This document shows, in pieces, positions 1 through 64,000 of a DNA stretch of 64,000 bases; the first letter of the stretch is position 1; each line of letters opens with the position of its first letter. The notes under the pieces are model-generated. The model was not told where the DNA came from. It did no database searches and saw only the letters and a program-made list of their open reading frames with translations. The DNA is from Bacillota bacterium. GTDB taxonomy: Bacteria; Bacillota; Limnochordia; DTU087. The DNA is taken from assembly GCA_012798695.1 (NCBI GenBank), contig JAAZMR010000070.1, positions 62,001 through 126,000 of the forward strand, in the 5' to 3' direction. A program made the translations under genes and the position numbers.

Positions 1-1
1 C

Positions 2-1006
2 AATGAGCACTTCTTCCTGGAAGCCTTAGCCGGTGTGGAAGAACAGGAGATCATCACTGCCTTTGTGGAGCAGTATTATTCAACAGCTTCATTTGTCCCT
101 AAGGAATTGCTGCTGCCAGAGAAATTGCTGGAACAGGAAGTGGTTACCCGCTGGTTGAGTGATCGGAAGGGTGCCCGGGTTTACCTGCGAGTACCCCAGC
201 GGGGTGAGAAAAAGCGATTGGTGGAAATGGTGGAACAAAACGCGGAGTTAGTTCTCAAGGAACGGCTTACTAGGGAAGAGAGAGCCCGTTCCCGCAGAGA
301 GCAGGGCCTCCAGGAGCTGGAGTCATACCTAGGCTTAGATCAGCTTCCCCGGCGGATTGAGGCTTTTGATATTTCCAATATCCAAGGGACAGAAGCGGTA
401 GGGTCTATGGTCGTCTTTGAAGAAGGTGAACCGGCACCAGAACAGTATCGGCGATTCAAGATCCGTACCAAGGACACTCCCGATGATTTCGCCATGATGC
501 GGGAGCTAGTTTACCGGCGATTTGCTCGGGGATTGAGGGAACGGGAAGCAGGTGGGGAAGGTGGGTTTGCCGAGGCCCCACAGTTGATCCTAATCGATGG
601 TGGTAAGGGGCAGCTAAATGCCGCCCGCCAGGTCATGTCTGAGCTGGGGATCGAAAATATCTTCGCCTTGGGGCTGGCAGAGCGTCTAGACGAGGTCTAC
701 GTAGAGGACAAGAAGGATCCGCTCCTGCTTCCGCGAGATTCCCAGGCACTCTACATGCTGCAGCACTTACGTGATGAAGCACATCGATTCGCGTTGACAT
801 ATCATCGACAGCTGCGTTCACGGCGTACTACACGTTCGGTTTTGGATGAAATCCCTGGTATAGGGCCCAAACGTAAGAAAGAGTTGATTCGCCGCTTTGG
901 TTCAGTCCAGGCGGTGCGCAATGCCTCTTTAGAGGAGCTCAAGGCAGTCCCGGGTCTGCCACAGATAGTGGCTGAAAGAGTCTATCAGGAATTGCGGCCT
1001 GAGTAA
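2..1006 (+). CDS. uvrC: UvrABC excinuclease subunit C, 3' part
   Basis: This is the C-terminal part of UvrC, the dual-incision nuclease of nucleotide excision repair. The reading frame is open to the left edge of the window, so the N-terminal GIY-YIG domain lies outside. The visible part holds the RNase H-like 5'-incision domain, with acidic motifs in FDISNIQG and LILIDGGKGQ and a later DEAHRFA histidine motif. It ends with a tandem helix-hairpin-helix region (IPGIGPKRKKELIRRFGS, then VPGLPQIVAERV). All recognisable motifs are intact. The gene stops about 190 bp before the next operon, which has its own promoter. Confidence 0.96.
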   Translation, partial: NEHFFLEALAGVEEQEIITAFVEQYYSTASFVPKELLLPEKLLEQEVVTRWLSDRKGARVYLRVPQRGEKKRLVEMVEQNAELVLKERLTREERARSRREQGLQELESYLGLDQLPRRIEAFDISNIQGTEAVGSMVVFEEGEPAPEQYRRFKIRTKDTPDDFAMMRELVYRRFARGLREREAGGEGGFAEAPQLILIDGGKGQLNAARQVMSELGIENIFALGLAERLDEVYVEDKKDPLLLPRDSQALYMLQHLRDEAHRFALTYHRQLRSRRTTRSVLDEIPGIGPKRKKELIRRFGSVQAVRNASLEELKAVPGLPQIVAERVYQELRPE

Positions 1007-1040
1007 CTTCGATGAATACAGCTATGCTCTATTGCTTGCC

Positions 1041-1065
1041 AAGGGGGGTGATGATAGCCCCCCTT
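1041..1065 (+). terminator. GC-rich hairpin after uvrC
   Basis: An 8-bp stem (AAGGGGGG/CCCCCCTT) encloses a 9-nt loop 35 bp after the uvrC stop. Only two T residues follow, so it is a weak or atypical terminator candidate. Confidence 0.4.
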
Positions 1066-1104
1066 ACCTGATCGACGAATGGCAATCATTGTGTAATCTT
1101 CCTA

Positions 1105-1133
1105 TTGACTCCAACCACCGATCCGCGTATAAT
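1105..1133 (+). promoter_or_regulatory. SigA-type promoter of the DUF2089 operon
   Basis: The -35 box TTGACT (1105-1110) and a perfect -10 box TATAAT (1128-1133) are separated by 17 bp. This lies about 60 bp before the DUF2089 start codon and fits a vegetative sigma-70-type promoter. Confidence 0.8.
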
Positions 1134-1196
1134 TTGAGGTGGGACATTAATAATATTAATATGGCAATGAACAAATGTGAAGGTCGAGGTGAATAA

Positions 1197-1607
1197 ATGG
1201 TGGGCAGACGGGTATTAGGTGCTTGTCCAGTGTGTGGTAATCCGATGCAAGTGACGGGCCTTCACTGTCAGAGCTGTGACTCATCGCTCAACGGGTCTTT
1301 TGAGCTCTGCAAGTTCTGTCGATTAACCGAAGAACAGCAATGGTTTGTGGAGGTGTTTATTGCCGCCAGAGGCAATATCAAGGAGGTGGAGCGCATTCTG
1401 GGAATATCCTACCCCACGGTCCGCAGTCGGCTAGACGGAATAGTGGAGGGGTTGGGGTATGCAGTTCAGCACTCCAGTGACCAGAAAGACTCGGACTTGG
1501 AGCCAGAGGAGCGGCGACAGATTTTGGAAGCCCTGGATAGGGGCGATATTGATGCTGAAGAAGCGATTCGCCGCCTGCGCGGTCAAGAGAATGCCACCAA
1601 ACGGTGA
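1197..1607 (+). CDS. DUF2089 zinc-ribbon/HTH protein
   Basis: This 136-residue protein belongs to the DUF2089 family of probable regulators. Cysteine pairs at residues 10/13 and 24/27, plus 38/41, form a zinc ribbon. Residues about 60-85 (KEVERILGISYPTVRSRLDG) look like a helix-turn-helix. The tail, about 101-129, is a short helical segment (EERRQILEALDRGDIDAEEA) that recurs at the start of the next two proteins. It is the first gene of an operon resembling Bacillus subtilis yvlABCD and may regulate it. That role is inferred from the HTH and the position. Confidence 0.85.
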   Translation: MVGRRVLGACPVCGNPMQVTGLHCQSCDSSLNGSFELCKFCRLTEEQQWFVEVFIAARGNIKEVERILGISYPTVRSRLDGIVEGLGYAVQHSSDQKDSDLEPEERRQILEALDRGDIDAEEAIRRLRGQENATKR

Positions 1608-1630
1608 AGGTGGGTACAGGGGGGAACGGC

Positions 1631-2875
1631 ATGAATGAAGAGAGATTCTTGATTCTGAAAATGGTGGAAGAAGGCAAGATCACTGCCCAAGAAGCCGTCG
1701 CGCTGATCGAAGCTCTGGAGGCAGAATTATCGGTCGAAAGAACTGCCGAGTGGGCAGAAGCAGTTACAGAGGGGAGCACACCCGCGGAAAAAGTGGGGCC
1801 GAGCCAGTGTGCAAAGGTGCAGAATTTGCGTGATGTGGCCGAGAAAGCAGGAGATTCCGAGTTTACGCGCAGGCTGGAAGAAGAGGCCAACCGTTTTGCC
1901 AAAAATGTCGAGGAAGCGGCTGATAAACTTTCCCATGTCATAGAAGAGCGCATTGAAAAGGAAGTCAAGCCTGCTCTGGCTAACCTGCCTAGTTTTCTAG
2001 CCAGTATTCCCGTTATTGGAGAATGGGTGGGCAGCTTCTCCACGATCACCGAAGAGAGGCAAGGTTATTTCGCGGCTGATACAGTAGAACTGGATATTGC
2101 TACAGAGAATGGTTCTATTGAAGTGGAGGGCTGGTTGGAAGATCACTATCGTCTGGTTCTGAAGAAAAAAGTGCGGAGCAATGGTGAAGAATCTGCTAGA
2201 GAGAGGGCCGCGGAAATCGTTGAAATCAACGAAACCATTGATGCAATGCGGATAGTCAGCAAGGCAGGCCCTAATGAGGCTTTGCATATCAGATTGACCG
2301 TACCTCAAGATAAGCTCTACCGACTGAAGTTCTCTACATCTAATGGAGAGGTAAAGGGGGCATCTTTGACCAATGTCGGCGGCAGTATTGTCACTTCCAA
2401 TGGCAGAGTAGGGCTAAAGGACTTGAATGGTGAAAGACTGACAGCTCGCACATCCAATGGCTCTGTAGAATGTGATAATATGAGCATGCGGGAGCTGATT
2501 TTGACAACATCGAATGGGCGGATCAAAGCCGATGGATTTGCCGAACGCCTAGAGGCGCGTACCTCCAATGGCAGCATTCAAGTAGAGCCCCGGCTGGGAG
2601 AATCTCTGCAAGAGCAATCATTGGATCTACACACATCGAATGGCGGCATCCAAGTACGACTGCCGCTGGCTTTGCAGAATGCCTGTTGGCTGGATGCTAG
2701 TAACAGTTTTAGTGCCATTAAGGTAAGCTTAGATGATCTGTTGTACCACATTCGCGAGCACTCCTTTGGGCACAACCGCATCCAGGCAGAGACCAAAGGC
2801 TATGCCAAAGCTGATGCCAGAATTTCCGTACATGCCCGCACTAGCAATGGCGGGATCAGTATTGAGAAAGCGTGA
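1631..2875 (+). CDS. DUF4097 beta-repeat protein (YvlB-like)
   Basis: This 414-residue protein begins with a SHOCT-like helical segment (EERFLILKMVEEGKITAQEA), followed by a helical linker and then a DUF4097 beta-solenoid-like domain. The domain contains seven TSNG motifs at regular spacing, each followed by a beta-strand pattern such as GRVGL or GSIQV. No signal peptide is visible. The family includes YvlB and LiaX-type proteins linked to cell-envelope stress. The start was set at the ATG at 1631, which has an AGGGGGG ribosome-binding site. An upstream GTG at 1604 overlaps the previous stop and lacks such a site. The biochemical function is not known. Confidence 0.82.
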   Translation: MNEERFLILKMVEEGKITAQEAVALIEALEAELSVERTAEWAEAVTEGSTPAEKVGPSQCAKVQNLRDVAEKAGDSEFTRRLEEEANRFAKNVEEAADKLSHVIEERIEKEVKPALANLPSFLASIPVIGEWVGSFSTITEERQGYFAADTVELDIATENGSIEVEGWLEDHYRLVLKKKVRSNGEESARERAAEIVEINETIDAMRIVSKAGPNEALHIRLTVPQDKLYRLKFSTSNGEVKGASLTNVGGSIVTSNGRVGLKDLNGERLTARTSNGSVECDNMSMRELILTTSNGRIKADGFAERLEARTSNGSIQVEPRLGESLQEQSLDLHTSNGGIQVRLPLALQNACWLDASNSFSAIKVSLDDLLYHIREHSFGHNRIQAETKGYAKADARISVHARTSNGGISIEKA

Positions 2876-2918
2876 GTTGTGGGGTAGCTAGGCAAAGACA
2901 ATCTGGGGAGGCGAGAAA

Positions 2919-3278
2919 ATGCGAGAAGAGCGCCTACAGATACTGCGGATGCTGAAGGATGACAAGATAACGGTGCAAGAGACAAATTCCCTGCTGGAGG
3001 CCTTGCAGTCAACGGGTGCAGCTGATGGAGCTCTGGATGGGCGGGGCCGTTCCCTACGGGTACGAGTAATAGAAGATGGCAAGCAGCGGGTGAACATGAA
3101 TTTGCCCTTGGGGCTGGTGCGAGTCGCGTCCCGATTGATTCCCCGGGATGTGTGGAAAGAGTCATTTGATGCGATTGACTGGGAGGACTTAGTCAAGGCA
3201 GTTCAAGAGGGTGCGAGGGGAAAACTACTGGAAGTAACAGATGATGATGGAACCTTTGTCGAGATAGTCGTTCAGTAA
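2919..3278 (+). CDS. Small SHOCT-like-domain protein
   Basis: This 119-residue protein has the same N-terminal helical module as its two upstream neighbours (EERLQILRMLKDDKITVQET). About 85 further residues look like an alpha/beta domain, with no membrane segment or known catalytic motif. The ribosome-binding site is GGGGAGG. Its place between DUF4097 and PspC genes suggests a role in the same envelope-stress module, perhaps protein-protein contact through the shared segment. I do not recognise the C-terminal part. Confidence 0.75.
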   Translation: MREERLQILRMLKDDKITVQETNSLLEALQSTGAADGALDGRGRSLRVRVIEDGKQRVNMNLPLGLVRVASRLIPRDVWKESFDAIDWEDLVKAVQEGARGKLLEVTDDDGTFVEIVVQ

Positions 3279-3297
3279 GGATGGGGGAGGGGGTACA

Positions 3298-3489
3298 TTG
3301 AGAAGGTTAACCCGATCACAAAATAACCGGATGCTGGCAGGAGTGTGTGGAGGTTTGGCTGAATACTTCGGTATCGATGCGACGATCATCCGGTTGCTGT
3401 GGACCATTATTTCTATCTGTACGGTTTGGCCTGGGTTCGTAGCATACATTTTGGCGTGGATTATCGTTCCACCTGATTCAAGCTTATAA
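3298..3489 (+). CDS. PspC-domain membrane protein (YvlC-like)
   Basis: This 63-residue protein is a minimal PspC domain. It has a basic start (RRLTRSQNNRMLAGVCGG), the family sequence GLAEYFGIDATIIRLLW, and one or two hydrophobic segments ending in AYILAWIIVP. PspC-type proteins act at the cytoplasmic membrane in phage-shock or envelope-stress responses. It starts at TTG 3298 behind a strong GGGGGAGGGGG site, 19 bp after the previous stop, and is clearly co-transcribed. Confidence 0.88.
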   Translation: MRRLTRSQNNRMLAGVCGGLAEYFGIDATIIRLLWTIISICTVWPGFVAYILAWIIVPPDSSL

Positions 3490-3565
3490 GTCCCAGATGC
3501 CAAACACTATGGGAAGAGCCCACCCCCGGGGGGTGGCTGTACATATCTTGATGGAAGGGAGATGA

Positions 3566-3949
3566 GTGTGTCCAGTGTATCATGAGTACTATTCTGCCGC
3601 ATATCGCCGTCGGAGTTGGGTGATTCGATGGTTGATCAATGCCATAGCACTTCTAGTCACTGCCGCGATACTGCCTGGTATTCACGTAAAAAATGTCTTT
3701 GCAGCCCTGTTAGCAGCAGCCGTTATGGGAATAGTTAATGCCTTTGTGCGACCGATATTTTTGTTGTTAACGCTGCCGCTTAATCTCCTCACCTTGGGGT
3801 TATTTACCTTTGTCCTTAATGGATTAATGCTGCTTTTGGCAGCAGTCTTTGTGCCGGGTTTCACTGTATCGGGCCTCATGTCAGCCATCGGTGGAGCTTT
3901 GCTGTTAGGACTCGTTAGCAGTCTCATCAGCAGGGTAGCACGGGCCTAA
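3566..3949 (+). CDS. YvlD-like membrane protein (phage holin 4_2 family)
   Basis: This 127-residue integral membrane protein has about four hydrophobic helices and the family sequences NAFVRPIFLLLTLPLNLLTLG and VNGLMLLL-like segments. The Pfam name is phage_holin_4_2, but chromosomal members such as B. subtilis YvlD sit in envelope-stress operons rather than prophages. No phage genes are nearby. The start is taken as GTG 3566 behind AAGGGAG; GTG 3575 is an alternative. It closes the operon and is followed by a terminator. Confidence 0.85.
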   Translation: MCPVYHEYYSAAYRRRSWVIRWLINAIALLVTAAILPGIHVKNVFAALLAAAVMGIVNAFVRPIFLLLTLPLNLLTLGLFTFVLNGLMLLLAAVFVPGFTVSGLMSAIGGALLLGLVSSLISRVARA

Positions 3950-3987
3950 AACCAGATGGGTTGGATGCAAGGGAAAGGATTGCTGGG

Positions 3988-4024
3988 TGCCGGGATTGGG
4001 AATCGGTGGCCCGGCATTCTTTTT
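3988..4024 (+). terminator. Intrinsic terminator of the yvl-like operon
   Basis: A TGCCGGG/CCCGGCA stem (3988-3994 with 4010-4016) is followed directly by a T-rich run (TTCTTTTT). Confidence 0.8.
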
Positions 4025-4036
4025 AGGTCATGTATC

Positions 4037-4065
4037 TTGCAATCGCTCAGGAGGTGGGATATCAT
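4037..4065 (+). promoter_or_regulatory. Candidate promoter for the HAD gene
   Basis: TTGCAA (4037-4042) and TATCAT (4060-4065) are 17 bp apart and lie just after the preceding terminator, about 40 bp before the start codon. Confidence 0.5.
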
Positions 4066-4103
4066 AGCCGTGGTGTTTCCAGAAATCTACTAGGAGGAGC
4101 AGC

Positions 4104-4910
4104 ATGTCAATTAGACTGATTGCTATCGATATAGATGATACCCTGATTACTGATCAGCTGGTTATACCCCCAGCTTGTAAGGATGCCATAGCTCAAGCGA
4201 GGGCTCAAGGTGTGAAGGTGGTCCTAGCTACCGGACGCATGCTGGAGTCGACGGCTCCCTTTGCTCAAGAATTGGGGCTTACCGAACCACTTATCTGCTA
4301 CAATGGAGCTTTGATTCAGGCATCCAATGATGGCCCCCCTCTTGTCCACCACACCATACCACTAGCACTTGCTCGGGAGATCGTATCTTTGGGCCAAGCC
4401 GAAGGCTTACACGTGAATGCCTATCTCAATGGGCGCATGTATGTAGATGAAATCAATGAATATACCAGGTTTTATTCTTCCTTTACCAAGACTAAGGCTC
4501 ATCCTGTCGGTGACTTACTAGCCTTTATTGATCAGCCGCCCACAAAACTGCTCTATGTCTGTGAGGTGGAGCTCGCTGAAAAATGGCGCATAGTTTTGCA
4601 GCAGCAATATCAAGGCAGACTGGAGGTATTTCGCTCCAAGCCCCAATATGTTGAATTCACTAACCTGGGAGTCTCGAAGGGAGCTGCCCTCCGGGAGCTG
4701 GCAGAGTTATATGGCTTGACATCGGCAGAGGTAATGGCGATTGGTGATAGCTTCAACGATGTTCCTATGCTGGAGTATGCCGGTATCGGTGTGGCCGTCG
4801 CCAACGCGCCGGTGGCAGTGCGTGCTCAGGCCGATCATGTTACTGCATCTAATGAAGAATTCGGTGTGGCTGAAGCCATCAACCGTTTTGTCCTGAAAAA
4901 AAGCATCTAG
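4104..4910 (+). CDS. Cof-type HAD-IIB family phosphatase
   Basis: This 268-residue cytosolic hydrolase belongs to the HAD superfamily, Cof subfamily. Motif I is IAIDIDDTL, with the nucleophile and acid/base aspartates at residues 9 and 11. Motif II is the threonine in LATGRM. The motif III lysine is in VSKGAAL, and motif IV is GDSFNDVPML. The C2-type cap lies between motifs II and III. Such enzymes remove phosphate from sugar phosphates, nucleotides or flavin precursors, and the substrate cannot be read from sequence. The gene has an AGGAGGAG site and is monocistronic, flanked by terminators. Confidence 0.93.
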   Translation: MSIRLIAIDIDDTLITDQLVIPPACKDAIAQARAQGVKVVLATGRMLESTAPFAQELGLTEPLICYNGALIQASNDGPPLVHHTIPLALAREIVSLGQAEGLHVNAYLNGRMYVDEINEYTRFYSSFTKTKAHPVGDLLAFIDQPPTKLLYVCEVELAEKWRIVLQQQYQGRLEVFRSKPQYVEFTNLGVSKGAALRELAELYGLTSAEVMAIGDSFNDVPMLEYAGIGVAVANAPVAVRAQADHVTASNEEFGVAEAINRFVLKKSI

Positions 4911-4942
4911 CAGGTTGGACACATCTTAAAGATACAATCTTC

Positions 4943-4977
4943 ACGGTAGCTATGCTGATAGCTGCCGTTTTCTGTTT
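4943..4977 (+). terminator. Intrinsic terminator after the HAD gene
   Basis: An 11-bp stem (4943-4953 with 4958-4968, one G-U pair) with a 4-nt loop is followed by TTT, CTG and TTT. Confidence 0.85.
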
Positions 4978-5515
4978 GTAGAGCCAAAAAGTGATGCTGA
5001 GCCGGTGGCAGGATCGCCATCAGTGAAAGCGAATATGGTTAACTGACCTGATAACAAATGTAAGTCACAGGTGCCCTGGCCAGGGCGAGTGGGGCAGCAA
5101 GACATAGCAATTCTGGTAAGAGTTACACGCCCTGGGCTGGCAGGAAAGGCAGATAGAGAGTCGAAATCAGCAATGTGAAGTGATGGTCTTAAATTTCTAT
5201 CACAAAGCGGACTGACTAATATCAGTCAGCGCAAGCTCCCAAAACAAGTTATCAAGTTTTATCATCTGGCCTCATAGCTAGACGGGGAATAAGAAAGGAG
5301 GTGAAACAACCCTAAGTGCCCTGTTTAGCTGCAGCTGGATGGTAAAAGAAGCAGCATCAAATGCGGTCAAGTGGGAACCATTGAGGAAACATGGATACTC
5401 ATAGGAGTCCCCCTTGACGTACCAGACGATGCTGCCCATATAGCAAGTAGTTGCAGTGAACACTCTGAGCAAGTAAAAATTAAAGAAACTAAGCAAGACT
5501 TAGGGGGACTAACAG
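4978..5515 (+). other. 538-bp non-coding leader region of the first barrel gene
   Basis: No convincing gene lies here. The region contains a perfect 14-bp palindrome, GCCCTGGCCAGGGC (5073-5086). Its right half and the next base (5080-5087) could instead pair with CGCCCTGG at 5128-5135. A hairpin CTGACT/AGTCAG lies at 5212-5229, and a far-upstream Shine-Dalgarno sequence at 5293-5301. I could not match it to a known riboswitch class. It is probably a promoter region plus a long 5' untranslated leader. Confidence 0.5.
5293..5301 (+). promoter_or_regulatory. STAB-SD-like sequence (GAAAGGAGG) far upstream of the start
   Basis: GAAAGGAGG lies 215 nt before the start codon of the barrel gene and begins no usable reading frame: the adjacent GTG would give GTG AAA CAA CCC TAA. 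The same nine bases occur in the leader of the second barrel gene. It equals the STAB-SD motif known from cry3A, where ribosome binding protects the mRNA 5' end. The role here is inferred. Confidence 0.55.
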
Positions 5516-6706
5516 ATGAAGAAACTAGCTATAGCACTTGTTGCAGCATTAGTGCTCGCACTGGCGGCTCCGGCCCTAGCAGCCGACATCAACCTCGGCG
5601 GCTCGCTGGAAACCCGCTTCAACTTCGGACCTAAGAATGCCGAGGAGCCCTGGAAAGACTGGGGTATCGAAGCTGATAACGGCATGTCCATGAAATTGGA
5701 CGTCAATGCCGGTGACAGAATTCGGGTAGGTCTGGAGTTTGGTGAAGAGAGAATCGGTTTGGATGAAGATGACGAACTGGATGAGGGTCATAACGATCCT
5801 ACCGGTGAGGAACCTGGACAACTGGATATTACACTAGAAAAAGCTTATCTAGAGACTACCGGTGCTTTCTGGAACGGTGGTCCAGAGCTAGTCACCACTC
5901 TGGGTGATATCGACGTAGATTTCAATGATTATGTTGGTAGCCTCAGTGATGGCAATGGTATCAAGGTTGAGGGTCTCGAAGTTGGCCCTGTCAATGCCAG
6001 AGCTTTCTATGCCTGGGATCAAGGGCAAGTAGGTGCCGCAGTTGACACCACCTATGCCGATATCGACCTAGGTGCAGCTGTCGTAACCGATGGCGAGAAT
6101 ATCGAGGCTGCCGGTAGTGCCGGTACCGAGATCTCTGGTGTGAAGGTAAAGGCAGAGGCTGCTATGGACGAAGGCTCCAACTTTGCTTACAAGTTGACCG
6201 GGGAAACCGAGGTCATGCCCAATGTTACAGTCAAGGGCGGCTACCGTGACTCCGAGAACTTCAGCAGCCAGAATGCTAAGTTGGATGATGATGATGAACC
6301 CGTTGCCTATGATAATGAAAAGGGTTTCAATGTTGGCGTAGCTACTACTCAGTATGGCATCGATATGGAAGCTAACTATGATCAGCCCACAGAGAAGGTC
6401 ACCTTCTCCGCTGACAAAGAGCTCGAACTGGCTGGCCTGAACATCAAGGGCGAATATGATGCCAAGTTTATCAAGGACCAAGCCATTGAGCACAAAGTCA
6501 AGGTAACATCACCGATGGAACTGGTGCCTCAGCTGCAAGGCCTAGAGCTCAGTGCCGGTGCTACCATCAACAAGGATAATACTGAAGGCGAGAACAGCTG
6601 GAACGTAGGTGCTGATTACGAAGCTCCTAACGGTATCAATGTTGGTGCCAAGTATCACTCCAATGATGGCCCCTCCGCATATGCTGGCCTCAAAGTCGAG
6701 TTCTAA
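5516..6706 (+). CDS. Predicted outer-membrane beta-barrel protein
   Basis: This 396-residue protein starts with a clear signal peptide (MKKLAIALVAALVLALAAPALAA, cleavage near residue 22-23). The mature part is acidic, cysteine-free and made of short alternating beta-strand segments separated by Asp/Glu/Gly-rich turns. It ends in LKVEF, a C-terminal aromatic residue typical of the insertion signal of outer-membrane barrels. It has no SLH domain and no match I recognise to a named porin. The start is ATG 5516, behind a GGGGGA site. It has its own long leader and terminator, which suggests an abundant, separately controlled product. A secreted surface protein is an alternative. Confidence 0.65.
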   Translation: MKKLAIALVAALVLALAAPALAADINLGGSLETRFNFGPKNAEEPWKDWGIEADNGMSMKLDVNAGDRIRVGLEFGEERIGLDEDDELDEGHNDPTGEEPGQLDITLEKAYLETTGAFWNGGPELVTTLGDIDVDFNDYVGSLSDGNGIKVEGLEVGPVNARAFYAWDQGQVGAAVDTTYADIDLGAAVVTDGENIEAAGSAGTEISGVKVKAEAAMDEGSNFAYKLTGETEVMPNVTVKGGYRDSENFSSQNAKLDDDDEPVAYDNEKGFNVGVATTQYGIDMEANYDQPTEKVTFSADKELELAGLNIKGEYDAKFIKDQAIEHKVKVTSPMELVPQLQGLELSAGATINKDNTEGENSWNVGADYEAPNGINVGAKYHSNDGPSAYAGLKVEF

Positions 6707-6720
6707 TCACCAATAACCTC

Positions 6721-6749
6721 AAGCCCCTGGCTGATGCCGGGGGCTTTTT
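6721..6749 (+). terminator. Intrinsic terminator of the first barrel gene
   Basis: An 11-bp stem (6721-6731 with 6736-6746, one G-U pair) with a TGAT loop ends in a TTTTT run. Confidence 0.93.
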
Positions 6750-7191
6750 CATCCCCTCAGCCAAATAGCTCTCGTTTTCGGAAAAAGGTCCTAAGCTTGA
6801 AGGAACAATGTATAGTTAGGCAGAATAAAGAATATAGAAAAGTAACAGCAGCTATAGGCAGCCACTCCTTTCCTTGGGGATTCTGTGGGAAACTGCTTTT
6901 TTGCAGAAAAATTTCCAGCTCATAGGCAGGAGTTTGGTGGGTGAGAAAGAATACATCACCAGAGCCCTTGCTTTACTATTTCTATATGAGAACATGTGTC
7001 TATGATCCCGGGAAGGGCTTGGTATGAAAGGAGGTGCACCCAACCAGTTTGGCCAAGACCTCAGGTGGGAGAACATAGAGGTGCGGACGTTGAATATGAG
7101 GAGAAAAAGGAAACGAGGATACTTTTTCCACCCCTCTGCTCACATACCGCATCAGCAATGGATTGCGAAGACAAACTGAGGGGGATTACAA
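6750..7191 (+). other. 442-bp leader region of the second barrel gene
   Basis: No convincing gene is present. A -10-like TATGAT lies at 7001-7006 without a clear -35 box. A far-upstream Shine-Dalgarno sequence follows about 20 bp later. If transcription starts near 7013, the mRNA leader is about 180 nt long. Confidence 0.45.
7026..7034 (+). promoter_or_regulatory. STAB-SD-like sequence (GAAAGGAGG), second copy
   Basis: The motif is identical to that at 5293-5301 and is also followed by TG. It lies 158 nt before the start codon and serves no recognisable reading frame. It may stabilise the transcript by binding ribosomes. Confidence 0.55.
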
Positions 7192-8694
7192 ATGAAAAAA
7201 GCACTAGTATTGACTCTGATCATGGTTCTAGCCATGGCAGGGGTCGCATCTGCTGAGGTTAGCTTCGGCGGAGAGTTTAAAGTTGAGTATGTAGTTGATA
7301 CAGACAAAGAAACCGCCGGGGACGGCGCAGCCGAAGCACCTTTGAAGCTGAAAGCAGTAGCTGAGGAAGAGGGTGTTTGGAAGGCTGATGCTGAGCTGAA
7401 GGCAGATGCTAACAAACCGGGAGAGCTCAAGGTCGGCAAATGGTCTATGAATCTTAATGATGACCTGTTTACAGCTGATCTGTGGGGCAACGGTGTAGAG
7501 AAATCCGAAGTCAAGACTCCATTGGAGTTTTTCAAAGCCGGTAAGACGGGCACGGATGACAAGGCTCGGATGCGATTAACCAGCGATGTGGCCGGTTATG
7601 TCGATCTCACCTTAGACTATGATTACGCTGCGAACGACTTGTTTGTGTTTGCAGAGAAGGCCTTGGATGAAGTCACTGTCGGTGGCAACATTAAGAAGAA
7701 CCTCACAGAAGAGGGCGTACTGGGAACTGCCCACGTCAAGTATGTATATGGCCCTGCCACTTTGACTGGTGAAGTCGGCATGGATACAGCCGAGGAAGAA
7801 GATAACTTCTTGGGTGGCGGCAAAGTCGACTATAAGCTCAATGATCAGATTACTTTGAAGGGTAAGGCCACCTATAAGGCTGAGAACGTCGGTGACGAGC
7901 TGCTGTTAGAAGCCGGTGCTGACTATGTGGAGAACCTCTTCAAGGTTGGCGGCACTCTGACCAGGACAGATGACCTCGATAACGACGATACCGAGGCCAC
8001 CTACAAGGTCAAGGGCAATGTGACCTATCGGTCCAATGAGGATGTCGCGTATGACGATCTCTTCGATGACTATGACAAGCTGACTGGCTATGCGGCATTT
8101 GCTGAGTTGGCCTATACGACCGCGCAGGATTATGACTACGCTGGTGACGACAAAGAGTTGGAAAAGCGGGATCTGGAGCCAATCATGGAAGCCACCATCA
8201 AGGGCGCCGGTGTCGCAGTACCTGATATGGTTTGGGTATATGGTGAGTTTAGCTATAAGTCCGATGAGGACGAGAATGTAAAAGATGAGGACTTCCAGTT
8301 CATCCTCGGCAACAACAAGCTGACGGATGAAGCAGTCCTGTGGGTGAAAGACTACTTTAAGGTTTCTGCGGAAGCAACAGTGCAGATTACCGATAAACTG
8401 CAGGCTGTTCCTACTGTGAAGTACGGGACATGGAACACCCTTGCGCAGACCAAGACTGAAGTGGACAAAGATGATGATGGTACAATCGACTCCTACTATA
8501 ATGGCTTAACCGCCAAGGACATGAGTGAGCTCGAGCTGGGCGCTGGCCTAACCTATGAGCTGTCAGATAGCTCCGAGGTCGGACTATCATACACGAATCG
8601 CACTCAGAAGTTTACCGAGCCAAAAGGCATTACTGATATGGGTAAGGAGCTGAAAGATAGCTTCGTCAAGGTATACTTCAAGACCAGCTTCTAG
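7192..8694 (+). CDS. Predicted outer-membrane beta-barrel protein
   Basis: This 500-residue protein has a signal peptide (MKKALVLTLIMVLAMAGVASA, cleavage near residue 21). The mature part is strongly acidic, cysteine-free and rich in alternating amphipathic strands such as TLTGEVGM, ITLKGKATY and LELGAGLTYEL. It ends in VYFKTSF, again with C-terminal phenylalanine. Asp/Glu-rich turns could bind cations. It shares organisation but little obvious sequence with the preceding gene, from which it is separated by a terminator and a leader of its own. It has a GGGGGA site. The transported substrate, if any, is unknown. Confidence 0.65.
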   Translation: MKKALVLTLIMVLAMAGVASAEVSFGGEFKVEYVVDTDKETAGDGAAEAPLKLKAVAEEEGVWKADAELKADANKPGELKVGKWSMNLNDDLFTADLWGNGVEKSEVKTPLEFFKAGKTGTDDKARMRLTSDVAGYVDLTLDYDYAANDLFVFAEKALDEVTVGGNIKKNLTEEGVLGTAHVKYVYGPATLTGEVGMDTAEEEDNFLGGGKVDYKLNDQITLKGKATYKAENVGDELLLEAGADYVENLFKVGGTLTRTDDLDNDDTEATYKVKGNVTYRSNEDVAYDDLFDDYDKLTGYAAFAELAYTTAQDYDYAGDDKELEKRDLEPIMEATIKGAGVAVPDMVWVYGEFSYKSDEDENVKDEDFQFILGNNKLTDEAVLWVKDYFKVSAEATVQITDKLQAVPTVKYGTWNTLAQTKTEVDKDDDGTIDSYYNGLTAKDMSELELGAGLTYELSDSSEVGLSYTNRTQKFTEPKGITDMGKELKDSFVKVYFKTSF

Positions 8695-8712
8695 TCCAAG
8701 CTGAATCTAGCC

Positions 8713-8749
8713 ACCCCAGGGGTTCCTCCCCTGGGGTTTTCTCTTTTTT
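8713..8749 (+). terminator. Intrinsic terminator of the second barrel gene
   Basis: A perfect 10-bp stem (8713-8722 with 8728-8737) and 5-nt loop are followed by a T-rich tract including TTTTTT. Confidence 0.93.
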
Positions 8750-9116
8750 GGGGGCATATTGGTAGTGGTGCAGAGGCTGGTGACCATTGAGAAGGATTGC
8801 CAAAGAAAAACTCCCCTTGGAAGAAGGATAATAAAATCCGCCGTTGAATAATGTTTACGAGAGAGTAACCCGAAGCAAGCCGCTTTGCGGTTCATATAGA
8901 TAAAAATCATATGCATAGCGTCCGGGGCCGAAAGCAGGCACCGGGAACTTTTATTACGCAGTGTTTTCCCTTCGGGTTGTGATGCCTCTCTGAATGCTCG
9001 CTTATGTAGATATAATCACATTGCTCGGGGGGTGGGAGTGAAAGCAGGGTTTAAGTAGTTATTACAAGTTCTTGGCAGCTTGTGCCATGTTGCATATAGA
9101 AGGAGGTCTTTAGACG
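8750..9116 (+). other. Non-coding region before the ABC ATPase gene
   Basis: No gene is seen. A perfect TATAAT lies at 9011-9016, but no convincing -35 box is 16-18 bp upstream. The ribosome-binding site AGAAGGAGGTC sits just before the next gene. Confidence 0.4.
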
Positions 9117-10226
9117 ATGGCAGGAGTTACACTGCAAAATGTTACGAAGCGGTTTGGCAATGTCATAGCTGTTAACAACGCATGTTTGGAAATTAAAGAT
9201 AAGGAATTTATGGTACTGGTAGGCCCCTCAGGTTGTGGCAAATCCACCACCTTGCGGATGGTGGCCGGCCTGGAAGAGATTACCGAAGGTACTATCCTGA
9301 TTGGTGATACAGTCGTTAACGACATTCCCCCGAAAGATCGGGATATCGCAATGGTATTCCAAAACTACGCACTATATCCCCACATGGATGTATACAACAA
9401 TATGGCCTTTGGTTTGAAGCTCCGCAAGTTTCCTAAGGCCCAGATCGATCAGAGAGTAAAAGAAGCAGCCCGCATGTTGGGTATTGAGAATCTGCTCGAC
9501 AGGAAGCCAAAGGCTTTGTCCGGTGGTCAGAGACAGCGTGTAGCTGTAGGACGAGCTATTGTGCGGGAGCCCAAAGTCTTCCTTATGGACGAACCTCTGT
9601 CCAACCTGGACGCGAAACTGCGTGTACAGATGAGAGCTGAGCTTTCGAAGCTGCATAACCGCCTGCAAACGACCATCATCTACGTTACCCATGACCAGAC
9701 AGAGGCCATGACTATGGGTGACCGCATTGTGGTTCAGAAAGACGGGTTTATCCAGCAGGTAGGTGCTCCACTGGAAATCTACAATCATCCGAATAACATT
9801 TTCGTAGCCGGCTTCATTGGCAGCCCGGCCATGAACTTCATGGATGTTATTTTGCGGAAAGATGGAGACAACTATGTAGTCGATGGTGGCGAATTCAAGT
9901 TGACCATTGACCCTGCTAGAGTAGCGCAGTTCAAGAACCTAGGCAAGTATGTTAACAAAGAAGTAGTCCTGGGTATTAGGCCTGAGGACATTGAAGATGC
10001 TGAGCTCGCCACTGAGGTAATTGAGAGCTCATCTATGACCGCCATGGTCGATGTTACGGAACCAATGGGTGCTGAAGTCTATTCATATTTCTCCATTGGG
10101 CGCCACAGCTTCATTGCTCGGCTAGATCCGACAACCAGAGCTGCTGATGGTGAACCGCTAAAGGTGATGCTGAACATGGCAAAGATTCATCTCTTTGATA
10201 AGGATACCGAGCTTACTATTTCGTAA
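9117..10226 (+). CDS. ugpC: Sugar ABC transporter ATP-binding protein (UgpC/MsmX type)
   Basis: This 369-residue ATPase energises carbohydrate ABC importers at the cytoplasmic membrane. Walker A is GPSGCGKST (residues about 36-44). The Q-loop is in MVFQNYALYPHM, the signature LSGGQRQR, Walker B VFLMDEPLSNLD and the H-loop THD. The C-terminal third is a MalK-type OB-fold regulatory domain (LGIRPEDI). No permease or binding-protein gene is adjacent, and terminators lie on both sides. It may therefore serve several importers encoded elsewhere, as B. subtilis MsmX does. Confidence 0.93.
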   Translation: MAGVTLQNVTKRFGNVIAVNNACLEIKDKEFMVLVGPSGCGKSTTLRMVAGLEEITEGTILIGDTVVNDIPPKDRDIAMVFQNYALYPHMDVYNNMAFGLKLRKFPKAQIDQRVKEAARMLGIENLLDRKPKALSGGQRQRVAVGRAIVREPKVFLMDEPLSNLDAKLRVQMRAELSKLHNRLQTTIIYVTHDQTEAMTMGDRIVVQKDGFIQQVGAPLEIYNHPNNIFVAGFIGSPAMNFMDVILRKDGDNYVVDGGEFKLTIDPARVAQFKNLGKYVNKEVVLGIRPEDIEDAELATEVIESSSMTAMVDVTEPMGAEVYSYFSIGRHSFIARLDPTTRAADGEPLKVMLNMAKIHLFDKDTELTIS

Positions 10227-10256
10227 GCTGAGCATTAACCCTCATAAAAAGAAATC

Positions 10257-10288
10257 AACAGCCGGGATGCTATGCTTCCGGCTGTTTT
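10257..10288 (+). terminator. Intrinsic terminator after the ABC ATPase gene
   Basis: A 9-bp stem (10257-10265 with 10278-10286) is followed by a T run overlapping the stem end (TTTT). Confidence 0.8.
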
Positions 10289-10315
10289 ACTCCCGGCCAC
10301 TGGGCTGGGAATATG

Positions 10316-10368
10316 ATAAGGAGATAGCACCTGGTCACGGCGCAGATGGCTGGGTGTTATCTCCTTAT
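10316..10368. repeat. 22-bp near-perfect inverted repeat
   Basis: Bases 10316-10337 pair with 10347-10368 around a 9-nt loop. All 22 positions pair if G-U pairs are allowed. No T run follows on either strand, and the ATPase gene already has a terminator 28 bp upstream. It could be a small RNA hairpin, a processing site or a relic of a small mobile element. Confidence 0.6.
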
Positions 10369-10639
10369 TGTGGTTTGTAGGAGTTTGCACCTACATAGAG
10401 ACTGCTATCCATGACTGCTACTAAGTAGTTGGTAAGAGATAATTTCCCCGGGAGAGAGGAATTCTGCCTACTTGGGTGGAATAAAGCATTGTCAAGGTTG
10501 AGTCGTCAACCGTTTTACACTGATCGGGGCGTTAGTGGAAGGAGTTGGCGACAGATAGTTTTAGCTTCTACTATCGTCTGCATATAATAGGATTGATGAT
10601 GAATGCGTTGTCATTCACCAAGAGAGGGGCTACTCGAGA
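10369..10639 (+). other. Non-coding region before ndoAI
   Basis: No gene is visible. A TATAAT box at 10583-10588 lies about 50 bp before the antitoxin start and could be its -10 element. The sequence 17 bp upstream is a poor -35 match. Confidence 0.4.
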
Positions 10640-10915
10640 GTGAGTTCAACGAAGCGAATCATGATCTGTCTACCAAGTAACCTATTGGAGCAGGTGGACG
10701 AAATGGTACGTGAGCTACAGGGTAGTCGGAGCCAATTTGTGCGGGAAGCCATGCGGTTCTACCTGATGGAACAACGGCGTTCGAGACTACGAGAAGAGCT
10801 AATTGAGGGCTATCGACGCATGGCTCAGCTTAACTTGCAGATTGCTGAGGAGAGTGAAGTGAACTACGGTTTTGATCTGGAAGACTACGAGCGGCAGCTA
10901 GCGGGGGCTAAGTGA
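10640..10915 (+). CDS. ndoAI: Antitoxin EndoAI (MazE-like, ribbon-helix-helix)
   Basis: This 91-residue protein has an N-terminal ribbon-helix-helix fold ([19 protein letters not shown] then [15 protein letters not shown]) that should bind its own promoter. The C-terminal acidic tail should wrap around and block the toxin. It overlaps the toxin gene by 4 bp, the usual antitoxin-first order. In B. subtilis these genes follow alr; here they follow a non-coding region and alr is absent. The start is GTG 10640 with a GAGGGG site. Confidence 0.9.
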
Positions 10916-11271
10916 TTTTGGTGCAGATACAGCGGGGTGATATCTTTTACGCGAACCTCAATCCGGTGGTCGGTTCAGAACAGGGAGGCACACGGCCAGT
11001 CCTGATATTGCAGAATGATATAGGCAACAAGTATAGCCCCACGACTATTGTGGCCGCCATCACGTCTCGGATCAAAAAGGCCAAGCTTCCCACCCATGTA
11101 GAGATTTCCGCGGTGGAGCATCAGCTGGAGAAGGATTCGGTGATCCTCTTAGAACAGATTAGGACCATCGATAAAAGACGCCTCAAGGAGAAAATTACCA
11201 CTCTGGATACAGAGACAATGATCAAAATAGATGAGGCATTGGCGATTAGCCTGGGCCTAGTGAAGATCTAG
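10912..11271 (+). CDS. ndoA: mRNA interferase EndoA (MazF/PemK family)
   Basis: This 119-residue endoribonuclease toxin cuts single-stranded RNA; its B. subtilis relative cleaves at UACAU. The family core [29 protein letters not shown] and [19 protein letters not shown] is conserved almost word for word with B. subtilis NdoA, as is [13 protein letters not shown] near the end. Length is normal. It starts at GTG 10912, overlapping the antitoxin stop, and is followed by two hairpins. Confidence 0.95.
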
Positions 11272-11338
11272 TGAGGGTATGAATGGATTTGCCCTCACTA
11301 ATCTGTTTTCCCCGTTGAAGACGCCAGTGGCGTCTTTT
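11270..11338 (+). terminator. Tandem hairpins after ndoA
   Basis: The first stem, AGTGAGGG/CCCTCACT (11270-11277 with 11292-11299), overlaps the ndoA stop. The second, AAGACGCC/GGCGTCTT (11318-11325 with 11329-11336), is followed by TT and looks like the actual terminator. Confidence 0.75.
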
Positions 11339-11403
11339 GTGTTGCTAGGAGCAAATGGAAAGGGAGGTGAGCATCGCCTAGATTGTCGTAAGGCGGTCAC
11401 GTC

Positions 11404-12156
11404 ATGAAGCCGATAATTGGTATTACCTGTGGTCATACGCCTGATGCCAATGGTAGGTACTATGTAAATGAGCCCTATGTCAAATGTGTAGAGGCAGCCG
11501 GGGGAGTGCCCCTGCTGCTGCCGGGTATGGGGGATGAGCGAGATACCCGGGAAGTGATGCAGTATGTCGATGGTATTCTCCTACCGGGAGGTGTAGACTT
11601 AGATCCAGTCCATTTTGGAGAAGAGCCTTTGGAAGGCCTGGGAACAGTTAACCCTGAGTGGGATCGGTTAGAGCTGGTTGTGGCTAGGCTAGCACTAGAA
11701 CGGGATCTGCCGATCCTGGGCATTTGTCGAGGCATACAACTACTGAATGTCGCTGCTGGTGGTTCGCTATACCAAGACATACCATCGCAAATCAATGGTC
11801 AGCGTATACAGCATAGCCAGAGAGCTCCAAGGTGGCATCCAACCCATACGATCACCATTGAGCGGGGCAGCCTCTTAGAGCAGGCGCTGGGCACTCCGAA
11901 AGCTAGGGTAAATAGCTTTCATCATCAGGCTGTGAAGATCCCGGGGGTAGGGTTTAGCATTACTGCCAAGAGTCGGGATGGTATCATCGAAGGCCTAGAA
12001 AGTCACTCTCACCGGTTTGCCTGTGGTGTGCAGTGGCATCCTGAGCTTATGGTAAAGCACTATCCAGAGCAATTGGAGCTGTTTCGGAAGCTAATCGCAA
12101 GTGCGACAAGCTTCAGGCAGGCGAGGAGCCATGATGGACAGAACCGAGAGAAATAA
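11404..12156 (+). CDS. Gamma-glutamyl-gamma-aminobutyrate hydrolase family protein
   Basis: This 250-residue class-I glutamine-amidotransferase-fold hydrolase (peptidase C26, PuuD-like) cleaves gamma-glutamyl amide bonds. The nucleophile is Cys108 in LGICRGIQ. The catalytic His and Glu are in VQWHPE near residue 205, and the family motif FHHQAVK is present. In E. coli PuuD acts in putrescine breakdown, but no other Puu genes are here. The AAGGCGG site precedes ATG 11404. A stronger purine-rich stretch 35-45 nt upstream begins no useful frame. It overlaps the amidohydrolase gene, suggesting a shared pathway. Confidence 0.87.
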   Translation: MKPIIGITCGHTPDANGRYYVNEPYVKCVEAAGGVPLLLPGMGDERDTREVMQYVDGILLPGGVDLDPVHFGEEPLEGLGTVNPEWDRLELVVARLALERDLPILGICRGIQLLNVAAGGSLYQDIPSQINGQRIQHSQRAPRWHPTHTITIERGSLLEQALGTPKARVNSFHHQAVKIPGVGFSITAKSRDGIIEGLESHSHRFACGVQWHPELMVKHYPEQLELFRKLIASATSFRQARSHDGQNREK

Positions 12157-13357
12157 CGGTAAGCGGAGGTGTACAGCAGTAGACTATCGACGTCTACTAT
12201 ATCACATGCTGGCAATCACAAATGTACGGATTATTACAGTTACCCAAGGAATAATCGAGCACGGTACAGTACTCATCGAAGGAGGCAAGATCAAAGCGGT
12301 TGGTCAAACGGTGACGGTACCAGAGGGAGCTGAGGTTATCGACGGCTCCGGCAAGGTATTATCTCCAGGCTTGATTGATGCCCATTCCCATGCCGGATTG
12401 GATGAGGAAGGTTTTGGTAGTGAAGGCTGGGACTATAACGAGGCGACCGATCCGGCCACCCCGTGGCTGAGGGCCATTGATGGAATCAATCCATCAGAGA
12501 TGGGCCTGCGGGATGCGGCAGCTAACGGTATCACTACGGTTTGCGTAGTTCCCGGTAGTGCCAATGTCATCGGTGGTGAGGGAGTCATCATTCATACCTA
12601 TGGGGATGTCGTCGATGAGATGGTGGTTTCTAGGAACGCAGGATTGAAGGTAGCGTTTGGCGAGAATCCCAAAAGGGTATATCAAGAACAGAAGAAGATG
12701 CCGACTACTCGTATGGGAACTGCCGCTATTTTGAGGGAGAATCTAGTCAAAGCGGCCAATTACCTGGCGAGATTGGAGAAAGGCCGGCGGGATCCTGATA
12801 AGGCACCCGAACGGGATCTGCGCATGGAATCATTGGTTAGAGTCTTGCGACGGGAGATCCCACTGCGAGCTCATGCCCATCGCGCAGACGACATCATGAC
12901 TGCCCTGCGCATTGCCGAGGAGTTCAAGACACGCATTGTGATCGAGCACGCGACTGATAGTCAAAAGATAGCAAGTCAGCTTGCCAAGCGGCAGGTACCG
13001 GCTGTGGTGGGGCCCTCCTTGAGCTCTCGCTCCAAGGTAGAGCTGCAGCAACTTGACTTCAGCACCCCGGCAGTCTTGACTAAAGCTGGAGTGAAGGTAG
13101 CTCTCACTTTGGACCATCCAGTAATTCCCCTAAAGTATTTGCCCGTGGTGGCAGCTTTAGCTGTGAGGGCGGGTTTGCCGGAAGAGGAAGCGTGGAAAGC
13201 CATTACCATTAATCCTGCTGAGATCCTTGGGATCGAGCAGTGGGTGGGCAGCATCGAGGTAGGCAAGGCAGCTGATCTAGTACTTTGGTCCGGGGACCCC
13301 TTGGATGTCCGCTCCCGAGCAGAAAAGGTGTTTATGGGCGGGCGGAGTATAGGATAA
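12131..13357 (+). CDS. Metal-dependent amidohydrolase (imidazolonepropionase-like)
   Basis: This cytosolic TIM-barrel amidohydrolase has about 408 residues. The metal-binding HxH is in IDAHSHAG. Further metal-ligand candidates are AHAHRADD, IEHATD and the aspartate in LDHPVIP. The N- and C-terminal composite beta domain is recognisable (VLIEGGKIKAVG, VGSIEVGKAADLVLW). The substrate is unknown; relatives open cyclic amides or cleave dipeptides. The start at ATG 12131 is favoured by AGGCGAGGAG. ATG 12206 would match the typical family N-terminus but lacks a site. It overlaps the upstream hydrolase by about 26 bp. Confidence 0.85.
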   Translation: MMDRTERNNGKRRCTAVDYRRLLYHMLAITNVRIITVTQGIIEHGTVLIEGGKIKAVGQTVTVPEGAEVIDGSGKVLSPGLIDAHSHAGLDEEGFGSEGWDYNEATDPATPWLRAIDGINPSEMGLRDAAANGITTVCVVPGSANVIGGEGVIIHTYGDVVDEMVVSRNAGLKVAFGENPKRVYQEQKKMPTTRMGTAAILRENLVKAANYLARLEKGRRDPDKAPERDLRMESLVRVLRREIPLRAHAHRADDIMTALRIAEEFKTRIVIEHATDSQKIASQLAKRQVPAVVGPSLSSRSKVELQQLDFSTPAVLTKAGVKVALTLDHPVIPLKYLPVVAALAVRAGLPEEEAWKAITINPAEILGIEQWVGSIEVGKAADLVLWSGDPLDVRSRAEKVFMGGRSIG

Positions 13358-13527
13358 TACTGAATATTACGGACAAAAGCAGAGGAAGGTTGCTTAGCTG
13401 GCCCAAGAAAGAAAAGTTACTATGTTGTACAATAAATTCTTTCTTTGTGGCAGGAGAACCCCAAAGAACATCGAAGGCCTATTTAGACTAGGACTACGTG
13501 TTCATACTGCCAGAGGAGATGTGGGAA

Positions 13528-13938
13528 TTGATCAGAATTCTAATCACTGATGATTACCTGCCTTTTCGCCAAGTCCTCAAAGATTTCTTGGAGACAGCGA
13601 GTCCGCAATTGAAGGTGGTAGCTCAGGCGGCTAATGGGCGTGAGGCCCTGCAGTTACTGGAGAGACATCGAATAGACGTAGCTCTACTCGATATTCGCAT
13701 GCCGATTATGGATGGTGTGGAGCTTTGTCGGCGGCTTCGCCAGGGTTGGGGTGAGGGAGTGGGGATAATTACCTATACGGGGCTCAGTTCTCCCCGGCTA
13801 ACAGCTCAATCCTTACAAGCTGGGGCTGATTTGCACTTCATCAAGCCTTTTGAGCTATTTGCTCTGAAAAAGGCTGTGCTCAGTTTGGGGAAATCTCGCA
13901 AGGGGACTACTTCACCCATGGTCGTGTCCGCTGGTTGA
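13528..13938 (+). CDS. Stand-alone CheY-like receiver protein
   Basis: This response-regulator receiver domain has about 136 residues and no output domain. The acidic pair is in ILITDDY, the phospho-acceptor Asp in VALLDIRMP, the conserved Thr in IITYTGLS and the Lys in FIKPF. About 15 unstructured residues follow. TTG 13528 gives a standard N-terminus (IRILITDD) behind CAGAGGAG; GTG 13498 is an alternative. No kinase is adjacent. It precedes the t6A genes, from which it is separated by a hairpin, so a functional link is not evident. Confidence 0.82.
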   Translation: MIRILITDDYLPFRQVLKDFLETASPQLKVVAQAANGREALQLLERHRIDVALLDIRMPIMDGVELCRRLRQGWGEGVGIITYTGLSSPRLTAQSLQAGADLHFIKPFELFALKKAVLSLGKSRKGTTSPMVVSAG

Positions 13939-13960
13939 GAAAAAGGCACAACATACTCCT

Positions 13961-13990
13961 AGGAAAGCGGGGCCGTAAGGCCCTTTTCCT
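13961..13990 (+). terminator. Hairpin after the receiver gene
   Basis: GGGCC/GGCCC around a GTAA tetraloop is extended by AGGAAA pairing with TTTCCT. The T run lies inside the outer stem, so termination is plausible but not certain. Confidence 0.5.
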
Positions 13991-14120
13991 GTTGGGAAAT
14001 GTTTCCGGTAAGCACCGAATCAAGGGTCACAGTGGCAGGGAATTGTATGGGTGGCGCCGAATAGAAGGCAGGCAAAGGGGCATGCTGGAAAATGACCCCA
14101 GCAATCATGGAGGCAAGATA

Positions 14121-14639
14121 ATGAAAGGACTTACGGTATTGACCACAGGACCTAGCGAGACTATGGCCCTGGGTCAGCTGATTGCTCAATTACTGAAACC
14201 GGGTGACACAATCAATCTGGTAGGTGAGCTGGGGGCGGGTAAGACTGTCTTGGTAAAAGGTGTGGCTTCTGGTCTAGGTATTGATCCGACAACGGTCACC
14301 AGCCCAACCTTTGCCTTGATTCACGAATATACTGGAAGTATCCCGTTATATCATTTTGATGCCTACCGGCTTCAGCGGCCGGAAGAATGGGAAGATCTTG
14401 GTTCCGAAGAGTATTTCCGAGGTAGTGGCATCTCAGTGGTTGAGTGGGGTAATCTGGTGGAGGCCTACTTGCCACCTGAATATCTGGAAATAGAGATTAA
14501 CCGGGTAGAGGTGCCTGGAGATGAGCGGCGGATACAACTGAGGGCAATTGGCCGGCGGTTTGACTCGGTGATTGGTGAGTTGGGGAAGGAGCTACAGCAT
14601 GCGGATCTTGGCGATAGATACTGCGGCGGCAACAGGTAG
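14121..14639 (+). CDS. tsaE: tRNA t6A37 biosynthesis ATPase TsaE
   Basis: This P-loop ATPase of about 172 residues is needed, with TsaB and TsaD, to place threonylcarbamoyl on A37 of ANN-decoding tRNAs. Walker A is GELGAGKT, followed by the family motifs TSPTFALIHEY, YHFDAYRL and SVVEWG. ATG 14121 is chosen because it begins the conserved region and has an ATGGAGG site. A longer in-frame reading back to 13935 would add unrelated sequence. The C-terminus overlaps tsaB by 41 bp. Confidence 0.93.
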   Translation: MKGLTVLTTGPSETMALGQLIAQLLKPGDTINLVGELGAGKTVLVKGVASGLGIDPTTVTSPTFALIHEYTGSIPLYHFDAYRLQRPEEWEDLGSEEYFRGSGISVVEWGNLVEAYLPPEYLEIEINRVEVPGDERRIQLRAIGRRFDSVIGELGKELQHADLGDRYCGGNR

Positions 14640-15309
14640 TGTAGCCTTAGTAGATGGAGAACAAGTAGTAGGGGAGTATCTACTGAATATCCAGGCTACA
14701 CATTCGGAGCGGCTGATCCCAGCTCTGGTCCGCATCTTGGCAGATGCGGCTTGGTCCGGTGAGACCATTGACGGCATAGCGGTGGCCATTGGCCCGGGCT
14801 CTTTCACCGGCTTAAGAATCGGTGTGGCTACGGCCAAAGCTTTAGCTTATGCTTGGCAAAAACCCCTGATCGGCGTAACTGTGCTAGAGGGCCTAGCTTT
14901 ACAGGTTGGCTTTGCCGCTCAGTGGGTTTGCTCACTGGTTGATGCCAGGCATGGAGAGGTATATGGATGTCTATATGAACTTGAAGGTTTGCCGGAACCA
15001 GCCACCGAGTACTGGGCCGGTCCGGTAGAAGGTTTCCTAGAACAGGTGTTGAGTGTTGCCCGGGGCCCCATGTGTTTCGTGGGAGACGGGGGCCTGGCTT
15101 ATTGGGATAGTATTGTCCAAACCGTGGGCAATGAGGCATTCAGACCTACCAGCAACAGCATGTACCTGAGGGCATCTAGTATCGCCCTGTTGGGCAGACA
15201 GAGGCTGTTAGCCGGTGAAAGGCACGATCCCTTGACCCTAGCTCCTTTATATCTGCGCCTATCAGAGGCGGAGCGGAGACTAAAGGCACGGCGTTCTGGG
15301 AGCTCGTAG
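14599..15309 (+). CDS. tsaB: tRNA t6A37 threonylcarbamoyltransferase subunit TsaB
   Basis: This 236-residue ASKHA-fold protein is the non-catalytic scaffold that pairs with TsaD. The start MRILAIDTAAATGSVAL is preceded by AAGGAG. The motifs HSERLIPALVRIL, GPGSFTGLRIGVATAKALA and VDARHGEVYG are conserved. It sits inside the tsaE-tsaB-rimI-tsaD cluster typical of many bacteria. Confidence 0.95.
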   Translation: MRILAIDTAAATGSVALVDGEQVVGEYLLNIQATHSERLIPALVRILADAAWSGETIDGIAVAIGPGSFTGLRIGVATAKALAYAWQKPLIGVTVLEGLALQVGFAAQWVCSLVDARHGEVYGCLYELEGLPEPATEYWAGPVEGFLEQVLSVARGPMCFVGDGGLAYWDSIVQTVGNEAFRPTSNSMYLRASSIALLGRQRLLAGERHDPLTLAPLYLRLSEAERRLKARRSGSS

Positions 15310-15352
15310 AATTCCTCCAAAGCCAGCGGATTCTTGAACAAAGGGGGAGCCG

Positions 15353-15844
15353 ATGGTTTTGAGTACAGAAGTCTCCAGCAAGGGAAGTCTACCAATTCAG
15401 ATTGAACCTATGCGGGTACGGGACCTGGACGCAGTTCTGGCCATTGAGAGGACATCTTTCCCCACGCCGTGGTCCCGTTATGCTTATCTTTCGGAACTCT
15501 TGGAAAATGACCGGGCCTACTACATAGTGGCTAGAACCAGTGATCGTAAGGTAGCGGGCTATACCGGCATGTGGCTGATCCTCGATGAAGGCCACATAAC
15601 TACCATTGCTGTACACCCTTTGTACCGAGGTAGAGGTGTTGGGCGTCAGCTGCTTGAGGCGGCAGAAGCCATTGCTCGCGAGAGGGGTGCTTTGCGGATT
15701 ACACTGGAGGTGCGGGTCTCCAATATTATCGCTCAGAGTCTATATGAGAAGACTGGTTATGTGAATGTGGGCATTCGGCCCGGGTACTACAGGGACAATA
15801 ATGAAGATGCAATCATCATGTGGAAGGAGCTTTATATAGAGTAA
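15353..15844 (+). CDS. rimI: Ribosomal protein S18 alanine N-acetyltransferase-type GNAT enzyme
   Basis: This 163-residue GNAT acetyltransferase has acetyl-CoA-binding motif A in VHPLYRGRGVGRQLLEAA, with the R-G-x-G loop, and the C-terminal NIIAQSLYEKTGYVNVGIRPGYY typical of RimI. It acetylates protein N-termini, classically ribosomal protein S18. The start is ATG 15353 behind GGGGGAG. Its place between tsaB and tsaD is a common arrangement. Confidence 0.93.
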   Translation: MVLSTEVSSKGSLPIQIEPMRVRDLDAVLAIERTSFPTPWSRYAYLSELLENDRAYYIVARTSDRKVAGYTGMWLILDEGHITTIAVHPLYRGRGVGRQLLEAAEAIARERGALRITLEVRVSNIIAQSLYEKTGYVNVGIRPGYYRDNNEDAIIMWKELYIE

Positions 15845-15888
15845 GGCTCTTAGATTGAAGAAGTGTGCTCGAGAAATGGGGACTGGCA

Positions 15889-16941
15889 ATGTTGGAACAA
15901 CAGGGGGCCTTGAGGACTGCTGGCTCAGGTGCCCTGGTGCTTGGTATAGAGACGAGCTGTGATGAAACAGCTGCTGCAGTTGTACGGGACGGCCGGGACA
16001 TATTGTCCAATGTGATTGCTTCACAAGTCGATTTACACCGGCATTACGGTGGAGTAGTACCTGAGATTGCCTCCCGGAAGCATATTGAACTGATCATGCC
16101 TGTCATTGACCTAGCACTGAAAGAGGCAGGCATTGGACCAGAGGAAGTGGACGCTATTGCTGTGACCTATGGGCCAGGCTTAGTCGGAGCCTTACTGGTA
16201 GGACTGAGTGCCGCCAAAGCGATGGCTTTGGCCTTGGGGTGTTCGCTGATTGGCATCAATCACATTGAGGGCCATATCTACGCCAATTTTCTGGAGCATC
16301 GGCAAGTTGAGCCCCCCTTGGTTTGCTTGACAGTATCCGGGGGCCATACGGATTTGCTTTATATCGATGAATATGGACATTATGATATCCTTGGTCGGAC
16401 CAGGGACGATGCGGCTGGTGAAGCCTTCGACAAAATCGCCCGGGTATTGGGTTTGAATTACCCAGGGGGTCCTGAGATCGCCCGGTTGGCGGTAGATGGC
16501 GATCCCGAAGCCATTGATTTTCCTCGGGGCCTGATGGATGCAGATACCTATGATTTTAGTTTCTCAGGTTTGAAAACAGCGGCCATCAATTATATTCATA
16601 CGATTAAACAGCGGGGCGCTGATCTGCCGGTGGCGGACATAGCAGCTAGTCTACAAGCTGCCATCGTCGATGTGCTGACAAGTAAAACGATGACAGCGGC
16701 TCAGGCCTATGGAGTGAAGACGGTATTGCTTTCCGGAGGGGTTGCTGCCAATGACAGCCTTCGGCGACATTTGCGGGAGCTTGCCGGTATGCATGGGATC
16801 AAAGTCTATTATCCCACACGAGTGCTGTGCACAGATAATGCAGCTATGATCGCCTGTGCCGGATATTATAGGTATCGTCGAGGAGAGCGGTCACCATGGG
16901 ATCTGAATGCTGTACCCAATCTCAGGTTGGGGGAAGTGTAA
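15889..16941 (+). CDS. tsaD: tRNA t6A37 threonylcarbamoyltransferase TsaD
   Basis: This is the catalytic subunit that transfers threonylcarbamoyl from its AMP adduct to A37. The start of the ASKHA fold is [15 protein letters not shown]. The metal-binding HIEGH lies at residues 125-129. Further motifs are [32 protein letters not shown] and [12 protein letters not shown]. The length of about 350 residues is normal. ATG 15889 with ATGGGGAC is preferred; GTG 15865 would add eight residues. Confidence 0.96.
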
Positions 16942-17113
16942 CCGTCACTGCAGCCCAATATCTCAGGCTGATGCATATGGGTCGCCAGCCATCCCCTTGA
17001 TTATGGCCTTTGAAAGGATTTGGCATTGATCATGGACAAATATGATAAGGGTGCTTGAGGCAAGGCACACCCCGATTATTCAGGCGTAGACGCTGGGAAC
17101 AGGGGGACTGAAT

Positions 17114-18049
17114 ATGAGTGTAGCCCAGAAGCCAGAGCAGCCAAAGGCTAGCGGACGAGCCCGCCAGGTTTTGCTGGTAGGCTTGGTATTGGTGCTTATA
17201 GTTGCTGTCTGGGTGAGCTATCGGTATTGGAGACAACTGGGAACATTAGGGGATGAAAGTACCAATATCGTGTTCATTGGAGTTGATACACCAATCTGGG
17301 AGCAAGCACTTGACGAAAGCACAGACTATCCTTCCGCTTTCCAGCAATATGGCCATAAGGCTGATGCTGTTTTTATCGGCACCATTCATCCCTTCCGCCA
17401 GACTTTCCATCTGCTAGCTCTACCGCCGGATTTGGTGGTAACACTTCCGGATGGCAGTCAAGGCAGGCTTAAAGCCGTCTTTGCCGGCGGTGGTGTGCCT
17501 GCTGTACAGCAGGTGGTGGAAGAACTACTCAAAATCCCGATCCACCACTACGTATTAGTCGATTATGATGGATTCACCCAGTTAGTGGATGCCATCGGTG
17601 GTGTAGAAGTGGATGTCGCTACACCCATCCGGTATTATGATGAAGGTAAGCTGGTGTTTGAACTGGAAGAAGGTATGCAAAGGCTAATCGGTTCAGAAGC
17701 CCTGCGTTATGTCCGTTACCGCCGGGAGACCGAATCTGGTCTGCGCCGGTTAGAACGCCAGCAGGAGTTTGTGATTGATCTCATCGATGAACTGCTGCAA
17801 GCAGCTTCCTTGGCACAATTGCCTAAGCTGGCCAGATATGTCGCAGAACTGGTGGAAACTAACCTGCGGTGGGAAGATGGCTTAAAAATGGCCACTATCA
17901 TATTGTGCCGGCAGGCTGTGGGCATAGAAGTTAGCTTACTGCCGGTAGAGGAGATCGAGGACGGATGTTTGCCTGACCCCAATAGTATCAAAGAGATAGT
18001 GGGGCACCTTTTTCATAATCCTGCGTGGCACAGAGCGGGCCAACCCTGA
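17114..18049 (+). CDS. LCP (LytR-CpsA-Psr) family protein
   Basis: This 311-residue protein has an N-terminal membrane anchor at residues about 20-40 and an extracytoplasmic LCP domain. LCP enzymes attach secondary polymers such as teichoic acids or capsule to peptidoglycan. The family blocks are HKADAVFIGTIHP, TFHLLALPPDLVV, VLVDYDGFTQLVDAIGGVEVD, GSEALRYVRYRR and LRRLERQQEFV, which hold the expected Asp/Arg residues. It starts at ATG 17114 behind GGGGGA. A TATGAT at 17041-17046 may be its -10 box. No other polymer genes are near. Confidence 0.87.
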   Translation: MSVAQKPEQPKASGRARQVLLVGLVLVLIVAVWVSYRYWRQLGTLGDESTNIVFIGVDTPIWEQALDESTDYPSAFQQYGHKADAVFIGTIHPFRQTFHLLALPPDLVVTLPDGSQGRLKAVFAGGGVPAVQQVVEELLKIPIHHYVLVDYDGFTQLVDAIGGVEVDVATPIRYYDEGKLVFELEEGMQRLIGSEALRYVRYRRETESGLRRLERQQEFVIDLIDELLQAASLAQLPKLARYVAELVETNLRWEDGLKMATIILCRQAVGIEVSLLPVEEIEDGCLPDPNSIKEIVGHLFHNPAWHRAGQP

Positions 18050-18090
18050 CTCTTGCATTTGGTTGCCCTCTTCGACCTGATGTGAGAAGA

Positions 18091-18119
18091 TTGCACAAAA
18101 AATGGTATCATGATATCTT
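18091..18119 (+). promoter_or_regulatory. Candidate promoter of the transaldolase-like gene
   Basis: TTGCAC (18091-18096) and TATCTT (18114-18119) are separated by 17 bp, in a 216-bp gap that otherwise holds no gene. Confidence 0.4.
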
Positions 18120-18265
18120 AATGGTAATATGGGTCTGGGTGGCAGAGGATTGGAAGTGGGACAAGCCTATTCGAAGCCGGAAAAATGCCAGGACGAACAT
18201 TTCAAATTGAACATCTAAAGAAATGAGGTGACAAGCCGCCTTGCCCTTCTTGTCCGGAGGAGCTG

Positions 18266-18925
18266 GTGGCAAGCAGCATGAAACTATTTCTTGATACAGC
18301 GAATATCGATGAAATCCGAGAAGTGAACAGTTGGGGAGTTATCTGTGGAGTCACTACTAACCCTTCATTGATTGCCAAGGAAGGCCGAGATTTCAAAGAG
18401 GTAATCAATACTATTTGTGACATAGTGGATGGCCCCATCAGTGCCGAGGTGGTCAGCACGGAGGCTGCAGGCATGATCAAAGAAGCTCGAGAATACGCGG
18501 CCTGGCATCCCAACGTGATCATCAAAGTACCTATGACTATCGATGGCTTGAAAGCCACCAAGGTATTATCTAGTGAAGGCATCAAGACCAATCTGACCCT
18601 GATTTTCTCTCCGGCTCAGGCATTGCTGTGTGCCCGGGCAGGGGCCACCTATGTTAGCCCCTTCCTCGGCAGGCTCGATGATATCGGTCATGAAGGCATG
18701 ACCTTAGTGCGAGACATAGCTGATATCTTCGCTATCCATGATCTCTCTACAGAGATTATCGCTGCGAGTATTCGCAGTCCCCTACATGTGATCGAAGCTG
18801 CCAAAGCCGGTTCAGATATCGCTACCGTACCATATAAGGTCATGATACAGATGACTAAGCATCCTCTTACTGATAATGGTATTGAGCGGTTTATGGCTGA
18901 CTGGGCAACTGTGCCTGAGAAGTAA
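18266..18925 (+). CDS. fsa: Fructose-6-phosphate aldolase / small transaldolase
   Basis: This 219-residue class-I aldolase is of the short transaldolase family. The Schiff-base Lys87 is in [50 protein letters not shown] and [27 protein letters not shown] are all typical. It may act as transaldolase in the pentose phosphate pathway or cleave fructose 6-phosphate; sequence alone does not decide. GTG 18266 follows GGAGG at good spacing, while ATG 18278 would give the more usual N-terminus MKLFLDTA. Confidence 0.92.
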
Positions 18926-18978
18926 GTTTGGTCTCAAGATCAGTATCGGAGCTATGCGGAGCGAGTAGTAGGCTTGAA

Positions 18979-19008
18979 AAACACCCGCCCGGTAACTGGC
19001 GGGTGTTT
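18979..19008. terminator. Bidirectional terminator between convergent genes
   Basis: A perfect 11-bp stem (18979-18989 with 18998-19008) lies between fsa (+) and ddh (-). Read on the minus strand the T run is TTTTT, so it best serves ddh but can also stop fsa transcripts. Confidence 0.85.
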
Positions 19009-19125
19009 ACATGCCCTAGAAATGCTCAGCTGTTTGACTGGGCATGTCCCGTAAATCTGAGCAGATGCGGTGGGCCTGCATCTGCGGAAAGTACAGTCTA
19101 GTGCCCTGTCCAGACGTCTGTTGGG

Positions 19126-20103
19126 CTAAAGCAGATGCTTTCTGAGCTCTGCCGGCGGCTCGTGGGAAAGATAGCCTAAGGGGATATCAAACACGGTGCG
19201 GGCTCCAGTTTCTCCTGCCTGTCGCATGCGATAAACAGCTCGCGCGTAGGCAGTGAGTACACTGCCGGTGAACTCGGGATTACTTTCCAAAGTTAGCCGG
19301 AACTCTGTTTGCTGCTGGTGGCCATCACCAGTGGTACCGGTGCGGATCACAAACCCACCATGGGGCATGCCGGTGTGGTTGTTCGCAAACTCTTCCTCGG
19401 TAATGAAATGGACGGTGGTATCAAAATCAGCAAAATACCCTGGCATGGTCTTGATCGTGCTTTCGATCTGAGCTAGGTCGGCCTGTGGCTCAGCTACCAC
19501 GTAGCAGATACGCAGGTGTTCCTCCCTAGGGGTAAGCGCCGGAGTCATGCCCTGGCGGATCTTGTCGATCGTGTCCGGAACCGGCACCGTATACTGGACA
19601 GCGTGTCTTACTCCAGGGATTCTGCGAATGGCCACAGAATGACCTTGACTTACACCCTTTCCCCAAAACGTATAGGTCTTTCCTGCTGGCAAGACCGAGG
19701 CAAAGAGTAAGCGTGCCAGGGAGAAGAGCCCGGGATCCCAGCCGGTGGAGATCAGACTGAGGTTGCCTCCACCTTTGGCTGCTTGATCGATCTTAGCAAA
19801 ATATGCAGGGATGCGGGCATGGAAGTCAAAACTGTCTACAGTGTTGAACTGGGTGGCATATAATGGTCCTTGTTCGGGAAGGTCAGTAGACGAGCCGCCA
19901 CAAAGAATCATCACATCAATATCGCTCTGATAATGATCGATATTTGCAGCAGATACCAGGTTGCCTGTGGTCTGGATTTGGTCAGGTGGGCGCCGAGTGA
20001 AAATGGCTACTAATTCCATGTCAGAGGTTTGGCTGATAGCTTTTTCCACTCCCCGGCCGAGATTTCCATAGCCGACGATTCCGATTCTAATTTCGTCACT
20101 CAC
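19126..20103 (-). CDS. ddh: meso-Diaminopimelate dehydrogenase
   Basis: This 325-residue NADPH-dependent enzyme converts tetrahydrodipicolinate directly to meso-diaminopimelate, for lysine and peptidoglycan. The N-terminal Rossmann fold has IGIVGYGNLGRGVE. Family motifs are LCGGSSTDLPEQGP, VDSFDFHARIPAY, LISTGWDPGLFSLAR, GKGVSQGHSVAIRRIPGV and NPEFTGSVLTAYARA. The GTG start at 20103 has a CGGAGTGG site. It stands alone on the minus strand, divergent from the aminotransferase gene. Confidence 0.95.
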   Translation of the reverse strand: MSDEIRIGIVGYGNLGRGVEKAISQTSDMELVAIFTRRPPDQIQTTGNLVSAANIDHYQSDIDVMILCGGSSTDLPEQGPLYATQFNTVDSFDFHARIPAYFAKIDQAAKGGGNLSLISTGWDPGLFSLARLLFASVLPAGKTYTFWGKGVSQGHSVAIRRIPGVRHAVQYTVPVPDTIDKIRQGMTPALTPREEHLRICYVVAEPQADLAQIESTIKTMPGYFADFDTTVHFITEEEFANNHTGMPHGGFVIRTGTTGDGHQQQTEFRLTLESNPEFTGSVLTAYARAVYRMRQAGETGARTVFDIPLGYLSHEPPAELRKHLL

Positions 20104-20340
20104 TACACCACTCCGTTCGGAATAGATAGACTACAAATACCATTGTACTAGAAATTACCTGAGGTTGGCTACTGGTAGTCTGGTGCTTATCCAGAGGAAT
20201 ATGTGCACAGCTGATTCAGGGCTTCCAGACGATAAGGCAGTATCCCAGCCAATCGATGGCCAGAGCAGGAGATTCTTAGAACATATGGAAATTAGAAGAT
20301 CATTCGCCTAGCTTATTGAGAGTCAAGGGGGAGCATAAGT

Positions 20341-21531
20341 ATGAAGATCGCGCATCGCATGTCCAGTCTGGGCACTGAAACGGCCTTTGAGGTACTGGCA
20401 GAGGTGAAGGAACTAGAGGCCCAGGGAAGAGATATTGTTAGTTTTGCCATTGGTGAGCCGGATTTTGCTACACCGGAGAATATCAAACAAGCTGGCATTG
20501 ATGCCATTAGGGCCGGTGAGACCCACTACGGACCTTCAGCAGGTCGTATCGAACTGCGGGAGGCGATAGCGGAGTATATCAGTCGAACCCGGCGGATACC
20601 GGTAACACCCGATCAGGTAGTGGTCACCCCTGGGGCAAAACCCATCATCTTTTTCACCATTTTGGCTACGATCAATGCCGGTGATGAGGCGATTTATCCC
20701 ACCCCTGGTTTCCCGATCTATGAATCGGTGATTCGGTTTATTGGGGGGAATCCTATACCATTGCCCTTATTGGAGGAAAAGGGGTTTGAATTTGATGTCG
20801 ATTATCTGCGCTCTCTGATTACACCACGTACTCGGCTCATCATATTAAATTCACCTCATAACCCTACTGGTGGCGTATTATCTCCCTCGACACTGGAGGC
20901 AGTTGCGGAAATAGCTTTGGAAAATGATCTCTGGGTACTTTCTGATGAAGTCTACTCCCGGATCATCTTCGATGGCGAGTTCTTTAGCATTACATCTATT
21001 CCGGGTATGCAAGAACGGACTATTCTCCTGGATGGGTTTTCCAAGACCTATGCCATGACCGGTTGGCGGTTGGGGTATGGGGTGATGAACCCAGAGATGG
21101 CGGTACATATCGCTCGTTTGGAGACCAACAGCGAATCCTGTACTGCTACATTCACACAGCTAGCAGGGGTAGAGGCTCTGCAAGGCCCTCAGGATGCCAC
21201 AGAGCTGATGGTAGAACAGTTTCGACGGCGACGGGATCTGATTGTTGAGGGGTTAAACTCCATTGCAGGGGTTTCCTGTTTGCTCCCCCAAGGCGCTTTT
21301 TATGTCTTTCCCAACGTGACAGAGGCCTGCCGCACTCTAGGGCTGGCCGATGCGAAGGCATTACAGCAGAAACTGCTTCACGAAGCGGGAGTTGCGGTCT
21401 TGCCGCGTACATCTTTTGGGCGGAAGCTGCCAGGAGAGCGAGAAGAGTATCTGCGGTTATCCTATGCTACATCAGAGGCCCTAATCGAACAGGGTGTAGA
21501 GAGAATGCGAAAATGGATCGAGGGCCGCTAG
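20341..21531 (+). CDS. PLP-dependent class I/II aminotransferase (AspC-like)
   Basis: This 396-residue fold-type-I aminotransferase uses PLP bound to Lys235 in DGFSKTYAMTGWR. FAIGEPDFATP, HYGPSAGRIELREAIA, NSPHNPTGG and SDEVYSRI are the classical aspartate/aromatic aminotransferase motifs. The start follows AGGGGGAGC. The exact amino donor is unknown. It is spaced 84 bp from the isomerase/aldolase fusion and may share its transcript, in which case a keto acid of that pathway could be its substrate. Confidence 0.9.
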   Translation: MKIAHRMSSLGTETAFEVLAEVKELEAQGRDIVSFAIGEPDFATPENIKQAGIDAIRAGETHYGPSAGRIELREAIAEYISRTRRIPVTPDQVVVTPGAKPIIFFTILATINAGDEAIYPTPGFPIYESVIRFIGGNPIPLPLLEEKGFEFDVDYLRSLITPRTRLIILNSPHNPTGGVLSPSTLEAVAEIALENDLWVLSDEVYSRIIFDGEFFSITSIPGMQERTILLDGFSKTYAMTGWRLGYGVMNPEMAVHIARLETNSESCTATFTQLAGVEALQGPQDATELMVEQFRRRRDLIVEGLNSIAGVSCLLPQGAFYVFPNVTEACRTLGLADAKALQQKLLHEAGVAVLPRTSFGRKLPGEREEYLRLSYATSEALIEQGVERMRKWIEGR

Positions 21532-21614
21532 AGCAGGGTGTTCATGCAGCACTCTCGCCCTCTCATATACGAAGCTTGTAGAATCAGAGCAATTAACTTA
21601 GGAGGGTATCAGGT

Positions 21615-23654
21615 ATGGATTTGAGGGAAAATCCCATTAGTTTGGTGCACTTTATGGCCTATCCGGGGCCGGGACGGACCAATTCGGTACAAAGAGGGGA
21701 AGCCCGGGAGGAATACTTGTTGCGCAGTTTGCGGCAGGTCCTGGATGACCCGTATTTTGCCGGGATCGAGATTACCCGCATAAAACAACGGTCCATCCGG
21801 CAGCAAGCTGCTCAACTGCTCAAGGAAAGTGGTAAACACGTTATTTTCAGTGCCCAGCCGGTGCAGCTGATTAACGAAGATAATCTAATTGCACCTGAGG
21901 ATATCAGCAGTAGGGATGAGACGCAGCGACAGTTAGCCGTGTTGCGGATCAAAGAATGTGTAGATCAGGCCATTAAACTTGGGGCCAAAGCCTTAGGCCT
22001 AATCAGTGGACGGGATCCGGGCACCGCTGGTGGACTGAGAGCGCGGCAACAGGCCATGGTCGCCTTGGTGCGTTCTCTTGATGAAATCTGCCTCTATACC
22101 AAGCAGCGTGCCGAGGAACTGCAGATTCCACCACTGGCAATTAGTCTAGAGCTATTTGATCGAATAGCTGAGCCTGGATGCAAGAATCAGTTGATTGGGC
22201 CTACCGAGGATGCCATAGAGGTGGCTCGACAGCTGAGAGATGTACATGGACACGTCAACTTCGGCCTCTTATACGATCTCAGCCATATGCCCCTCCTGCA
22301 AGGTATTGCCTTGGAAGCGGAGACACCGGCAGTGCTTAGATCGCTGGCACCATATCTGAATCATATTCATATCGGCAGCTGTGTAACTGATCGAGACGAT
22401 CCTCTATATGGCGATAGCCACCCTCGCTTTGACTACTCCGGCAGTGCTGTGGGTGAGGAAGAGCTGGCGGCTTTCATGGCCGCTTTGGCAGAAATAAACT
22501 ACCAGGGTGGTATCGGGATCGAGGTCATGCCTCTACCGGAGGAAGATAGCTCTATCGCCATTGAGAGCACCAAGGCATATTTGGAGATAGTGCGCAATCG
22601 CCTGGATGTAAACTATACCTTGGGGAATTACTTCTTCCAAACTCGCCGCTTTTTCACAGAAGAAATGGTTGCCCTGCTTACAGAGACTCGGATATACAGG
22701 CCCCATCTGATCGAAGAAGCTGCGGAGAAAAGGGTACGACGCAGTGAGTTGACCACTAATGGCAAACTGGTCATTTTGGCAGCAGATCACCCGGCTAGGA
22801 ATGTGACTAGTGTGGGCGGCGATCCGGTGGGTATGGGTGAACGGTTGGATTATTTGGGGAGAGTGCTGAGGGTCATGGCGGCATCGGATATCGATGGTGT
22901 CATGGCTACACCAGAAATTATTGAAGATCTGCTGTTGGTGGATTACTTGCTCAAGGAGAATGGGGGCAGTGGCATCCTAGATCACCGCATCCTCATAGGC
23001 TGTATGAATAGATCCGGTCTTGCCGGAGTGGAATATGAGATGGAAGATCGGATGACAGCCTTCACGGCTGAGCGCATGCATCGCTTGGGTATGGATGGGG
23101 CGAAGATGATGTTTAGACTGGACATGGGCCGTTATTCCCGTTATTCGATTCAGACCATCTCTTACTGTGCTGATGCCATCAATCGGTGTAATGCACTGGG
23201 GCTGCCTGTATTTCTTGAGCCCTTACCAGTGGTCAAGACTCCTGATGGCTACCAGGTAAACATGAATGCTAATGCTCTGATCAAGACCATAGGTATTGGG
23301 GCCGGTTTAGGTGATTCGTCGGCACGTCTGTGGCTGAAAATTCCCTATGTACCAGAGTATTACCGCGTGGTTAGAGCTACAACACTACCAGTATTGATGT
23401 TAGGTGGTGCATCCAAGGGCAACCCCATATACACGATTCAGGACTTTGAACGGGGTATGGGTGAAGGGCATAACGTACGGGGTGCCATGGTAGGGCGTAA
23501 TGTGCTGTATCCTGGCAAGGACGATCCGGCCGCTGTAGCTGAGGCTGTTTGCGATGTTGTGCATCGTTCCGCGACATCATTGGAGGCGGTGCGCAAGCTG
23601 AGAGGGCAGCGGGGCAGAGATATGGATGCTTTGGAAAAGCTGCTCAGCCATTGA
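21615..23654 (+). CDS. Fused sugar isomerase-like and Cgl0159-type aldolase-like protein
   Basis: This 679-residue cytosolic protein appears to hold two TIM barrels. Residues about 1-335 resemble the xylose isomerase/AP-endonuclease-2 fold, with metal-ligand candidates in ISLELFD, YDLSHMP, LNHIHIGSC and IGIEVMP. Residues about 345-679 resemble the Cgl0159 family, found in inositol gene clusters and related to class-I DhnA/DeoC aldolases (LVILAADHPARN, ILIGCMNRSGLAG, GAKMMFRLD, VFLEPLPV, LMLGGASKGN). The GAKMM lysine is a Schiff-base candidate. The start follows TTAGGAGGG. Isomerisation followed by aldol cleavage is the simplest reading. The substrate is unknown. Confidence 0.72.
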   Translation: MDLRENPISLVHFMAYPGPGRTNSVQRGEAREEYLLRSLRQVLDDPYFAGIEITRIKQRSIRQQAAQLLKESGKHVIFSAQPVQLINEDNLIAPEDISSRDETQRQLAVLRIKECVDQAIKLGAKALGLISGRDPGTAGGLRARQQAMVALVRSLDEICLYTKQRAEELQIPPLAISLELFDRIAEPGCKNQLIGPTEDAIEVARQLRDVHGHVNFGLLYDLSHMPLLQGIALEAETPAVLRSLAPYLNHIHIGSCVTDRDDPLYGDSHPRFDYSGSAVGEEELAAFMAALAEINYQGGIGIEVMPLPEEDSSIAIESTKAYLEIVRNRLDVNYTLGNYFFQTRRFFTEEMVALLTETRIYRPHLIEEAAEKRVRRSELTTNGKLVILAADHPARNVTSVGGDPVGMGERLDYLGRVLRVMAASDIDGVMATPEIIEDLLLVDYLLKENGGSGILDHRILIGCMNRSGLAGVEYEMEDRMTAFTAERMHRLGMDGAKMMFRLDMGRYSRYSIQTISYCADAINRCNALGLPVFLEPLPVVKTPDGYQVNMNANALIKTIGIGAGLGDSSARLWLKIPYVPEYYRVVRATTLPVLMLGGASKGNPIYTIQDFERGMGEGHNVRGAMVGRNVLYPGKDDPAAVAEAVCDVVHRSATSLEAVRKLRGQRGRDMDALEKLLSH

Positions 23655-23720
23655 CAGCCTGGCAGCCTATTCAGTGTTGGCCAGATGGGGGCTGTTGGCC
23701 GGAACTAGGTATGAAAAGAA

Positions 23721-24467
23721 ATGGTGAGCTCATTGAAAACCAGATCTGTTGATGTAGCATTATTGCCAAGTGAAATGGAAAGGATACAGGCCGATGGGCA
23801 TCTGGCAGTAGTCATAGATGTATTGCGTGCCAGTACCACCATAGTGGTGGCCTTGGCCCATGGAGCATCCCGCGTGATTCCCTTAGCGACTGTGGAAGCA
23901 GCTCGGGCCCGGCAAGCTGAGGAACCAGAGCTGCTTCTCTGTGGGGAGAGGGATGCCCACCCCTTGCCTGGGTTTGACCTGGGCAACTCCCCTTGGGAAT
24001 ATACTGAGGCACGGGTTAAGGGCAAGAGCTTGATTCTGACTACTACCAATGGTACCAGAGCCCTAGAGGCGGCCGAGCAGGCCGGGGCGAGTACCATAAT
24101 CGTTGGGGCAATGACCAATCGTCAAGCGGTAGTGGAGTTCTGCGTCAACTCTACTGAACCATTACTCTTGGTTTGTGCCGGGTGCCAAGGCCGGTTTTCC
24201 TTGGAGGATGCCCTATGTGCCGGTACACTGATCGCGGGGCTGGGGGAAGATATGTATTTGACGGATGCGGCTCGGGTTTGCTTAACTTTATATGAGCACT
24301 GGGGCCTGGGCCAGCTTGCTTCCCTGGTCGCCGATAGTGAGCATGGACAGCGGCTGAAGAGTAAAGGCTATAGTCAAGACATAACGTTAGCCCTGGATGT
24401 GGATGGTTGGCCCGTGGTACCCATCTATCGAGATGGGGAGATCCGGCTTTGGCAGCAAGCTGGTTAG
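23721..24467 (+). CDS. comB: 2-Phosphosulfolactate phosphatase (ComB family)
   Basis: This 248-residue Mg-dependent phosphatase is of the ComB family, which releases sulfolactate from 2-phospho-3-sulfolactate. Recognised motifs are VVIDVLRASTTIVVALAHGA, LCGERDAHPLPGFDLGNSP, LILTTTNGTRALE and FSLEDALCAGTLI. In methanogens it acts in coenzyme M synthesis. In Bacillus the homologue YitC is tied to 3-sulfolactate in spores. No comA (phosphosulfolactate synthase) is in the window. The start is uncertain: ATG 23721 has a weak site, and TTG 23733 behind GGTGAG is an alternative. Confidence 0.85.
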   Translation: MVSSLKTRSVDVALLPSEMERIQADGHLAVVIDVLRASTTIVVALAHGASRVIPLATVEAARARQAEEPELLLCGERDAHPLPGFDLGNSPWEYTEARVKGKSLILTTTNGTRALEAAEQAGASTIIVGAMTNRQAVVEFCVNSTEPLLLVCAGCQGRFSLEDALCAGTLIAGLGEDMYLTDAARVCLTLYEHWGLGQLASLVADSEHGQRLKSKGYSQDITLALDVDGWPVVPIYRDGEIRLWQQAG

Positions 24468-24672
24468 CGCAGACGTGCCTTTTGCGGTGAGTGCAATCTG
24501 ATGGTCTGGTTGCATTTGAGCCATACTGGAAATGGCAGGCACTGTGGCGGTCAGAGCCGGCCAGCGAAATCTGGTGAAAGATGGAGGAAATGCAAGAATT
24601 CTGGAGCCTGAAGGGATATTTGCCGGTATTTGAAGGTTTTATATGCTTGCATTTGAAATGCTGCTTCTGTAA

Positions 24673-24678
24673 TATAAT
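24673..24678 (+). promoter_or_regulatory. -10 box of the groESL promoter
   Basis: A perfect TATAAT lies 8 bp upstream of the CIRCE element, so transcription should start at or just before the operator. The -35 box is ambiguous: TTGCAT is 20 bp away and TTGAAA 14 bp away. Confidence 0.65.
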
Positions 24679-24686
24679 TACTGGTA

Positions 24687-24713
24687 TTAGCACTCGCGGA
24701 TGGTGAGTGCTAA
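24687..24713 (+). promoter_or_regulatory. CIRCE operator (HrcA binding site)
   Basis: TTAGCACTC-N9-GAGTGCTAA is a perfect match to the CIRCE consensus. It lies between the -10 box and groES. HrcA repression, relieved by heat or GroEL titration, is established for this element. Confidence 0.97.
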
Positions 24714-24750
24714 CAATACAGCAAGTCGGAAAAGGAGGTCTATAGTCTAG

Positions 24751-25035
24751 ATGCAGATCAAACCATTAGCTGATCGAGTGGTCGTTAAGGCAATTGAGAT
24801 GGAAGAGAAGACCAAGAGCGGTATTGTGCTGCCAGATACAGCCAAGGAGAAGCCCCAAGAAGGTGAGATCAAGGCTGTTGGTCCCGGTCGTTATGAAGAT
24901 GGTAAACTGGTCCCCATGAATGTAAAGAAGGGTGACCGGGTACTCTTTGCCAAGTATGCAGGCACAGAGATCAAATTGGATGGAGAAGAATATCTCATCA
25001 TGCGAGAATCAGATATTCTCGGCATTCTTGACTAA
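24751..25035 (+). CDS. groES: Co-chaperonin GroES
   Basis: This 94-residue subunit forms the heptameric lid of the GroEL cage. It begins [14 protein letters not shown]. The mobile loop is [18 protein letters not shown], followed by [10 protein letters not shown] and [12 protein letters not shown]. The length is standard. It has an AAGGAGGTC site, is the first gene of the groESL operon and is under CIRCE control. Confidence 0.98.
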
Positions 25036-25063
25036 AAGAAATCAGATGATCTAGTGATAGTGA

Positions 25064-26722
<1,659 letters not shown>

Positions 26723-26732
26723 GTCAGGATAA

Positions 26733-26765
26733 AAAAAGGGCTCTGGTGCAAATGGAGCCCTTTTT
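26733..26765 (+). terminator. Intrinsic terminator of groESL
   Basis: GGGCTC/GAGCCC (26738-26743 with 26755-26760) is flanked by an A run and followed by TTTTT. Confidence 0.9.
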
Positions 26766-26801
26766 GCACATCGGGTATCTCCATAGTGGGTTTAGTAAAG
26801 C

Positions 26802-26826
26802 AAAGGGCCAGTTCTCTGGCCTTTTT
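26802..26826 (+). terminator. Second terminator after groESL
   Basis: GGCCAG/CTGGCC (26806-26811 with 26816-26821) is followed by TTTTT, giving tandem termination after the chaperonin operon. Confidence 0.8.
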
Positions 26827-27022
26827 GCCTTTAAGGGCTAGAATAGGCGCGCAGGGTTTTGAACCCAAATGGGGAACTCTATGTAGACAGGCGATCCCCA
26901 TTAGGGGCTGTGGATACTCAAAGCTTCTGTTTCAAAAACTACACAGCAGGAAGGATTTGCTGTTCTGGGTGGAGTAGACCAATAGAATAAGCAACAGCCG
27001 TGCTTAAGAGGAGGCAGCAGTG

Positions 27023-27562
27023 ATGCGACAAGATATAGCTAGCGTCTTACTAACTGAGGCAGAGATTAAGAAAAGGGTAGCGGAACTAGGTGTCCAGATC
27101 TCCCAAGACTATGCAGGGAAAGATCTAGTGGCCATCTGTATTCTCAAAGGAGCCTTACACTTCATGGCCGATCTGACCAGGGAGATTGACATCCCCCTCG
27201 CTATAGATTTCATGGCCATTTCCAGCTATGGAGCTGGGACGAAGACATCGGGAGAAGTACGTATCCTACAGGACTTAGATGCTGCCATCGCGGACAGACA
27301 CGTCTTGATCGTTGAGGATATTGTCGACAGTGGTCTTACCCTAAAATATCTGGTAGATAACTTAGGCTCTCGGCGGCCAGCAAGCCTCAGGATTGTCACC
27401 TTGCTCGACAAGCCTGCCCGCCGAGCGGTGACCATCAGCCCCGATTACAACGGGTTTGAGATCCCCGATGAGTTTGTGGTTGGATATGGGTTGGACTTTG
27501 ATGAAAAATACAGGAACCTGCCCTTCATCGGAGTATTGAAGCCCGAGATCTACGAAAAATGA
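27023..27562 (+). CDS. hpt: Hypoxanthine phosphoribosyltransferase
   Basis: This 179-residue salvage enzyme makes IMP or GMP from hypoxanthine or guanine and PRPP. The PRPP-binding loop is VLIVEDIVDSGLTL, the flexible loop region has SSYGAGTKTSGEV, and the C-terminal motif is VGYGLDFDEKYRNLPFIG. ATG 27023 has a GAGGAGG site 8 bp upstream; GTG 27020 is also possible. It lies 33 bp before guaA, forming a purine pair. Confidence 0.96.
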   Translation: MRQDIASVLLTEAEIKKRVAELGVQISQDYAGKDLVAICILKGALHFMADLTREIDIPLAIDFMAISSYGAGTKTSGEVRILQDLDAAIADRHVLIVEDIVDSGLTLKYLVDNLGSRRPASLRIVTLLDKPARRAVTISPDYNGFEIPDEFVVGYGLDFDEKYRNLPFIGVLKPEIYEK

Positions 27563-27595
27563 GATCTCAGGTATGAGAAATGGAGTGATGGACAG

Positions 27596-28972
27596 GTGGA
27601 GCGCGATAGCCTAACTAGAGAGAAACTTATTGTACTTGATCTGGGAGGTCATGGGAGTCACATTGCCGCCAGACAGATACGGAGGCTAAAGGTGTATTGT
27701 GAGATCTTCCCATTTACGACTCCATTACATAGGCTGCAGGCGGCCAGGCCCCGGGGTGTAATCATGACCGGTAGGGTAAATCAGGCCCAGAGGGGAGCAA
27801 TCGCTCGCTGCGCAGCTGGTCTATTGGCCTGCGGTATCCCCATACTGGCCTTGGGCTCTGGCCTACACTGGCTTGTTGAGGAGTTAGGTGGCAAAATACA
27901 GGCGATGGGGGCAGATGACCCCCCCACTATCTATGGTACAGAATTCGACGTAGAAGCAGTCATGGAGCCCGGAAGCCAAGCCATATTGGAGAATTTCGCT
28001 CACGGCATTTGTGGGTGTCAGCCAACTTGGACTATGGAATCTTTTGTGGAAATGAGTATCAAGGACATTCGGGCTGAGGTAGGCGAGCAACCCGTGGTTT
28101 GCGGCTTGTCCGGCGGAGTGGACTCGACCGTGGCTGCGGCTCTGGTATATCGGGCGATCGGCAATCAGTTGACCACGATATTCGTTGATCATGGCTTTAT
28201 GCGCAAGCACGAAGTTGAGGAAGTCACAAAGGTCTTTCGAGACCGGTTTGGTGACAACTTCATAGCTGTTGATGCCCGAGAACGCTTTTTGCAGAAAGTC
28301 AAGGGAGTCACTGACCCGGAAGAAAAACGCAAGCGGATCGGTACTGAATTTATCCGGGTATTTGAAGAGGAAGCTGCCCGGCTTGGTAAGATCGAGTACT
28401 TGGTGCAGGGCACCCTCTACCCTGATGTAGTGGAGAGCGGGGAGGGCACTGCACTAGTCAAGTCCCACCATAATGTAGGTGGTTTGCCGGAAGATATGTC
28501 CTTAGAACTATTAGAACCTCTACGATGGCTGTTCAAAGATGAAGTTCGAGAAGTAGCCACAGAGTTGGGGCTGCCCGATGAGCTGGTTTGGCGCCAGCCT
28601 TTTCCGGGGCCTGGTTTGGCTGTCAGAATTATTGGCGAAATCACGCTCGAGAAAATCAGGATTTTGCAGGAAGCAGATTACATTCTCAGGGAAGAGATCG
28701 CACGAGCAGGCCTAGAGCGAGACATTTGGCAGTATTTCGTAGTATTAAGTGACACAAAGACAGTTGGTGTCCATGAGCAGCAGCGTACCTATGGTTACAT
28801 GGTCGGTATTAGGGCGGTGAACAGCATCGATGGCATGACGGCCAGTTGGGTGCATCTATCCCATGCTTTGCTGGAAACCGTTTCCCATAGGATTATGGAT
28901 GAGGTGAAAGCGATCAATCGGGTGGTCTATGATATTAGCTCTAAACCACCATCTACCATAGAGTGGGAGTAG
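27596..28972 (+). CDS. guaA: GMP synthase with a degenerate glutaminase domain
   Basis: GuaA aminates XMP to GMP. The synthetase half is intact: the PP-loop SGGVDST is at residues 172-178, followed by IFVDHGFMRK, LVQGTLYPDVVESG, SHHNVGGLPEDM, WRQPFPGPGL and the C-terminal KPPSTIEWE. The N-terminal glutaminase half, residues 1-135, is shortened by about 50 residues. The nucleophile motif GICYGM reads ALGSGL, with Gly87 in place of Cys. The FHPE motif reads FDVE, with Asp118 in place of His. SGGP reads TGRV. The total of 458 residues compares with about 510 usually. Only ammonia should be usable unless another glutaminase assists. Confidence 0.93.
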   Translation: MERDSLTREKLIVLDLGGHGSHIAARQIRRLKVYCEIFPFTTPLHRLQAARPRGVIMTGRVNQAQRGAIARCAAGLLACGIPILALGSGLHWLVEELGGKIQAMGADDPPTIYGTEFDVEAVMEPGSQAILENFAHGICGCQPTWTMESFVEMSIKDIRAEVGEQPVVCGLSGGVDSTVAAALVYRAIGNQLTTIFVDHGFMRKHEVEEVTKVFRDRFGDNFIAVDARERFLQKVKGVTDPEEKRKRIGTEFIRVFEEEAARLGKIEYLVQGTLYPDVVESGEGTALVKSHHNVGGLPEDMSLELLEPLRWLFKDEVREVATELGLPDELVWRQPFPGPGLAVRIIGEITLEKIRILQEADYILREEIARAGLERDIWQYFVVLSDTKTVGVHEQQRTYGYMVGIRAVNSIDGMTASWVHLSHALLETVSHRIMDEVKAINRVVYDISSKPPSTIEWE

Positions 28973-28999
28973 ACACGCAGCTAGAAGGGAGGGGGAATT

Positions 29000-30277
29000 G
29001 TGGCCTATACCATGATGCAGACGCCGCGGGGGACCAAAGATTTCCTGCCCCGAAATGCAGAGCGCAAGCGGTGGATGGAAGCAGTCTTGGTGGGGTTGTT
29101 TCGGCAGTGGGGTTATCGGGAGATTATTACACCCACCATGGAATTCTATGATGCTGTCAGTGCCGGTGATGTGACCGGCCTGGCCCGCAATCTCTATCGA
29201 TTTTTTGAAAGAGAAGGAGACCTCTTGGCCTTGCGCCCAGATGTAACTACCCCAGTGGCTAGAGTGGTGGCCACTCGGTTACAGGACACGCCCAAGCCGC
29301 TTCGTCTTTGCTATCATGCTAATGTCTTTCGCTATGCAGAACCTCAGGCAGGGCGGAGAAGGGAATTTTACCAAGCCGGCGTGGAACTAGTGGGAAGCAG
29401 TAGTTATCTAGCTGATGCGGAGGTGGTGGCCCTCACCGTAGAAGCCTTGAGGGCAGTGGGGCTGAAGAATTTTCGAGTTGACATAGGACAAGTCGATTAC
29501 TATGATGGGATTTTACAGCATCCGGCTCTATCACCCGGCCAAAGACGCTCCATGCGTCTGGCTCTTCTCAAGAAAGACTATGTTGCTTTAAATGAGCTGC
29601 TTAGTGATTGCAATCTGCCTCGTGAGGACCGAGAGCTCTTGCGGCAGCTGCCGGAGCTGCGGGGAGGTGGAGAGATTCTAGAGGAAGCTATGGAGAGGGC
29701 CACAAACCTGATCTCAAAACAGGCCATTGAGCATCTCATGGCTGTCTATGAGGTGCTGGAGGCCTACGATTTGGCCAACTGGGTCCGAGTTGATCTGGGG
29801 ATGATTAAGGATATCGAGTACTATACCGGCATGGTCCTAGAAGCTTATACGGCTGATATGGGCTTTACCATCGGTACAGGTGGCCGCTATGACAATCTTA
29901 TTCATCAGTTTGGCTATGACTGCCCTGCTACTGGTTTTGCACTGGGAATAGAGCGGATCATGTTAGCTCTTTCCCGGCAGCAAGGGTGGCCTACTATGCC
30001 CAATCGCCGGATATTGTGCATGAAAACAGCCAAACAGCCCGGGCTAAGCTGGCAAGTAGCCCGTAAATTGCGGGAATACGGCTATACAGTGGAACTGGAT
30101 GTAGGTAAGCGCAGTCAGGCAGAGACTGAAGAATACGCCGAGGCCTCCGGCTTCCGATGGCTCGTCTGTCCTCTTTCCCTGGAACAGATTCGGATATGGA
30201 GCCCTAAGGCAGGCTGGCGGGAGTTAGAGCTGGCCCAGTTTGTGGCAGCGATAGAGGAGGAGAGTATCAGTGAATAA
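29000..30277 (+). CDS. hisZ: ATP phosphoribosyltransferase regulatory subunit HisZ
   Basis: This 425-residue HisRS-like protein is needed by short-form HisG for catalysis and histidine feedback. It begins TPRGTKDFLPRNA. Class-II synthetase-like motifs such as LRPDVTTPVARVV, RFFEREGDLLALRPD and GTGGRYDNL are present without the full tRNA-charging set. The GTG start is behind AGGGAGGGGG. It heads the his operon, 27 bp after guaA, so the whole set from hpt may be one transcript. Confidence 0.93.
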   Translation: MAYTMMQTPRGTKDFLPRNAERKRWMEAVLVGLFRQWGYREIITPTMEFYDAVSAGDVTGLARNLYRFFEREGDLLALRPDVTTPVARVVATRLQDTPKPLRLCYHANVFRYAEPQAGRRREFYQAGVELVGSSSYLADAEVVALTVEALRAVGLKNFRVDIGQVDYYDGILQHPALSPGQRRSMRLALLKKDYVALNELLSDCNLPREDRELLRQLPELRGGGEILEEAMERATNLISKQAIEHLMAVYEVLEAYDLANWVRVDLGMIKDIEYYTGMVLEAYTADMGFTIGTGGRYDNLIHQFGYDCPATGFALGIERIMLALSRQQGWPTMPNRRILCMKTAKQPGLSWQVARKLREYGYTVELDVGKRSQAETEEYAEASGFRWLVCPLSLEQIRIWSPKAGWRELELAQFVAAIEEESISE

Positions 30278-30941
30278 GATGACTCCCTTGACGATAGCTG
30301 TCCCCAAGGGCCGGCTGCAAAGTGACGTAATTAGTCTCTTTGAACAGGCCAGTATCGATTGTAGTGAGCTGAGGGACCCCTCTCGGCGTTTGATTGTTCC
30401 TGTATCGGGTACACAGTGGAGGTTCCTGTTGGCAAAGCCAGCAGATGTACCGACCTATGTCGAATACGGGGCTGCCGATCTGGGGGTAGTAGGGAAAGAT
30501 ATCTTGCTCGAGAGCCGCAAAGATGTGGCAGAGTTGATGGATTTGGGTTTTGGCAGGTGCCGCCTGATTGTAGCGGTACCCGAGTCATCTGGCATCAAAA
30601 ATGTGCAGGAACTAGATTTCAACTCCCGGGTAGCGACCAAGTTCCCCGAGATAACCACCGAGTTCTTCAATCGGCAAGGCATTCAGGCTGAAGTAGTTAA
30701 GCTGAATGGTTCGGTGGAGCTAGGTCCAATCGTAGGATTAGCTGATGCCATAGTTGACATCACTGAAACCGGAACTACTTTAGAGGAGAATGGTCTCATT
30801 CCCATTGCCGAGATAGCTCAGGTATCGAGCCGGCTGATTGCCAATCAGGTAGGCTATAAGGTCAAATATGATACGATTCATAGCTTAGTGGAGCGGTTTA
30901 GGCGAGTGTTGGGCCAGAAACATGGGGTGGAGGGAACATGA
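30270..30941 (+). CDS. hisG: ATP phosphoribosyltransferase, short form
   Basis: This 223-residue catalytic subunit performs the first step of histidine synthesis from ATP and PRPP. Motifs are LTIAVPKGRL, YVEYGAADLGVVGKD and the PRPP site in DAIVDITETGTTL. It lacks the C-terminal regulatory domain of long HisG, consistent with the hisZ gene it overlaps by 8 bp. The GTG start has GAGGAGGAG. Confidence 0.96.
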   Translation: MNKMTPLTIAVPKGRLQSDVISLFEQASIDCSELRDPSRRLIVPVSGTQWRFLLAKPADVPTYVEYGAADLGVVGKDILLESRKDVAELMDLGFGRCRLIVAVPESSGIKNVQELDFNSRVATKFPEITTEFFNRQGIQAEVVKLNGSVELGPIVGLADAIVDITETGTTLEENGLIPIAEIAQVSSRLIANQVGYKVKYDTIHSLVERFRRVLGQKHGVEGT

Positions 30942-32317
30942 TGAAGATCTTCAGAAGCTGGGAGCTCACGGAGGATAAGGTGCGAGAACTGCTCACCCGC
31001 CCTTTTGCCGATGAAGTTGAGGTCACTGATACCTTTATGGAGCGAACTAAGTCCGTTTGGGGAGAACCTCTGAGCCCTGAGGAAGTAGTGACTCGGATCT
31101 TAGGCCAAGTCCAAGCCCGCGGGGACGAGGCAGTCATTGAATATGTGGCCCACTTGGATGGTGCCCATTTAACGACTGACACCCTTTGGGTAAGTGAGGC
31201 AGAATGGGAAGAAGCTTTAGAGCAGGTATCTGTAGATTTTATGCAGGCCCTCAAGACCGCCTGTAATAATATTGAGCAATACCATGCCCAGCAGAAACCT
31301 CAATCCTGGATAACAGTGGAAGCTGATGGGAGTATTTTGGGGCAGAGGGTGACCCCCTTGGATCGGGTGGGCATATATGTTCCCGGAGGTACCGCACCCT
31401 TGGTTTCCACTGTGCTCATGTGTGCGCTCCCTGCCCGGGTTGCCCAAGTGGAAGAAGTAATAATGGCTTCTCCAATAGGCGCAAGTGATGTGATGAATCC
31501 CTACATCTTGGCTGCGGCTCGCCTGGCGGGAGTGGATCGGGTACTCAAAGTTGGGGGGGCCCAGGCCATTGCAGCCTTGGCCTATGGCACTGAGACAATC
31601 CCGGCAGTGGATAAAATCGTGGGACCCGGTAATATCTTCGTCACACTAGCCAAGAAAATGGTCTATGGGCGGGTCGGCATTGAGAGCCTGGCAGGCCCCA
31701 GCGAGATTCTTGTTATAGCTGACGAGACGGCTAATGCCCGTCATTTGGCGGCAGACCTGCTTTCTCAGGCAGAACATGATCCGGAAGCTGCCTCGATTTT
31801 GCTCACGGATTCCGAGAGACTAGCTCGGCAAGTGAGAACAGAGATATCTATCCAGTTAGAGAGTCTGGGGCGTCAGGCAATTGCCCGCTTATCGCTGAAG
31901 AAAAATGGGTTGATCCTAGTTTGCCGGGATCTAGATGAAGCGGCCGCGTGGGCTAATGTATGTGCTCCTGAACATTTGGAGCTGTGTGTAGCACAGCCCT
32001 TTGCAATGCTTCACCTAATCAGGCATGCCGGTGCCGTTTTCTTGGGGCACATCGGTTGTGAGCCAATCGGTGATTATATCGCTGGGCCGAACCATGTCCT
32101 GCCTACCAATGGCACAGCACGGTTTTCATCACCTTTGGGGACAGAGGATTTTGTGAAACGCAGCAGTATTATTAGCTATACGGAAGCAGGACTAGCCCAG
32201 TTTGGCCCTGATGCGATCAGGCTGGCCATGGTGGAAGGGCTTGATGCCCATGCTAATGCTATTCGGGTGAGACTGCAAGCTTTGGGGGAAAAGCAGGAGG
32301 GAGCCGAATGCGAATAG
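30938..32317 (+). CDS. hisD: Histidinol dehydrogenase
   Basis: This 459-residue Zn-dependent, NAD-linked enzyme performs the last two oxidations to histidine. Signatures are RVGIYVPGGTAPLVST, VDKIVGPGNIFVTLAKK, AGPSEILVIAD, LLSQAEHDPEA and AGPNHVLPTNGTARFSSPL. It overlaps hisG by 4 bp and hisB by 10 bp, so coupling is tight. Confidence 0.97.
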   Translation: MMKIFRSWELTEDKVRELLTRPFADEVEVTDTFMERTKSVWGEPLSPEEVVTRILGQVQARGDEAVIEYVAHLDGAHLTTDTLWVSEAEWEEALEQVSVDFMQALKTACNNIEQYHAQQKPQSWITVEADGSILGQRVTPLDRVGIYVPGGTAPLVSTVLMCALPARVAQVEEVIMASPIGASDVMNPYILAAARLAGVDRVLKVGGAQAIAALAYGTETIPAVDKIVGPGNIFVTLAKKMVYGRVGIESLAGPSEILVIADETANARHLAADLLSQAEHDPEAASILLTDSERLARQVRTEISIQLESLGRQAIARLSLKKNGLILVCRDLDEAAAWANVCAPEHLELCVAQPFAMLHLIRHAGAVFLGHIGCEPIGDYIAGPNHVLPTNGTARFSSPLGTEDFVKRSSIISYTEAGLAQFGPDAIRLAMVEGLDAHANAIRVRLQALGEKQEGAECE

Positions 32318-32895
32318 GCGAAGTGGCTAGGACCACTCTCGAAACAGATATCCAAATTAGAATAGACTTAGATGGTAAGGGCCAAAGCAACATAGACACC
32401 GGCATCGGTTTTCTTGATCATATGCTGACAGCCTTTGCTAAACACGGTTTTTTCGATCTGGCAATTAGCGCTCAGGGCGATCTAGAGGTCGATGCCCATC
32501 ACACTGTGGAAGATGTGGGCATAGTCCTCGGCCAGGCCATAGGCAAAGCCCTAGGCAATAAAGCCGGCATCGCCCGCTTTGGCACAGCCTTTCTGCCCAT
32601 GGATGAAGTGTTGGTGATGGCCGCGGTGGATATTAGTGGCAGGCCCTATGCAGCGTTCTCCTGGAATTTGCCTGCTGAGCAGCTGGGTGCTTTTCCTGCA
32701 GTCTTGGCAGAGGAGTTTTTTCAGGCCCTGGCCTTCAATGCCGGTATTACCCTGCATATTCGAGAAGTAGCTGGGGGTAATACACATCATCTCTTGGAGG
32801 CAGCTTTTAAGGCCACAGCCCGGGCATTGGCCAAGGCATGTGCCATGGATCCGCGGGTGGAAGGGCTGCTCTCGACGAAAGGAAGATTGGGATGA
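32308..32895 (+). CDS. hisB: Imidazoleglycerol-phosphate dehydratase
   Basis: This 195-residue monofunctional HisB uses Mn to dehydrate imidazole-glycerol phosphate. The metal-ligand motifs are FLDHMLTAFAKHG, DAHHTVEDVGI and GNTHHLLEA. It overlaps hisA by 4 bp. In the common Firmicute order hisH would come next, and it is absent here. Confidence 0.97.
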   Translation: MRIGEVARTTLETDIQIRIDLDGKGQSNIDTGIGFLDHMLTAFAKHGFFDLAISAQGDLEVDAHHTVEDVGIVLGQAIGKALGNKAGIARFGTAFLPMDEVLVMAAVDISGRPYAAFSWNLPAEQLGAFPAVLAEEFFQALAFNAGITLHIREVAGGNTHHLLEAAFKATARALAKACAMDPRVEGLLSTKGRLG

Positions 32896-33623
32896 CACTA
32901 GAGGTGATTCCGGCCATTGACCTAAGAGCAGGATGTTGTGTGCGCTTGGTGCAGGGGCAAATTGATGAGCAAACTGTATACTCTCATGAACCGGTGAAGG
33001 TGGCCCGGAATTTTGAGAAAGCCGGAGCCGGGAGATTGCATGTAGTCGATTTGGATGGTGCTTTTACGGGTCAGCCGGCCAATCTAGATGTGATTAGATC
33101 GATAGCTGAGGCAATAGCTATGCCCATCGAAGTAGGGGGCGGTATTCGCCATCTAGAGACGATCGAGGCCGTCTTGTCCACGGGAGTTGATTATGTCATC
33201 TTAGGGACAGTGGCCTGTGAAGAACCCGATCTGGTAGCAGAGGCTTGTAGGCGGTACCCAGGCCGGATTATTGCCGGAATTGATGCCAGGGATGGCCGAG
33301 CGTCGGTGCGAGGCTGGGTCGATGAGACAGATATGGATGCCCTGGCTCTGGCCCACCGGATGGTCAGATCTGGGGTAGAAGAGATTATTTTTACCGATAT
33401 TGCGCGGGATGGCATGCTCAGCGGGCCCAATCTTGAAGCCTTGAGAGGCGTGACCAAGGCTGGGGCCAGAATCATTGCTAGTGGAGGGGTTGCGACACTA
33501 GCCGACATCGAGTCTATTGCCGAGCTATCTGATGCGGGGGTTGTTGGGGTTATCATCGGAAAAGCATTATACAGCGGCCAGTTCACCCTGGAGCAAGCCA
33601 TCAAAGCTGCGAACCACGCCTGA
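32892..33623 (+). CDS. hisA: ProFAR isomerase HisA
   Basis: This 243-residue TIM barrel performs the Amadori rearrangement of ProFAR to PRFAR. Catalytic aspartates are in IPAIDLRAG and FTDIARDGM. Phosphate-binding loops are VGGGIR and ASGGVA. ATG 32892 overlaps the hisB stop and starts the conserved domain. A longer reading would run inside hisB. Confidence 0.96.
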   Translation: MTLEVIPAIDLRAGCCVRLVQGQIDEQTVYSHEPVKVARNFEKAGAGRLHVVDLDGAFTGQPANLDVIRSIAEAIAMPIEVGGGIRHLETIEAVLSTGVDYVILGTVACEEPDLVAEACRRYPGRIIAGIDARDGRASVRGWVDETDMDALALAHRMVRSGVEEIIFTDIARDGMLSGPNLEALRGVTKAGARIIASGGVATLADIESIAELSDAGVVGVIIGKALYSGQFTLEQAIKAANHA

Positions 33624-33753
33624 TTGCCACAAAGTCATCTACCTAGTATCATGGAAGAAGGTCAGCTGAATAGCGATTGGTTGCTGTGACCCGCAAGCTT
33701 CATGTGAAGGGTTGATTGCGTTTGGTTGGGGGAGATGGATGGGGGTTAGGGTA

Positions 33754-34524
33754 ATGCCGGAGAAAAGAGTGATCCCGTGTCTGGATGTGAAGAATGGGCG
33801 GGTTGTCAAAGGGATTAATTTCGCTTCCCTGCGGGATGTGGGAGATCCGATTGAGCAAGCCGCATTCTATGATGCAGAAGGTGCGGATGAAATTGTTTTC
33901 CTGGATATTGCCGCTTCCGAAGAGGGGCGGAGAGCACTATCGGATAGCATCCGTGAAACAGTCACAGCGATTAGCATCCCCCTGGTAGTGGGTGGCGGCA
34001 TCAGCACTCTGGAGGATATGGAGGTATTGCTGGAAGCCGGCGCCAGCAAGGTGTCTGTGAGTACGGCAGCCCTGAAAAACCCCGAACTGATTGCACAAGC
34101 GGCCCGAGCCTTTGGACGAGAGCGGATTGTTGTCGCTATTGATGCCAAGCGCAGCATGGGTTCTAGAGATGATTTTCAGTGGGAAGTCTATGCTCAGGGG
34201 GGCCGCCAGGCCACAGGACTAGATGTCTGTGAATGGGCAGAAAAAGCATATACCTTGGGAGCAGGCGAGATTCTCTTGACCAGCATGGATGCAGATGGTA
34301 CCCAAGACGGCTACGATAATCGCCTGAATCACATGGTAGCCAACAAGGTACCTATCCCCATAATTGCCTCAGGAGGAGCCGGGCGGCTTGAGCATTTTAA
34401 GAATGCTTTTCTGGAAGGCAAGGTAGATGCTGTATTGGCTGCTTCCATCTTTCACTATCGCACATATTCAATTCGCCAAGTCAAGGAATACTTGCGAGAT
34501 GCAGGGATCCCGGTGCGAATCTGA
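33754..34524 (+). CDS. hisF: Imidazole glycerol phosphate synthase, cyclase subunit
   Basis: This 256-residue TIM barrel uses ammonia and PRFAR to make IGP and AICAR. Catalytic aspartates are in IPCLDVKNGRVVKG and LLTSMDADGTQDGYD. Phosphate loops VGGGIS and ASGGAG are intact. The ammonia-channel residues at the barrel mouth look conserved (Arg in EKRVIP, Glu in ASEEGRR, Lys in ASKVSV). Its usual glutaminase partner HisH is not encoded nearby. The start at 33754 fits the family; ATG 33739 is an alternative. Confidence 0.95.
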   Translation: MPEKRVIPCLDVKNGRVVKGINFASLRDVGDPIEQAAFYDAEGADEIVFLDIAASEEGRRALSDSIRETVTAISIPLVVGGGISTLEDMEVLLEAGASKVSVSTAALKNPELIAQAARAFGRERIVVAIDAKRSMGSRDDFQWEVYAQGGRQATGLDVCEWAEKAYTLGAGEILLTSMDADGTQDGYDNRLNHMVANKVPIPIIASGGAGRLEHFKNAFLEGKVDAVLAASIFHYRTYSIRQVKEYLRDAGIPVRI

Positions 34525-34602
34525 TCGGCCAGTACTTAGTGGTTTCATAGACGATATGAGAATGAGAACAGGGCATTCGATGGGTATCTTGTGAGGGGGA
34601 AA

Positions 34603-35286
34603 ATGAGGGTGGATATGGGTGAATTGAAATTCCGCGAAAGTGGATTGATTCCGGCTATTATCCAAGATGCTGAAAACGGTGAAGTGCTGATGTTAGGTTA
34701 CATGAACCGGGAAGCTCTGGAGAAAACACTGCAGACAGGCATGACTTGGTTTTGGAGCCGCAGCCGTCAGCAACTTTGGCAAAAGGGAGAGAGCTCGGGC
34801 CATTATCAAGAGGTGCAGAGTGTCACGGCTGATTGCGATTTTGATGCCTTGCTAATTGAGGTGAAACAGCATGGGCCAGGTGCTTGCCATGAAGGCTACC
34901 GCTCCTGTTTCCACAACCCGGTAGAATATGACGGGTCAGAGCAGTCGGTGGCATCTGCCAGAGAGGATGAGCCTACCTTTGATGCCGAAGAGGTTTACGG
35001 TAAACGCTCTCCCAAGATTATCAATGAGCTGTTCAAGGTGGTGCAAGGCCGTCGGCTCAATCCTGTGGATGGATCGTATACCACATATCTCTTTACCCAG
35101 GGACTAGACAAGATCCTGAAGAAGATCGGGGAAGAGGCTACGGAGGTCGTAATTGCAGCTAAGAATCCTGGTTTGGATGAACTGATTTACGAGCTGGCTG
35201 ATTTGTACTATCACACCATTGTTCTTATGGTGGAGAAGGGCACTGATCCAGGAGCTGTATTCTCTGAGTTAAGGTCTAGGCGCTAG
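34603..35286 (+). CDS. hisIE: Bifunctional PR-AMP cyclohydrolase / PR-ATP pyrophosphatase
   Basis: A HisI domain (residues about 1-110) is fused to a HisE domain (about 125-225). HisI shows [30 protein letters not shown], the Asp/Cys metal site [10 protein letters not shown] and [11 protein letters not shown]. HisE shows [20 protein letters not shown] and the metal-binding [11 protein letters not shown] 34603 is chosen behind GAGGGGGA. GTG 34591 and ATG 34615 are alternatives. It ends the his operon. Confidence 0.94.
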
Positions 35287-35340
35287 CCGGGACATGGAGC
35301 AGCCAAGCCATGACGAGGTTTGACCGGAGGGAGCTTTGTT

Positions 35341-37542
35341 TTGGATATTCTCAGCAGTCTCAATGAGCAACAGAGAGAAGCGGTGACACATGCAGGTGGT
35401 CCCCTGTTGGTGGTAGCTGGTGCAGGCAGTGGCAAGACCCGAGTGCTAACCTATCGGATAGCCCACCTGCTTTCGGCGATGAGGGTACCTCCCTATTTTA
35501 TCCTGGCAGTTACTTTTACCAATAAGGCAGCCGAGGAGATGAAAGAGAGGATTACCGGGTTAGCTGGCCCTTTAGGGGAGCAGGTCTGGGTCGCCACTTT
35601 TCACTCTACCTGTGTACAGATCTTGCGGCGGGAGGCAGACAAGGTCGGATATGAACGGAACTTCTTGATCTTTGATACTGTTGATCAGCTCAATGTAGTC
35701 AAGGAAGCGATCAAAGACTTGAACCTGGATACCCGGAAGATTGAACCCCGTACGGTTTTGTATACAATTAGCAATGCCAAGAATGAGCTGGTTAGCCCTC
35801 AAGCATATGGGCAGTATGCCAGTGACTTTTGGGATAAGACTGTCGCACGCATTTATGACAAGTACCAGAGCAAGCTGATGGCGGCCAATGCTTTTGATTT
35901 CGATGACTTGATTATGGTTACAGTCAGATTGTTTCACAGCTACCCGGAAGTGCTAAGTCGTTACCAGGACCGGTTTCGTCATATTCTCGTAGATGAGTAT
36001 CAGGATACAAATCATGCTCAATATGTATTGGTGAACCTCTTAGCCAAGAAGCACCGCAACCTTTGTGTGGTCGGTGATGCCGACCAGAGCATCTATGGGT
36101 TTCGCGGTGCAGATATTCGCAATATCATGGAGTTTGAGAAAGACTATCCTGATGCCAAGGTAGTCAAGTTGGAGCAGAATTATCGCTCCACGGAAAAAAT
36201 CCTGCAATCGGCCAATGCAGTGATTGCCAACAACTTAGGCCGCAAAGATAAAGCACTCTGGACAGACAAAATCGGTGGAGATCCGCTGTTTCTATACAAA
36301 GCCAGTGATGAGCGGGAAGAAGCCACCTTTGTTGCGGAAGAGATTCAGAAACTCAAGCTCAGTGGGAGAAAGTATAACGATTGTGCCATATTGTATAGGA
36401 CTCATTCCCAATCCCGGACCTTCGAAGAAGCTTTCATGCGCCGAGGTATACCTTATGTGATTGTGGCCGGCTTGCGTTTCTATGAGAGAAAAGAAATTAA
36501 GGATCTCATCGGCTATTTGCGGCTATTGGAGAACCCCGCGGATCTGTACAGCTTGAGGCGTGTGATTAATGTGCCTAAGCGAGGCATCGGGGAGGTTACC
36601 CTCGGTCGCCTGGAGAGTTTTGCACTAGAAGAAAATGTCACTCCATATGAGGCTTTGCCGCGGGCAGAGGAGATACCGGGGCTCGGTGCCCGAGGGGTAA
36701 ATGCTTTGCAGCGGTTTTATGAACTAATGGAGTACTTGCGTGGCCAAATAGGCAAGGTAGGCCTCACGCGGCTGACTGAAGATGTGCTGGAGGCAACTGG
36801 GTATGTGGATGAACTGGAGGCAGAGCGGACCATAGAGGCTGATGGCCGGATCGAGAATCTAAAAGAGTTTCTTTCCGTCACAAAACAATATGAAGAAGAA
36901 AACCCGGCGGCTGATTTAGCAGGCTTCTTAGAGCATGTAGCTTTGGTGGCAGCTGTTGACCTATATGACTCCGGTGCTGATACTGTGGTAATGATGTCTT
37001 TGCATGCTGCCAAGGGTTTGGAGTTTCCCATCGTCTTCTTGGTAGGCATGGAAGAAGGTGTTTTCCCCCACAGCCGCTCCCTTTGGGAACCGGGAGAGCT
37101 TGAGGAGGAAAGGCGTCTCTGCTATGTCGGTATCACTAGGGCCATGCAGCGCCTATACCTTACCTGTGCTCAGCTGAGAACACTATATGGTTCCACTACA
37201 CAGAATTTTATTTCCCGGTTCATAGAGGAGATCCCAGAAGAGTGTATTGAAGTACTCCCACCCGGTGGGGAAAGGAGTATGGCCGGGAATGCTCAGGGGA
37301 AGGAGCTGTGTTGGCCGAATAGGCGTGCTCAGCAGGCGGGTGAAAAGAAGACCGCTAGAGCGGGTGGTGGGGCTTTAGTCTCTGAGCTGCATGCGGGGAC
37401 GAAGGTCAAACACAGTCATTTCGGTGAAGGTACTGTGGTTGCTGTTTCTGGTGAAGGCACACAAGCCATCTTGAGTGTGGCTTTTCCTGACCAAGGGATT
37501 AAGAGGTTTCTGGCTGAATATGCTCCTTTGGTGAAGTTGTGA
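35341..37542 (+). CDS. pcrA: ATP-dependent DNA helicase PcrA/UvrD
   Basis: This 733-residue SF1A 3'-5' helicase acts in repair, rolling-circle replication and removal of RNA polymerase or RecA. Motifs in order are Walker A AGAGSGKTRVL, TFTNKAAEEM, DEYQDTNHAQY, VGDADQSIYGFRGAD, LEQNYRST, SLHAAKGLEFPIVFLVG and YVGITRAM. The C-terminus carries the tudor-like RNA-polymerase-binding segment VKHSHFGEGTVV. TTG 35341 gives the family N-terminus DILSSLNEQQREAV behind GGAGGGAG. The 3' end overlaps the convergent dac gene by 44 bp. Confidence 0.96.
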   Translation: MDILSSLNEQQREAVTHAGGPLLVVAGAGSGKTRVLTYRIAHLLSAMRVPPYFILAVTFTNKAAEEMKERITGLAGPLGEQVWVATFHSTCVQILRREADKVGYERNFLIFDTVDQLNVVKEAIKDLNLDTRKIEPRTVLYTISNAKNELVSPQAYGQYASDFWDKTVARIYDKYQSKLMAANAFDFDDLIMVTVRLFHSYPEVLSRYQDRFRHILVDEYQDTNHAQYVLVNLLAKKHRNLCVVGDADQSIYGFRGADIRNIMEFEKDYPDAKVVKLEQNYRSTEKILQSANAVIANNLGRKDKALWTDKIGGDPLFLYKASDEREEATFVAEEIQKLKLSGRKYNDCAILYRTHSQSRTFEEAFMRRGIPYVIVAGLRFYERKEIKDLIGYLRLLENPADLYSLRRVINVPKRGIGEVTLGRLESFALEENVTPYEALPRAEEIPGLGARGVNALQRFYELMEYLRGQIGKVGLTRLTEDVLEATGYVDELEAERTIEADGRIENLKEFLSVTKQYEEENPAADLAGFLEHVALVAAVDLYDSGADTVVMMSLHAAKGLEFPIVFLVGMEEGVFPHSRSLWEPGELEEERRLCYVGITRAMQRLYLTCAQLRTLYGSTTQNFISRFIEEIPEECIEVLPPGGERSMAGNAQGKELCWPNRRAQQAGEKKTARAGGGALVSELHAGTKVKHSHFGEGTVVAVSGEGTQAILSVAFPDQGIKRFLAEYAPLVKL

Positions 37543-38734
37543 GCAGACGCTTTAGCCAATACAAGAGCAGGTTAAAAGGTGTAGCCCGGGGTACAGCATG
37601 GGAGGCGAGCAGAGGAACTTCTCCAATTAATTGGTCATTTAACGTGAACAGCAGCTCTCCCAATCGCTGTCCCCGCCGGATGGGGGCATTTGTCTTTTCA
37701 ATGACCACATGGGATCGGATATCATCGATATCACGATTGTGGACGACTTTGTATACTGTCTTACCCGCTATGCCGGTTACCTGCTGATACAGGCCTTCCT
37801 GAATCACAATATTGGCTATCTCATGCCCTTGCCGGGACAAAGGCAAGAGGTGGAATTCCTGGAAGCCATATTCCAGGAGCCTGGCAGCATCGTTCCACCG
37901 ATTGCGGCTGTTGAGTACGACACTGACGAGGCGTCGACCGTCTCGAGATGCAGCAGCCACCAGGCAGTAGCCGGCTCCACCGGTGGTGCCGGTCTTTACT
38001 CCTTCTGCTCCCTCAAATGAGAGAAGTAGGCGGTTAGTATTATACCAAGACCATCGAGCACCATCGAAGCTAGCATCATATTGAAGCTTGCTGACGGTTT
38101 CTCCGAATTGAGAGTAAAGCATGGCTACTCGGGTGATCATGGCCAGGTCAAAGGCTGTGGAATAATGGCTGGGATGGTCAAGTCCATGGGGATTAGCAAA
38201 ATGGGAATTGACAGCACCGAGTTCCCGGGCTCGGGAGTTCATTTTCTTGACGAATTCAGCTTCAGAGCCTGCTAGGTGTTCGGCTATGGCGATGGCAGCA
38301 TCATTGCCGGAAGGCAGTAAGAGGCCATGGAGGAGATCACCGAGAGGTATCCGCTGACGGGGGTGGATGCGGGCACTTGAACCTCTGATGTTCGCAGCTC
38401 TTTGGCTGATAGTGACTATGTCTGCTAGGTTGCCCTCTTCTAGAGTCAATAGTGCTGTGAGAATCTTGGTTGTACTAGCCGGGGGGCGGCGGACATGTTC
38501 GTTTTTGGCGAAGAGAACAGTACCGGTAGCTGCCTCCAACAAGATAGCGTTGGTAGCGGTGATCGTCGGACCTTTGGTATAATCAGGTAGGTAGTCACAC
38601 TCCGGCTCCCAGTAGGCAGCGATCCATGCGGGATAGGTGATTGGTAAGCGTACAATGATAAGATGTGCCAATACTATCAGTACCAGGCTGAGTGCTCCCA
38701 GGAGCCAGTAGAGATTCCGCCGTGGTATATACAT
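37499..38734 (-). CDS. D-alanyl-D-alanine carboxypeptidase (DacF-type)
   Basis: This penicillin-binding protein of about 411 residues trims the terminal D-Ala from peptidoglycan stem peptides. One N-terminal membrane segment (residues 11-30) anchors it. The SxxK motif is STTK at residues 87-90, SGN at 142-144 and KTG at 247-249. A beta-rich C-terminal PBP5-type domain follows. The start at 38734 has an AAGGGGAG site; the longer reading from 38785 lacks one. In a spore former it could be DacF-like, acting on the cortex, but a vegetative role is equally possible. Confidence 0.92.
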   Translation of the reverse strand: MYIPRRNLYWLLGALSLVLIVLAHLIIVRLPITYPAWIAAYWEPECDYLPDYTKGPTITATNAILLEAATGTVLFAKNEHVRRPPASTTKILTALLTLEEGNLADIVTISQRAANIRGSSARIHPRQRIPLGDLLHGLLLPSGNDAAIAIAEHLAGSEAEFVKKMNSRARELGAVNSHFANPHGLDHPSHYSTAFDLAMITRVAMLYSQFGETVSKLQYDASFDGARWSWYNTNRLLLSFEGAEGVKTGTTGGAGYCLVAAASRDGRRLVSVVLNSRNRWNDAARLLEYGFQEFHLLPLSRQGHEIANIVIQEGLYQQVTGIAGKTVYKVVHNRDIDDIRSHVVIEKTNAPIRRGQRLGELLFTLNDQLIGEVPLLASHAVPRATPFNLLLYWLKRLLTTSPKEHIQPETS

Positions 38735-38880
38735 ACTGACTCTTACTCCCCTTTGCTGGATCAATTTCGCCTGTGCTATGTACATTAATACTTAGCGAGT
38801 CTGGTCACTATGTCGGAAAGATAAATTCTTAGGTGAAGACAGTTGGGTTCTTGGTGAAACCGGTGTGGATTTTCGGGTGA

Positions 38881-40914
<2,034 letters not shown>

Positions 40915-40919
40915 GGAAA

Positions 40920-41207
40920 GTGACTTTAAAGAAGCTAGAGGAGTTGGCTGTAACTGCGCGTCTGGGGTTGACTGAGTCTGAACGGAAGATGTTCCCTGAG
41001 CAGATATCCCGGATTCTGGCTTGTGCCCAAGTGCTGCAGTCAATCGACACCAAGGGAGTAGTTCCTACGATTTATCCGATGGAGCAGGCTGGTGTTCTGC
41101 GGGAGGATAAGGTGGTTTCCTCTCTAGACAAGGTAGTAGCACTAGCTAACGGCCCGGAGGTGGCAGACGGCTATTTTCGGGTTCCCCGGATCATAGAAGA
41201 AGACTAG
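40920..41207 (+). CDS. gatC: Asp/Glu-tRNA amidotransferase subunit C
   Basis: This 95-residue subunit stabilises GatA in the amidotransferase that converts Glu-tRNA(Gln) or Asp-tRNA(Asn). Typical features are LEELAVTARLGLTESE at the start and VALANGPEVADGYFRVPRII at the end. GTG 40920 is favoured by AAGGAG. A longer reading from 40899 would overlap ligA. Confidence 0.93.
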   Translation: MTLKKLEELAVTARLGLTESERKMFPEQISRILACAQVLQSIDTKGVVPTIYPMEQAGVLREDKVVSSLDKVVALANGPEVADGYFRVPRIIEED

Positions 41208-41258
41208 CTGGCCTGCAGTAGAAAGGTCAGTTATCGGTGGCGACAGGAGGCGAGTTAC

Positions 41259-42731
41259 ATGCAGTTAGACCAGATGACAATTCATGAGCTGCAATCACTT
41301 TTACAGGCCGGGGAAGTTAGCTCCCAAGAGATCACAGCAGCGGTCTACTCTCAAATTGATCATGTGGAAGAGGATATCGAGGCCTATATTACTCTTTGTC
41401 GAGAGGAAGCCATGGCCCAAGCCAAGAGAGCCGATGCGATGGTGGCTGAAGGCCAAGCTTCACCTTTATGCGGAATACCCCTCGCGATCAAGGATAATCT
41501 CTCTACTATGGGTGTGCGGACGACCTCGGCATCTCGGATTTTGGAGGAGTACATACCACCCTTTGATGCGACGGTAGTGGCTAGACTAAAGAGTGTCGGG
41601 GCGGTAATGGTAGGTAAGACGAACCTTGATGAGTTTGGCTTGGGCTCATCCACCGAGAATTCACAGTTTCACATCACCCGCAATCCTTGGGACTTGTCCA
41701 GGGTACCGGGCGGTTCCAGTGGCGGGTCGGCAGCAGCCGTGGCCGCTGGGGAGGCTATTGCAGCTCTTGGTTCGGATACAGGTGGCTCCATTCGGCAGCC
41801 GGCGGCCTTTTGTGGGGTCATAGGGTTCAAGCCTACCTATGGACTGGTTTCTCGTTATGGCCTCATACCGGCGGCCGCTTCTCTGGATCATGTTGGTCCC
41901 ATAACCCGGGATGTGCGGGATGCTGCTTTGGTCTTGCAGGAGATCGCCGGTTGGGATCCCCAAGATCCAACTTCGGCCAAGATGGAATTACCTGATTATG
42001 CAGCAGCTTTGACCGGAGACATCACTGGGCTGGTTGTTGGCCTTCCCCGAGAATTGATCAGTGATGCACTTGATCCTGAGGTGAAAGAAGGCCTGTTTGG
42101 AGCAGCCAATGTACTCGAGTCTTTGGGTGCCCGTGTTGAAGAGATCTCATTGCCTCACGCGGAATATGCTATGGCTGCTTTTCACCTTGTAGCTTCAGCT
42201 GAGATCAGCTCCAGCCTTGCTTGTTTCGATGGCGTGCGCTTAGGTCACAGGGCTGAGGCAGCCAAGGATACGGTCTCAATGTTTATCCAGACACGGAAGC
42301 TGTTTGGGCCAGAGCCAAAGCGCCGGATCCTGGTAGGCACCCATATTCTGCAGGCTGATAACTATGAGGCTTACTATCGAAAAGCACAGCAAGTGCGGAC
42401 ACTGATCAGACAAGACATAGAGCGAGCTTTTGGGCAGTGTAGTGTTATTCTGTCTCCTACAGCGCCCACTGCTGCATTTCCCCTTGGCCATAAACTAGAC
42501 AAGCCCGTATTGATGCATCAATCTGATCTATATACTGTCATAGCTAATCTAGCAGGGATACCGGCATTAAGTGTCCCCTGTGGATATACGGAGCAAGGTC
42601 TGCCTATGGGAATCCAGCTTATGGGCAAGCCATTCGATGAGCCTACTATACTGAAAGTAGGGCATGCCTATGAGCAACACGCTTGTTTGCCAGTACGGTG
42701 GCCGCAAATGGAGGTGAAGACTAATGGCTGA
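41259..42731 (+). CDS. gatA: Asp/Glu-tRNA amidotransferase subunit A
   Basis: This 490-residue amidase releases ammonia from glutamine for tRNA amidation. The Ser-cisSer-Lys triad is present as Lys78 (LAIKDN), Ser153 (PGGSSGGSAAA) and Ser177 (GSDTGGSIRQPA). The length is normal. It has an AGGAGGCG site and overlaps gatB by 8 bp. This glutaminase is intact, unlike that of GuaA, and belongs to an unrelated fold. Confidence 0.97.
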   Translation: MQLDQMTIHELQSLLQAGEVSSQEITAAVYSQIDHVEEDIEAYITLCREEAMAQAKRADAMVAEGQASPLCGIPLAIKDNLSTMGVRTTSASRILEEYIPPFDATVVARLKSVGAVMVGKTNLDEFGLGSSTENSQFHITRNPWDLSRVPGGSSGGSAAAVAAGEAIAALGSDTGGSIRQPAAFCGVIGFKPTYGLVSRYGLIPAAASLDHVGPITRDVRDAALVLQEIAGWDPQDPTSAKMELPDYAAALTGDITGLVVGLPRELISDALDPEVKEGLFGAANVLESLGARVEEISLPHAEYAMAAFHLVASAEISSSLACFDGVRLGHRAEAAKDTVSMFIQTRKLFGPEPKRRILVGTHILQADNYEAYYRKAQQVRTLIRQDIERAFGQCSVILSPTAPTAAFPLGHKLDKPVLMHQSDLYTVIANLAGIPALSVPCGYTEQGLPMGIQLMGKPFDEPTILKVGHAYEQHACLPVRWPQMEVKTNG

Positions 42732-44172
42732 TTGGGAAGTTGTTATTGGACTAGAAATTCATGCCGAGCTTCTTACCAAGTCTAAAGTCTTCTGCGGATG
42801 CAGTACCCAGTTCGGGGGTACACCCAACAGTCAGGTATGCCCTGTCTGTTTGGGATTGCCGGGGGCACTGCCGGTGCTGAATCGCAAAGCCGTGGAATTG
42901 GCCATCAAGGCGGGCTTGGCGTTGCAGTGTAATATCAATCAGTACTCCCAGTTTGATCGAAAGCACTATTTCTATCCGGATCTGCCCAAGGCCTATCAAA
43001 TATCCCAAAACGAACTGCCTGTTTGCAGTGATGGCAAGGTGGAGCTGCAGATGGGTGAGACTGTACGGGAAATCGGAATTCAGCGGGTACATCTAGAAGA
43101 AGAAGCCGGCAAGTCGCTTCATGCCGGTGATAGCATCATGAGTGCCGCATATTCGCTCTTGGACTATAACCGCTGTGGGATAGCTTTGATTGAGATTGTG
43201 ACAGAACCGGATATTCGCTCTCCCGAGGAAGCACGACTGTTCCTGGAGAAACTGAAAACGCTGTTGGAGTATACGGAGGTCTCTGATTGTAAAATGGAAG
43301 AAGGCTCCTTGCGTTGTGATGCCAATATTTCCTTAAGGCCGATAGGGGCGAGTAGCTTTGGAGTCAAGAGTGAAATCAAGAATTTGAACTCATTTCGAGC
43401 GGTTCAAAGGGCCTTGGAATTCGAAGTTGAGCGTCAAAAAGCAGTGCTGGCTGCCGGAGAAAGTGTACTGCCAGAGACACGGCATTGGGATGAAGCGCAA
43501 GGTATGACCTTTTCCATGCGGAGCAAGGAAAAAGCGGCTGATTATCGCTATTTCCCAGAACCCAATCTCTATCCATTGGAGATAGAGCCTGGTTGGGTAG
43601 AAAGCATCAAGGCGGAGTTGCCGGAGTTACCGGATGCCCGGAGAGATCGCTTTGTCGCCGCATATGGTTTACCTATTTACGATGCTGATGTACTAACTAC
43701 CAGCCGTGATTTAGCCGATTACTTCGAGACGTGTATGCAAGAGGTCAAAGATGCCAAGTTGGTCAGTAACTGGGTGATGGGGGAAGTCCTGCGCTGGTTG
43801 AAAGCACACGGATTGGAAGCAGCCGAATCCCCGGTCAGGCCTGGGGAGCTTGCCGGCTTGTTAAGGTTAATTCAGGAAAACGTGGTGAGTAACATTGTAG
43901 CCAAGGAGGTCTTGGCTGAGATGTTTGCCTCCGGGAAGCCCGCAGCTCTGATCGTCGAGGAGAAAGGTTGGAAACAGGTCAGTGATAGTGGTTCTCTAGA
44001 GGCAATGATCGAGGAGGTACTGGCAGATAATCCCGGTCCTGTAGCGGATGTCAAGGGTGGCAAGACCAAGGCTATTGGGTTCTTGGTGGGCCAGGTGATG
44101 AAAGCCTCTAAGGGTACGGCCAACCCTCAGAAGGTGAATGAGATGCTGAGGGATAAGTTGCAGGTCAAGTAA
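42724..44172 (+). CDS. gatB: Asp/Glu-tRNA amidotransferase subunit B
   Basis: This 482-residue subunit phosphorylates the tRNA-bound acid and accepts ammonia from GatA. It begins WEVVIGLEIHAEL, with zinc-ligand cysteines in FCGCSTQFGG and CPVCLGLPG. KHYFYPDLPKAYQISQ, LLDYNRCGIALIEIVTEPD and DCKMEEGSLRCDAN are conserved. A YqeY-like C-terminal tail follows. It ends with a strong terminator. Confidence 0.97.
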   Translation: MADWEVVIGLEIHAELLTKSKVFCGCSTQFGGTPNSQVCPVCLGLPGALPVLNRKAVELAIKAGLALQCNINQYSQFDRKHYFYPDLPKAYQISQNELPVCSDGKVELQMGETVREIGIQRVHLEEEAGKSLHAGDSIMSAAYSLLDYNRCGIALIEIVTEPDIRSPEEARLFLEKLKTLLEYTEVSDCKMEEGSLRCDANISLRPIGASSFGVKSEIKNLNSFRAVQRALEFEVERQKAVLAAGESVLPETRHWDEAQGMTFSMRSKEKAADYRYFPEPNLYPLEIEPGWVESIKAELPELPDARRDRFVAAYGLPIYDADVLTTSRDLADYFETCMQEVKDAKLVSNWVMGEVLRWLKAHGLEAAESPVRPGELAGLLRLIQENVVSNIVAKEVLAEMFASGKPAALIVEEKGWKQVSDSGSLEAMIEEVLADNPGPVADVKGGKTKAIGFLVGQVMKASKGTANPQKVNEMLRDKLQVK

Positions 44173-44193
44173 GTGTTCGATCGGAGTCGTGCA

Positions 44194-44229
44194 GCCAAGG
44201 GCAACTTTGTCTTGCCCTTGGCCGTTTTT
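44194..44229 (+). terminator. Intrinsic terminator of ligA-gatCAB
   Basis: An 11-bp perfect stem (44194-44204 with 44212-44222) with a 7-nt loop is followed by CG and TTTTT. Confidence 0.92.
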
Positions 44230-44280
44230 GGCTGAACGGTGATTCGCTTGGGGTTAGGTGCCTGAGAATCGCCAAAATGA

Positions 44281-44309
44281 TTGACAGATGGCATGGCGTG
44301 GAGTATAGT
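44281..44309 (+). promoter_or_regulatory. SigA-type promoter of the homocitrate-synthase-like gene
   Basis: A perfect -35 TTGACA (44281-44286), 17-bp spacer and TATAGT (44304-44309) form one of the best promoter matches in the window. The leader between it and the start codon is about 115 nt. Confidence 0.88.
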
Positions 44310-44331
44310 GAAAAAAATAGAGTATAGTTGA

Positions 44332-44395
44332 CTACCTCGGCTCCTCGCAGTGATGTTTAGCTATTGGCAAACAATGTCACCGGAGCCGGCGGTAG
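44332..44395 (+). promoter_or_regulatory. Structured leader of the homocitrate-synthase-like mRNA
   Basis: CTACC pairs with GGTAG and CGGCTCC with GGAGCCG. Inside these, GTGA pairs with TCAC and TGTTT with AAACA. The fold covers 64 nt, ends about 20 nt before the Shine-Dalgarno sequence and has no T run. It does not match a riboswitch class I know. Confidence 0.5.
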
Positions 44396-44430
44396 ATGGC
44401 TTGAGTTGTTGGAAAAGGAGGCGAATAAAA

Positions 44431-45603
44431 GTGTCTAAGCTCTTAGAGCCTTGCAATCAGGCACCAGTGCAGATTGTGGATACAACTCTGCGTGATGGTG
44501 AGCAGACTGCAGGAGTGGTTTTTGCCAATAATGAGAAGGTGCGCATTGCCAAACTCCTGGATGCCATGGGAGTACACCAGATTGAAGCTGGTATTCCCGT
44601 AATGGGTGGTGATGAGCAAGAAGCCATTCAAGCAATTGTCAAGGCCGATCTCCGAGCCAGCATTATGGCCTGGAATCGAGCGGTCATTAAAGACGTCGAA
44701 GCCTCCCTGGCCTGTGATGTCGATGCAGTGGCGATTTCCATATCAACATCTGATATTCATATTAAACATAAGCTGCAAACTAGCCGCGATTGGGTTCTGA
44801 CGCACATGACAGATGCTGTGGCCTTTGCCAAAACGCATGATCTCTATGTTTCGGTAAATGCCGAAGATGCTTCTCGATCGGATATGGATTTTTTGATCAA
44901 GTTTGGGCGGGAGGCCCGGGATGCGGGAGCCGATCGTTTACGCTATTGTGATACTGTCGGTATTATGGATCCCTTTTCCATCTGTGAGCAGGTCCGGATT
45001 TTGCGGGAAGCCACCGGCCTGGAGATTGAGATGCATACACACAATGATTTTGGCATGGCTACTGCCAATGCCTTAGCCGGTGTCCGGGGTGGTGCAAAAT
45101 TCGTCGGGGTGACCATCAATGGATTAGGGGAGCGGGCAGGAAATGCAGCACTTGAGGAAGTAGTCATGGCCCTTAAGCATCTGTCTCGCACCGACCTTCA
45201 GTTCAAGACCGATATGTTCCGAGAAGCTAGTGAGTATGTGGCTCGAGCTTCGGGGCGAGATTTGCCTGCCTGGAAGGCCATTGTCGGTACCAACATGTTT
45301 GCTCACGAATCCGGTATCCATGCAGATGGCGTGCTGAAGGATTCGTCGACCTATGAGGCTTTCACTCCTGAAGAAGTGGGGCTTCAGCGGCAAATCGTGA
45401 TCGGAAAACACTCTGGTACGAAAGCCCTGATCGCCAAATTCCTGGAATATGGTATTCATCTTAGCCCCGAGGATGCCGCGGTGCTGCTCCCTAAAGTCAG
45501 AGAGGTATCAGTGACTTTGAAGCGAGCCTTGTTTGACAAAGAACTAGTATATGTCTACGAAGATTTTAGGCAAGAAACCGGTCATGGGAAAGATGCCAGC
45601 TAA
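44431..45603 (+). CDS. Homocitrate/isopropylmalate synthase family protein (NifV-like)
   Basis: This 390-residue DRE-TIM metallolyase condenses acetyl-CoA with a 2-oxo acid. The signature is VDTTLRDGEQTAGVVF. Metal ligands are in MHTHNDFGMATANALAG, and INGLGERAGNAALEEV is typical. It lacks the LeuA leucine-binding domain, and IEAGIPVMGGDE matches NifV-type enzymes. It could make homocitrate, be a Re-citrate synthase or use a related acceptor. GTG 44431 is chosen behind AAAGGAGGCG. Adjacent LeuC/LeuD-type genes would perform the next isomerisation. Confidence 0.85.
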   Translation: MSKLLEPCNQAPVQIVDTTLRDGEQTAGVVFANNEKVRIAKLLDAMGVHQIEAGIPVMGGDEQEAIQAIVKADLRASIMAWNRAVIKDVEASLACDVDAVAISISTSDIHIKHKLQTSRDWVLTHMTDAVAFAKTHDLYVSVNAEDASRSDMDFLIKFGREARDAGADRLRYCDTVGIMDPFSICEQVRILREATGLEIEMHTHNDFGMATANALAGVRGGAKFVGVTINGLGERAGNAALEEVVMALKHLSRTDLQFKTDMFREASEYVARASGRDLPAWKAIVGTNMFAHESGIHADGVLKDSSTYEAFTPEEVGLQRQIVIGKHSGTKALIAKFLEYGIHLSPEDAAVLLPKVREVSVTLKRALFDKELVYVYEDFRQETGHGKDAS

Positions 45604-45682
45604 GCTTTTGGGGCAATTCGGGTTGTGTCTGTGCGAGCCCATAGTTGTGCTTAACGGGTAATCTGCTTTGTCCTTGCCTGTA

Positions 45683-45731
45683 GGGAATCGGCATGAAATC
45701 ACCGATTAGGTGATTTCCACTGCCGATTTTC
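45683..45731 (+). terminator. Two-tier hairpin between the synthase gene and leuC
   Basis: The inner stem GAAATCACC/GGTGATTTC (45695-45703 with 45709-45717) and outer stem AATCGGCA/TGCCGATT (45686-45693 with 45721-45728) end in TTTT. It can act as a terminator or attenuator. Confidence 0.7.
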
Positions 45732-45854
45732 CGCGCTGAGGTGATGTCAGGACAATTCGGTAGTTAATACATGTATACATGCCAAAAGGCAGGGGAAGGC
45801 ATTTGCATTGAAAAGTTGAATACTACCAGGGAGGCTCTAGGAAGGATGGGGGCA

Positions 45855-47126
45855 ATGGGATTAACACTGGCTGAGAAGATTCTAAGTCAACGGGTAGGGC
45901 AGGAAGTGCGGGCGGGCCAGACCATCGTCTGTGATGTAGATGTGACCTTCACCCAGGATGGGACCGGCCCGCTTACCGTGCGGCAGCTGCAGAAAACCAG
46001 GTTGGAGAGAGTAGCTCGGCGTGACAGCACTATTTTGTTCATAGACCATGCGGCGCCTAGCCCTCGCAAAGAACTATCCAATGATCACAAGCTGTTGAGA
46101 AGTTTTGCAGAAAGGACTGGCTGCAGGTTATCGGATATAGGTGAGGGAGTTTGCCATCAACTGATCGCCGAAGAATATGCTGCTCCAGGCAAAGTGATTA
46201 TTGGCGCTGATTCCCATACCTGTACAGCCGGAGCGCTGGGTGCTTTTGCCACCGGTATGGGCTCTACAGATGTGGCTATGGCTATGGCCTTAGGGAAAAC
46301 TTGGTTTAGGGTACCGGAGACTTTACAGATCAAGGTTACAGGACAGATGCCTTTGGGGGTCTTTGCCAAGGACCTAATCCTCTATCTGATTGGGTTGATT
46401 GGGGCCGATGGTGCTACCTACAAAGCTTTGGAGTTTACCGGGGAGACTATTGCGAATATGCCCATGTGGGAACGGCTCACTCTGGCCAACATGGCAGTAG
46501 AAGCTGGCGCCAAGGTAGGCCTGATGGCCAGTGATGAGATTACCAAGGCATACCTAGAAGCACAGGGCCGACCACAAGACTTTACGCCATTAGCGGCAGA
46601 TGCCGATGCCAACTATGAACTGGTGATGAACATCGATGTCAGTCAATTGGAGCCCACCCTAGCCGTCCCTCACACAGTAGATAATACTCACCCTGTCACA
46701 GAATTAATCGGTACTCCTATTGATCAAGTGTTTATCGGTTCTTGTACCAATGGTCGGCTGGAGGATTTGGCCATAGCTGCTTCGATCATGGGAGGCAAAC
46801 AAGTGGCCTCAGGGGTGCGCTGCATTGTCATCCCGGCTTCCCGCAAGATCTTCTTGGAAGCCCTAAAATTGGGTTATATGGAAACATTGGTAACAGCTGG
46901 TGCTGTAATTATGGCACCAGGTTGTGGTCCCTGTGTAGGTGTACATGAAGGGATTCTGGGTGATGGCGAAGTATCTTTGAATACATCTAATCGTAACTTC
47001 CAAGGGAGATTGGGTAATACCAAGGGATCTATCTATCTCGGTTCTCCCGCGGTAGCGGCAGCTAGTGCACTGACCGGAGTGATCAGTGATCCCAGGGAGG
47101 TATTGAGTTATGCGACTACAAGGTAA
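45855..47126 (+). CDS. leuC: Aconitase-family large subunit (LeuC/homoaconitase type)
   Basis: This large subunit of a two-part hydro-lyase has about 423 residues. The iron-sulfur cysteines lie in GSCTNGR and APGCGPC, with a third in [21 protein letters not shown]. The family covers isopropylmalate isomerase and homoaconitase. Its short form and NifV-like neighbour leave the substrate open. ATG 45855 with GGAAGG is preferred; the longer reading from 45771 is unlikely. It overlaps leuD by 17 bp. Confidence 0.88.
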
Positions 47127-47610
47127 TGCCTGGAAATTCGGTGATAATATTTCGACCGACCATATCGCTCCGGGGAGACTGTTCCACCTGCGCTCTAATT
47201 TGCCCGAGCTAGCGAAGCATGTACTGGAGGATGCAGATCCAGAATTTGCGGTTAAGGTTGCTCCCGGAGATTTTGTAGTCGGTGGCAGCAATTTCGGATT
47301 AGGCTCCAGTCGCGAACATGCTCCGACCATTATCAAGATGGCTGGAGTCAGTGCCGTCTTGGCCAAATCCTTTGCCCGGATTTTCTTTCGCAATGCCATC
47401 AATGTTGGTCTGCCTGTGCTGATCTGTGATACTGATCAGATCGCTGCCGGAGATCGCTTAGAAGTGGATTTAAGCTCCGGGACAATCCGTAACCTGACCC
47501 AAGACAAACTTCTCACAGCTTCACCCTTGCCGGATGTGATGATTCGATTATTGGCTGACGGTGGTTTGGCGGCTCATGTCGCCAAACACGGTGATCTAGT
47601 GGTTGATTGA
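47110..47610 (+). CDS. leuD: Aconitase-family small subunit (LeuD/homoaconitase type)
   Basis: This 166-residue swivel-domain subunit has [16 protein letters not shown] and the active-site motif [15 protein letters not shown]. Residues 26-29 are HLRS. In archaeal homologues this loop reads YLRT in homoaconitase and lacks the arginine in isopropylmalate isomerase, so Arg28 hints at a tricarboxylate substrate. That assignment is an inference from known loop rules. The start codon lies inside leuC. Confidence 0.88.
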
Positions 47611-47662
47611 ATCATTAGGTTGACTACAGCTGTTGGTAATGGAGATGTGAGGAGGAAACGGT

Positions 47663-48574
47663 TTGCCGCTAAAAGGCGATGGGCAACTTAGTCCACTACA
47701 GGCTGATCTGATCTTGCTGGGCGTGACACTGATTTGGGGAGGCACTTTTCCCGTATTAAAAATTCTAGTAACCGCATTGCAGCCTTTGTATCTGGTAGGC
47801 ATGCGCTTTCTCTTAGCCTTCGCCTTGCTCACCCCTTTTGCTTGGCCTAAGCTAAAACAGCTTAAATTCCGCACCATGGGCATCGGCATTACTCTTGGGC
47901 TGCTGATCTGGGGAGGGTATATCAGCCAAACCATCGGTATTCAATATACGACGGCATCTAAGGCGGCCTTTATCACCGCGCTGTCAGTTGTGATTACCCC
48001 GATGCTGGCTGCACTGCTCTTGCGCAAGCGGCCAGAACGGGAGGCGGTGGTGGGGGTGGTCCTGGCCACTTTGGGGCTAGGCCTTTTGACCTTGGATCTT
48101 GCTGATCCTTGGGTACTGCAGAAGGGCGACCTCTGGGTACTTGTTTGTGCTTGTCTATATGCTTTACAGATCATCATGGTAGACAGATATGGGGCGTTTG
48201 CCGATGCGCTTTTGCTTACCTGGGTCGAGATCGGTACAGTGGCGGTGGTGGGTTTGGGCGCGGCTGTTATGGCGGAATCACCGCCACAACTCAATCAAGT
48301 CAATGTCTGGGGCAGCCTTATTTACTTGGCGTTGTTTGCCACAGCGGCGGCTCAGTATCTCCAGATCAGGGTACAGCCCTATACGACACCGACGCGGGTG
48401 AGCCTCATCTTTTCTTTGGAGCCGGTTTTTGCCGCTATCCTAGCCTATCTGTTTCTGGGCGAGCGCTTGCCCCGGATCGGGCAATTAGGAGCCATTCTCA
48501 TGTTAATGGGGGTGCTTGTTTCGGAGATGGGCCATAGAAGTCAACCAGAGACGCAAACGGTGGCGGTGGATTGA
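47663..48574 (+). CDS. DMT/EamA family transporter
   Basis: This 303-residue inner-membrane protein has about ten predicted helices in two EamA repeats. Repeat starts are LLGVTLIWGGTFPVLK and DLWVLVCACLYALQIIMVD, and each repeat ends with typical LGLGLLTLD- and LEPVFAAILAYLFLGERL-like sequences. Family members export amino acids or metabolites; the substrate is unknown. The TTG start has GAGGAGG. It follows leuD by 52 bp. Confidence 0.9.
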   Translation: MPLKGDGQLSPLQADLILLGVTLIWGGTFPVLKILVTALQPLYLVGMRFLLAFALLTPFAWPKLKQLKFRTMGIGITLGLLIWGGYISQTIGIQYTTASKAAFITALSVVITPMLAALLLRKRPEREAVVGVVLATLGLGLLTLDLADPWVLQKGDLWVLVCACLYALQIIMVDRYGAFADALLLTWVEIGTVAVVGLGAAVMAESPPQLNQVNVWGSLIYLALFATAAAQYLQIRVQPYTTPTRVSLIFSLEPVFAAILAYLFLGERLPRIGQLGAILMLMGVLVSEMGHRSQPETQTVAVD

Positions 48575-48622
48575 AGCACCGCCTGATGACTATTGGAGTG
48601 CGAAGGGAGGCAGGCAGCACTT

Positions 48623-49480
48623 TTGCCATGGCAGCAGTGCTGCCGTTCCACCATCGATACAGTTTTGTTCACATTAGGGCCATTTCATATTTATGCCTAC
48701 GGTTTCATGCTGTCTTGGGGATATGCAGCTGCTGTTGTACTGGCCCTACGAGAGACGCGCCGTCGGGGTTGGTCACCAGAACTGATGCTGGATTATCTCA
48801 TCTGTGTCTTTATCGCGGGGCTGCTCATGGCTCGGATTCTGTTTGTGCTGGGGGAGCTTCCCTATTTTCTTGCCTTTCCCGAAGAGCTTTTGAGTATCAG
48901 TAACGGGCTATCCGGTTTTGGGGCGATTATCGGTTTTGGTCTGGTCACGGCTTGGGCTTTGCGCCGGTATGACTGGGATTATCGTCATCTAGCTGATATT
49001 TTGGCAGCTCCCCTAGCGATAGGAGTGGCTATCACCTCTGTGGGTACCAGCCGTGTAGGCAGGGCCACTAATGTGCTCTGGGCGGTAGTATCCGATGGGC
49101 AGGGGTTTCAACCCCTAGGTGCCTATCAAGCGATCGGATTTTACTTAACCTTTGTAATAGTTTGGAGCCTGCGCTGGAGGATTCAGTTTCCGGGTCAGAT
49201 GGGGCTGATCACAGTTTTCTGCCTGGGATTGACACGGTTTGTTGTAGGTTTCTTTGCTAAGGAATACTTGCTTTTCAATTCCAGCCAGCTTGTGGGCATA
49301 CTGGCCATGGCTCTGGTAATTCTGATCATCAGAGAAACTGATATTGGAGAATCAGCGGGTTATATGGAGCACTATAAAGCTCTGGGTCCTTCCAAAGCCC
49401 CTTGGTATCGGCGGATCCGCTGGATATGGGGGCTCTTGCTGTTGCTCAGCATATATTATCTCAGGGCACTGAGCAGGTAG
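48623..49480 (+). CDS. Lgt-like membrane protein lacking most catalytic residues
   Basis: This multi-pass protein of about 285 residues resembles prolipoprotein diacylglyceryl transferase (VLFTLGPFHIYAYGFML, about seven helices, RRGWSPELMLDYL). The family HGGL motif reads GFGAIIG, so the essential His is missing. GRxGNF reads SRVGRATN. HPxxLYE reads QPLGAY. The late GR...EGLR motif reads TR...GFFAK. Activity as Lgt is therefore doubtful. The start is uncertain: TTG 48623 behind AAGGGAGG is preferred to TTG 48593. The stop lies 34 bp from the convergent phoR. Confidence 0.7.
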   Translation: MPWQQCCRSTIDTVLFTLGPFHIYAYGFMLSWGYAAAVVLALRETRRRGWSPELMLDYLICVFIAGLLMARILFVLGELPYFLAFPEELLSISNGLSGFGAIIGFGLVTAWALRRYDWDYRHLADILAAPLAIGVAITSVGTSRVGRATNVLWAVVSDGQGFQPLGAYQAIGFYLTFVIVWSLRWRIQFPGQMGLITVFCLGLTRFVVGFFAKEYLLFNSSQLVGILAMALVILIIRETDIGESAGYMEHYKALGPSKAPWYRRIRWIWGLLLLLSIYYLRALSR

Positions 49481-49514
49481 GTGCCAAGCCAGTCTTGCCC
49501 AAGTGCGGTCTGCT

Positions 49515-50942
49515 TCAACTAGATACAGCAGCTGCCGGTATCACCTGCTCTGCGACGGCGGCGGGCAGTTTGACGGTAAAAGCCGTGCCTTCGCCGTACT
49601 CACTCTTTACCTCGATCTTGCCATGGTGTTTTTCCACAATGTGTTTGACGATAGCCAAGCCCAAACCTGTACCGCCCATCTTGCGGCAGCGGCCCTTGTC
49701 TACTCGATAGAACCGTTCAAAGATCCGATCGAGATGCTTGGCAGGGATGCCAACACCGGTGTCTCTTACCACAAGGCGGACTGTTTCACCTTCACTGTCT
49801 AGGGTTAGCCATACCTGTCCATCGGGTTCGGTGTATTTGATGGCATTGTCCAAAAGGTTGGTAATCACCTGGCGCAAAAGAGTGGCATCTCCATCCACCA
49901 AGGGCAACTGGTCGACAATCTCCATATGGAGCTCCAGTTCGGCCTCTTGGGCCAGTTCCTGGTAGCTGTCACTGATCTCCTTCACCAGGTTCACCATATC
50001 TAAAGGAAGTAGGCTGAGCGCTCTATCGGTCCCCTCCAATCTGGAAAGCTCCAGAAGATCCTTGACTAGATTCACCATACGGTCAGTTTCTGTGGAGACT
50101 ATCGTGAGGAACCGCCGGGAGGCCTCTGGGTCTTCGAGGGCCCCGTCCAGTAAAGTCTCGACGAAACCCTTGACTGAAGTCAGTGGGGTGCGCAATTCAT
50201 GGGATACATTGGCAACAAAGTCAGAACGCACTTTCTCTAGATGCTTTAGTTCGGTAATGTCATGGAGGATAGCTACAACACCGACTATCTTGCCGGTCCT
50301 CTGAGAACGGATGGGGCTGACAATGGCTCGGAAAATATAGTGTTGCGGTGAGAATAGCTGGATTTCTTGCTGAGCAGTACTCTCTTCTTGCAGCACTCGC
50401 TGGAAGAGCTGGATCAAGTCATAATTACGGATACTCTCCAGCAGATAGCGGCCTCGGCTGTCCGGAGAGATACCCAATAGGTTGCGGGCAGCGGGATTGA
50501 CCATAGTGATTCTTAGGTCCTTGTCAACTACGATCAAGGAATCCACTAAGCTAGATAATATAGCATTTAGATGGTTGCGGTGTCGGTTGGCCTCTTCGAC
50601 CAATAGGGCATAGTGCCCGGCCATGGCATTAATGGCATCACTCAATTCTACAAACTCAGCATCTCCGGTTGAGCGTAAGATGACGCGTTCATCCAATTCA
50701 CCCTGAGTTACCCGATTAATGGCCACCTGCATACTGTGAATGGGTTCAAAGAAGTGGCCTTGGGTATATAGGTAGGTGAGGTAAACTGAGATGCCACTGA
50801 CCAACAGGATCCAGATCGGCCACCAAATCGTGGCTCGCAGCCACCAAAAACCAAGCACACTTGCCAGTACGGTGCAAAGGACCAGCAGTGCCTGAAACAC
50901 TATAGTCTTCCAGCTTAGGCGTTGAAAGCGGGAATCGTCCAT
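49515..50942 (-). CDS. phoR: Sensor histidine kinase, PhoR-like
   Basis: This 475-residue membrane kinase has two helices, at about 13-35 and 40-60, joined by a very short loop, so there is almost no external sensor. It continues with a HAMP segment (EPIHSMQVAINRVTQGELDE), a PAS domain (LSSLVDSLIVVDKDLRITMVNPAA), the HisKA motif FVANVSHELRTPLTSVKGF and an ATPase domain with NLLDNAIKYT, DTGVGIP, ERFYRVDKG and GGTGLGLAIVK. It probably phosphorylates the regulator encoded 3 bp upstream. Phosphate sensing is only a family-based guess. Confidence 0.9.
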   Translation of the reverse strand: MDDSRFQRLSWKTIVFQALLVLCTVLASVLGFWWLRATIWWPIWILLVSGISVYLTYLYTQGHFFEPIHSMQVAINRVTQGELDERVILRSTGDAEFVELSDAINAMAGHYALLVEEANRHRNHLNAILSSLVDSLIVVDKDLRITMVNPAARNLLGISPDSRGRYLLESIRNYDLIQLFQRVLQEESTAQQEIQLFSPQHYIFRAIVSPIRSQRTGKIVGVVAILHDITELKHLEKVRSDFVANVSHELRTPLTSVKGFVETLLDGALEDPEASRRFLTIVSTETDRMVNLVKDLLELSRLEGTDRALSLLPLDMVNLVKEISDSYQELAQEAELELHMEIVDQLPLVDGDATLLRQVITNLLDNAIKYTEPDGQVWLTLDSEGETVRLVVRDTGVGIPAKHLDRIFERFYRVDKGRCRKMGGTGLGLAIVKHIVEKHHGKIEVKSEYGEGTAFTVKLPAAVAEQVIPAAAVSS

Positions 50943-50945
50943 ATC

Positions 50946-51635
50946 TTATCGGGGCTCCTCCACTTTATAGCCTACACCATGTACAGTATGGATATAGCGA
51001 GGTCGCGCTGGGTCCTCATTCATCTTCTGTCGCAACCGCCGGATATGCACATCAACCGTTCTAGTCTCGCCACCATAGTCATACCCCCACACTGTCTCGA
51101 GCAGTACGTCGCGGCTGAGAACCTTGCCCTTGTTGCGCACCAAGACTAGCAAGAGATCAAACTCCTTGGGAGTCAGAACCAGCAGCTCGTCATCTAAAGT
51201 AACCTGGTGGCGATCTATATCAATACGCAAACCCTCGAGAGTGACCACATGTTCACTAGCCGGTGCCGCTTGGGATGCTCGGCGCAAAGCGGCCCTCACT
51301 CTGGCGATGAGTTCTTTGGGGCTGAAAGGTTTGGTCACATAGTCATCAGCACCCATTTCCAGGCCTTTGATCTTGTCTGGTTCCTCATCTTTAGCAGTGA
51401 GCATGATGATGGGTACTGCTGACACCTTGCGCAATTCCTTACAGACTGCCCACCCATCTTTTAAGGGCAACATGATATCCAAAAGCACCAAGTCTGGTTT
51501 TTCCCGCTCGAACACAGCTATAGCTTCATCTCCGTCATAGGCAGTAACAACTTGCCAGTCCTCTTTCTCCAGGTTAAACCTAATCAACTCAACGATAGAT
51601 TGCTCATCATCAACCACCAGGATCTTCTCCGGCAT
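50946..51635 (-). CDS. phoP: OmpR-family response regulator, PhoP/PhoB-like
   Basis: This 229-residue regulator has a receiver domain with the acidic pair in ILVVDDEQ, the phospho-acceptor Asp in LVLLDIMLP, and TAKDEE and TKPFSPKEL. The C-terminal winged helix has LTPKEFDLLLVLVRNKGKVLSR and TVDVHIRRLRQK. The start at 51635 follows AGAGGGGAG; longer readings are unlikely. An extended -10 promoter lies 47-55 bp upstream, divergent from the valS promoter. Confidence 0.93.
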   Translation of the reverse strand: MPEKILVVDDEQSIVELIRFNLEKEDWQVVTAYDGDEAIAVFEREKPDLVLLDIMLPLKDGWAVCKELRKVSAVPIIMLTAKDEEPDKIKGLEMGADDYVTKPFSPKELIARVRAALRRASQAAPASEHVVTLEGLRIDIDRHQVTLDDELLVLTPKEFDLLLVLVRNKGKVLSRDVLLETVWGYDYGGETRTVDVHIRRLRQKMNEDPARPRYIHTVHGVGYKVEEPR

Positions 51636-51681
51636 TCTAACTCTCCCCTCTAAGTTACCAGTACCCCAGTACCACAGTACT

Positions 51682-51690
51682 ATTATAACA
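51682..51690 (-). promoter_or_regulatory. Extended -10 promoter of phoP-phoR
   Basis: On the minus strand the sequence reads TGTTATAAT, a TGn extension joined to a perfect TATAAT. No good -35 box is present, as usual for this class. Confidence 0.65.
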
Positions 51691-51700
51691 TAACCGTCTA

Positions 51701-51729
51701 TTGACATCGCCCCTGGGGTCAGGTAGAAT
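51701..51729 (+). promoter_or_regulatory. SigA-type promoter of the valS T-box leader
   Basis: TTGACA (51701-51706) and TAGAAT (51724-51729) are separated by exactly 17 bp. Transcription should begin near 51736, giving a leader of about 315 nt. Confidence 0.85.
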
Positions 51730-51735
51730 TGAGAC

Positions 51736-52016
51736 AAATCATGACAAGGCACGACTGTGAAAGGGAGGAGTAGGTAATTACCGCCGTCAGAGAGGGAGTT
51801 TCAGCGGCTGCAAGATCTCCCCGGTAGGAATTGCTGAAGGTCGCCCTGGAGTCGCCATTCGAACACTGTACTTGCAAAGCACAGCTAGTAGGCATGGCCG
51901 GGTCAGCCCGTTACAGCATGAAGTGCTGCTGGTTCAACAGTTGTATCGGACCGGCAGAAATAAGGTGGTACCGCGGAAGTCTGAGCTTTCGTCCTTGTGG
52001 ACGGGAGCTTTTTTGG
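51736..52016 (+). ncRNA. T-box leader with terminator, upstream of valS
   Basis: The T-box sequence AAGGTGGTACCGCGG lies at 51962-51976. It is followed by an 11-bp terminator stem (51984-51994 with 51999-52009, two G-U pairs) and TTTTTT. Upstream, GGAGGAGTAGGTAATTACC, AGAGAGGG and GGAATTGCTGAAGGTCGCC resemble stem-I elements. Uncharged tRNA(Val) should favour antitermination. The specifier codon could not be fixed; GTA at 51868-51870 is only a candidate. Confidence 0.93.
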
Positions 52017-52052
52017 TTGTCAGTTAGTTTGCGCGAAGAGGAGGCGTGAGCA

Positions 52053-54740
52053 ATGTCAAAGACAAACGAGACGACTAGATTATTAGCGGCAGAGGTCAGA
52101 GAGATCTCCACAGTCTATGATCCCCATGCCGTAGAAGCTAAATGGTATAGGATTTGGGAGGAGCGGGGATATTTTCATGCCGAGGTAGAAAAGGATAAGC
52201 CGCCTTTTTGTATTGTAATTCCGCCTCCCAACATTACGGGACAGTTGCATTTAGGCCATGCGATGGATACAACCATGCAGGATATTATTATTCGTTGGAA
52301 GCGGATGCAGGGATACAATGCTACCTGGATTCCCGGTATGGATCATGCTGGGATTGCCACACAGGCAAAGGTGGAAGAGCACCTAAGGGAAAGCCAGGGA
52401 CAGAGCCGCTATGATCTGGGAAGAGAGAAGTTCATAGAAAGGGTATGGGAATGGAAAGAGGAATACGGTGGCCGTATTCTGAGGCAGCTGCGGCGATTGG
52501 GAGCATCGTGTGATTGGGAACGGCAGCGGTTTACCATGGATGAAGGCTGTTCCCAGGCGGTCAGAGAAGTATTTGTCGAGCTATATAACAAGGGCCTGAT
52601 TTATCAAGGAGATTATATTATCAATTGGTGCCCACGCTGTAGTACCGCTCTCTCCGATATTGAGGTAGAGCATGAAGATACCATTGGTCACCTTTGGCAC
52701 ATCAAATATCCCTTGGCGGATGGGTCAGGCCAGCATGTCGTAGTGGCTACGACCCGGCCGGAAACTATGCTCGGCGATACGGCCATAGCCGTCAATCCGG
52801 ATGATCCACGCTATCAGCATTTGGTGGGTAGGACGTGTATTCTACCCTTGATGGAACGAGAGATACCAATTGTAGCCGATGAGTATGTCGATATGGAGTT
52901 TGGCACCGGCATGGTAAAGATCACGCCTGCCCACGATCCCAATGACTTTGAGGTGGCCCAAAGGCATGATTTACCGGCGATACTGGTTTTGGATGGCGAA
53001 GCCAAGATCACGGAGGCGGGGGGCAAGTATCAGGGCTTGGATCGGTATGAGGCTCGAGAGGCAGTGGTGAGGGACCTTCAGTCCCAAGGGCTGCTTGAGA
53101 AAATCGTAGAACATGAGCATGCCGTAGGCGAGTGTACTCGCTGTGGCTATACTGTGGAGCCTATTCTCAGTAAGCAGTGGTTTGTTAAAATGAAGCCCTT
53201 AGCAGAGCCGGCTATTGCTGCGATTGTCGAAGGGGATAGCCGCTTCGTTCCCGAACGGTTTAGCAAAAACTACCTCAACTGGATGGAGAATGTGCGGGAT
53301 TGGTGTATTTCTCGTCAGCTGTGGTGGGGGCATAGGGTGCCGGTTTGGTACTGTGCCTGTGGAGAAGTCATTGTAGCCAAGGAAGATCCCACGGTCTGCC
53401 CTGTCTGTGGCAGTCAAGCACTACGTCAGGATTCAGATGTCTTGGATACGTGGTTTAGCTCTGCTCTCTGGCCTTTTTCTACCTTGGGTTGGCCGGAACA
53501 GACAGAGGACTTGGAGCATTTTTATCCAACATCAGTCTTGGTCACCGGGTTTGACATTATTTACTTCTGGGTGGCGAGAATGATGTGCATGGGTCTCGAA
53601 TTTATGGGTGAAGTTCCCTTCCGGGATATTCTAATTCATGGGCTGATTCGGGACCCCTTGGGACGGAAAATGAGTAAGTCCTTAGGCAATGGAGTCGATC
53701 CCATTGAAGTTATCGAGAAATTTGGCGCCGATGCTCTGCGATTCAGCTTGGTGATTGGTACCTCCCCCGGTAATGATACTCGGTATCGGGAGGAGAAGGT
53801 GGAAGCTTATCGTAATTTCGCCAATAAGATCTGGAATGTCTCCCGGTTTGCGCTGATGAACCTCGGTGATTTCCAACCAGATGGTTTGAGTATAGACGAT
53901 CTAGAGTTAGGCCTGCCCGAACGGTGGATTCTCAGCCGGTATCAGGGCATTATCGAGGAAACTACCCGGTGGTTGGAGAGATATGATCTAGGTGAAGCGG
54001 CCCGGGCCTTATATGATTTTATCTGGACTGAGCTCTGTGACTGGTATGTAGAGATGATCAAACCTCGCCTATATGGACGGTCGGGGCAAGCCGCCAAAGC
54101 GGCCTCACAATATGTGCTCTGGTATGTACTGGAAGGGACTCTTCGCTTGCTGCATCCTTTCATGCCGTTTATTACCGAGGAAGTCTGGCAATATCTGCCC
54201 CACGCAGGTGATACCATCATGTTGGCTAGCTGGCCCGAGGCCGAGGCCTATGCCGATGAAGAGGCAGAAGCCAAAATGACGGCAGTGATGGATATGGTTC
54301 GAGCGATCCGCAATATTAGGAATGAGAAGAAGGTCGCTCCCGGCAAAGAGATTCCAGTGATTATCCATGCCGGAGCAAATGAGCTGGGCCTGGTGCGGGA
54401 AGCGGAAGCGTACTTGAAGGTACTTGCTCGGATCGGTGACTTAAGACTACAGCCTTTGGAGACCACCAAGCCCGAAAAAGCGGTAACAGCTGTAGCTGGT
54501 GGTGTGGAAATGTATTTGCCGCTAGCCGGTCTGGTGGATATTGAGCAGGAAATCGCTCGATTGAAAAAAGAACTGGAGGTAACTGGGCAGGAAATCAAGA
54601 GAGCTCAGGGGAAGCTGGCCAATTCAGGTTTTGTGAATAAAGCTCCAGCTGAGATTGTGGAAAGAGAGAGGCAGAAATTGATCACCTTGCAAGAGAAAAA
54701 GATAACACTGCAGGACCGGTTGCAGGAACTCACTGACTAA
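52053..54740 (+). CDS. valS: Valyl-tRNA synthetase
   Basis: This 895-residue class-I synthetase has the HIGH motif HLGH at residues 66-69, the editing domain (VVVATTRPETMLGDTA), zinc-binding cysteines (CTRCGYTVEPILSKQWF and CPVCGS), the KMSKS motif in GRKMSKSLGNG, an anticodon-binding helical domain and a C-terminal coiled-coil arm (EIARLKKELEVTGQEIKRA). The full length is normal. It is controlled by the T-box leader. Confidence 0.98.
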   Translation: MSKTNETTRLLAAEVREISTVYDPHAVEAKWYRIWEERGYFHAEVEKDKPPFCIVIPPPNITGQLHLGHAMDTTMQDIIIRWKRMQGYNATWIPGMDHAGIATQAKVEEHLRESQGQSRYDLGREKFIERVWEWKEEYGGRILRQLRRLGASCDWERQRFTMDEGCSQAVREVFVELYNKGLIYQGDYIINWCPRCSTALSDIEVEHEDTIGHLWHIKYPLADGSGQHVVVATTRPETMLGDTAIAVNPDDPRYQHLVGRTCILPLMEREIPIVADEYVDMEFGTGMVKITPAHDPNDFEVAQRHDLPAILVLDGEAKITEAGGKYQGLDRYEAREAVVRDLQSQGLLEKIVEHEHAVGECTRCGYTVEPILSKQWFVKMKPLAEPAIAAIVEGDSRFVPERFSKNYLNWMENVRDWCISRQLWWGHRVPVWYCACGEVIVAKEDPTVCPVCGSQALRQDSDVLDTWFSSALWPFSTLGWPEQTEDLEHFYPTSVLVTGFDIIYFWVARMMCMGLEFMGEVPFRDILIHGLIRDPLGRKMSKSLGNGVDPIEVIEKFGADALRFSLVIGTSPGNDTRYREEKVEAYRNFANKIWNVSRFALMNLGDFQPDGLSIDDLELGLPERWILSRYQGIIEETTRWLERYDLGEAARALYDFIWTELCDWYVEMIKPRLYGRSGQAAKAASQYVLWYVLEGTLRLLHPFMPFITEEVWQYLPHAGDTIMLASWPEAEAYADEEAEAKMTAVMDMVRAIRNIRNEKKVAPGKEIPVIIHAGANELGLVREAEAYLKVLARIGDLRLQPLETTKPEKAVTAVAGGVEMYLPLAGLVDIEQEIARLKKELEVTGQEIKRAQGKLANSGFVNKAPAEIVERERQKLITLQEKKITLQDRLQELTD

Positions 54741-54762
54741 ACGAGTGAGATGACCATAGCCG

Positions 54763-54791
54763 AGGACCCGGTCCGTATGGGGCCGGGTCCT
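54763..54791 (+). terminator. Hairpin between valS and folC
   Basis: AGGACCCGG pairs with CCGGGTCCT (54763-54771 with 54783-54791). No proper T run follows, so read-through into folC is likely. Confidence 0.45.
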
Positions 54792-54835
54792 ACCAATTTG
54801 CACGATTGCGAAATCCACAGGGAGGGGTTGAGGGG

Positions 54836-56182
54836 ATGGAAGTACATAGATATGTGGCCAATTTAGGTTCGACACTGAATCGTCCTGGACTGGAACGCAT
54901 CCATGCCATGTTGGAGCATCTGGATCACCCGGAATGTGATTTTGAGATTATACACGTAGTCGGTACCAATGGAAAGGGGTCGACTGCCCAATTCATTGCT
55001 TCAATCCTACAAGCTGCCAAAAAGCAGGTGGGCTTGTTTACATCACCCCACCTGACAAAATTTAATGAACGTATTCAGGTAGATGGTATTCCAATATCGG
55101 ACGAGGTACTAGATGATATTTTCCAAGAGCTTTATCCCTGTCTGGAAGGGCTGGCTGGTACTGCATATGGCCAGCCAGGTATGTTTGAAGTCGCCACTGC
55201 CCTAGCTCTCAAGTATTTTTCCGTTGCAGGTGTGGACTATGCCATTCTCGAGGCGGGATTGGGAGGCCGTTATGATGCAACCCATATAGGCAATCCTGCT
55301 ATCACAGTGTTTACCCATATAGATTTGGATCACACTGAGATCCTGGGAGATACGGTGGACTTGATCGCGGAAGAGAAGGCGGATGTGATTTATTCCGGGG
55401 GCATAGTGGTCACGGCCCCACAGGCTGCTAGTGTAAAGCGGGTCATTAACAGAGTAGCTAGGGAGCGCGGGGCTCGAGTCATAGATGTCGAAACCGAGTA
55501 TCGGGTAGAGGGCGCACTGCCCCAGTCGTCTGGAACCAGTTTTTCTGTTTCTAGTCGGGATCATTGGCGTCACCTGCAAATTGGTCTGTTGGGCCTGTTT
55601 CAGATTACCAATGCCGTTACGGCTTTGGCAGCTGTCGATGCACTGGCAGAAAAGGGGTTGACATTGACTGATGCCCAAGTGGTGCGTGGTTTGGCCGCTG
55701 CCAACTGGCCGGGACGCCTAGAAAAGGTAGGCCAAGAGCCGCTGGTATTACTGGATGGAGCCCATAACCTTGATGGCTGCCGACAGCTAGCCGCTACTTT
55801 GCCAGTGTATTTTACCTGGGATCGGTTGCACTTGATCATGAGCATTGTCGGGGAGAAGCCTGCCCAGGCCATGCTGCAAGTGCTGCTGCCCCAGGTCGAT
55901 CATGTAGTTTTTACGGTCCCTCAAACCAGCCGCACCCAGCCGATGGAGCCAGCTGCTCTTTTGCAGTTAGCAGAGGGCATGGTAGAGGAGATGGACACTG
56001 CGCCTTCCTTTGATGTTGCTTTTGAGAAAGCAAGACAGGGTGCTCATAGTCGGGACTTGATTTGCATCTGTGGCTCACTGTATCTTGTGGGTGAGGCTCG
56101 GAAACAACTATTGGCCGCGGAGAACCTGCAGGGATTGTGCAGTCCTACGCAGAAAACATTAAGGCAAGGTAGAATGGCCTAG
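54836..56182 (+). CDS. folC: Folylpolyglutamate synthase / dihydrofolate synthase
   Basis: This 448-residue Mur-ligase-fold enzyme adds glutamate to folates and dihydropteroate. The ATP-binding loop is VVGTNGKGSTAQF. FTSPHLTKFNERI, LEAGLGGRYDATHIG, FTHIDLDHTEILGDT and LDGAHNLDGCRQLA are characteristic. ATG 54836 with GGGAGGGG is chosen over an upstream alternative at 54806. valS-folC is a common Firmicute order. Confidence 0.96.
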   Translation: MEVHRYVANLGSTLNRPGLERIHAMLEHLDHPECDFEIIHVVGTNGKGSTAQFIASILQAAKKQVGLFTSPHLTKFNERIQVDGIPISDEVLDDIFQELYPCLEGLAGTAYGQPGMFEVATALALKYFSVAGVDYAILEAGLGGRYDATHIGNPAITVFTHIDLDHTEILGDTVDLIAEEKADVIYSGGIVVTAPQAASVKRVINRVARERGARVIDVETEYRVEGALPQSSGTSFSVSSRDHWRHLQIGLLGLFQITNAVTALAAVDALAEKGLTLTDAQVVRGLAAANWPGRLEKVGQEPLVLLDGAHNLDGCRQLAATLPVYFTWDRLHLIMSIVGEKPAQAMLQVLLPQVDHVVFTVPQTSRTQPMEPAALLQLAEGMVEEMDTAPSFDVAFEKARQGAHSRDLICICGSLYLVGEARKQLLAAENLQGLCSPTQKTLRQGRMA

Positions 56183-56207
56183 AGCAATCTCGAGTGGGGT
56201 GAGAGGT

Positions 56208-56780
56208 ATGGCTCGCCAGAAGAAAAAGGCCAAACAGCGTAGTAGAACACTAGAGAGAGTCTACCTGATTGTGACTTTGGTCGCAGTAGCCGGAGTAGCT
56301 GTTTTCCTGGGCTATGTTGTAGGTCAATATGCTATTCAAGCTGCCACAGGCGCTCTTAACCGTGAACTGATGCAACCTGGTGAAGAGGTCAGACAGAAGG
56401 CGGCCCCAGGCGTTCAACAAGTGAGCCCAGATCCGAGCCAGCGGGCAGAGGCAGAACCCACCACTAAAGTGGAGATGGCAAGACCGCCTGGAGTATCTGA
56501 TCAGCCGCCAACGATAAGGGAATCTGCTGCCCAGACACCGGTGGTATCACCGCCACCAAGCCAGCCGCTTTATCGGGTGCAAGTGGGAGCCTTCTCATCG
56601 GAAGCCAATGCCCGGGGCCTAGCAGATGAACTGATTAGCAAAGGATATGAAGCATTGGTAATTCCGGGGTCCCTTCACAGGGTGCAAGTAGGGGCCTTCT
56701 CCCAGCGGGATAATGCGGAAACACTCAAACGTGAGTTGGAAGGCAAGGGTTATCCTGCTGCAGTTATCAGTGGGGAATGA
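56208..56780 (+). CDS. SPOR-domain membrane protein
   Basis: This protein of about 190 residues has a basic N-terminus, one transmembrane helix (about 18-38), a Pro/Glu-rich linker and a C-terminal SPOR domain. The two half-repeats are YRVQVGAFSSEANARGLADE and HRVQVGAFSQRDNAETLK. SPOR domains bind denuded peptidoglycan at septa or spore sites, so a division or sporulation role is likely. It starts at ATG 56208 with GGGGTGAG and follows folC closely. Confidence 0.85.
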   Translation: MARQKKKAKQRSRTLERVYLIVTLVAVAGVAVFLGYVVGQYAIQAATGALNRELMQPGEEVRQKAAPGVQQVSPDPSQRAEAEPTTKVEMARPPGVSDQPPTIRESAAQTPVVSPPPSQPLYRVQVGAFSSEANARGLADELISKGYEALVIPGSLHRVQVGAFSQRDNAETLKRELEGKGYPAAVISGE

Positions 56781-56860
56781 CCGGGGAACTAGGGTATGTT
56801 TGCCCCATTCTCGACTCACAATATCTTCGAACTATCGATCAAAGCGGAGAGGAAGATATT

Positions 56861-58081
56861 GTGGTGAGAAGGCAAAGCCTAGGCTGGATGGAACTAGCCA
56901 TCTTAGGGGCTGTACCCTTTGTGATGGTATTGGGCAACTCGATGCTGATTCCGGTATTTCCTAAGTTTGAACAGGTTTTGGACATAAATCAAGTGAAGGT
57001 GGGCCTGCTGGTTACAGCATTTTCCTTACCGGCAGGTCTTTTGATTCCCTTTTCTGGGATACTCTCCGATCGAATTGGCAGGAAGCTGATCATTGCTCCT
57101 GCCTTGGTCTTGTACGGTCTGGGTGGGCTGGTAGCTGGTATTGCCAGCATTACCATGGACAAGCCGTTTACTACCATTCTGATCGGGCGGGTGTTACAAG
57201 GGTTAGGCGCCGGAGGCACTTATCAGCTGGCCATGGCTCTTACGGCCGATCTGATTACCGGCGACAAATTGACCAGGTATTTGGGCTTCTTGGAGGCCTC
57301 GAATGGGCTGGGCAAGGTGGTGAGCCCTATCATCGGTTCATTAGTCGCTTTGATTAGCTGGTATGCTCCATTTTTTGTCTATGGCATTCTGGCCTTTCCC
57401 GTGGCCGCGGCTGTATGGTTTGGCCTTCATGAGCCTAATCCAGGAGGCAAGGGTGAGTCATGGAGCCAGTACTTTACTACCTTAGGCGCAATCGTGAGCA
57501 AGAAAGGCATATCACTTGGCATCGCCTTTCTGATTGGGTTTTTGGCTCTGTCTGTACTGTTTGGTTTTCTTAGCTACCTTTCTGATATCCTCGAACAGCG
57601 CTTCCATTTGCAGGGACTGGCTAAGGGGTTGGCTTTGGCGGTTCCGGTCTCGGCCATGGCGGCCACCTCCTATGGCACGGGAGTATTTTTGGAGAAACGT
57701 CGCCATTTGCTGAAAGGAGCCTTGATCCTGGGGATGGTGATGGCGGCCATTGCTCTTGTGCTGGTGCCTTTAGGCATAAATCACCGTTTTGGTTTTCCAG
57801 CGGCCGTAGTTATCCTTGGAATGGGTATCGGCATGGTGCTGCCGCCTCTGAATACTCTGATTACTGCCGCTGCTTCTCAAGATGAGCGAGGAGTAGTCAC
57901 ATCGGTATATGGGACGGTTAGGTTTTTTGGAGTTGCCGTTGGTCCCCCGGCCTTTGGTGCCATAGGATTTCAGCACGTGGGATTGTTCTATGGGGCCGGT
58001 GCCCTGGCGGTAGCAGCCGCTCTCCTAGGCTATTTGCTGATCGATCCACAGCGGTTGATGACATATCCGGCCACATCATAA
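56861..58081 (+). CDS. MFS transporter (DHA1-like)
   Basis: This 12-helix membrane protein of about 407 residues has the loop 2-3 motif GILSDRIGRKLI, GRVLQGLGAGG in helix 4 and a repeat-related second half. Such proteins export drugs or metabolites by proton antiport. GTG 56861 with GGAGAGGAAG is favoured. A longer reading from 56777, overlapping the SPOR gene by 4 bp, would add a non-family N-terminus. Confidence 0.88.
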   Translation: MVRRQSLGWMELAILGAVPFVMVLGNSMLIPVFPKFEQVLDINQVKVGLLVTAFSLPAGLLIPFSGILSDRIGRKLIIAPALVLYGLGGLVAGIASITMDKPFTTILIGRVLQGLGAGGTYQLAMALTADLITGDKLTRYLGFLEASNGLGKVVSPIIGSLVALISWYAPFFVYGILAFPVAAAVWFGLHEPNPGGKGESWSQYFTTLGAIVSKKGISLGIAFLIGFLALSVLFGFLSYLSDILEQRFHLQGLAKGLALAVPVSAMAATSYGTGVFLEKRRHLLKGALILGMVMAAIALVLVPLGINHRFGFPAAVVILGMGIGMVLPPLNTLITAAASQDERGVVTSVYGTVRFFGVAVGPPAFGAIGFQHVGLFYGAGALAVAAALLGYLLIDPQRLMTYPATS

Positions 58082-58096
58082 CATAACATGGGGAAC

Positions 58097-58129
58097 GTGA
58101 TCTGCTGCAAAATAGATCACAAATGCAGC
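58097..58129 (+). promoter_or_regulatory. Possible H-type pseudoknot before spoIID
   Basis: GTGATCT pairs with AGATCAC (58097-58103 with 58114-58120). The loop sequence GCTGCA (58104-58109) can also pair with TGCAGC at 58124-58129. The structure ends a few bases before the GGGGGAG ribosome-binding site. Confidence 0.45.
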
Positions 58130-58147
58130 AAAATGGGGGAGTAAAGC

Positions 58148-59278
58148 ATGATGCTACATCCACGATGGGGGGGCGGGGGTGCCGGCCTATCCAGGGTTGT
58201 TTTGTATGTATTCCTATTTGTCTTCATTGTGGTGGGGCTGCCGACCGCAATCGTTTTGGAGCGTTGGTGGTCTATGCCCCGCAAGTCACCGGCGTTTACC
58301 ATCCGGCTGCTGAGGGAAGATCTAGGAGAGATACAGGAAATGGATCTAGAAGACTATCTGGTGGGAGTTGTAGCTGCGGAAATGCCGGCCAACTTTGACC
58401 TAGAAGCTCTCAAAGCTCAGGCAGTAGCGGCTCGCACCTATGCCTTGTATCGCTTACAGGAGCAGGGGAGTGTCTCCGAGCGGCTGGCTGATCTATCCTC
58501 AGACTTTCGCAGTGGCCAAGCGTGGATGTCAATAGAAGCACAACGGGAGCGCTGGGGCTGGTATGGGTATTTGCATAACAGGTGGCGGATCACCTCCTCC
58601 ATAGAGGCGACTTCGGGTGAGGTGCTTACCTATCAAGAGCAGCCGATCTTTGCGGCTTATCACTCTACTAGTGGTGGCATGACCCAAGATGCAGGCGCGT
58701 ATTTCAATGAGGTGCCATACCTGCTGGGTGTGCCGAGCCCGAATGAGGAGATATCGCCTTACTACCAAAGTGCTGTTCATCTATCCTGGCAGGAAGTCGC
58801 CACCCGGCTAGATCTAGAGATTCCACCAGAGGCAGCCTCCTGGGTAGGTGATGAAGCTAGGCTTATGTCAGAAGAGTCGAGTGTCTATGATCCACAAACG
58901 GTAACCCAAGAGGAACCCTCTACAAACGCCAACTCGACATCGCCAACAGCAATGGATGATGATGCAGCCTCGCCTACAGCCTTGGACTTTGCGGCTTTAT
59001 TTCAGATAGGTGAGTTCTACCCCTCGGGACGAGTCCATACTGTGGAGGTGCTGGGTCACAGTTTCACAGGTCGCCAGATCCGGGAGAAGCTGGGGTTGCG
59101 CTCTAATTGGTTTACGGTGACGGCTTCGGAAAATGGCATCACATTTGATGTGAGGGGAAATGGTCATGGTGTGGGCATGTCCCAATATGGTGCCCAAGCG
59201 ATGGCCCAAGCTGGTCACAGCTACCGAGACATCTTGCACCATTATTATACGGGTGTGCAGTTGACAAAATGGTATTAG
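58148..59278 (+). CDS. spoIID: Stage II sporulation protein D (lytic transglycosylase)
   Basis: This 376-residue protein has an N-terminal membrane helix (about 18-38) and a SpoIID domain that cuts peptidoglycan during forespore engulfment. The catalytic Glu is in YLVGVVAAEMPANFDLEALKAQ-type sequence (residues about 70-90). AAYHSTSGGMTQ and RGNGHGVGMSQYGAQAMA are signatures. A low-complexity Ser/Thr/Asp-rich insert of about 50 residues lies near residues 235-285. It supports spore formation, although SpoIID-like LytB proteins also occur in non-spore formers. Confidence 0.93.
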   Translation: MMLHPRWGGGGAGLSRVVLYVFLFVFIVVGLPTAIVLERWWSMPRKSPAFTIRLLREDLGEIQEMDLEDYLVGVVAAEMPANFDLEALKAQAVAARTYALYRLQEQGSVSERLADLSSDFRSGQAWMSIEAQRERWGWYGYLHNRWRITSSIEATSGEVLTYQEQPIFAAYHSTSGGMTQDAGAYFNEVPYLLGVPSPNEEISPYYQSAVHLSWQEVATRLDLEIPPEAASWVGDEARLMSEESSVYDPQTVTQEEPSTNANSTSPTAMDDDAASPTALDFAALFQIGEFYPSGRVHTVEVLGHSFTGRQIREKLGLRSNWFTVTASENGITFDVRGNGHGVGMSQYGAQAMAQAGHSYRDILHHYYTGVQLTKWY

Positions 59279-59372
59279 CTTTCCAGGAGTTGCATGTTTG
59301 ATACTGAATAATGGATTGAGATTGCCTTAGGAAAAGAGGTGACAGACCCTGTCTTCTACAGGGCGGGGTGCT

Positions 59373-60302
59373 ATGAGTACAGATATTTTTGATCTAGTCA
59401 TCATTGGTGGTGGACCGGCAGGTATGACTGCTGCTATTTATGCGGGTCGAGCCCAGTTGCGCACATTGATGCTTGAGGGCATGAGCACCGGTGGCCAAAT
59501 GTTTAATACGGCTACCATTGAGAATTATCCGGGTTTTGGCCGTATTGATGGGCCAGGCTTGAGCCAAAAGATGGAATCCCAGGTGAATGAGTGGGGTGTG
59601 GAGATCCAATATGGTCAAGTGATTGAGATCAAGCAGCAGCCAGCACTGTTTGAACTGGTCACTTTGGACAAGCAGACACTTAACGCTAGGGCGGTGATTA
59701 TTGCCGCAGGGTCAACTCCCAAGAAGCTGAAGGTACCGGGTGAGGCGGAGTTTGCCGGCCGCGGAGTATCATATTGCGCTACCTGTGATGGCGCTTTTTT
59801 CCGAGAGCAGGATGTGGCTGTTGTCGGAGGCGGTGACTCGGCAATAGAAGAGAGCTTGTACTTAACTCGTTTTGTCAACCGGGTGACCATTATTCATCGC
59901 CGTGACGAGCTGCGAGCTACCAAGCATTTACAGGAACGAGCTTTTGCTGATCCCCGCATAGAGTTCTTGTGGGACTCAGAAGTCGAAGCCATCGAAGGGG
60001 AACAGACAGTAAAACAGCTGCAGGTCAAGAACAAAAAGACCGGAATAGTTACTCCTCTGCCGGCAGCCGGGGTCTTCATCTATGTAGGGATGCAGCCCAA
60101 TACAGAATTTCTACAAGGCTTGGTCAAGTTAGATGCTTGGGGCTACATAGAGGCGGGGGAAGATACCTTGACATCAATACCAGGGATCTTTGCAGCCGGT
60201 GATATTCGGACCAAAGGTTTGAGGCAGATTGTGACGGCAGTTGCCGATGGGGCCGTAGCGGCCATGGCTGCTGAGCGGTATCTGGGAGAGCGCGGCTTCT
60301 AA
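59373..60302 (+). CDS. trxB: Thioredoxin reductase
   Basis: This 309-residue NADPH-linked flavoprotein reduces thioredoxin. The FAD site is IGGGPAGMTAAIYAGRA. The redox CATC is at Cys135 and Cys138, the NADPH site is VVGGGDSAIEESLYL and the C-terminal FAD motif is GIFAAGDIRTKGLRQIVTA. The length is typical. A short hairpin (CCCTGT/ACAGGG) lies just before the ribosome-binding site. Confidence 0.96.
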   Translation: MSTDIFDLVIIGGGPAGMTAAIYAGRAQLRTLMLEGMSTGGQMFNTATIENYPGFGRIDGPGLSQKMESQVNEWGVEIQYGQVIEIKQQPALFELVTLDKQTLNARAVIIAAGSTPKKLKVPGEAEFAGRGVSYCATCDGAFFREQDVAVVGGGDSAIEESLYLTRFVNRVTIIHRRDELRATKHLQERAFADPRIEFLWDSEVEAIEGEQTVKQLQVKNKKTGIVTPLPAAGVFIYVGMQPNTEFLQGLVKLDAWGYIEAGEDTLTSIPGIFAAGDIRTKGLRQIVTAVADGAVAAMAAERYLGERGF

Positions 60303-60346
60303 TGCCCCAAAAAGGGATGTCAGGCGGATAGGAACTAGGAGGTTGC

Positions 60347-61279
60347 ATGCCTGTGCGAAACGGCAAAGTGGGCAGTATTGTGGAGCTTATAGGTGGAACT
60401 CCGGTGGTGCGATTGCAGCGGGTAGTAGAGCCTGGGGGAGCGGCAGTCTATGCTAAACTGGAGTATTTCAACCCAGGAGGCAGTATCAAAGACCGAATTG
60501 CCTTCAGCATGGTGAAGGCCGCGGAGCGAACCGGGGAATTATCGCCAGGATGCACGATAGTGGAACCTACCAGTGGCAATACAGGGGTAGGTTTGGCTAT
60601 GGTTGCTGCAGCCCTCGGCTACCGGCTGATCCTGACTATGCCTGAGACTATGAGCCTGGAGAGGCGCTTGTTGCTCCAAGCCTATGGAGCGGAATTGATC
60701 TTGACCCCGGGTTCTGCAGGGATGCAGGGGGCTATCCAGAAAGCAGAGGAACTGGTGCAGGGTGATTCCAGTTTCTTTATGCCACAGCAGTTTACGAACC
60801 AGGCTAATCCCCAAATCCATCGGGAGGCCACTGCTCTAGAGATCCTCAACCAGATGGAGGGGCAATTGGATGCGTTTGTGGCAGGTGTGGGAACGGGAGG
60901 CACTCTCACCGGCGTAGGGGAAGTTCTGAAAAACCGTTTTCCCCGCCTACAGGTAGTAGCCGTAGAGCCGGTTGGGTCTCCAGTGCTTTCTCGAGGGGGG
61001 AAACCCGGTCCCCATCAACTCCAGGGGATCGGTGCAGGCTTTGTGCCCGAGGTGTTGAATACCGCCATTATTGATCAGATCATAACTGTATCTGATACAG
61101 AAGCCTATGATATGGTGCGGCGCCTGGCTCGGGAAGAGGGAATCTTGGTGGGGATATCAGCAGGTGCCGCTTGCAGCGCCGCTTTGAAGACAGCGGCTCA
61201 GCTAGGCTCGCAGCATCAGGTACTGGTCATTTTCCCCGACACGGGTGAGAGATACCTGAGTACACCCGATTTGTTTTGA
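60347..61279 (+). CDS. cysK: Cysteine synthase A
   Basis: This 310-residue PLP enzyme makes cysteine from O-acetylserine and sulfide. The PLP lysine is in [12 protein letters not shown], the substrate loop is [12 protein letters not shown], the phosphate loop [12 protein letters not shown] and the C-terminal serine loop region [11 protein letters not shown]. The site is AGGAGG. It lies 44 bp after trxB and 35 bp before larE, forming a sulfur-related group. Confidence 0.95.
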
Positions 61280-61314
61280 TAAGCGGCAATTCTGATGATC
61301 AAGGTGGTGCCATC

Positions 61315-62109
61315 ATGCTGAAAGCCAAGCTGCAGCGCTTGGAAGATATTCTCCGGGAGACGGATAGTATTTTGGTGGCTTTTTCGGGAGGGGTAGACAG
61401 TACTTTTCTTTTGCATGAAGCCCATAGGGTATTGGGGGAGAAGGCATTAGCTGTTACGGTAAGGTCACCTATGTATCCAGCCTGGGAGATACAGGAAGCG
61501 ATTGACTTCACCCATCAATTGGGAGTTGGGCATTTAGTCTTGGATATAGATGTGATGCAGATCCCCGAGTTTACCACCAACCCCCCCCGGAGGTGCTACT
61601 ACTGCAAGAGGGCTTTGTTCCAACAATTACTGGAAGTTGCAAGAGAGCAGCATCTGCGCTATGTCGTCGATGGTACAAACAAAGATGATGAAGCAGATTA
61701 CCGTCCGGGTATGCAGGCTGTCCGCGAGCTAGGGATTCGCAGCCCCCTGTGGGAAGCCGGTCTCAGCAAAGATGAAATCAGACAAGCCTCTCGTGATATA
61801 GGCCTAGAGACCTGGGACAAACCGTCCTATGCTTGCCTCGCATCCCGCATCCCTTATGGAGTGAGTATCACGCCAGAGAGGCTGCAATTGGTAGAGAAGG
61901 CAGAAGCATATATAGCCAAACTAGGATTTGAACAGTTGAGAGTGCGTTATCACGGGGATTTGGCTCGGATCGAAGTCGAGAAGCAAGATCTGCCCAGACT
62001 CTTGCAGTATGCCCCTGAGATTGTCAGTGGTTTGCAGAAGTTAGGGTTTTTGTATGTTACAGCTGATTTGGAGGGGTATCGCACTGGTAGCCTAAATGCC
62101 CCATTGTAG
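61315..62109 (+). CDS. larE: LarE-type ATP-dependent sulfur transferase
   Basis: This 264-residue PP-loop protein has the loop SGGVDST at residues 24-30. LarE adds sulfur to pyridinium dicarboxylate during synthesis of the nickel-pincer cofactor of lactate racemase. Cys174 in ACLASRIPYG corresponds to the sacrificial cysteine of Lactobacillus LarE. Cys94 and Cys97 (RCYYCKRALF) add a CxxC, as in forms reported to bind an iron-sulfur cluster. No larA, larB or larC is nearby. ATG 61315 follows AAGGTGG. Confidence 0.9.
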   Translation: MLKAKLQRLEDILRETDSILVAFSGGVDSTFLLHEAHRVLGEKALAVTVRSPMYPAWEIQEAIDFTHQLGVGHLVLDIDVMQIPEFTTNPPRRCYYCKRALFQQLLEVAREQHLRYVVDGTNKDDEADYRPGMQAVRELGIRSPLWEAGLSKDEIRQASRDIGLETWDKPSYACLASRIPYGVSITPERLQLVEKAEAYIAKLGFEQLRVRYHGDLARIEVEKQDLPRLLQYAPEIVSGLQKLGFLYVTADLEGYRTGSLNAPL

Positions 62110-62156
62110 AGGGTTTTTTCTCTGGCCATAGTTCAACAGGTATAGTTTGGTATAGG

Positions 62157-62187
62157 GGTGCAGAACCGGATACCCGGGATTTGCACC
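62157..62187 (+). terminator. Hairpin after larE
   Basis: GGTGCA/TGCACC encloses CCGG/CCGG. Only TTG then TTTC follows, so termination is likely but weak. Confidence 0.45.
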
Positions 62188-62294
62188 TTGTTTCATAGTA
62201 ACTTAAGCCCCTTCGCAGGAGTTAACCCGGGGCTGGTGGAATACTAACTAAGATACAGATGTGCTCATTGCATAGACGGGGGAGGTTGTTGCGG

Positions 62295-62549
62295 TTGGCC
62301 CGACGGCGGGAGTCTCGGCTGATGCTTTTGTTATTAACCATCATAGTTGGGGCCATAATAGGAACAGTCATTGGTGAGGTTTTACAAGGCTATGTACCCA
62401 TTTTCACCCGTTCTGCTACTTTGGGGATTTCGCCAACGAATATCCATATTGGTAATATCATTACACTTCATTTTGGCTTTACCTTGCGCCTGAACTTAGC
62501 TACCGCTATAGGGCTAATAATCGCTATATGGCTGTTTTATGCCTCCTAG
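62295..62549 (+). CDS. DUF4321 small membrane protein
   Basis: This protein of about 84 residues has two hydrophobic helices (LMLLLLTIIVGAIIGTVIGE and LATAIGLIIAIWLF) around a short loop (TLGISPTNIHIGNIITLHFG). DUF4321 proteins are often found just upstream of maf and radC in Clostridia-type genomes, as here. TTG 62295 is chosen behind GGGGGAGG; ATG 62259 lacks a site. Function is unknown. Confidence 0.82.
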   Translation: MARRRESRLMLLLLTIIVGAIIGTVIGEVLQGYVPIFTRSATLGISPTNIHIGNIITLHFGFTLRLNLATAIGLIIAIWLFYAS

Positions 62550-62652
62550 GTGCGATTTTTAGGATCTAGCGCCAGCTGTTTTGGGGAGCTCGCAGCTAGG
62601 ATAGATTATAGGAAAGATGCACATTTGCGGTGAGAGTAGGTGACTAGGTAAA

Positions 62653-63231
62653 ATGCCCAAACTGGTTCTGGCTTCCCAATCCCCGCGCAGGCAAGCACTG
62701 CTGCACTCGCTGGGTGTGGATTTAGAAGTAGTTCCAGCCGCTATCGACGAGAATTCAGTTCAGGGAAAGACACCGGTAGAGCTAGCCGAGGGTACTGCAT
62801 ATGCCAAGGCCCGTTGGGTGGCAGATAGAGTGCCGGAAGGCATCGTGGTAGCGGCGGATACTATCGTGCTCCTGGACTCAGGGGAGATCTTAGGCAAGCC
62901 ACATGACTCAAAAGAAGCTATTGACATGTTGTGGCACCTGTCTGGTAAGGGACATCAGGTTGTTACCGGGGTGGCGATCATCGATAGCGGAGATGACCGG
63001 ATGAGCGTTTTTCATCAAGTCACACGGGTATGCTTTCGTTCTTTGTCTCAAACGGAGATCGAGCGGTATGTGGCCACCGGTGAGCCGTTAGACAAGGCCG
63101 GAGCCTATGGTATTCAGGGCAAAGGTGCCCTCCTGGTGGAGAAGATAGAGGGCTGCTATTTTAATGTAGTCGGTTTGCCTCTACCTGCATTGGGACAGGC
63201 TTTGGAGGATTTCGGAGTTTCGCTTCTATAG
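62653..63231 (+). CDS. maf: Maf family nucleotide pyrophosphatase
   Basis: This 192-residue house-cleaning enzyme hydrolyses non-canonical or pyrimidine nucleoside triphosphates such as dTTP and UTP. The motif LASQSPRRQALL begins the fold. DENSV, AADTIV and GYF-type IEGCYFNVVGLPL sequences are conserved. In Firmicutes it precedes radC and the mreBCD genes. Confidence 0.95.
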   Translation: MPKLVLASQSPRRQALLHSLGVDLEVVPAAIDENSVQGKTPVELAEGTAYAKARWVADRVPEGIVVAADTIVLLDSGEILGKPHDSKEAIDMLWHLSGKGHQVVTGVAIIDSGDDRMSVFHQVTRVCFRSLSQTEIERYVATGEPLDKAGAYGIQGKGALLVEKIEGCYFNVVGLPLPALGQALEDFGVSLL

Positions 63232-63280
63232 AAAACCCATACCAGCCATGCCTTCTGGAGTTTGCTGGGAGGCAACGAAA

Positions 63281-63961
63281 TTGGGTATAGTCATTCGTGA
63301 TTTACCGGTCAATGAGCGTCCTCGGGAGAAGCTCCTACAGTATGGACCAGAGACACTATCTAACAGGGAGCTTTTGGCCATCATTCTAAGAGTCGGCACC
63401 AGACATCAATCGGCTCTGGCTATGGCTGATCACCTGCTGGCTTATTTCGGTTCTTTACGGGAGTTGCGAGAAGCCCGTTGTGAAGAATTGCAGGCGGTAG
63501 ATGGCATAGGGTTGGCAAAAGCGGCACAGATACTAGCTGCTTTGGAACTGGGCAGACGAGTGCAGGCATCGGTACGGGCTCCGGATGTGGTGCGTTCACC
63601 TCAAGACGCGGCCAATTTGATGATGGAACAATTGCGTTACCTGGATCGGGAAGTCATGCGGCTCATAATTCTTGATACGAAACACCAGGTGATTGCCAGC
63701 CCCACCATATCTGTTGGGACTTTGAATGCCTCTATGGTACACCCCCGGGAAGTCTTTAAGGAGTGTATTCGGCGCAGTGCCGCTACAGTAATCGTTGTAC
63801 ACAATCACCCTAGTGGTGACCCATCGCCGAGTACGGAGGATATTGAGGTCACAAAACGTTTGTGTCGGGCCGGGAAGATTCTGGGTATTGACGTACTTGA
63901 CCACATTATTATTGGTGATAATCGATTTGTCTCTATGAAGGAAGAGGGTTTTTTCACATAA
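63281..63961 (+). CDS. radC: RadC family JAB-domain protein
   Basis: This 226-residue protein has an N-terminal helix-hairpin-helix region (LREARCEELQAVDGIGLAKA) and a C-terminal JAB/MPN domain. The metalloprotease-like motif is VHNHPSGDPSPSTED. RadC was linked to repair, but its true activity is uncertain. TTG 63281 with TGGGAGGC gives the usual length; ATG 63248 would overlap nothing but lacks a site. The last 39 bp of the window contain no gene. Confidence 0.93.
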   Translation: MGIVIRDLPVNERPREKLLQYGPETLSNRELLAIILRVGTRHQSALAMADHLLAYFGSLRELREARCEELQAVDGIGLAKAAQILAALELGRRVQASVRAPDVVRSPQDAANLMMEQLRYLDREVMRLIILDTKHQVIASPTISVGTLNASMVHPREVFKECIRRSAATVIVVHNHPSGDPSPSTEDIEVTKRLCRAGKILGIDVLDHIIIGDNRFVSMKEEGFFT

Positions 63962-64000
63962 TGCGTAATACGAGGCCATAAGCCTTATAGGCAAGGTGAC

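Follow-up and report, generated by a model that had tools for sequence, protein, structure and literature searches.

A far-upstream Shine-Dalgarno sequence lies within a predicted structured leader RNA of outer-envelope protein genes in double-membraned Firmicutes

At the stabilizing Shine-Dalgarno (STAB-SD) sequence of the cry3A mRNA, RNase J is the nuclease that is blocked (PMC4113751). For the tisB mRNA to be translated, both a 5' pseudoknot and a standby site some 100 nt ahead of the sequestered ribosome-binding site (RBS) are required (PMC7708055), and timP translation depends on a pseudoknot together with far-upstream elements (PMC11228461). Here, we analyzed a 64,000-nt stretch of DNA from a Bacillota bacterium (the window) in which two genes for putative envelope proteins each carry a Shine-Dalgarno (SD) sequence far upstream of the start codon. 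The two leaders are very likely copies of one structured RNA, representing an RNA family; this folded RNA, previously unlisted, very likely heads the messages for outer-envelope proteins in many double-membraned (diderm) Firmicutes, whose lineages are named in PMC10628300. The features of both leaders are collected in Table 1.

Table 1. Features of the two leaders and their genes in the window
Feature	Position	Strand	Description and basis
Leader 1 module 1	5257-5347	+	Outer helix 5257-5271 with 5333-5347; inner helix 5277-5287 with 5319-5329; encloses the far-SD loop
Leader 1 far SD, GAAAGGAGGUG	5293-5303	+	In hairpin loop; 7 family genomes with minor variation, class-wide alignment, complement of 16S 3' end
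Leader 1 anti-SD segment, CCCUAAGU	5310-5317	+	Same loop as far SD; perfect 8 bp with ACUUAGGG, 5498-5505
Leader 1 module 2 hairpin, loop GGAAACAUGGAUAC (5385-5398)	5382-5401	+	Class-wide stem covariation
Leader 1 gene SD region, ACUUAGGGGG	5498-5507	+	Partner of 5310-5317
Envelope gene 1	5516-6706	+	Signal peptide and predicted beta-barrel; weak OMP_b-brl and porin NF033939 matches
Leader 2 module 1	6999-7079	+	Outer helix 6999-7004 with 7074-7079; inner helix 7018-7023 with 7052-7057; RNAalifold consensus, 6 genomes
Leader 2 far SD, GAAAGGAGGUG	7026-7036	+	Kept in 6 genomes
Leader 2 anti-SD segment, CCCAACCAGUUUG	7039-7051	+	CAGUUUG with CAAACUG 7172-7178; CCC with G-run 7180-7184
Leader 2 module 2 hairpin, loop GGAAACGAGGAUAC (7109-7122)	7101-7130	+	Family alignment and class-wide covariation
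Leader 2 gene SD region, CAAACUGAGGGGG	7172-7184	+	Partner of leader 2 anti-SD segment
Envelope gene 2	7192-8694	+	Signal peptide and secreted protein; orthologues in family

The motif GAAAGGAGG occurs on the forward strand at 5293-5301 and 7026-7034, with TG next in both cases. These are its sole two copies in the window, with 214 nt between the first copy and the ATG at 5516 and 157 nt between the second and the ATG at 7192, in agreement with the spacings of 215 and 158 nt given in a preliminary description of this DNA. The count in the window is by itself unsurprising (1.04 copies expected versus 2 seen; 29 of 100 shuffles reach 2), and the significance of the motif comes instead from its conservation in the family and across the class. 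Six copies of GAAAGGAGGTG are present in the entire 2.68-Mb genome, versus none of the control; when the contexts of the other four were inspected, two lay at normal SD distance from a gene, one probably did, and one did not. Orthologues of gene 1 in six other family genomes and of gene 2 in five have the far SD upstream, slightly altered in some cases (e.g., GGAAGGAGG or AAAGGGGGTG), and alignment of the family leaders shows it kept before both genes within blocks of conserved sequence. This conservation before envelope genes, in the family and class-wide, supports the proposal that the motif is functional.

The 3' end of the class 16S rRNA reads GGATCACCTCCTTTCTAAGGA, so that AGAAAGGAGGUG is its 12-nt perfect complement; in 12 class genomes the end reads GGATCACCTCCTTTC, and TAAGGA comes next in the six for which the reading was extended. 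The capacity of the motif to bind the 16S 3' end, assumed in the preliminary description, is thus upheld as a predicted pairing, with a duplex energy of -19.9 kcal/mol for the far SD versus -10.3 kcal/mol for the gene SD.

The two leaders had been described as unrelated sequences sharing only this motif, which turned out to be incorrect: they have in common the hairpin stem around the motif, another hairpin, with GGAAACRNGGATAC as its loop, and a loop segment that is the complement of their own gene's SD. In module 1, the 16S-complementary GAAAGGAGGUG lies in the loop of a hairpin. For leader 1, compared across seven genomes, standard pairs fill 95.8% of pair cells versus 35 to 56% when one strand is slid, seven pairs are changed on both sides, and the covariation score is greater than that of all 500 shuffles; the single-strand fold has a z score of -4.7, and the small inner hairpin is invariant across the seven genomes, so it has no covariation to score. 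The helices of leader 2 module 1 are nearly invariant within the family (the outer pairs fully so), and support for them therefore comes from the consensus fold and the class-wide stem test. In that test, the segment preceding the far SD fits the post-loop segment of its own leader far better than those of other leaders, with z of -13.9 for all leaders and -7.5 for 22 dissimilar representatives.

Several further elements lie upstream of module 1. A palindrome, CTGACT-N6-AGTCAG or ACTAAC-TTAT-GTTAGT, is found there in 10 of 63 leaders (at 5212-5229 in the window; in related leaders, the far SD follows 60 to 85 nt further on) and is a possible operator or 5' hairpin; similar sequences occur in loci L103 and L104, and an eleventh match is of unrelated sequence. 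Conserved GCAGGA...GAAAT and GCAGGA...GAATA blocks are seen at about 5137-5170 and 6926-6955, 70 to 160 nt before the far SDs. A STAB-SD is expected to lie at the 5' end of its stable mRNA; a sigma-70-like promoter scan of the leaders, run to place transcription starts, gave no consistent site or peak.

Module 2 is a hairpin about 73 nt (65 to 92) past the far SD with the 14-nt loop GGAAACAWGGANAC in 63 leaders. Its stem is 81.5% paired versus 35 to 50% when slid, and it contains 75 double-change cells versus 30.5 in shuffled alignments, a value reached in 0 of 500 shuffles. Because the search pattern itself specified the loop letters GGAAAC and GG, part of their constancy is imposed; it did not specify the closing A-U pair, loop positions 13 and 14 (A and C), or the stem. 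In leader 2, the piece containing this region (7080-7155) folds with a z score of -3.5. Between modules 1 and 2 (e.g., 5349-5372), a CGCAGC-like motif, often double (ACGCAGCA..ACGCAGCC), is kept in several leader types.

The pattern AAGGAGGTG-N65..95-GGAAACNNGG was found in 42 of 73 class genomes and 28 of 42 genera, with three matches in total for the reversed control; the genomes compared are largely metagenome assemblies. A covariance model built from 48 leaders (R2) has matches at E ≤ 0.1 in 69 of the 73 genomes, many of them far stronger than this threshold and the weakest to be taken as candidates, and it also recovers off-pattern copies, for example, those with GGGAAC and GGTAAC loops. 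Model R1 alone gave strong matches solely to copies of the leader 1 type. The genome under study has a third leader copy (G000:C54:42067-42202, reverse strand), ahead of an SLH-domain protein of at least 1,004 residues. In nearly all inspected copies, the downstream open reading frame (ORF) opens with a signal peptide and encodes an SLH or barrel-like protein, and the Pfam SLH domain was matched in 5 of 10 target proteins tested (E values of 2e-9 to 8e-16). The pattern is also present in other families and classes of the phylum, where 13 loci again stand ahead of SLH or barrel-like secreted proteins; 12 of these match R2 along its length, with E values of 5e-17 to 1e-5 in that search. Several other outside-class pattern matches (L096-L099, L105-L107, and L116) have no envelope protein downstream and are probably due to chance, and matches L071 and L082, in coding or insertion-like context, and the weak match L171 were treated likewise. 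The suggested link to envelope genes is supported: of the strong copies inspected, nearly all lie ahead of a gene for a signal-peptide protein. The targets found do not fit the expectation that the motif would precede highly expressed genes in general.

The gene 1 product is predicted to be a barrel from its signal peptide, its strand-rich sequence, and weak matches to OMP_b-brl and porin NF033939, both under the curated cutoff. We limit the label to these grounds because the family matches are weak and the AlphaFold model, with a pLDDT of 31, has no confident fold. For the gene 2 product, no match to curated families was above the cutoff. At the Rfam gathering score, neither the window leaders nor 20 related loci had a match, and the reading as a known riboswitch or other Rfam RNA was rejected. 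Elsewhere in the window, a T-box leader is present at 51748-51999, and the region between gene 2 and a malK-like gene (8830-9100), 84% conserved in L008 and with no Rfam match, is a candidate second RNA element; a multibranch fold closed by UAACCCGAAG/CUUCGGGUUGU has a z score of -2.0 there, and a longer piece of 201 nt has one of 0.0.

Directly behind the far SD, the loop holds a segment complementary to the SD region of the gene that follows, 150 to 290 nt away, and the paired letters differ between leaders (for example, CCCUAAGU/ACUUAGGG, CAGUUUG/CAAACUG, CUCAGU/ACUGAG, AAGGUU/AACCUU, and UCCCCUU/AAGGGGA). Across 63 leaders, the pairing energy was -14.05 kcal/mol for matched versus -11.75 kcal/mol for swapped partners (z of -8.6; 0 of 10,000 permutations), in a permutation design that reduces the effect of shared ancestry and does not remove it; for the 22 dissimilar representatives, z was -4.6. 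Control segments (upstream, +30 to +56, the far SD itself, and -52 to -26) gave null results. Two secondary controls were not fully null: the loop against the first 26 nt of the coding sequence (z of -2.7; representatives, -2.9) and the segment after module 2 (z of -3.1, fading to -1.2 in representatives). The pairing was replicated in 42 further leaders, mostly found by R2 and outside the set that revealed it, with an energy z of -6.5 and a weaker result by the longest-helix measure (z of -2.9). When the G-run was omitted, the ten bases before it still matched the leader's own loop (z of 8.2; representatives, 4.8), and the bases between the SD and the AUG showed no match to it. This gene-specific match is the strongest evidence from sequence comparison that the predicted pseudoknot would be functional.

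The comparison directly yields the far SD with its hairpin, the module 2 hairpin, the pairing of the loop with the gene SD, and the nature of the target genes, and from these we infer a cis-acting structured RNA that would control translation of outer-envelope mRNAs, a reading to which we give somewhat better than even weight. The far SD, perfect and non-initiating, would dock a 30S subunit, as predicted from its complementarity to 16S rRNA, while the pseudoknot would mask the gene SD. A subunit docked beside the anti-SD segment could then open or remodel the pseudoknot and be passed on to the gene SD, as in ribosome standby, and docking may also shield the 5' region from RNase J. A regulator, with CsrA as a candidate, would probably bind module 2 and determine if the pseudoknot opens, and so may coordinate envelope protein synthesis.

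The same pairing could instead deliver rather than mask: the helix would set the start codon beside the far SD, which would itself serve the gene 150 to 290 nt away. The geometry suits such an arrangement, as the anti-SD segment starts 0 to 9 nt past the far SD and the helix mostly ends 6 to 16 nt before the AUG (the start codons of relatives being a script's choice among ATG, GTG, and TTG with SD-like sequence upstream), the pairing extends away from the AUG and not toward it, and the far SD is predicted to bind 16S rRNA about twice as strongly as the local SD. However, an SD-like G-run is kept in 61 of the 63 leaders, as if itself used, and G-runs act as SD sequences elsewhere in the window, with GGGG in the SD window of 17 of its 46 genes (the set from which our statistics on ordinary genes are drawn); because local G-runs are ordinary in this way, the gene SD may well be used. 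We consider delivery unlikely. In its broadest form, this would be an RNA device found across the phylum in diderm Firmicutes: a long-range pseudoknot would carry a perfect SD across 150 to 290 nt to the start codon (a split RBS), giving outer-membrane proteins a shared translational control that predates the divergence of the lineages. That form seems to us doubtful to the same degree.

A reading centered on CsrA is likewise one that we think improbable. Here, the protein would bind ACANGGA in the module 2 loop, perhaps also AAGGAG in the far SD, and either repress or protect the mRNA. In most leaders, the module 2 loop does hold the SELEX core ACA-N-GGA (consensus in PMC7652899), and csrA is present in 65 of 73 class genomes, including the one under study, which is weak evidence because CsrA is near-universal in the class. 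On the other hand, the best conserved loop positions are GGAAAC..GG; the A of GGA is present in just 51 of 63 leaders and lost in 12, the A before N is lost in 10, several SLH leaders have GGT, and the loop is far larger than the hexaloop that CsrA prefers (PMC7652899).

A pure STAB-SD, in which a 30S subunit bound at the far SD would block 5'-3' decay by RNase J and yield long-lived envelope mRNAs, the remaining structure being incidental, strikes us as slightly less probable again. The preliminary description read the motif in this way and equated its letters with those of the STAB-SD of Bacillus thuringiensis cry3A. Part of that reading stands: the far SD is a 16S-complementary sequence in the 5' untranslated region with no conserved start codon downstream, as defines a STAB-SD, and appears not to initiate; RNase J is encoded in 11 of 11 family genomes, and the mechanism is established for cry3A (PMC4113751). 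It leaves unaccounted for the gene-specific pairing of the loop with the gene SD, which a 5' roadblock would not need, as well as the conserved module 2 hairpin of a two-hairpin RNA and the confinement of the targets to envelope genes, none of which it predicts.

The idea that the far SD serves a small upstream ORF or leader peptide was rejected as highly improbable: the SD-like sequence and a 51-codon ORF at 7024-7179 speak for it, but that ORF begins ahead of the SD and indels disrupt it in relatives, there is no conserved reading frame after the SD and no conserved start codon at initiation distance from it, and any start 4 to 13 nt past AAGGAGG is found in just 19 of 63 leaders, opening frames of unrelated lengths. 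The earlier remark that the motif has no usable reading frame overlooks the ORF at 7024-7179, which starts ATGAAAGGAGG; a GTG or TTG start in some relatives and out-of-frame indels indicate that this ORF is not a conserved gene.

Returning to the structured RNA as a whole, it would constitute a new family of structured mRNA leaders associated with the outer envelope in diderm Firmicutes, lineages that are central to how one- and two-membrane bacteria are related. Because SLH and barrel-like genes of several families of the phylum share the leader, its distribution suggests an old, common post-transcriptional control of the envelope. It would also offer a defined, testable case in which a ribosome docks on a perfect SD remote from the start codon and this docking is coupled to a masked gene SD.

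Each of the known systems resembles the leaders described here in part. CsrA-bound leaders, such as that of Bacillus subtilis hag (PMC7652899), share with most of ours the ACANGGA core in a hairpin loop, and a csrA gene is present, whereas the best conserved positions here are others, the loop is larger, and CsrA is a candidate by sequence. Like the STAB-SD of cry3A, the far SD is far upstream, non-initiating, and 16S-complementary, in organisms that encode RNase J; unlike it, the SD lies in a hairpin loop beside an anti-SD segment that would pair with the gene SD, a second conserved hairpin follows, and the copies found stand before envelope genes. Classic standby sites are single strands with no specific sequence, and the perfect SD found here counts against standby of that kind. 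As in timP, far-upstream elements are combined with a pseudoknot, their need for translation having been shown for timP and being proposed here by comparison; timP is an enterobacterial type I toxin under an antisense small RNA, and the cited parts of that report describe no upstream SD/anti-SD unit for it (PMC11228461). The tisB mRNA likewise loads ribosomes at a site well ahead of its masked RBS and has a pseudoknot in its 5' untranslated region, features that our comparison predicts for these leaders; in tisB, an Escherichia coli toxin gene, these are a single-stranded region and a local 5' pseudoknot, whereas here the loading site would be a perfect SD and the pseudoknot partner the gene SD itself.
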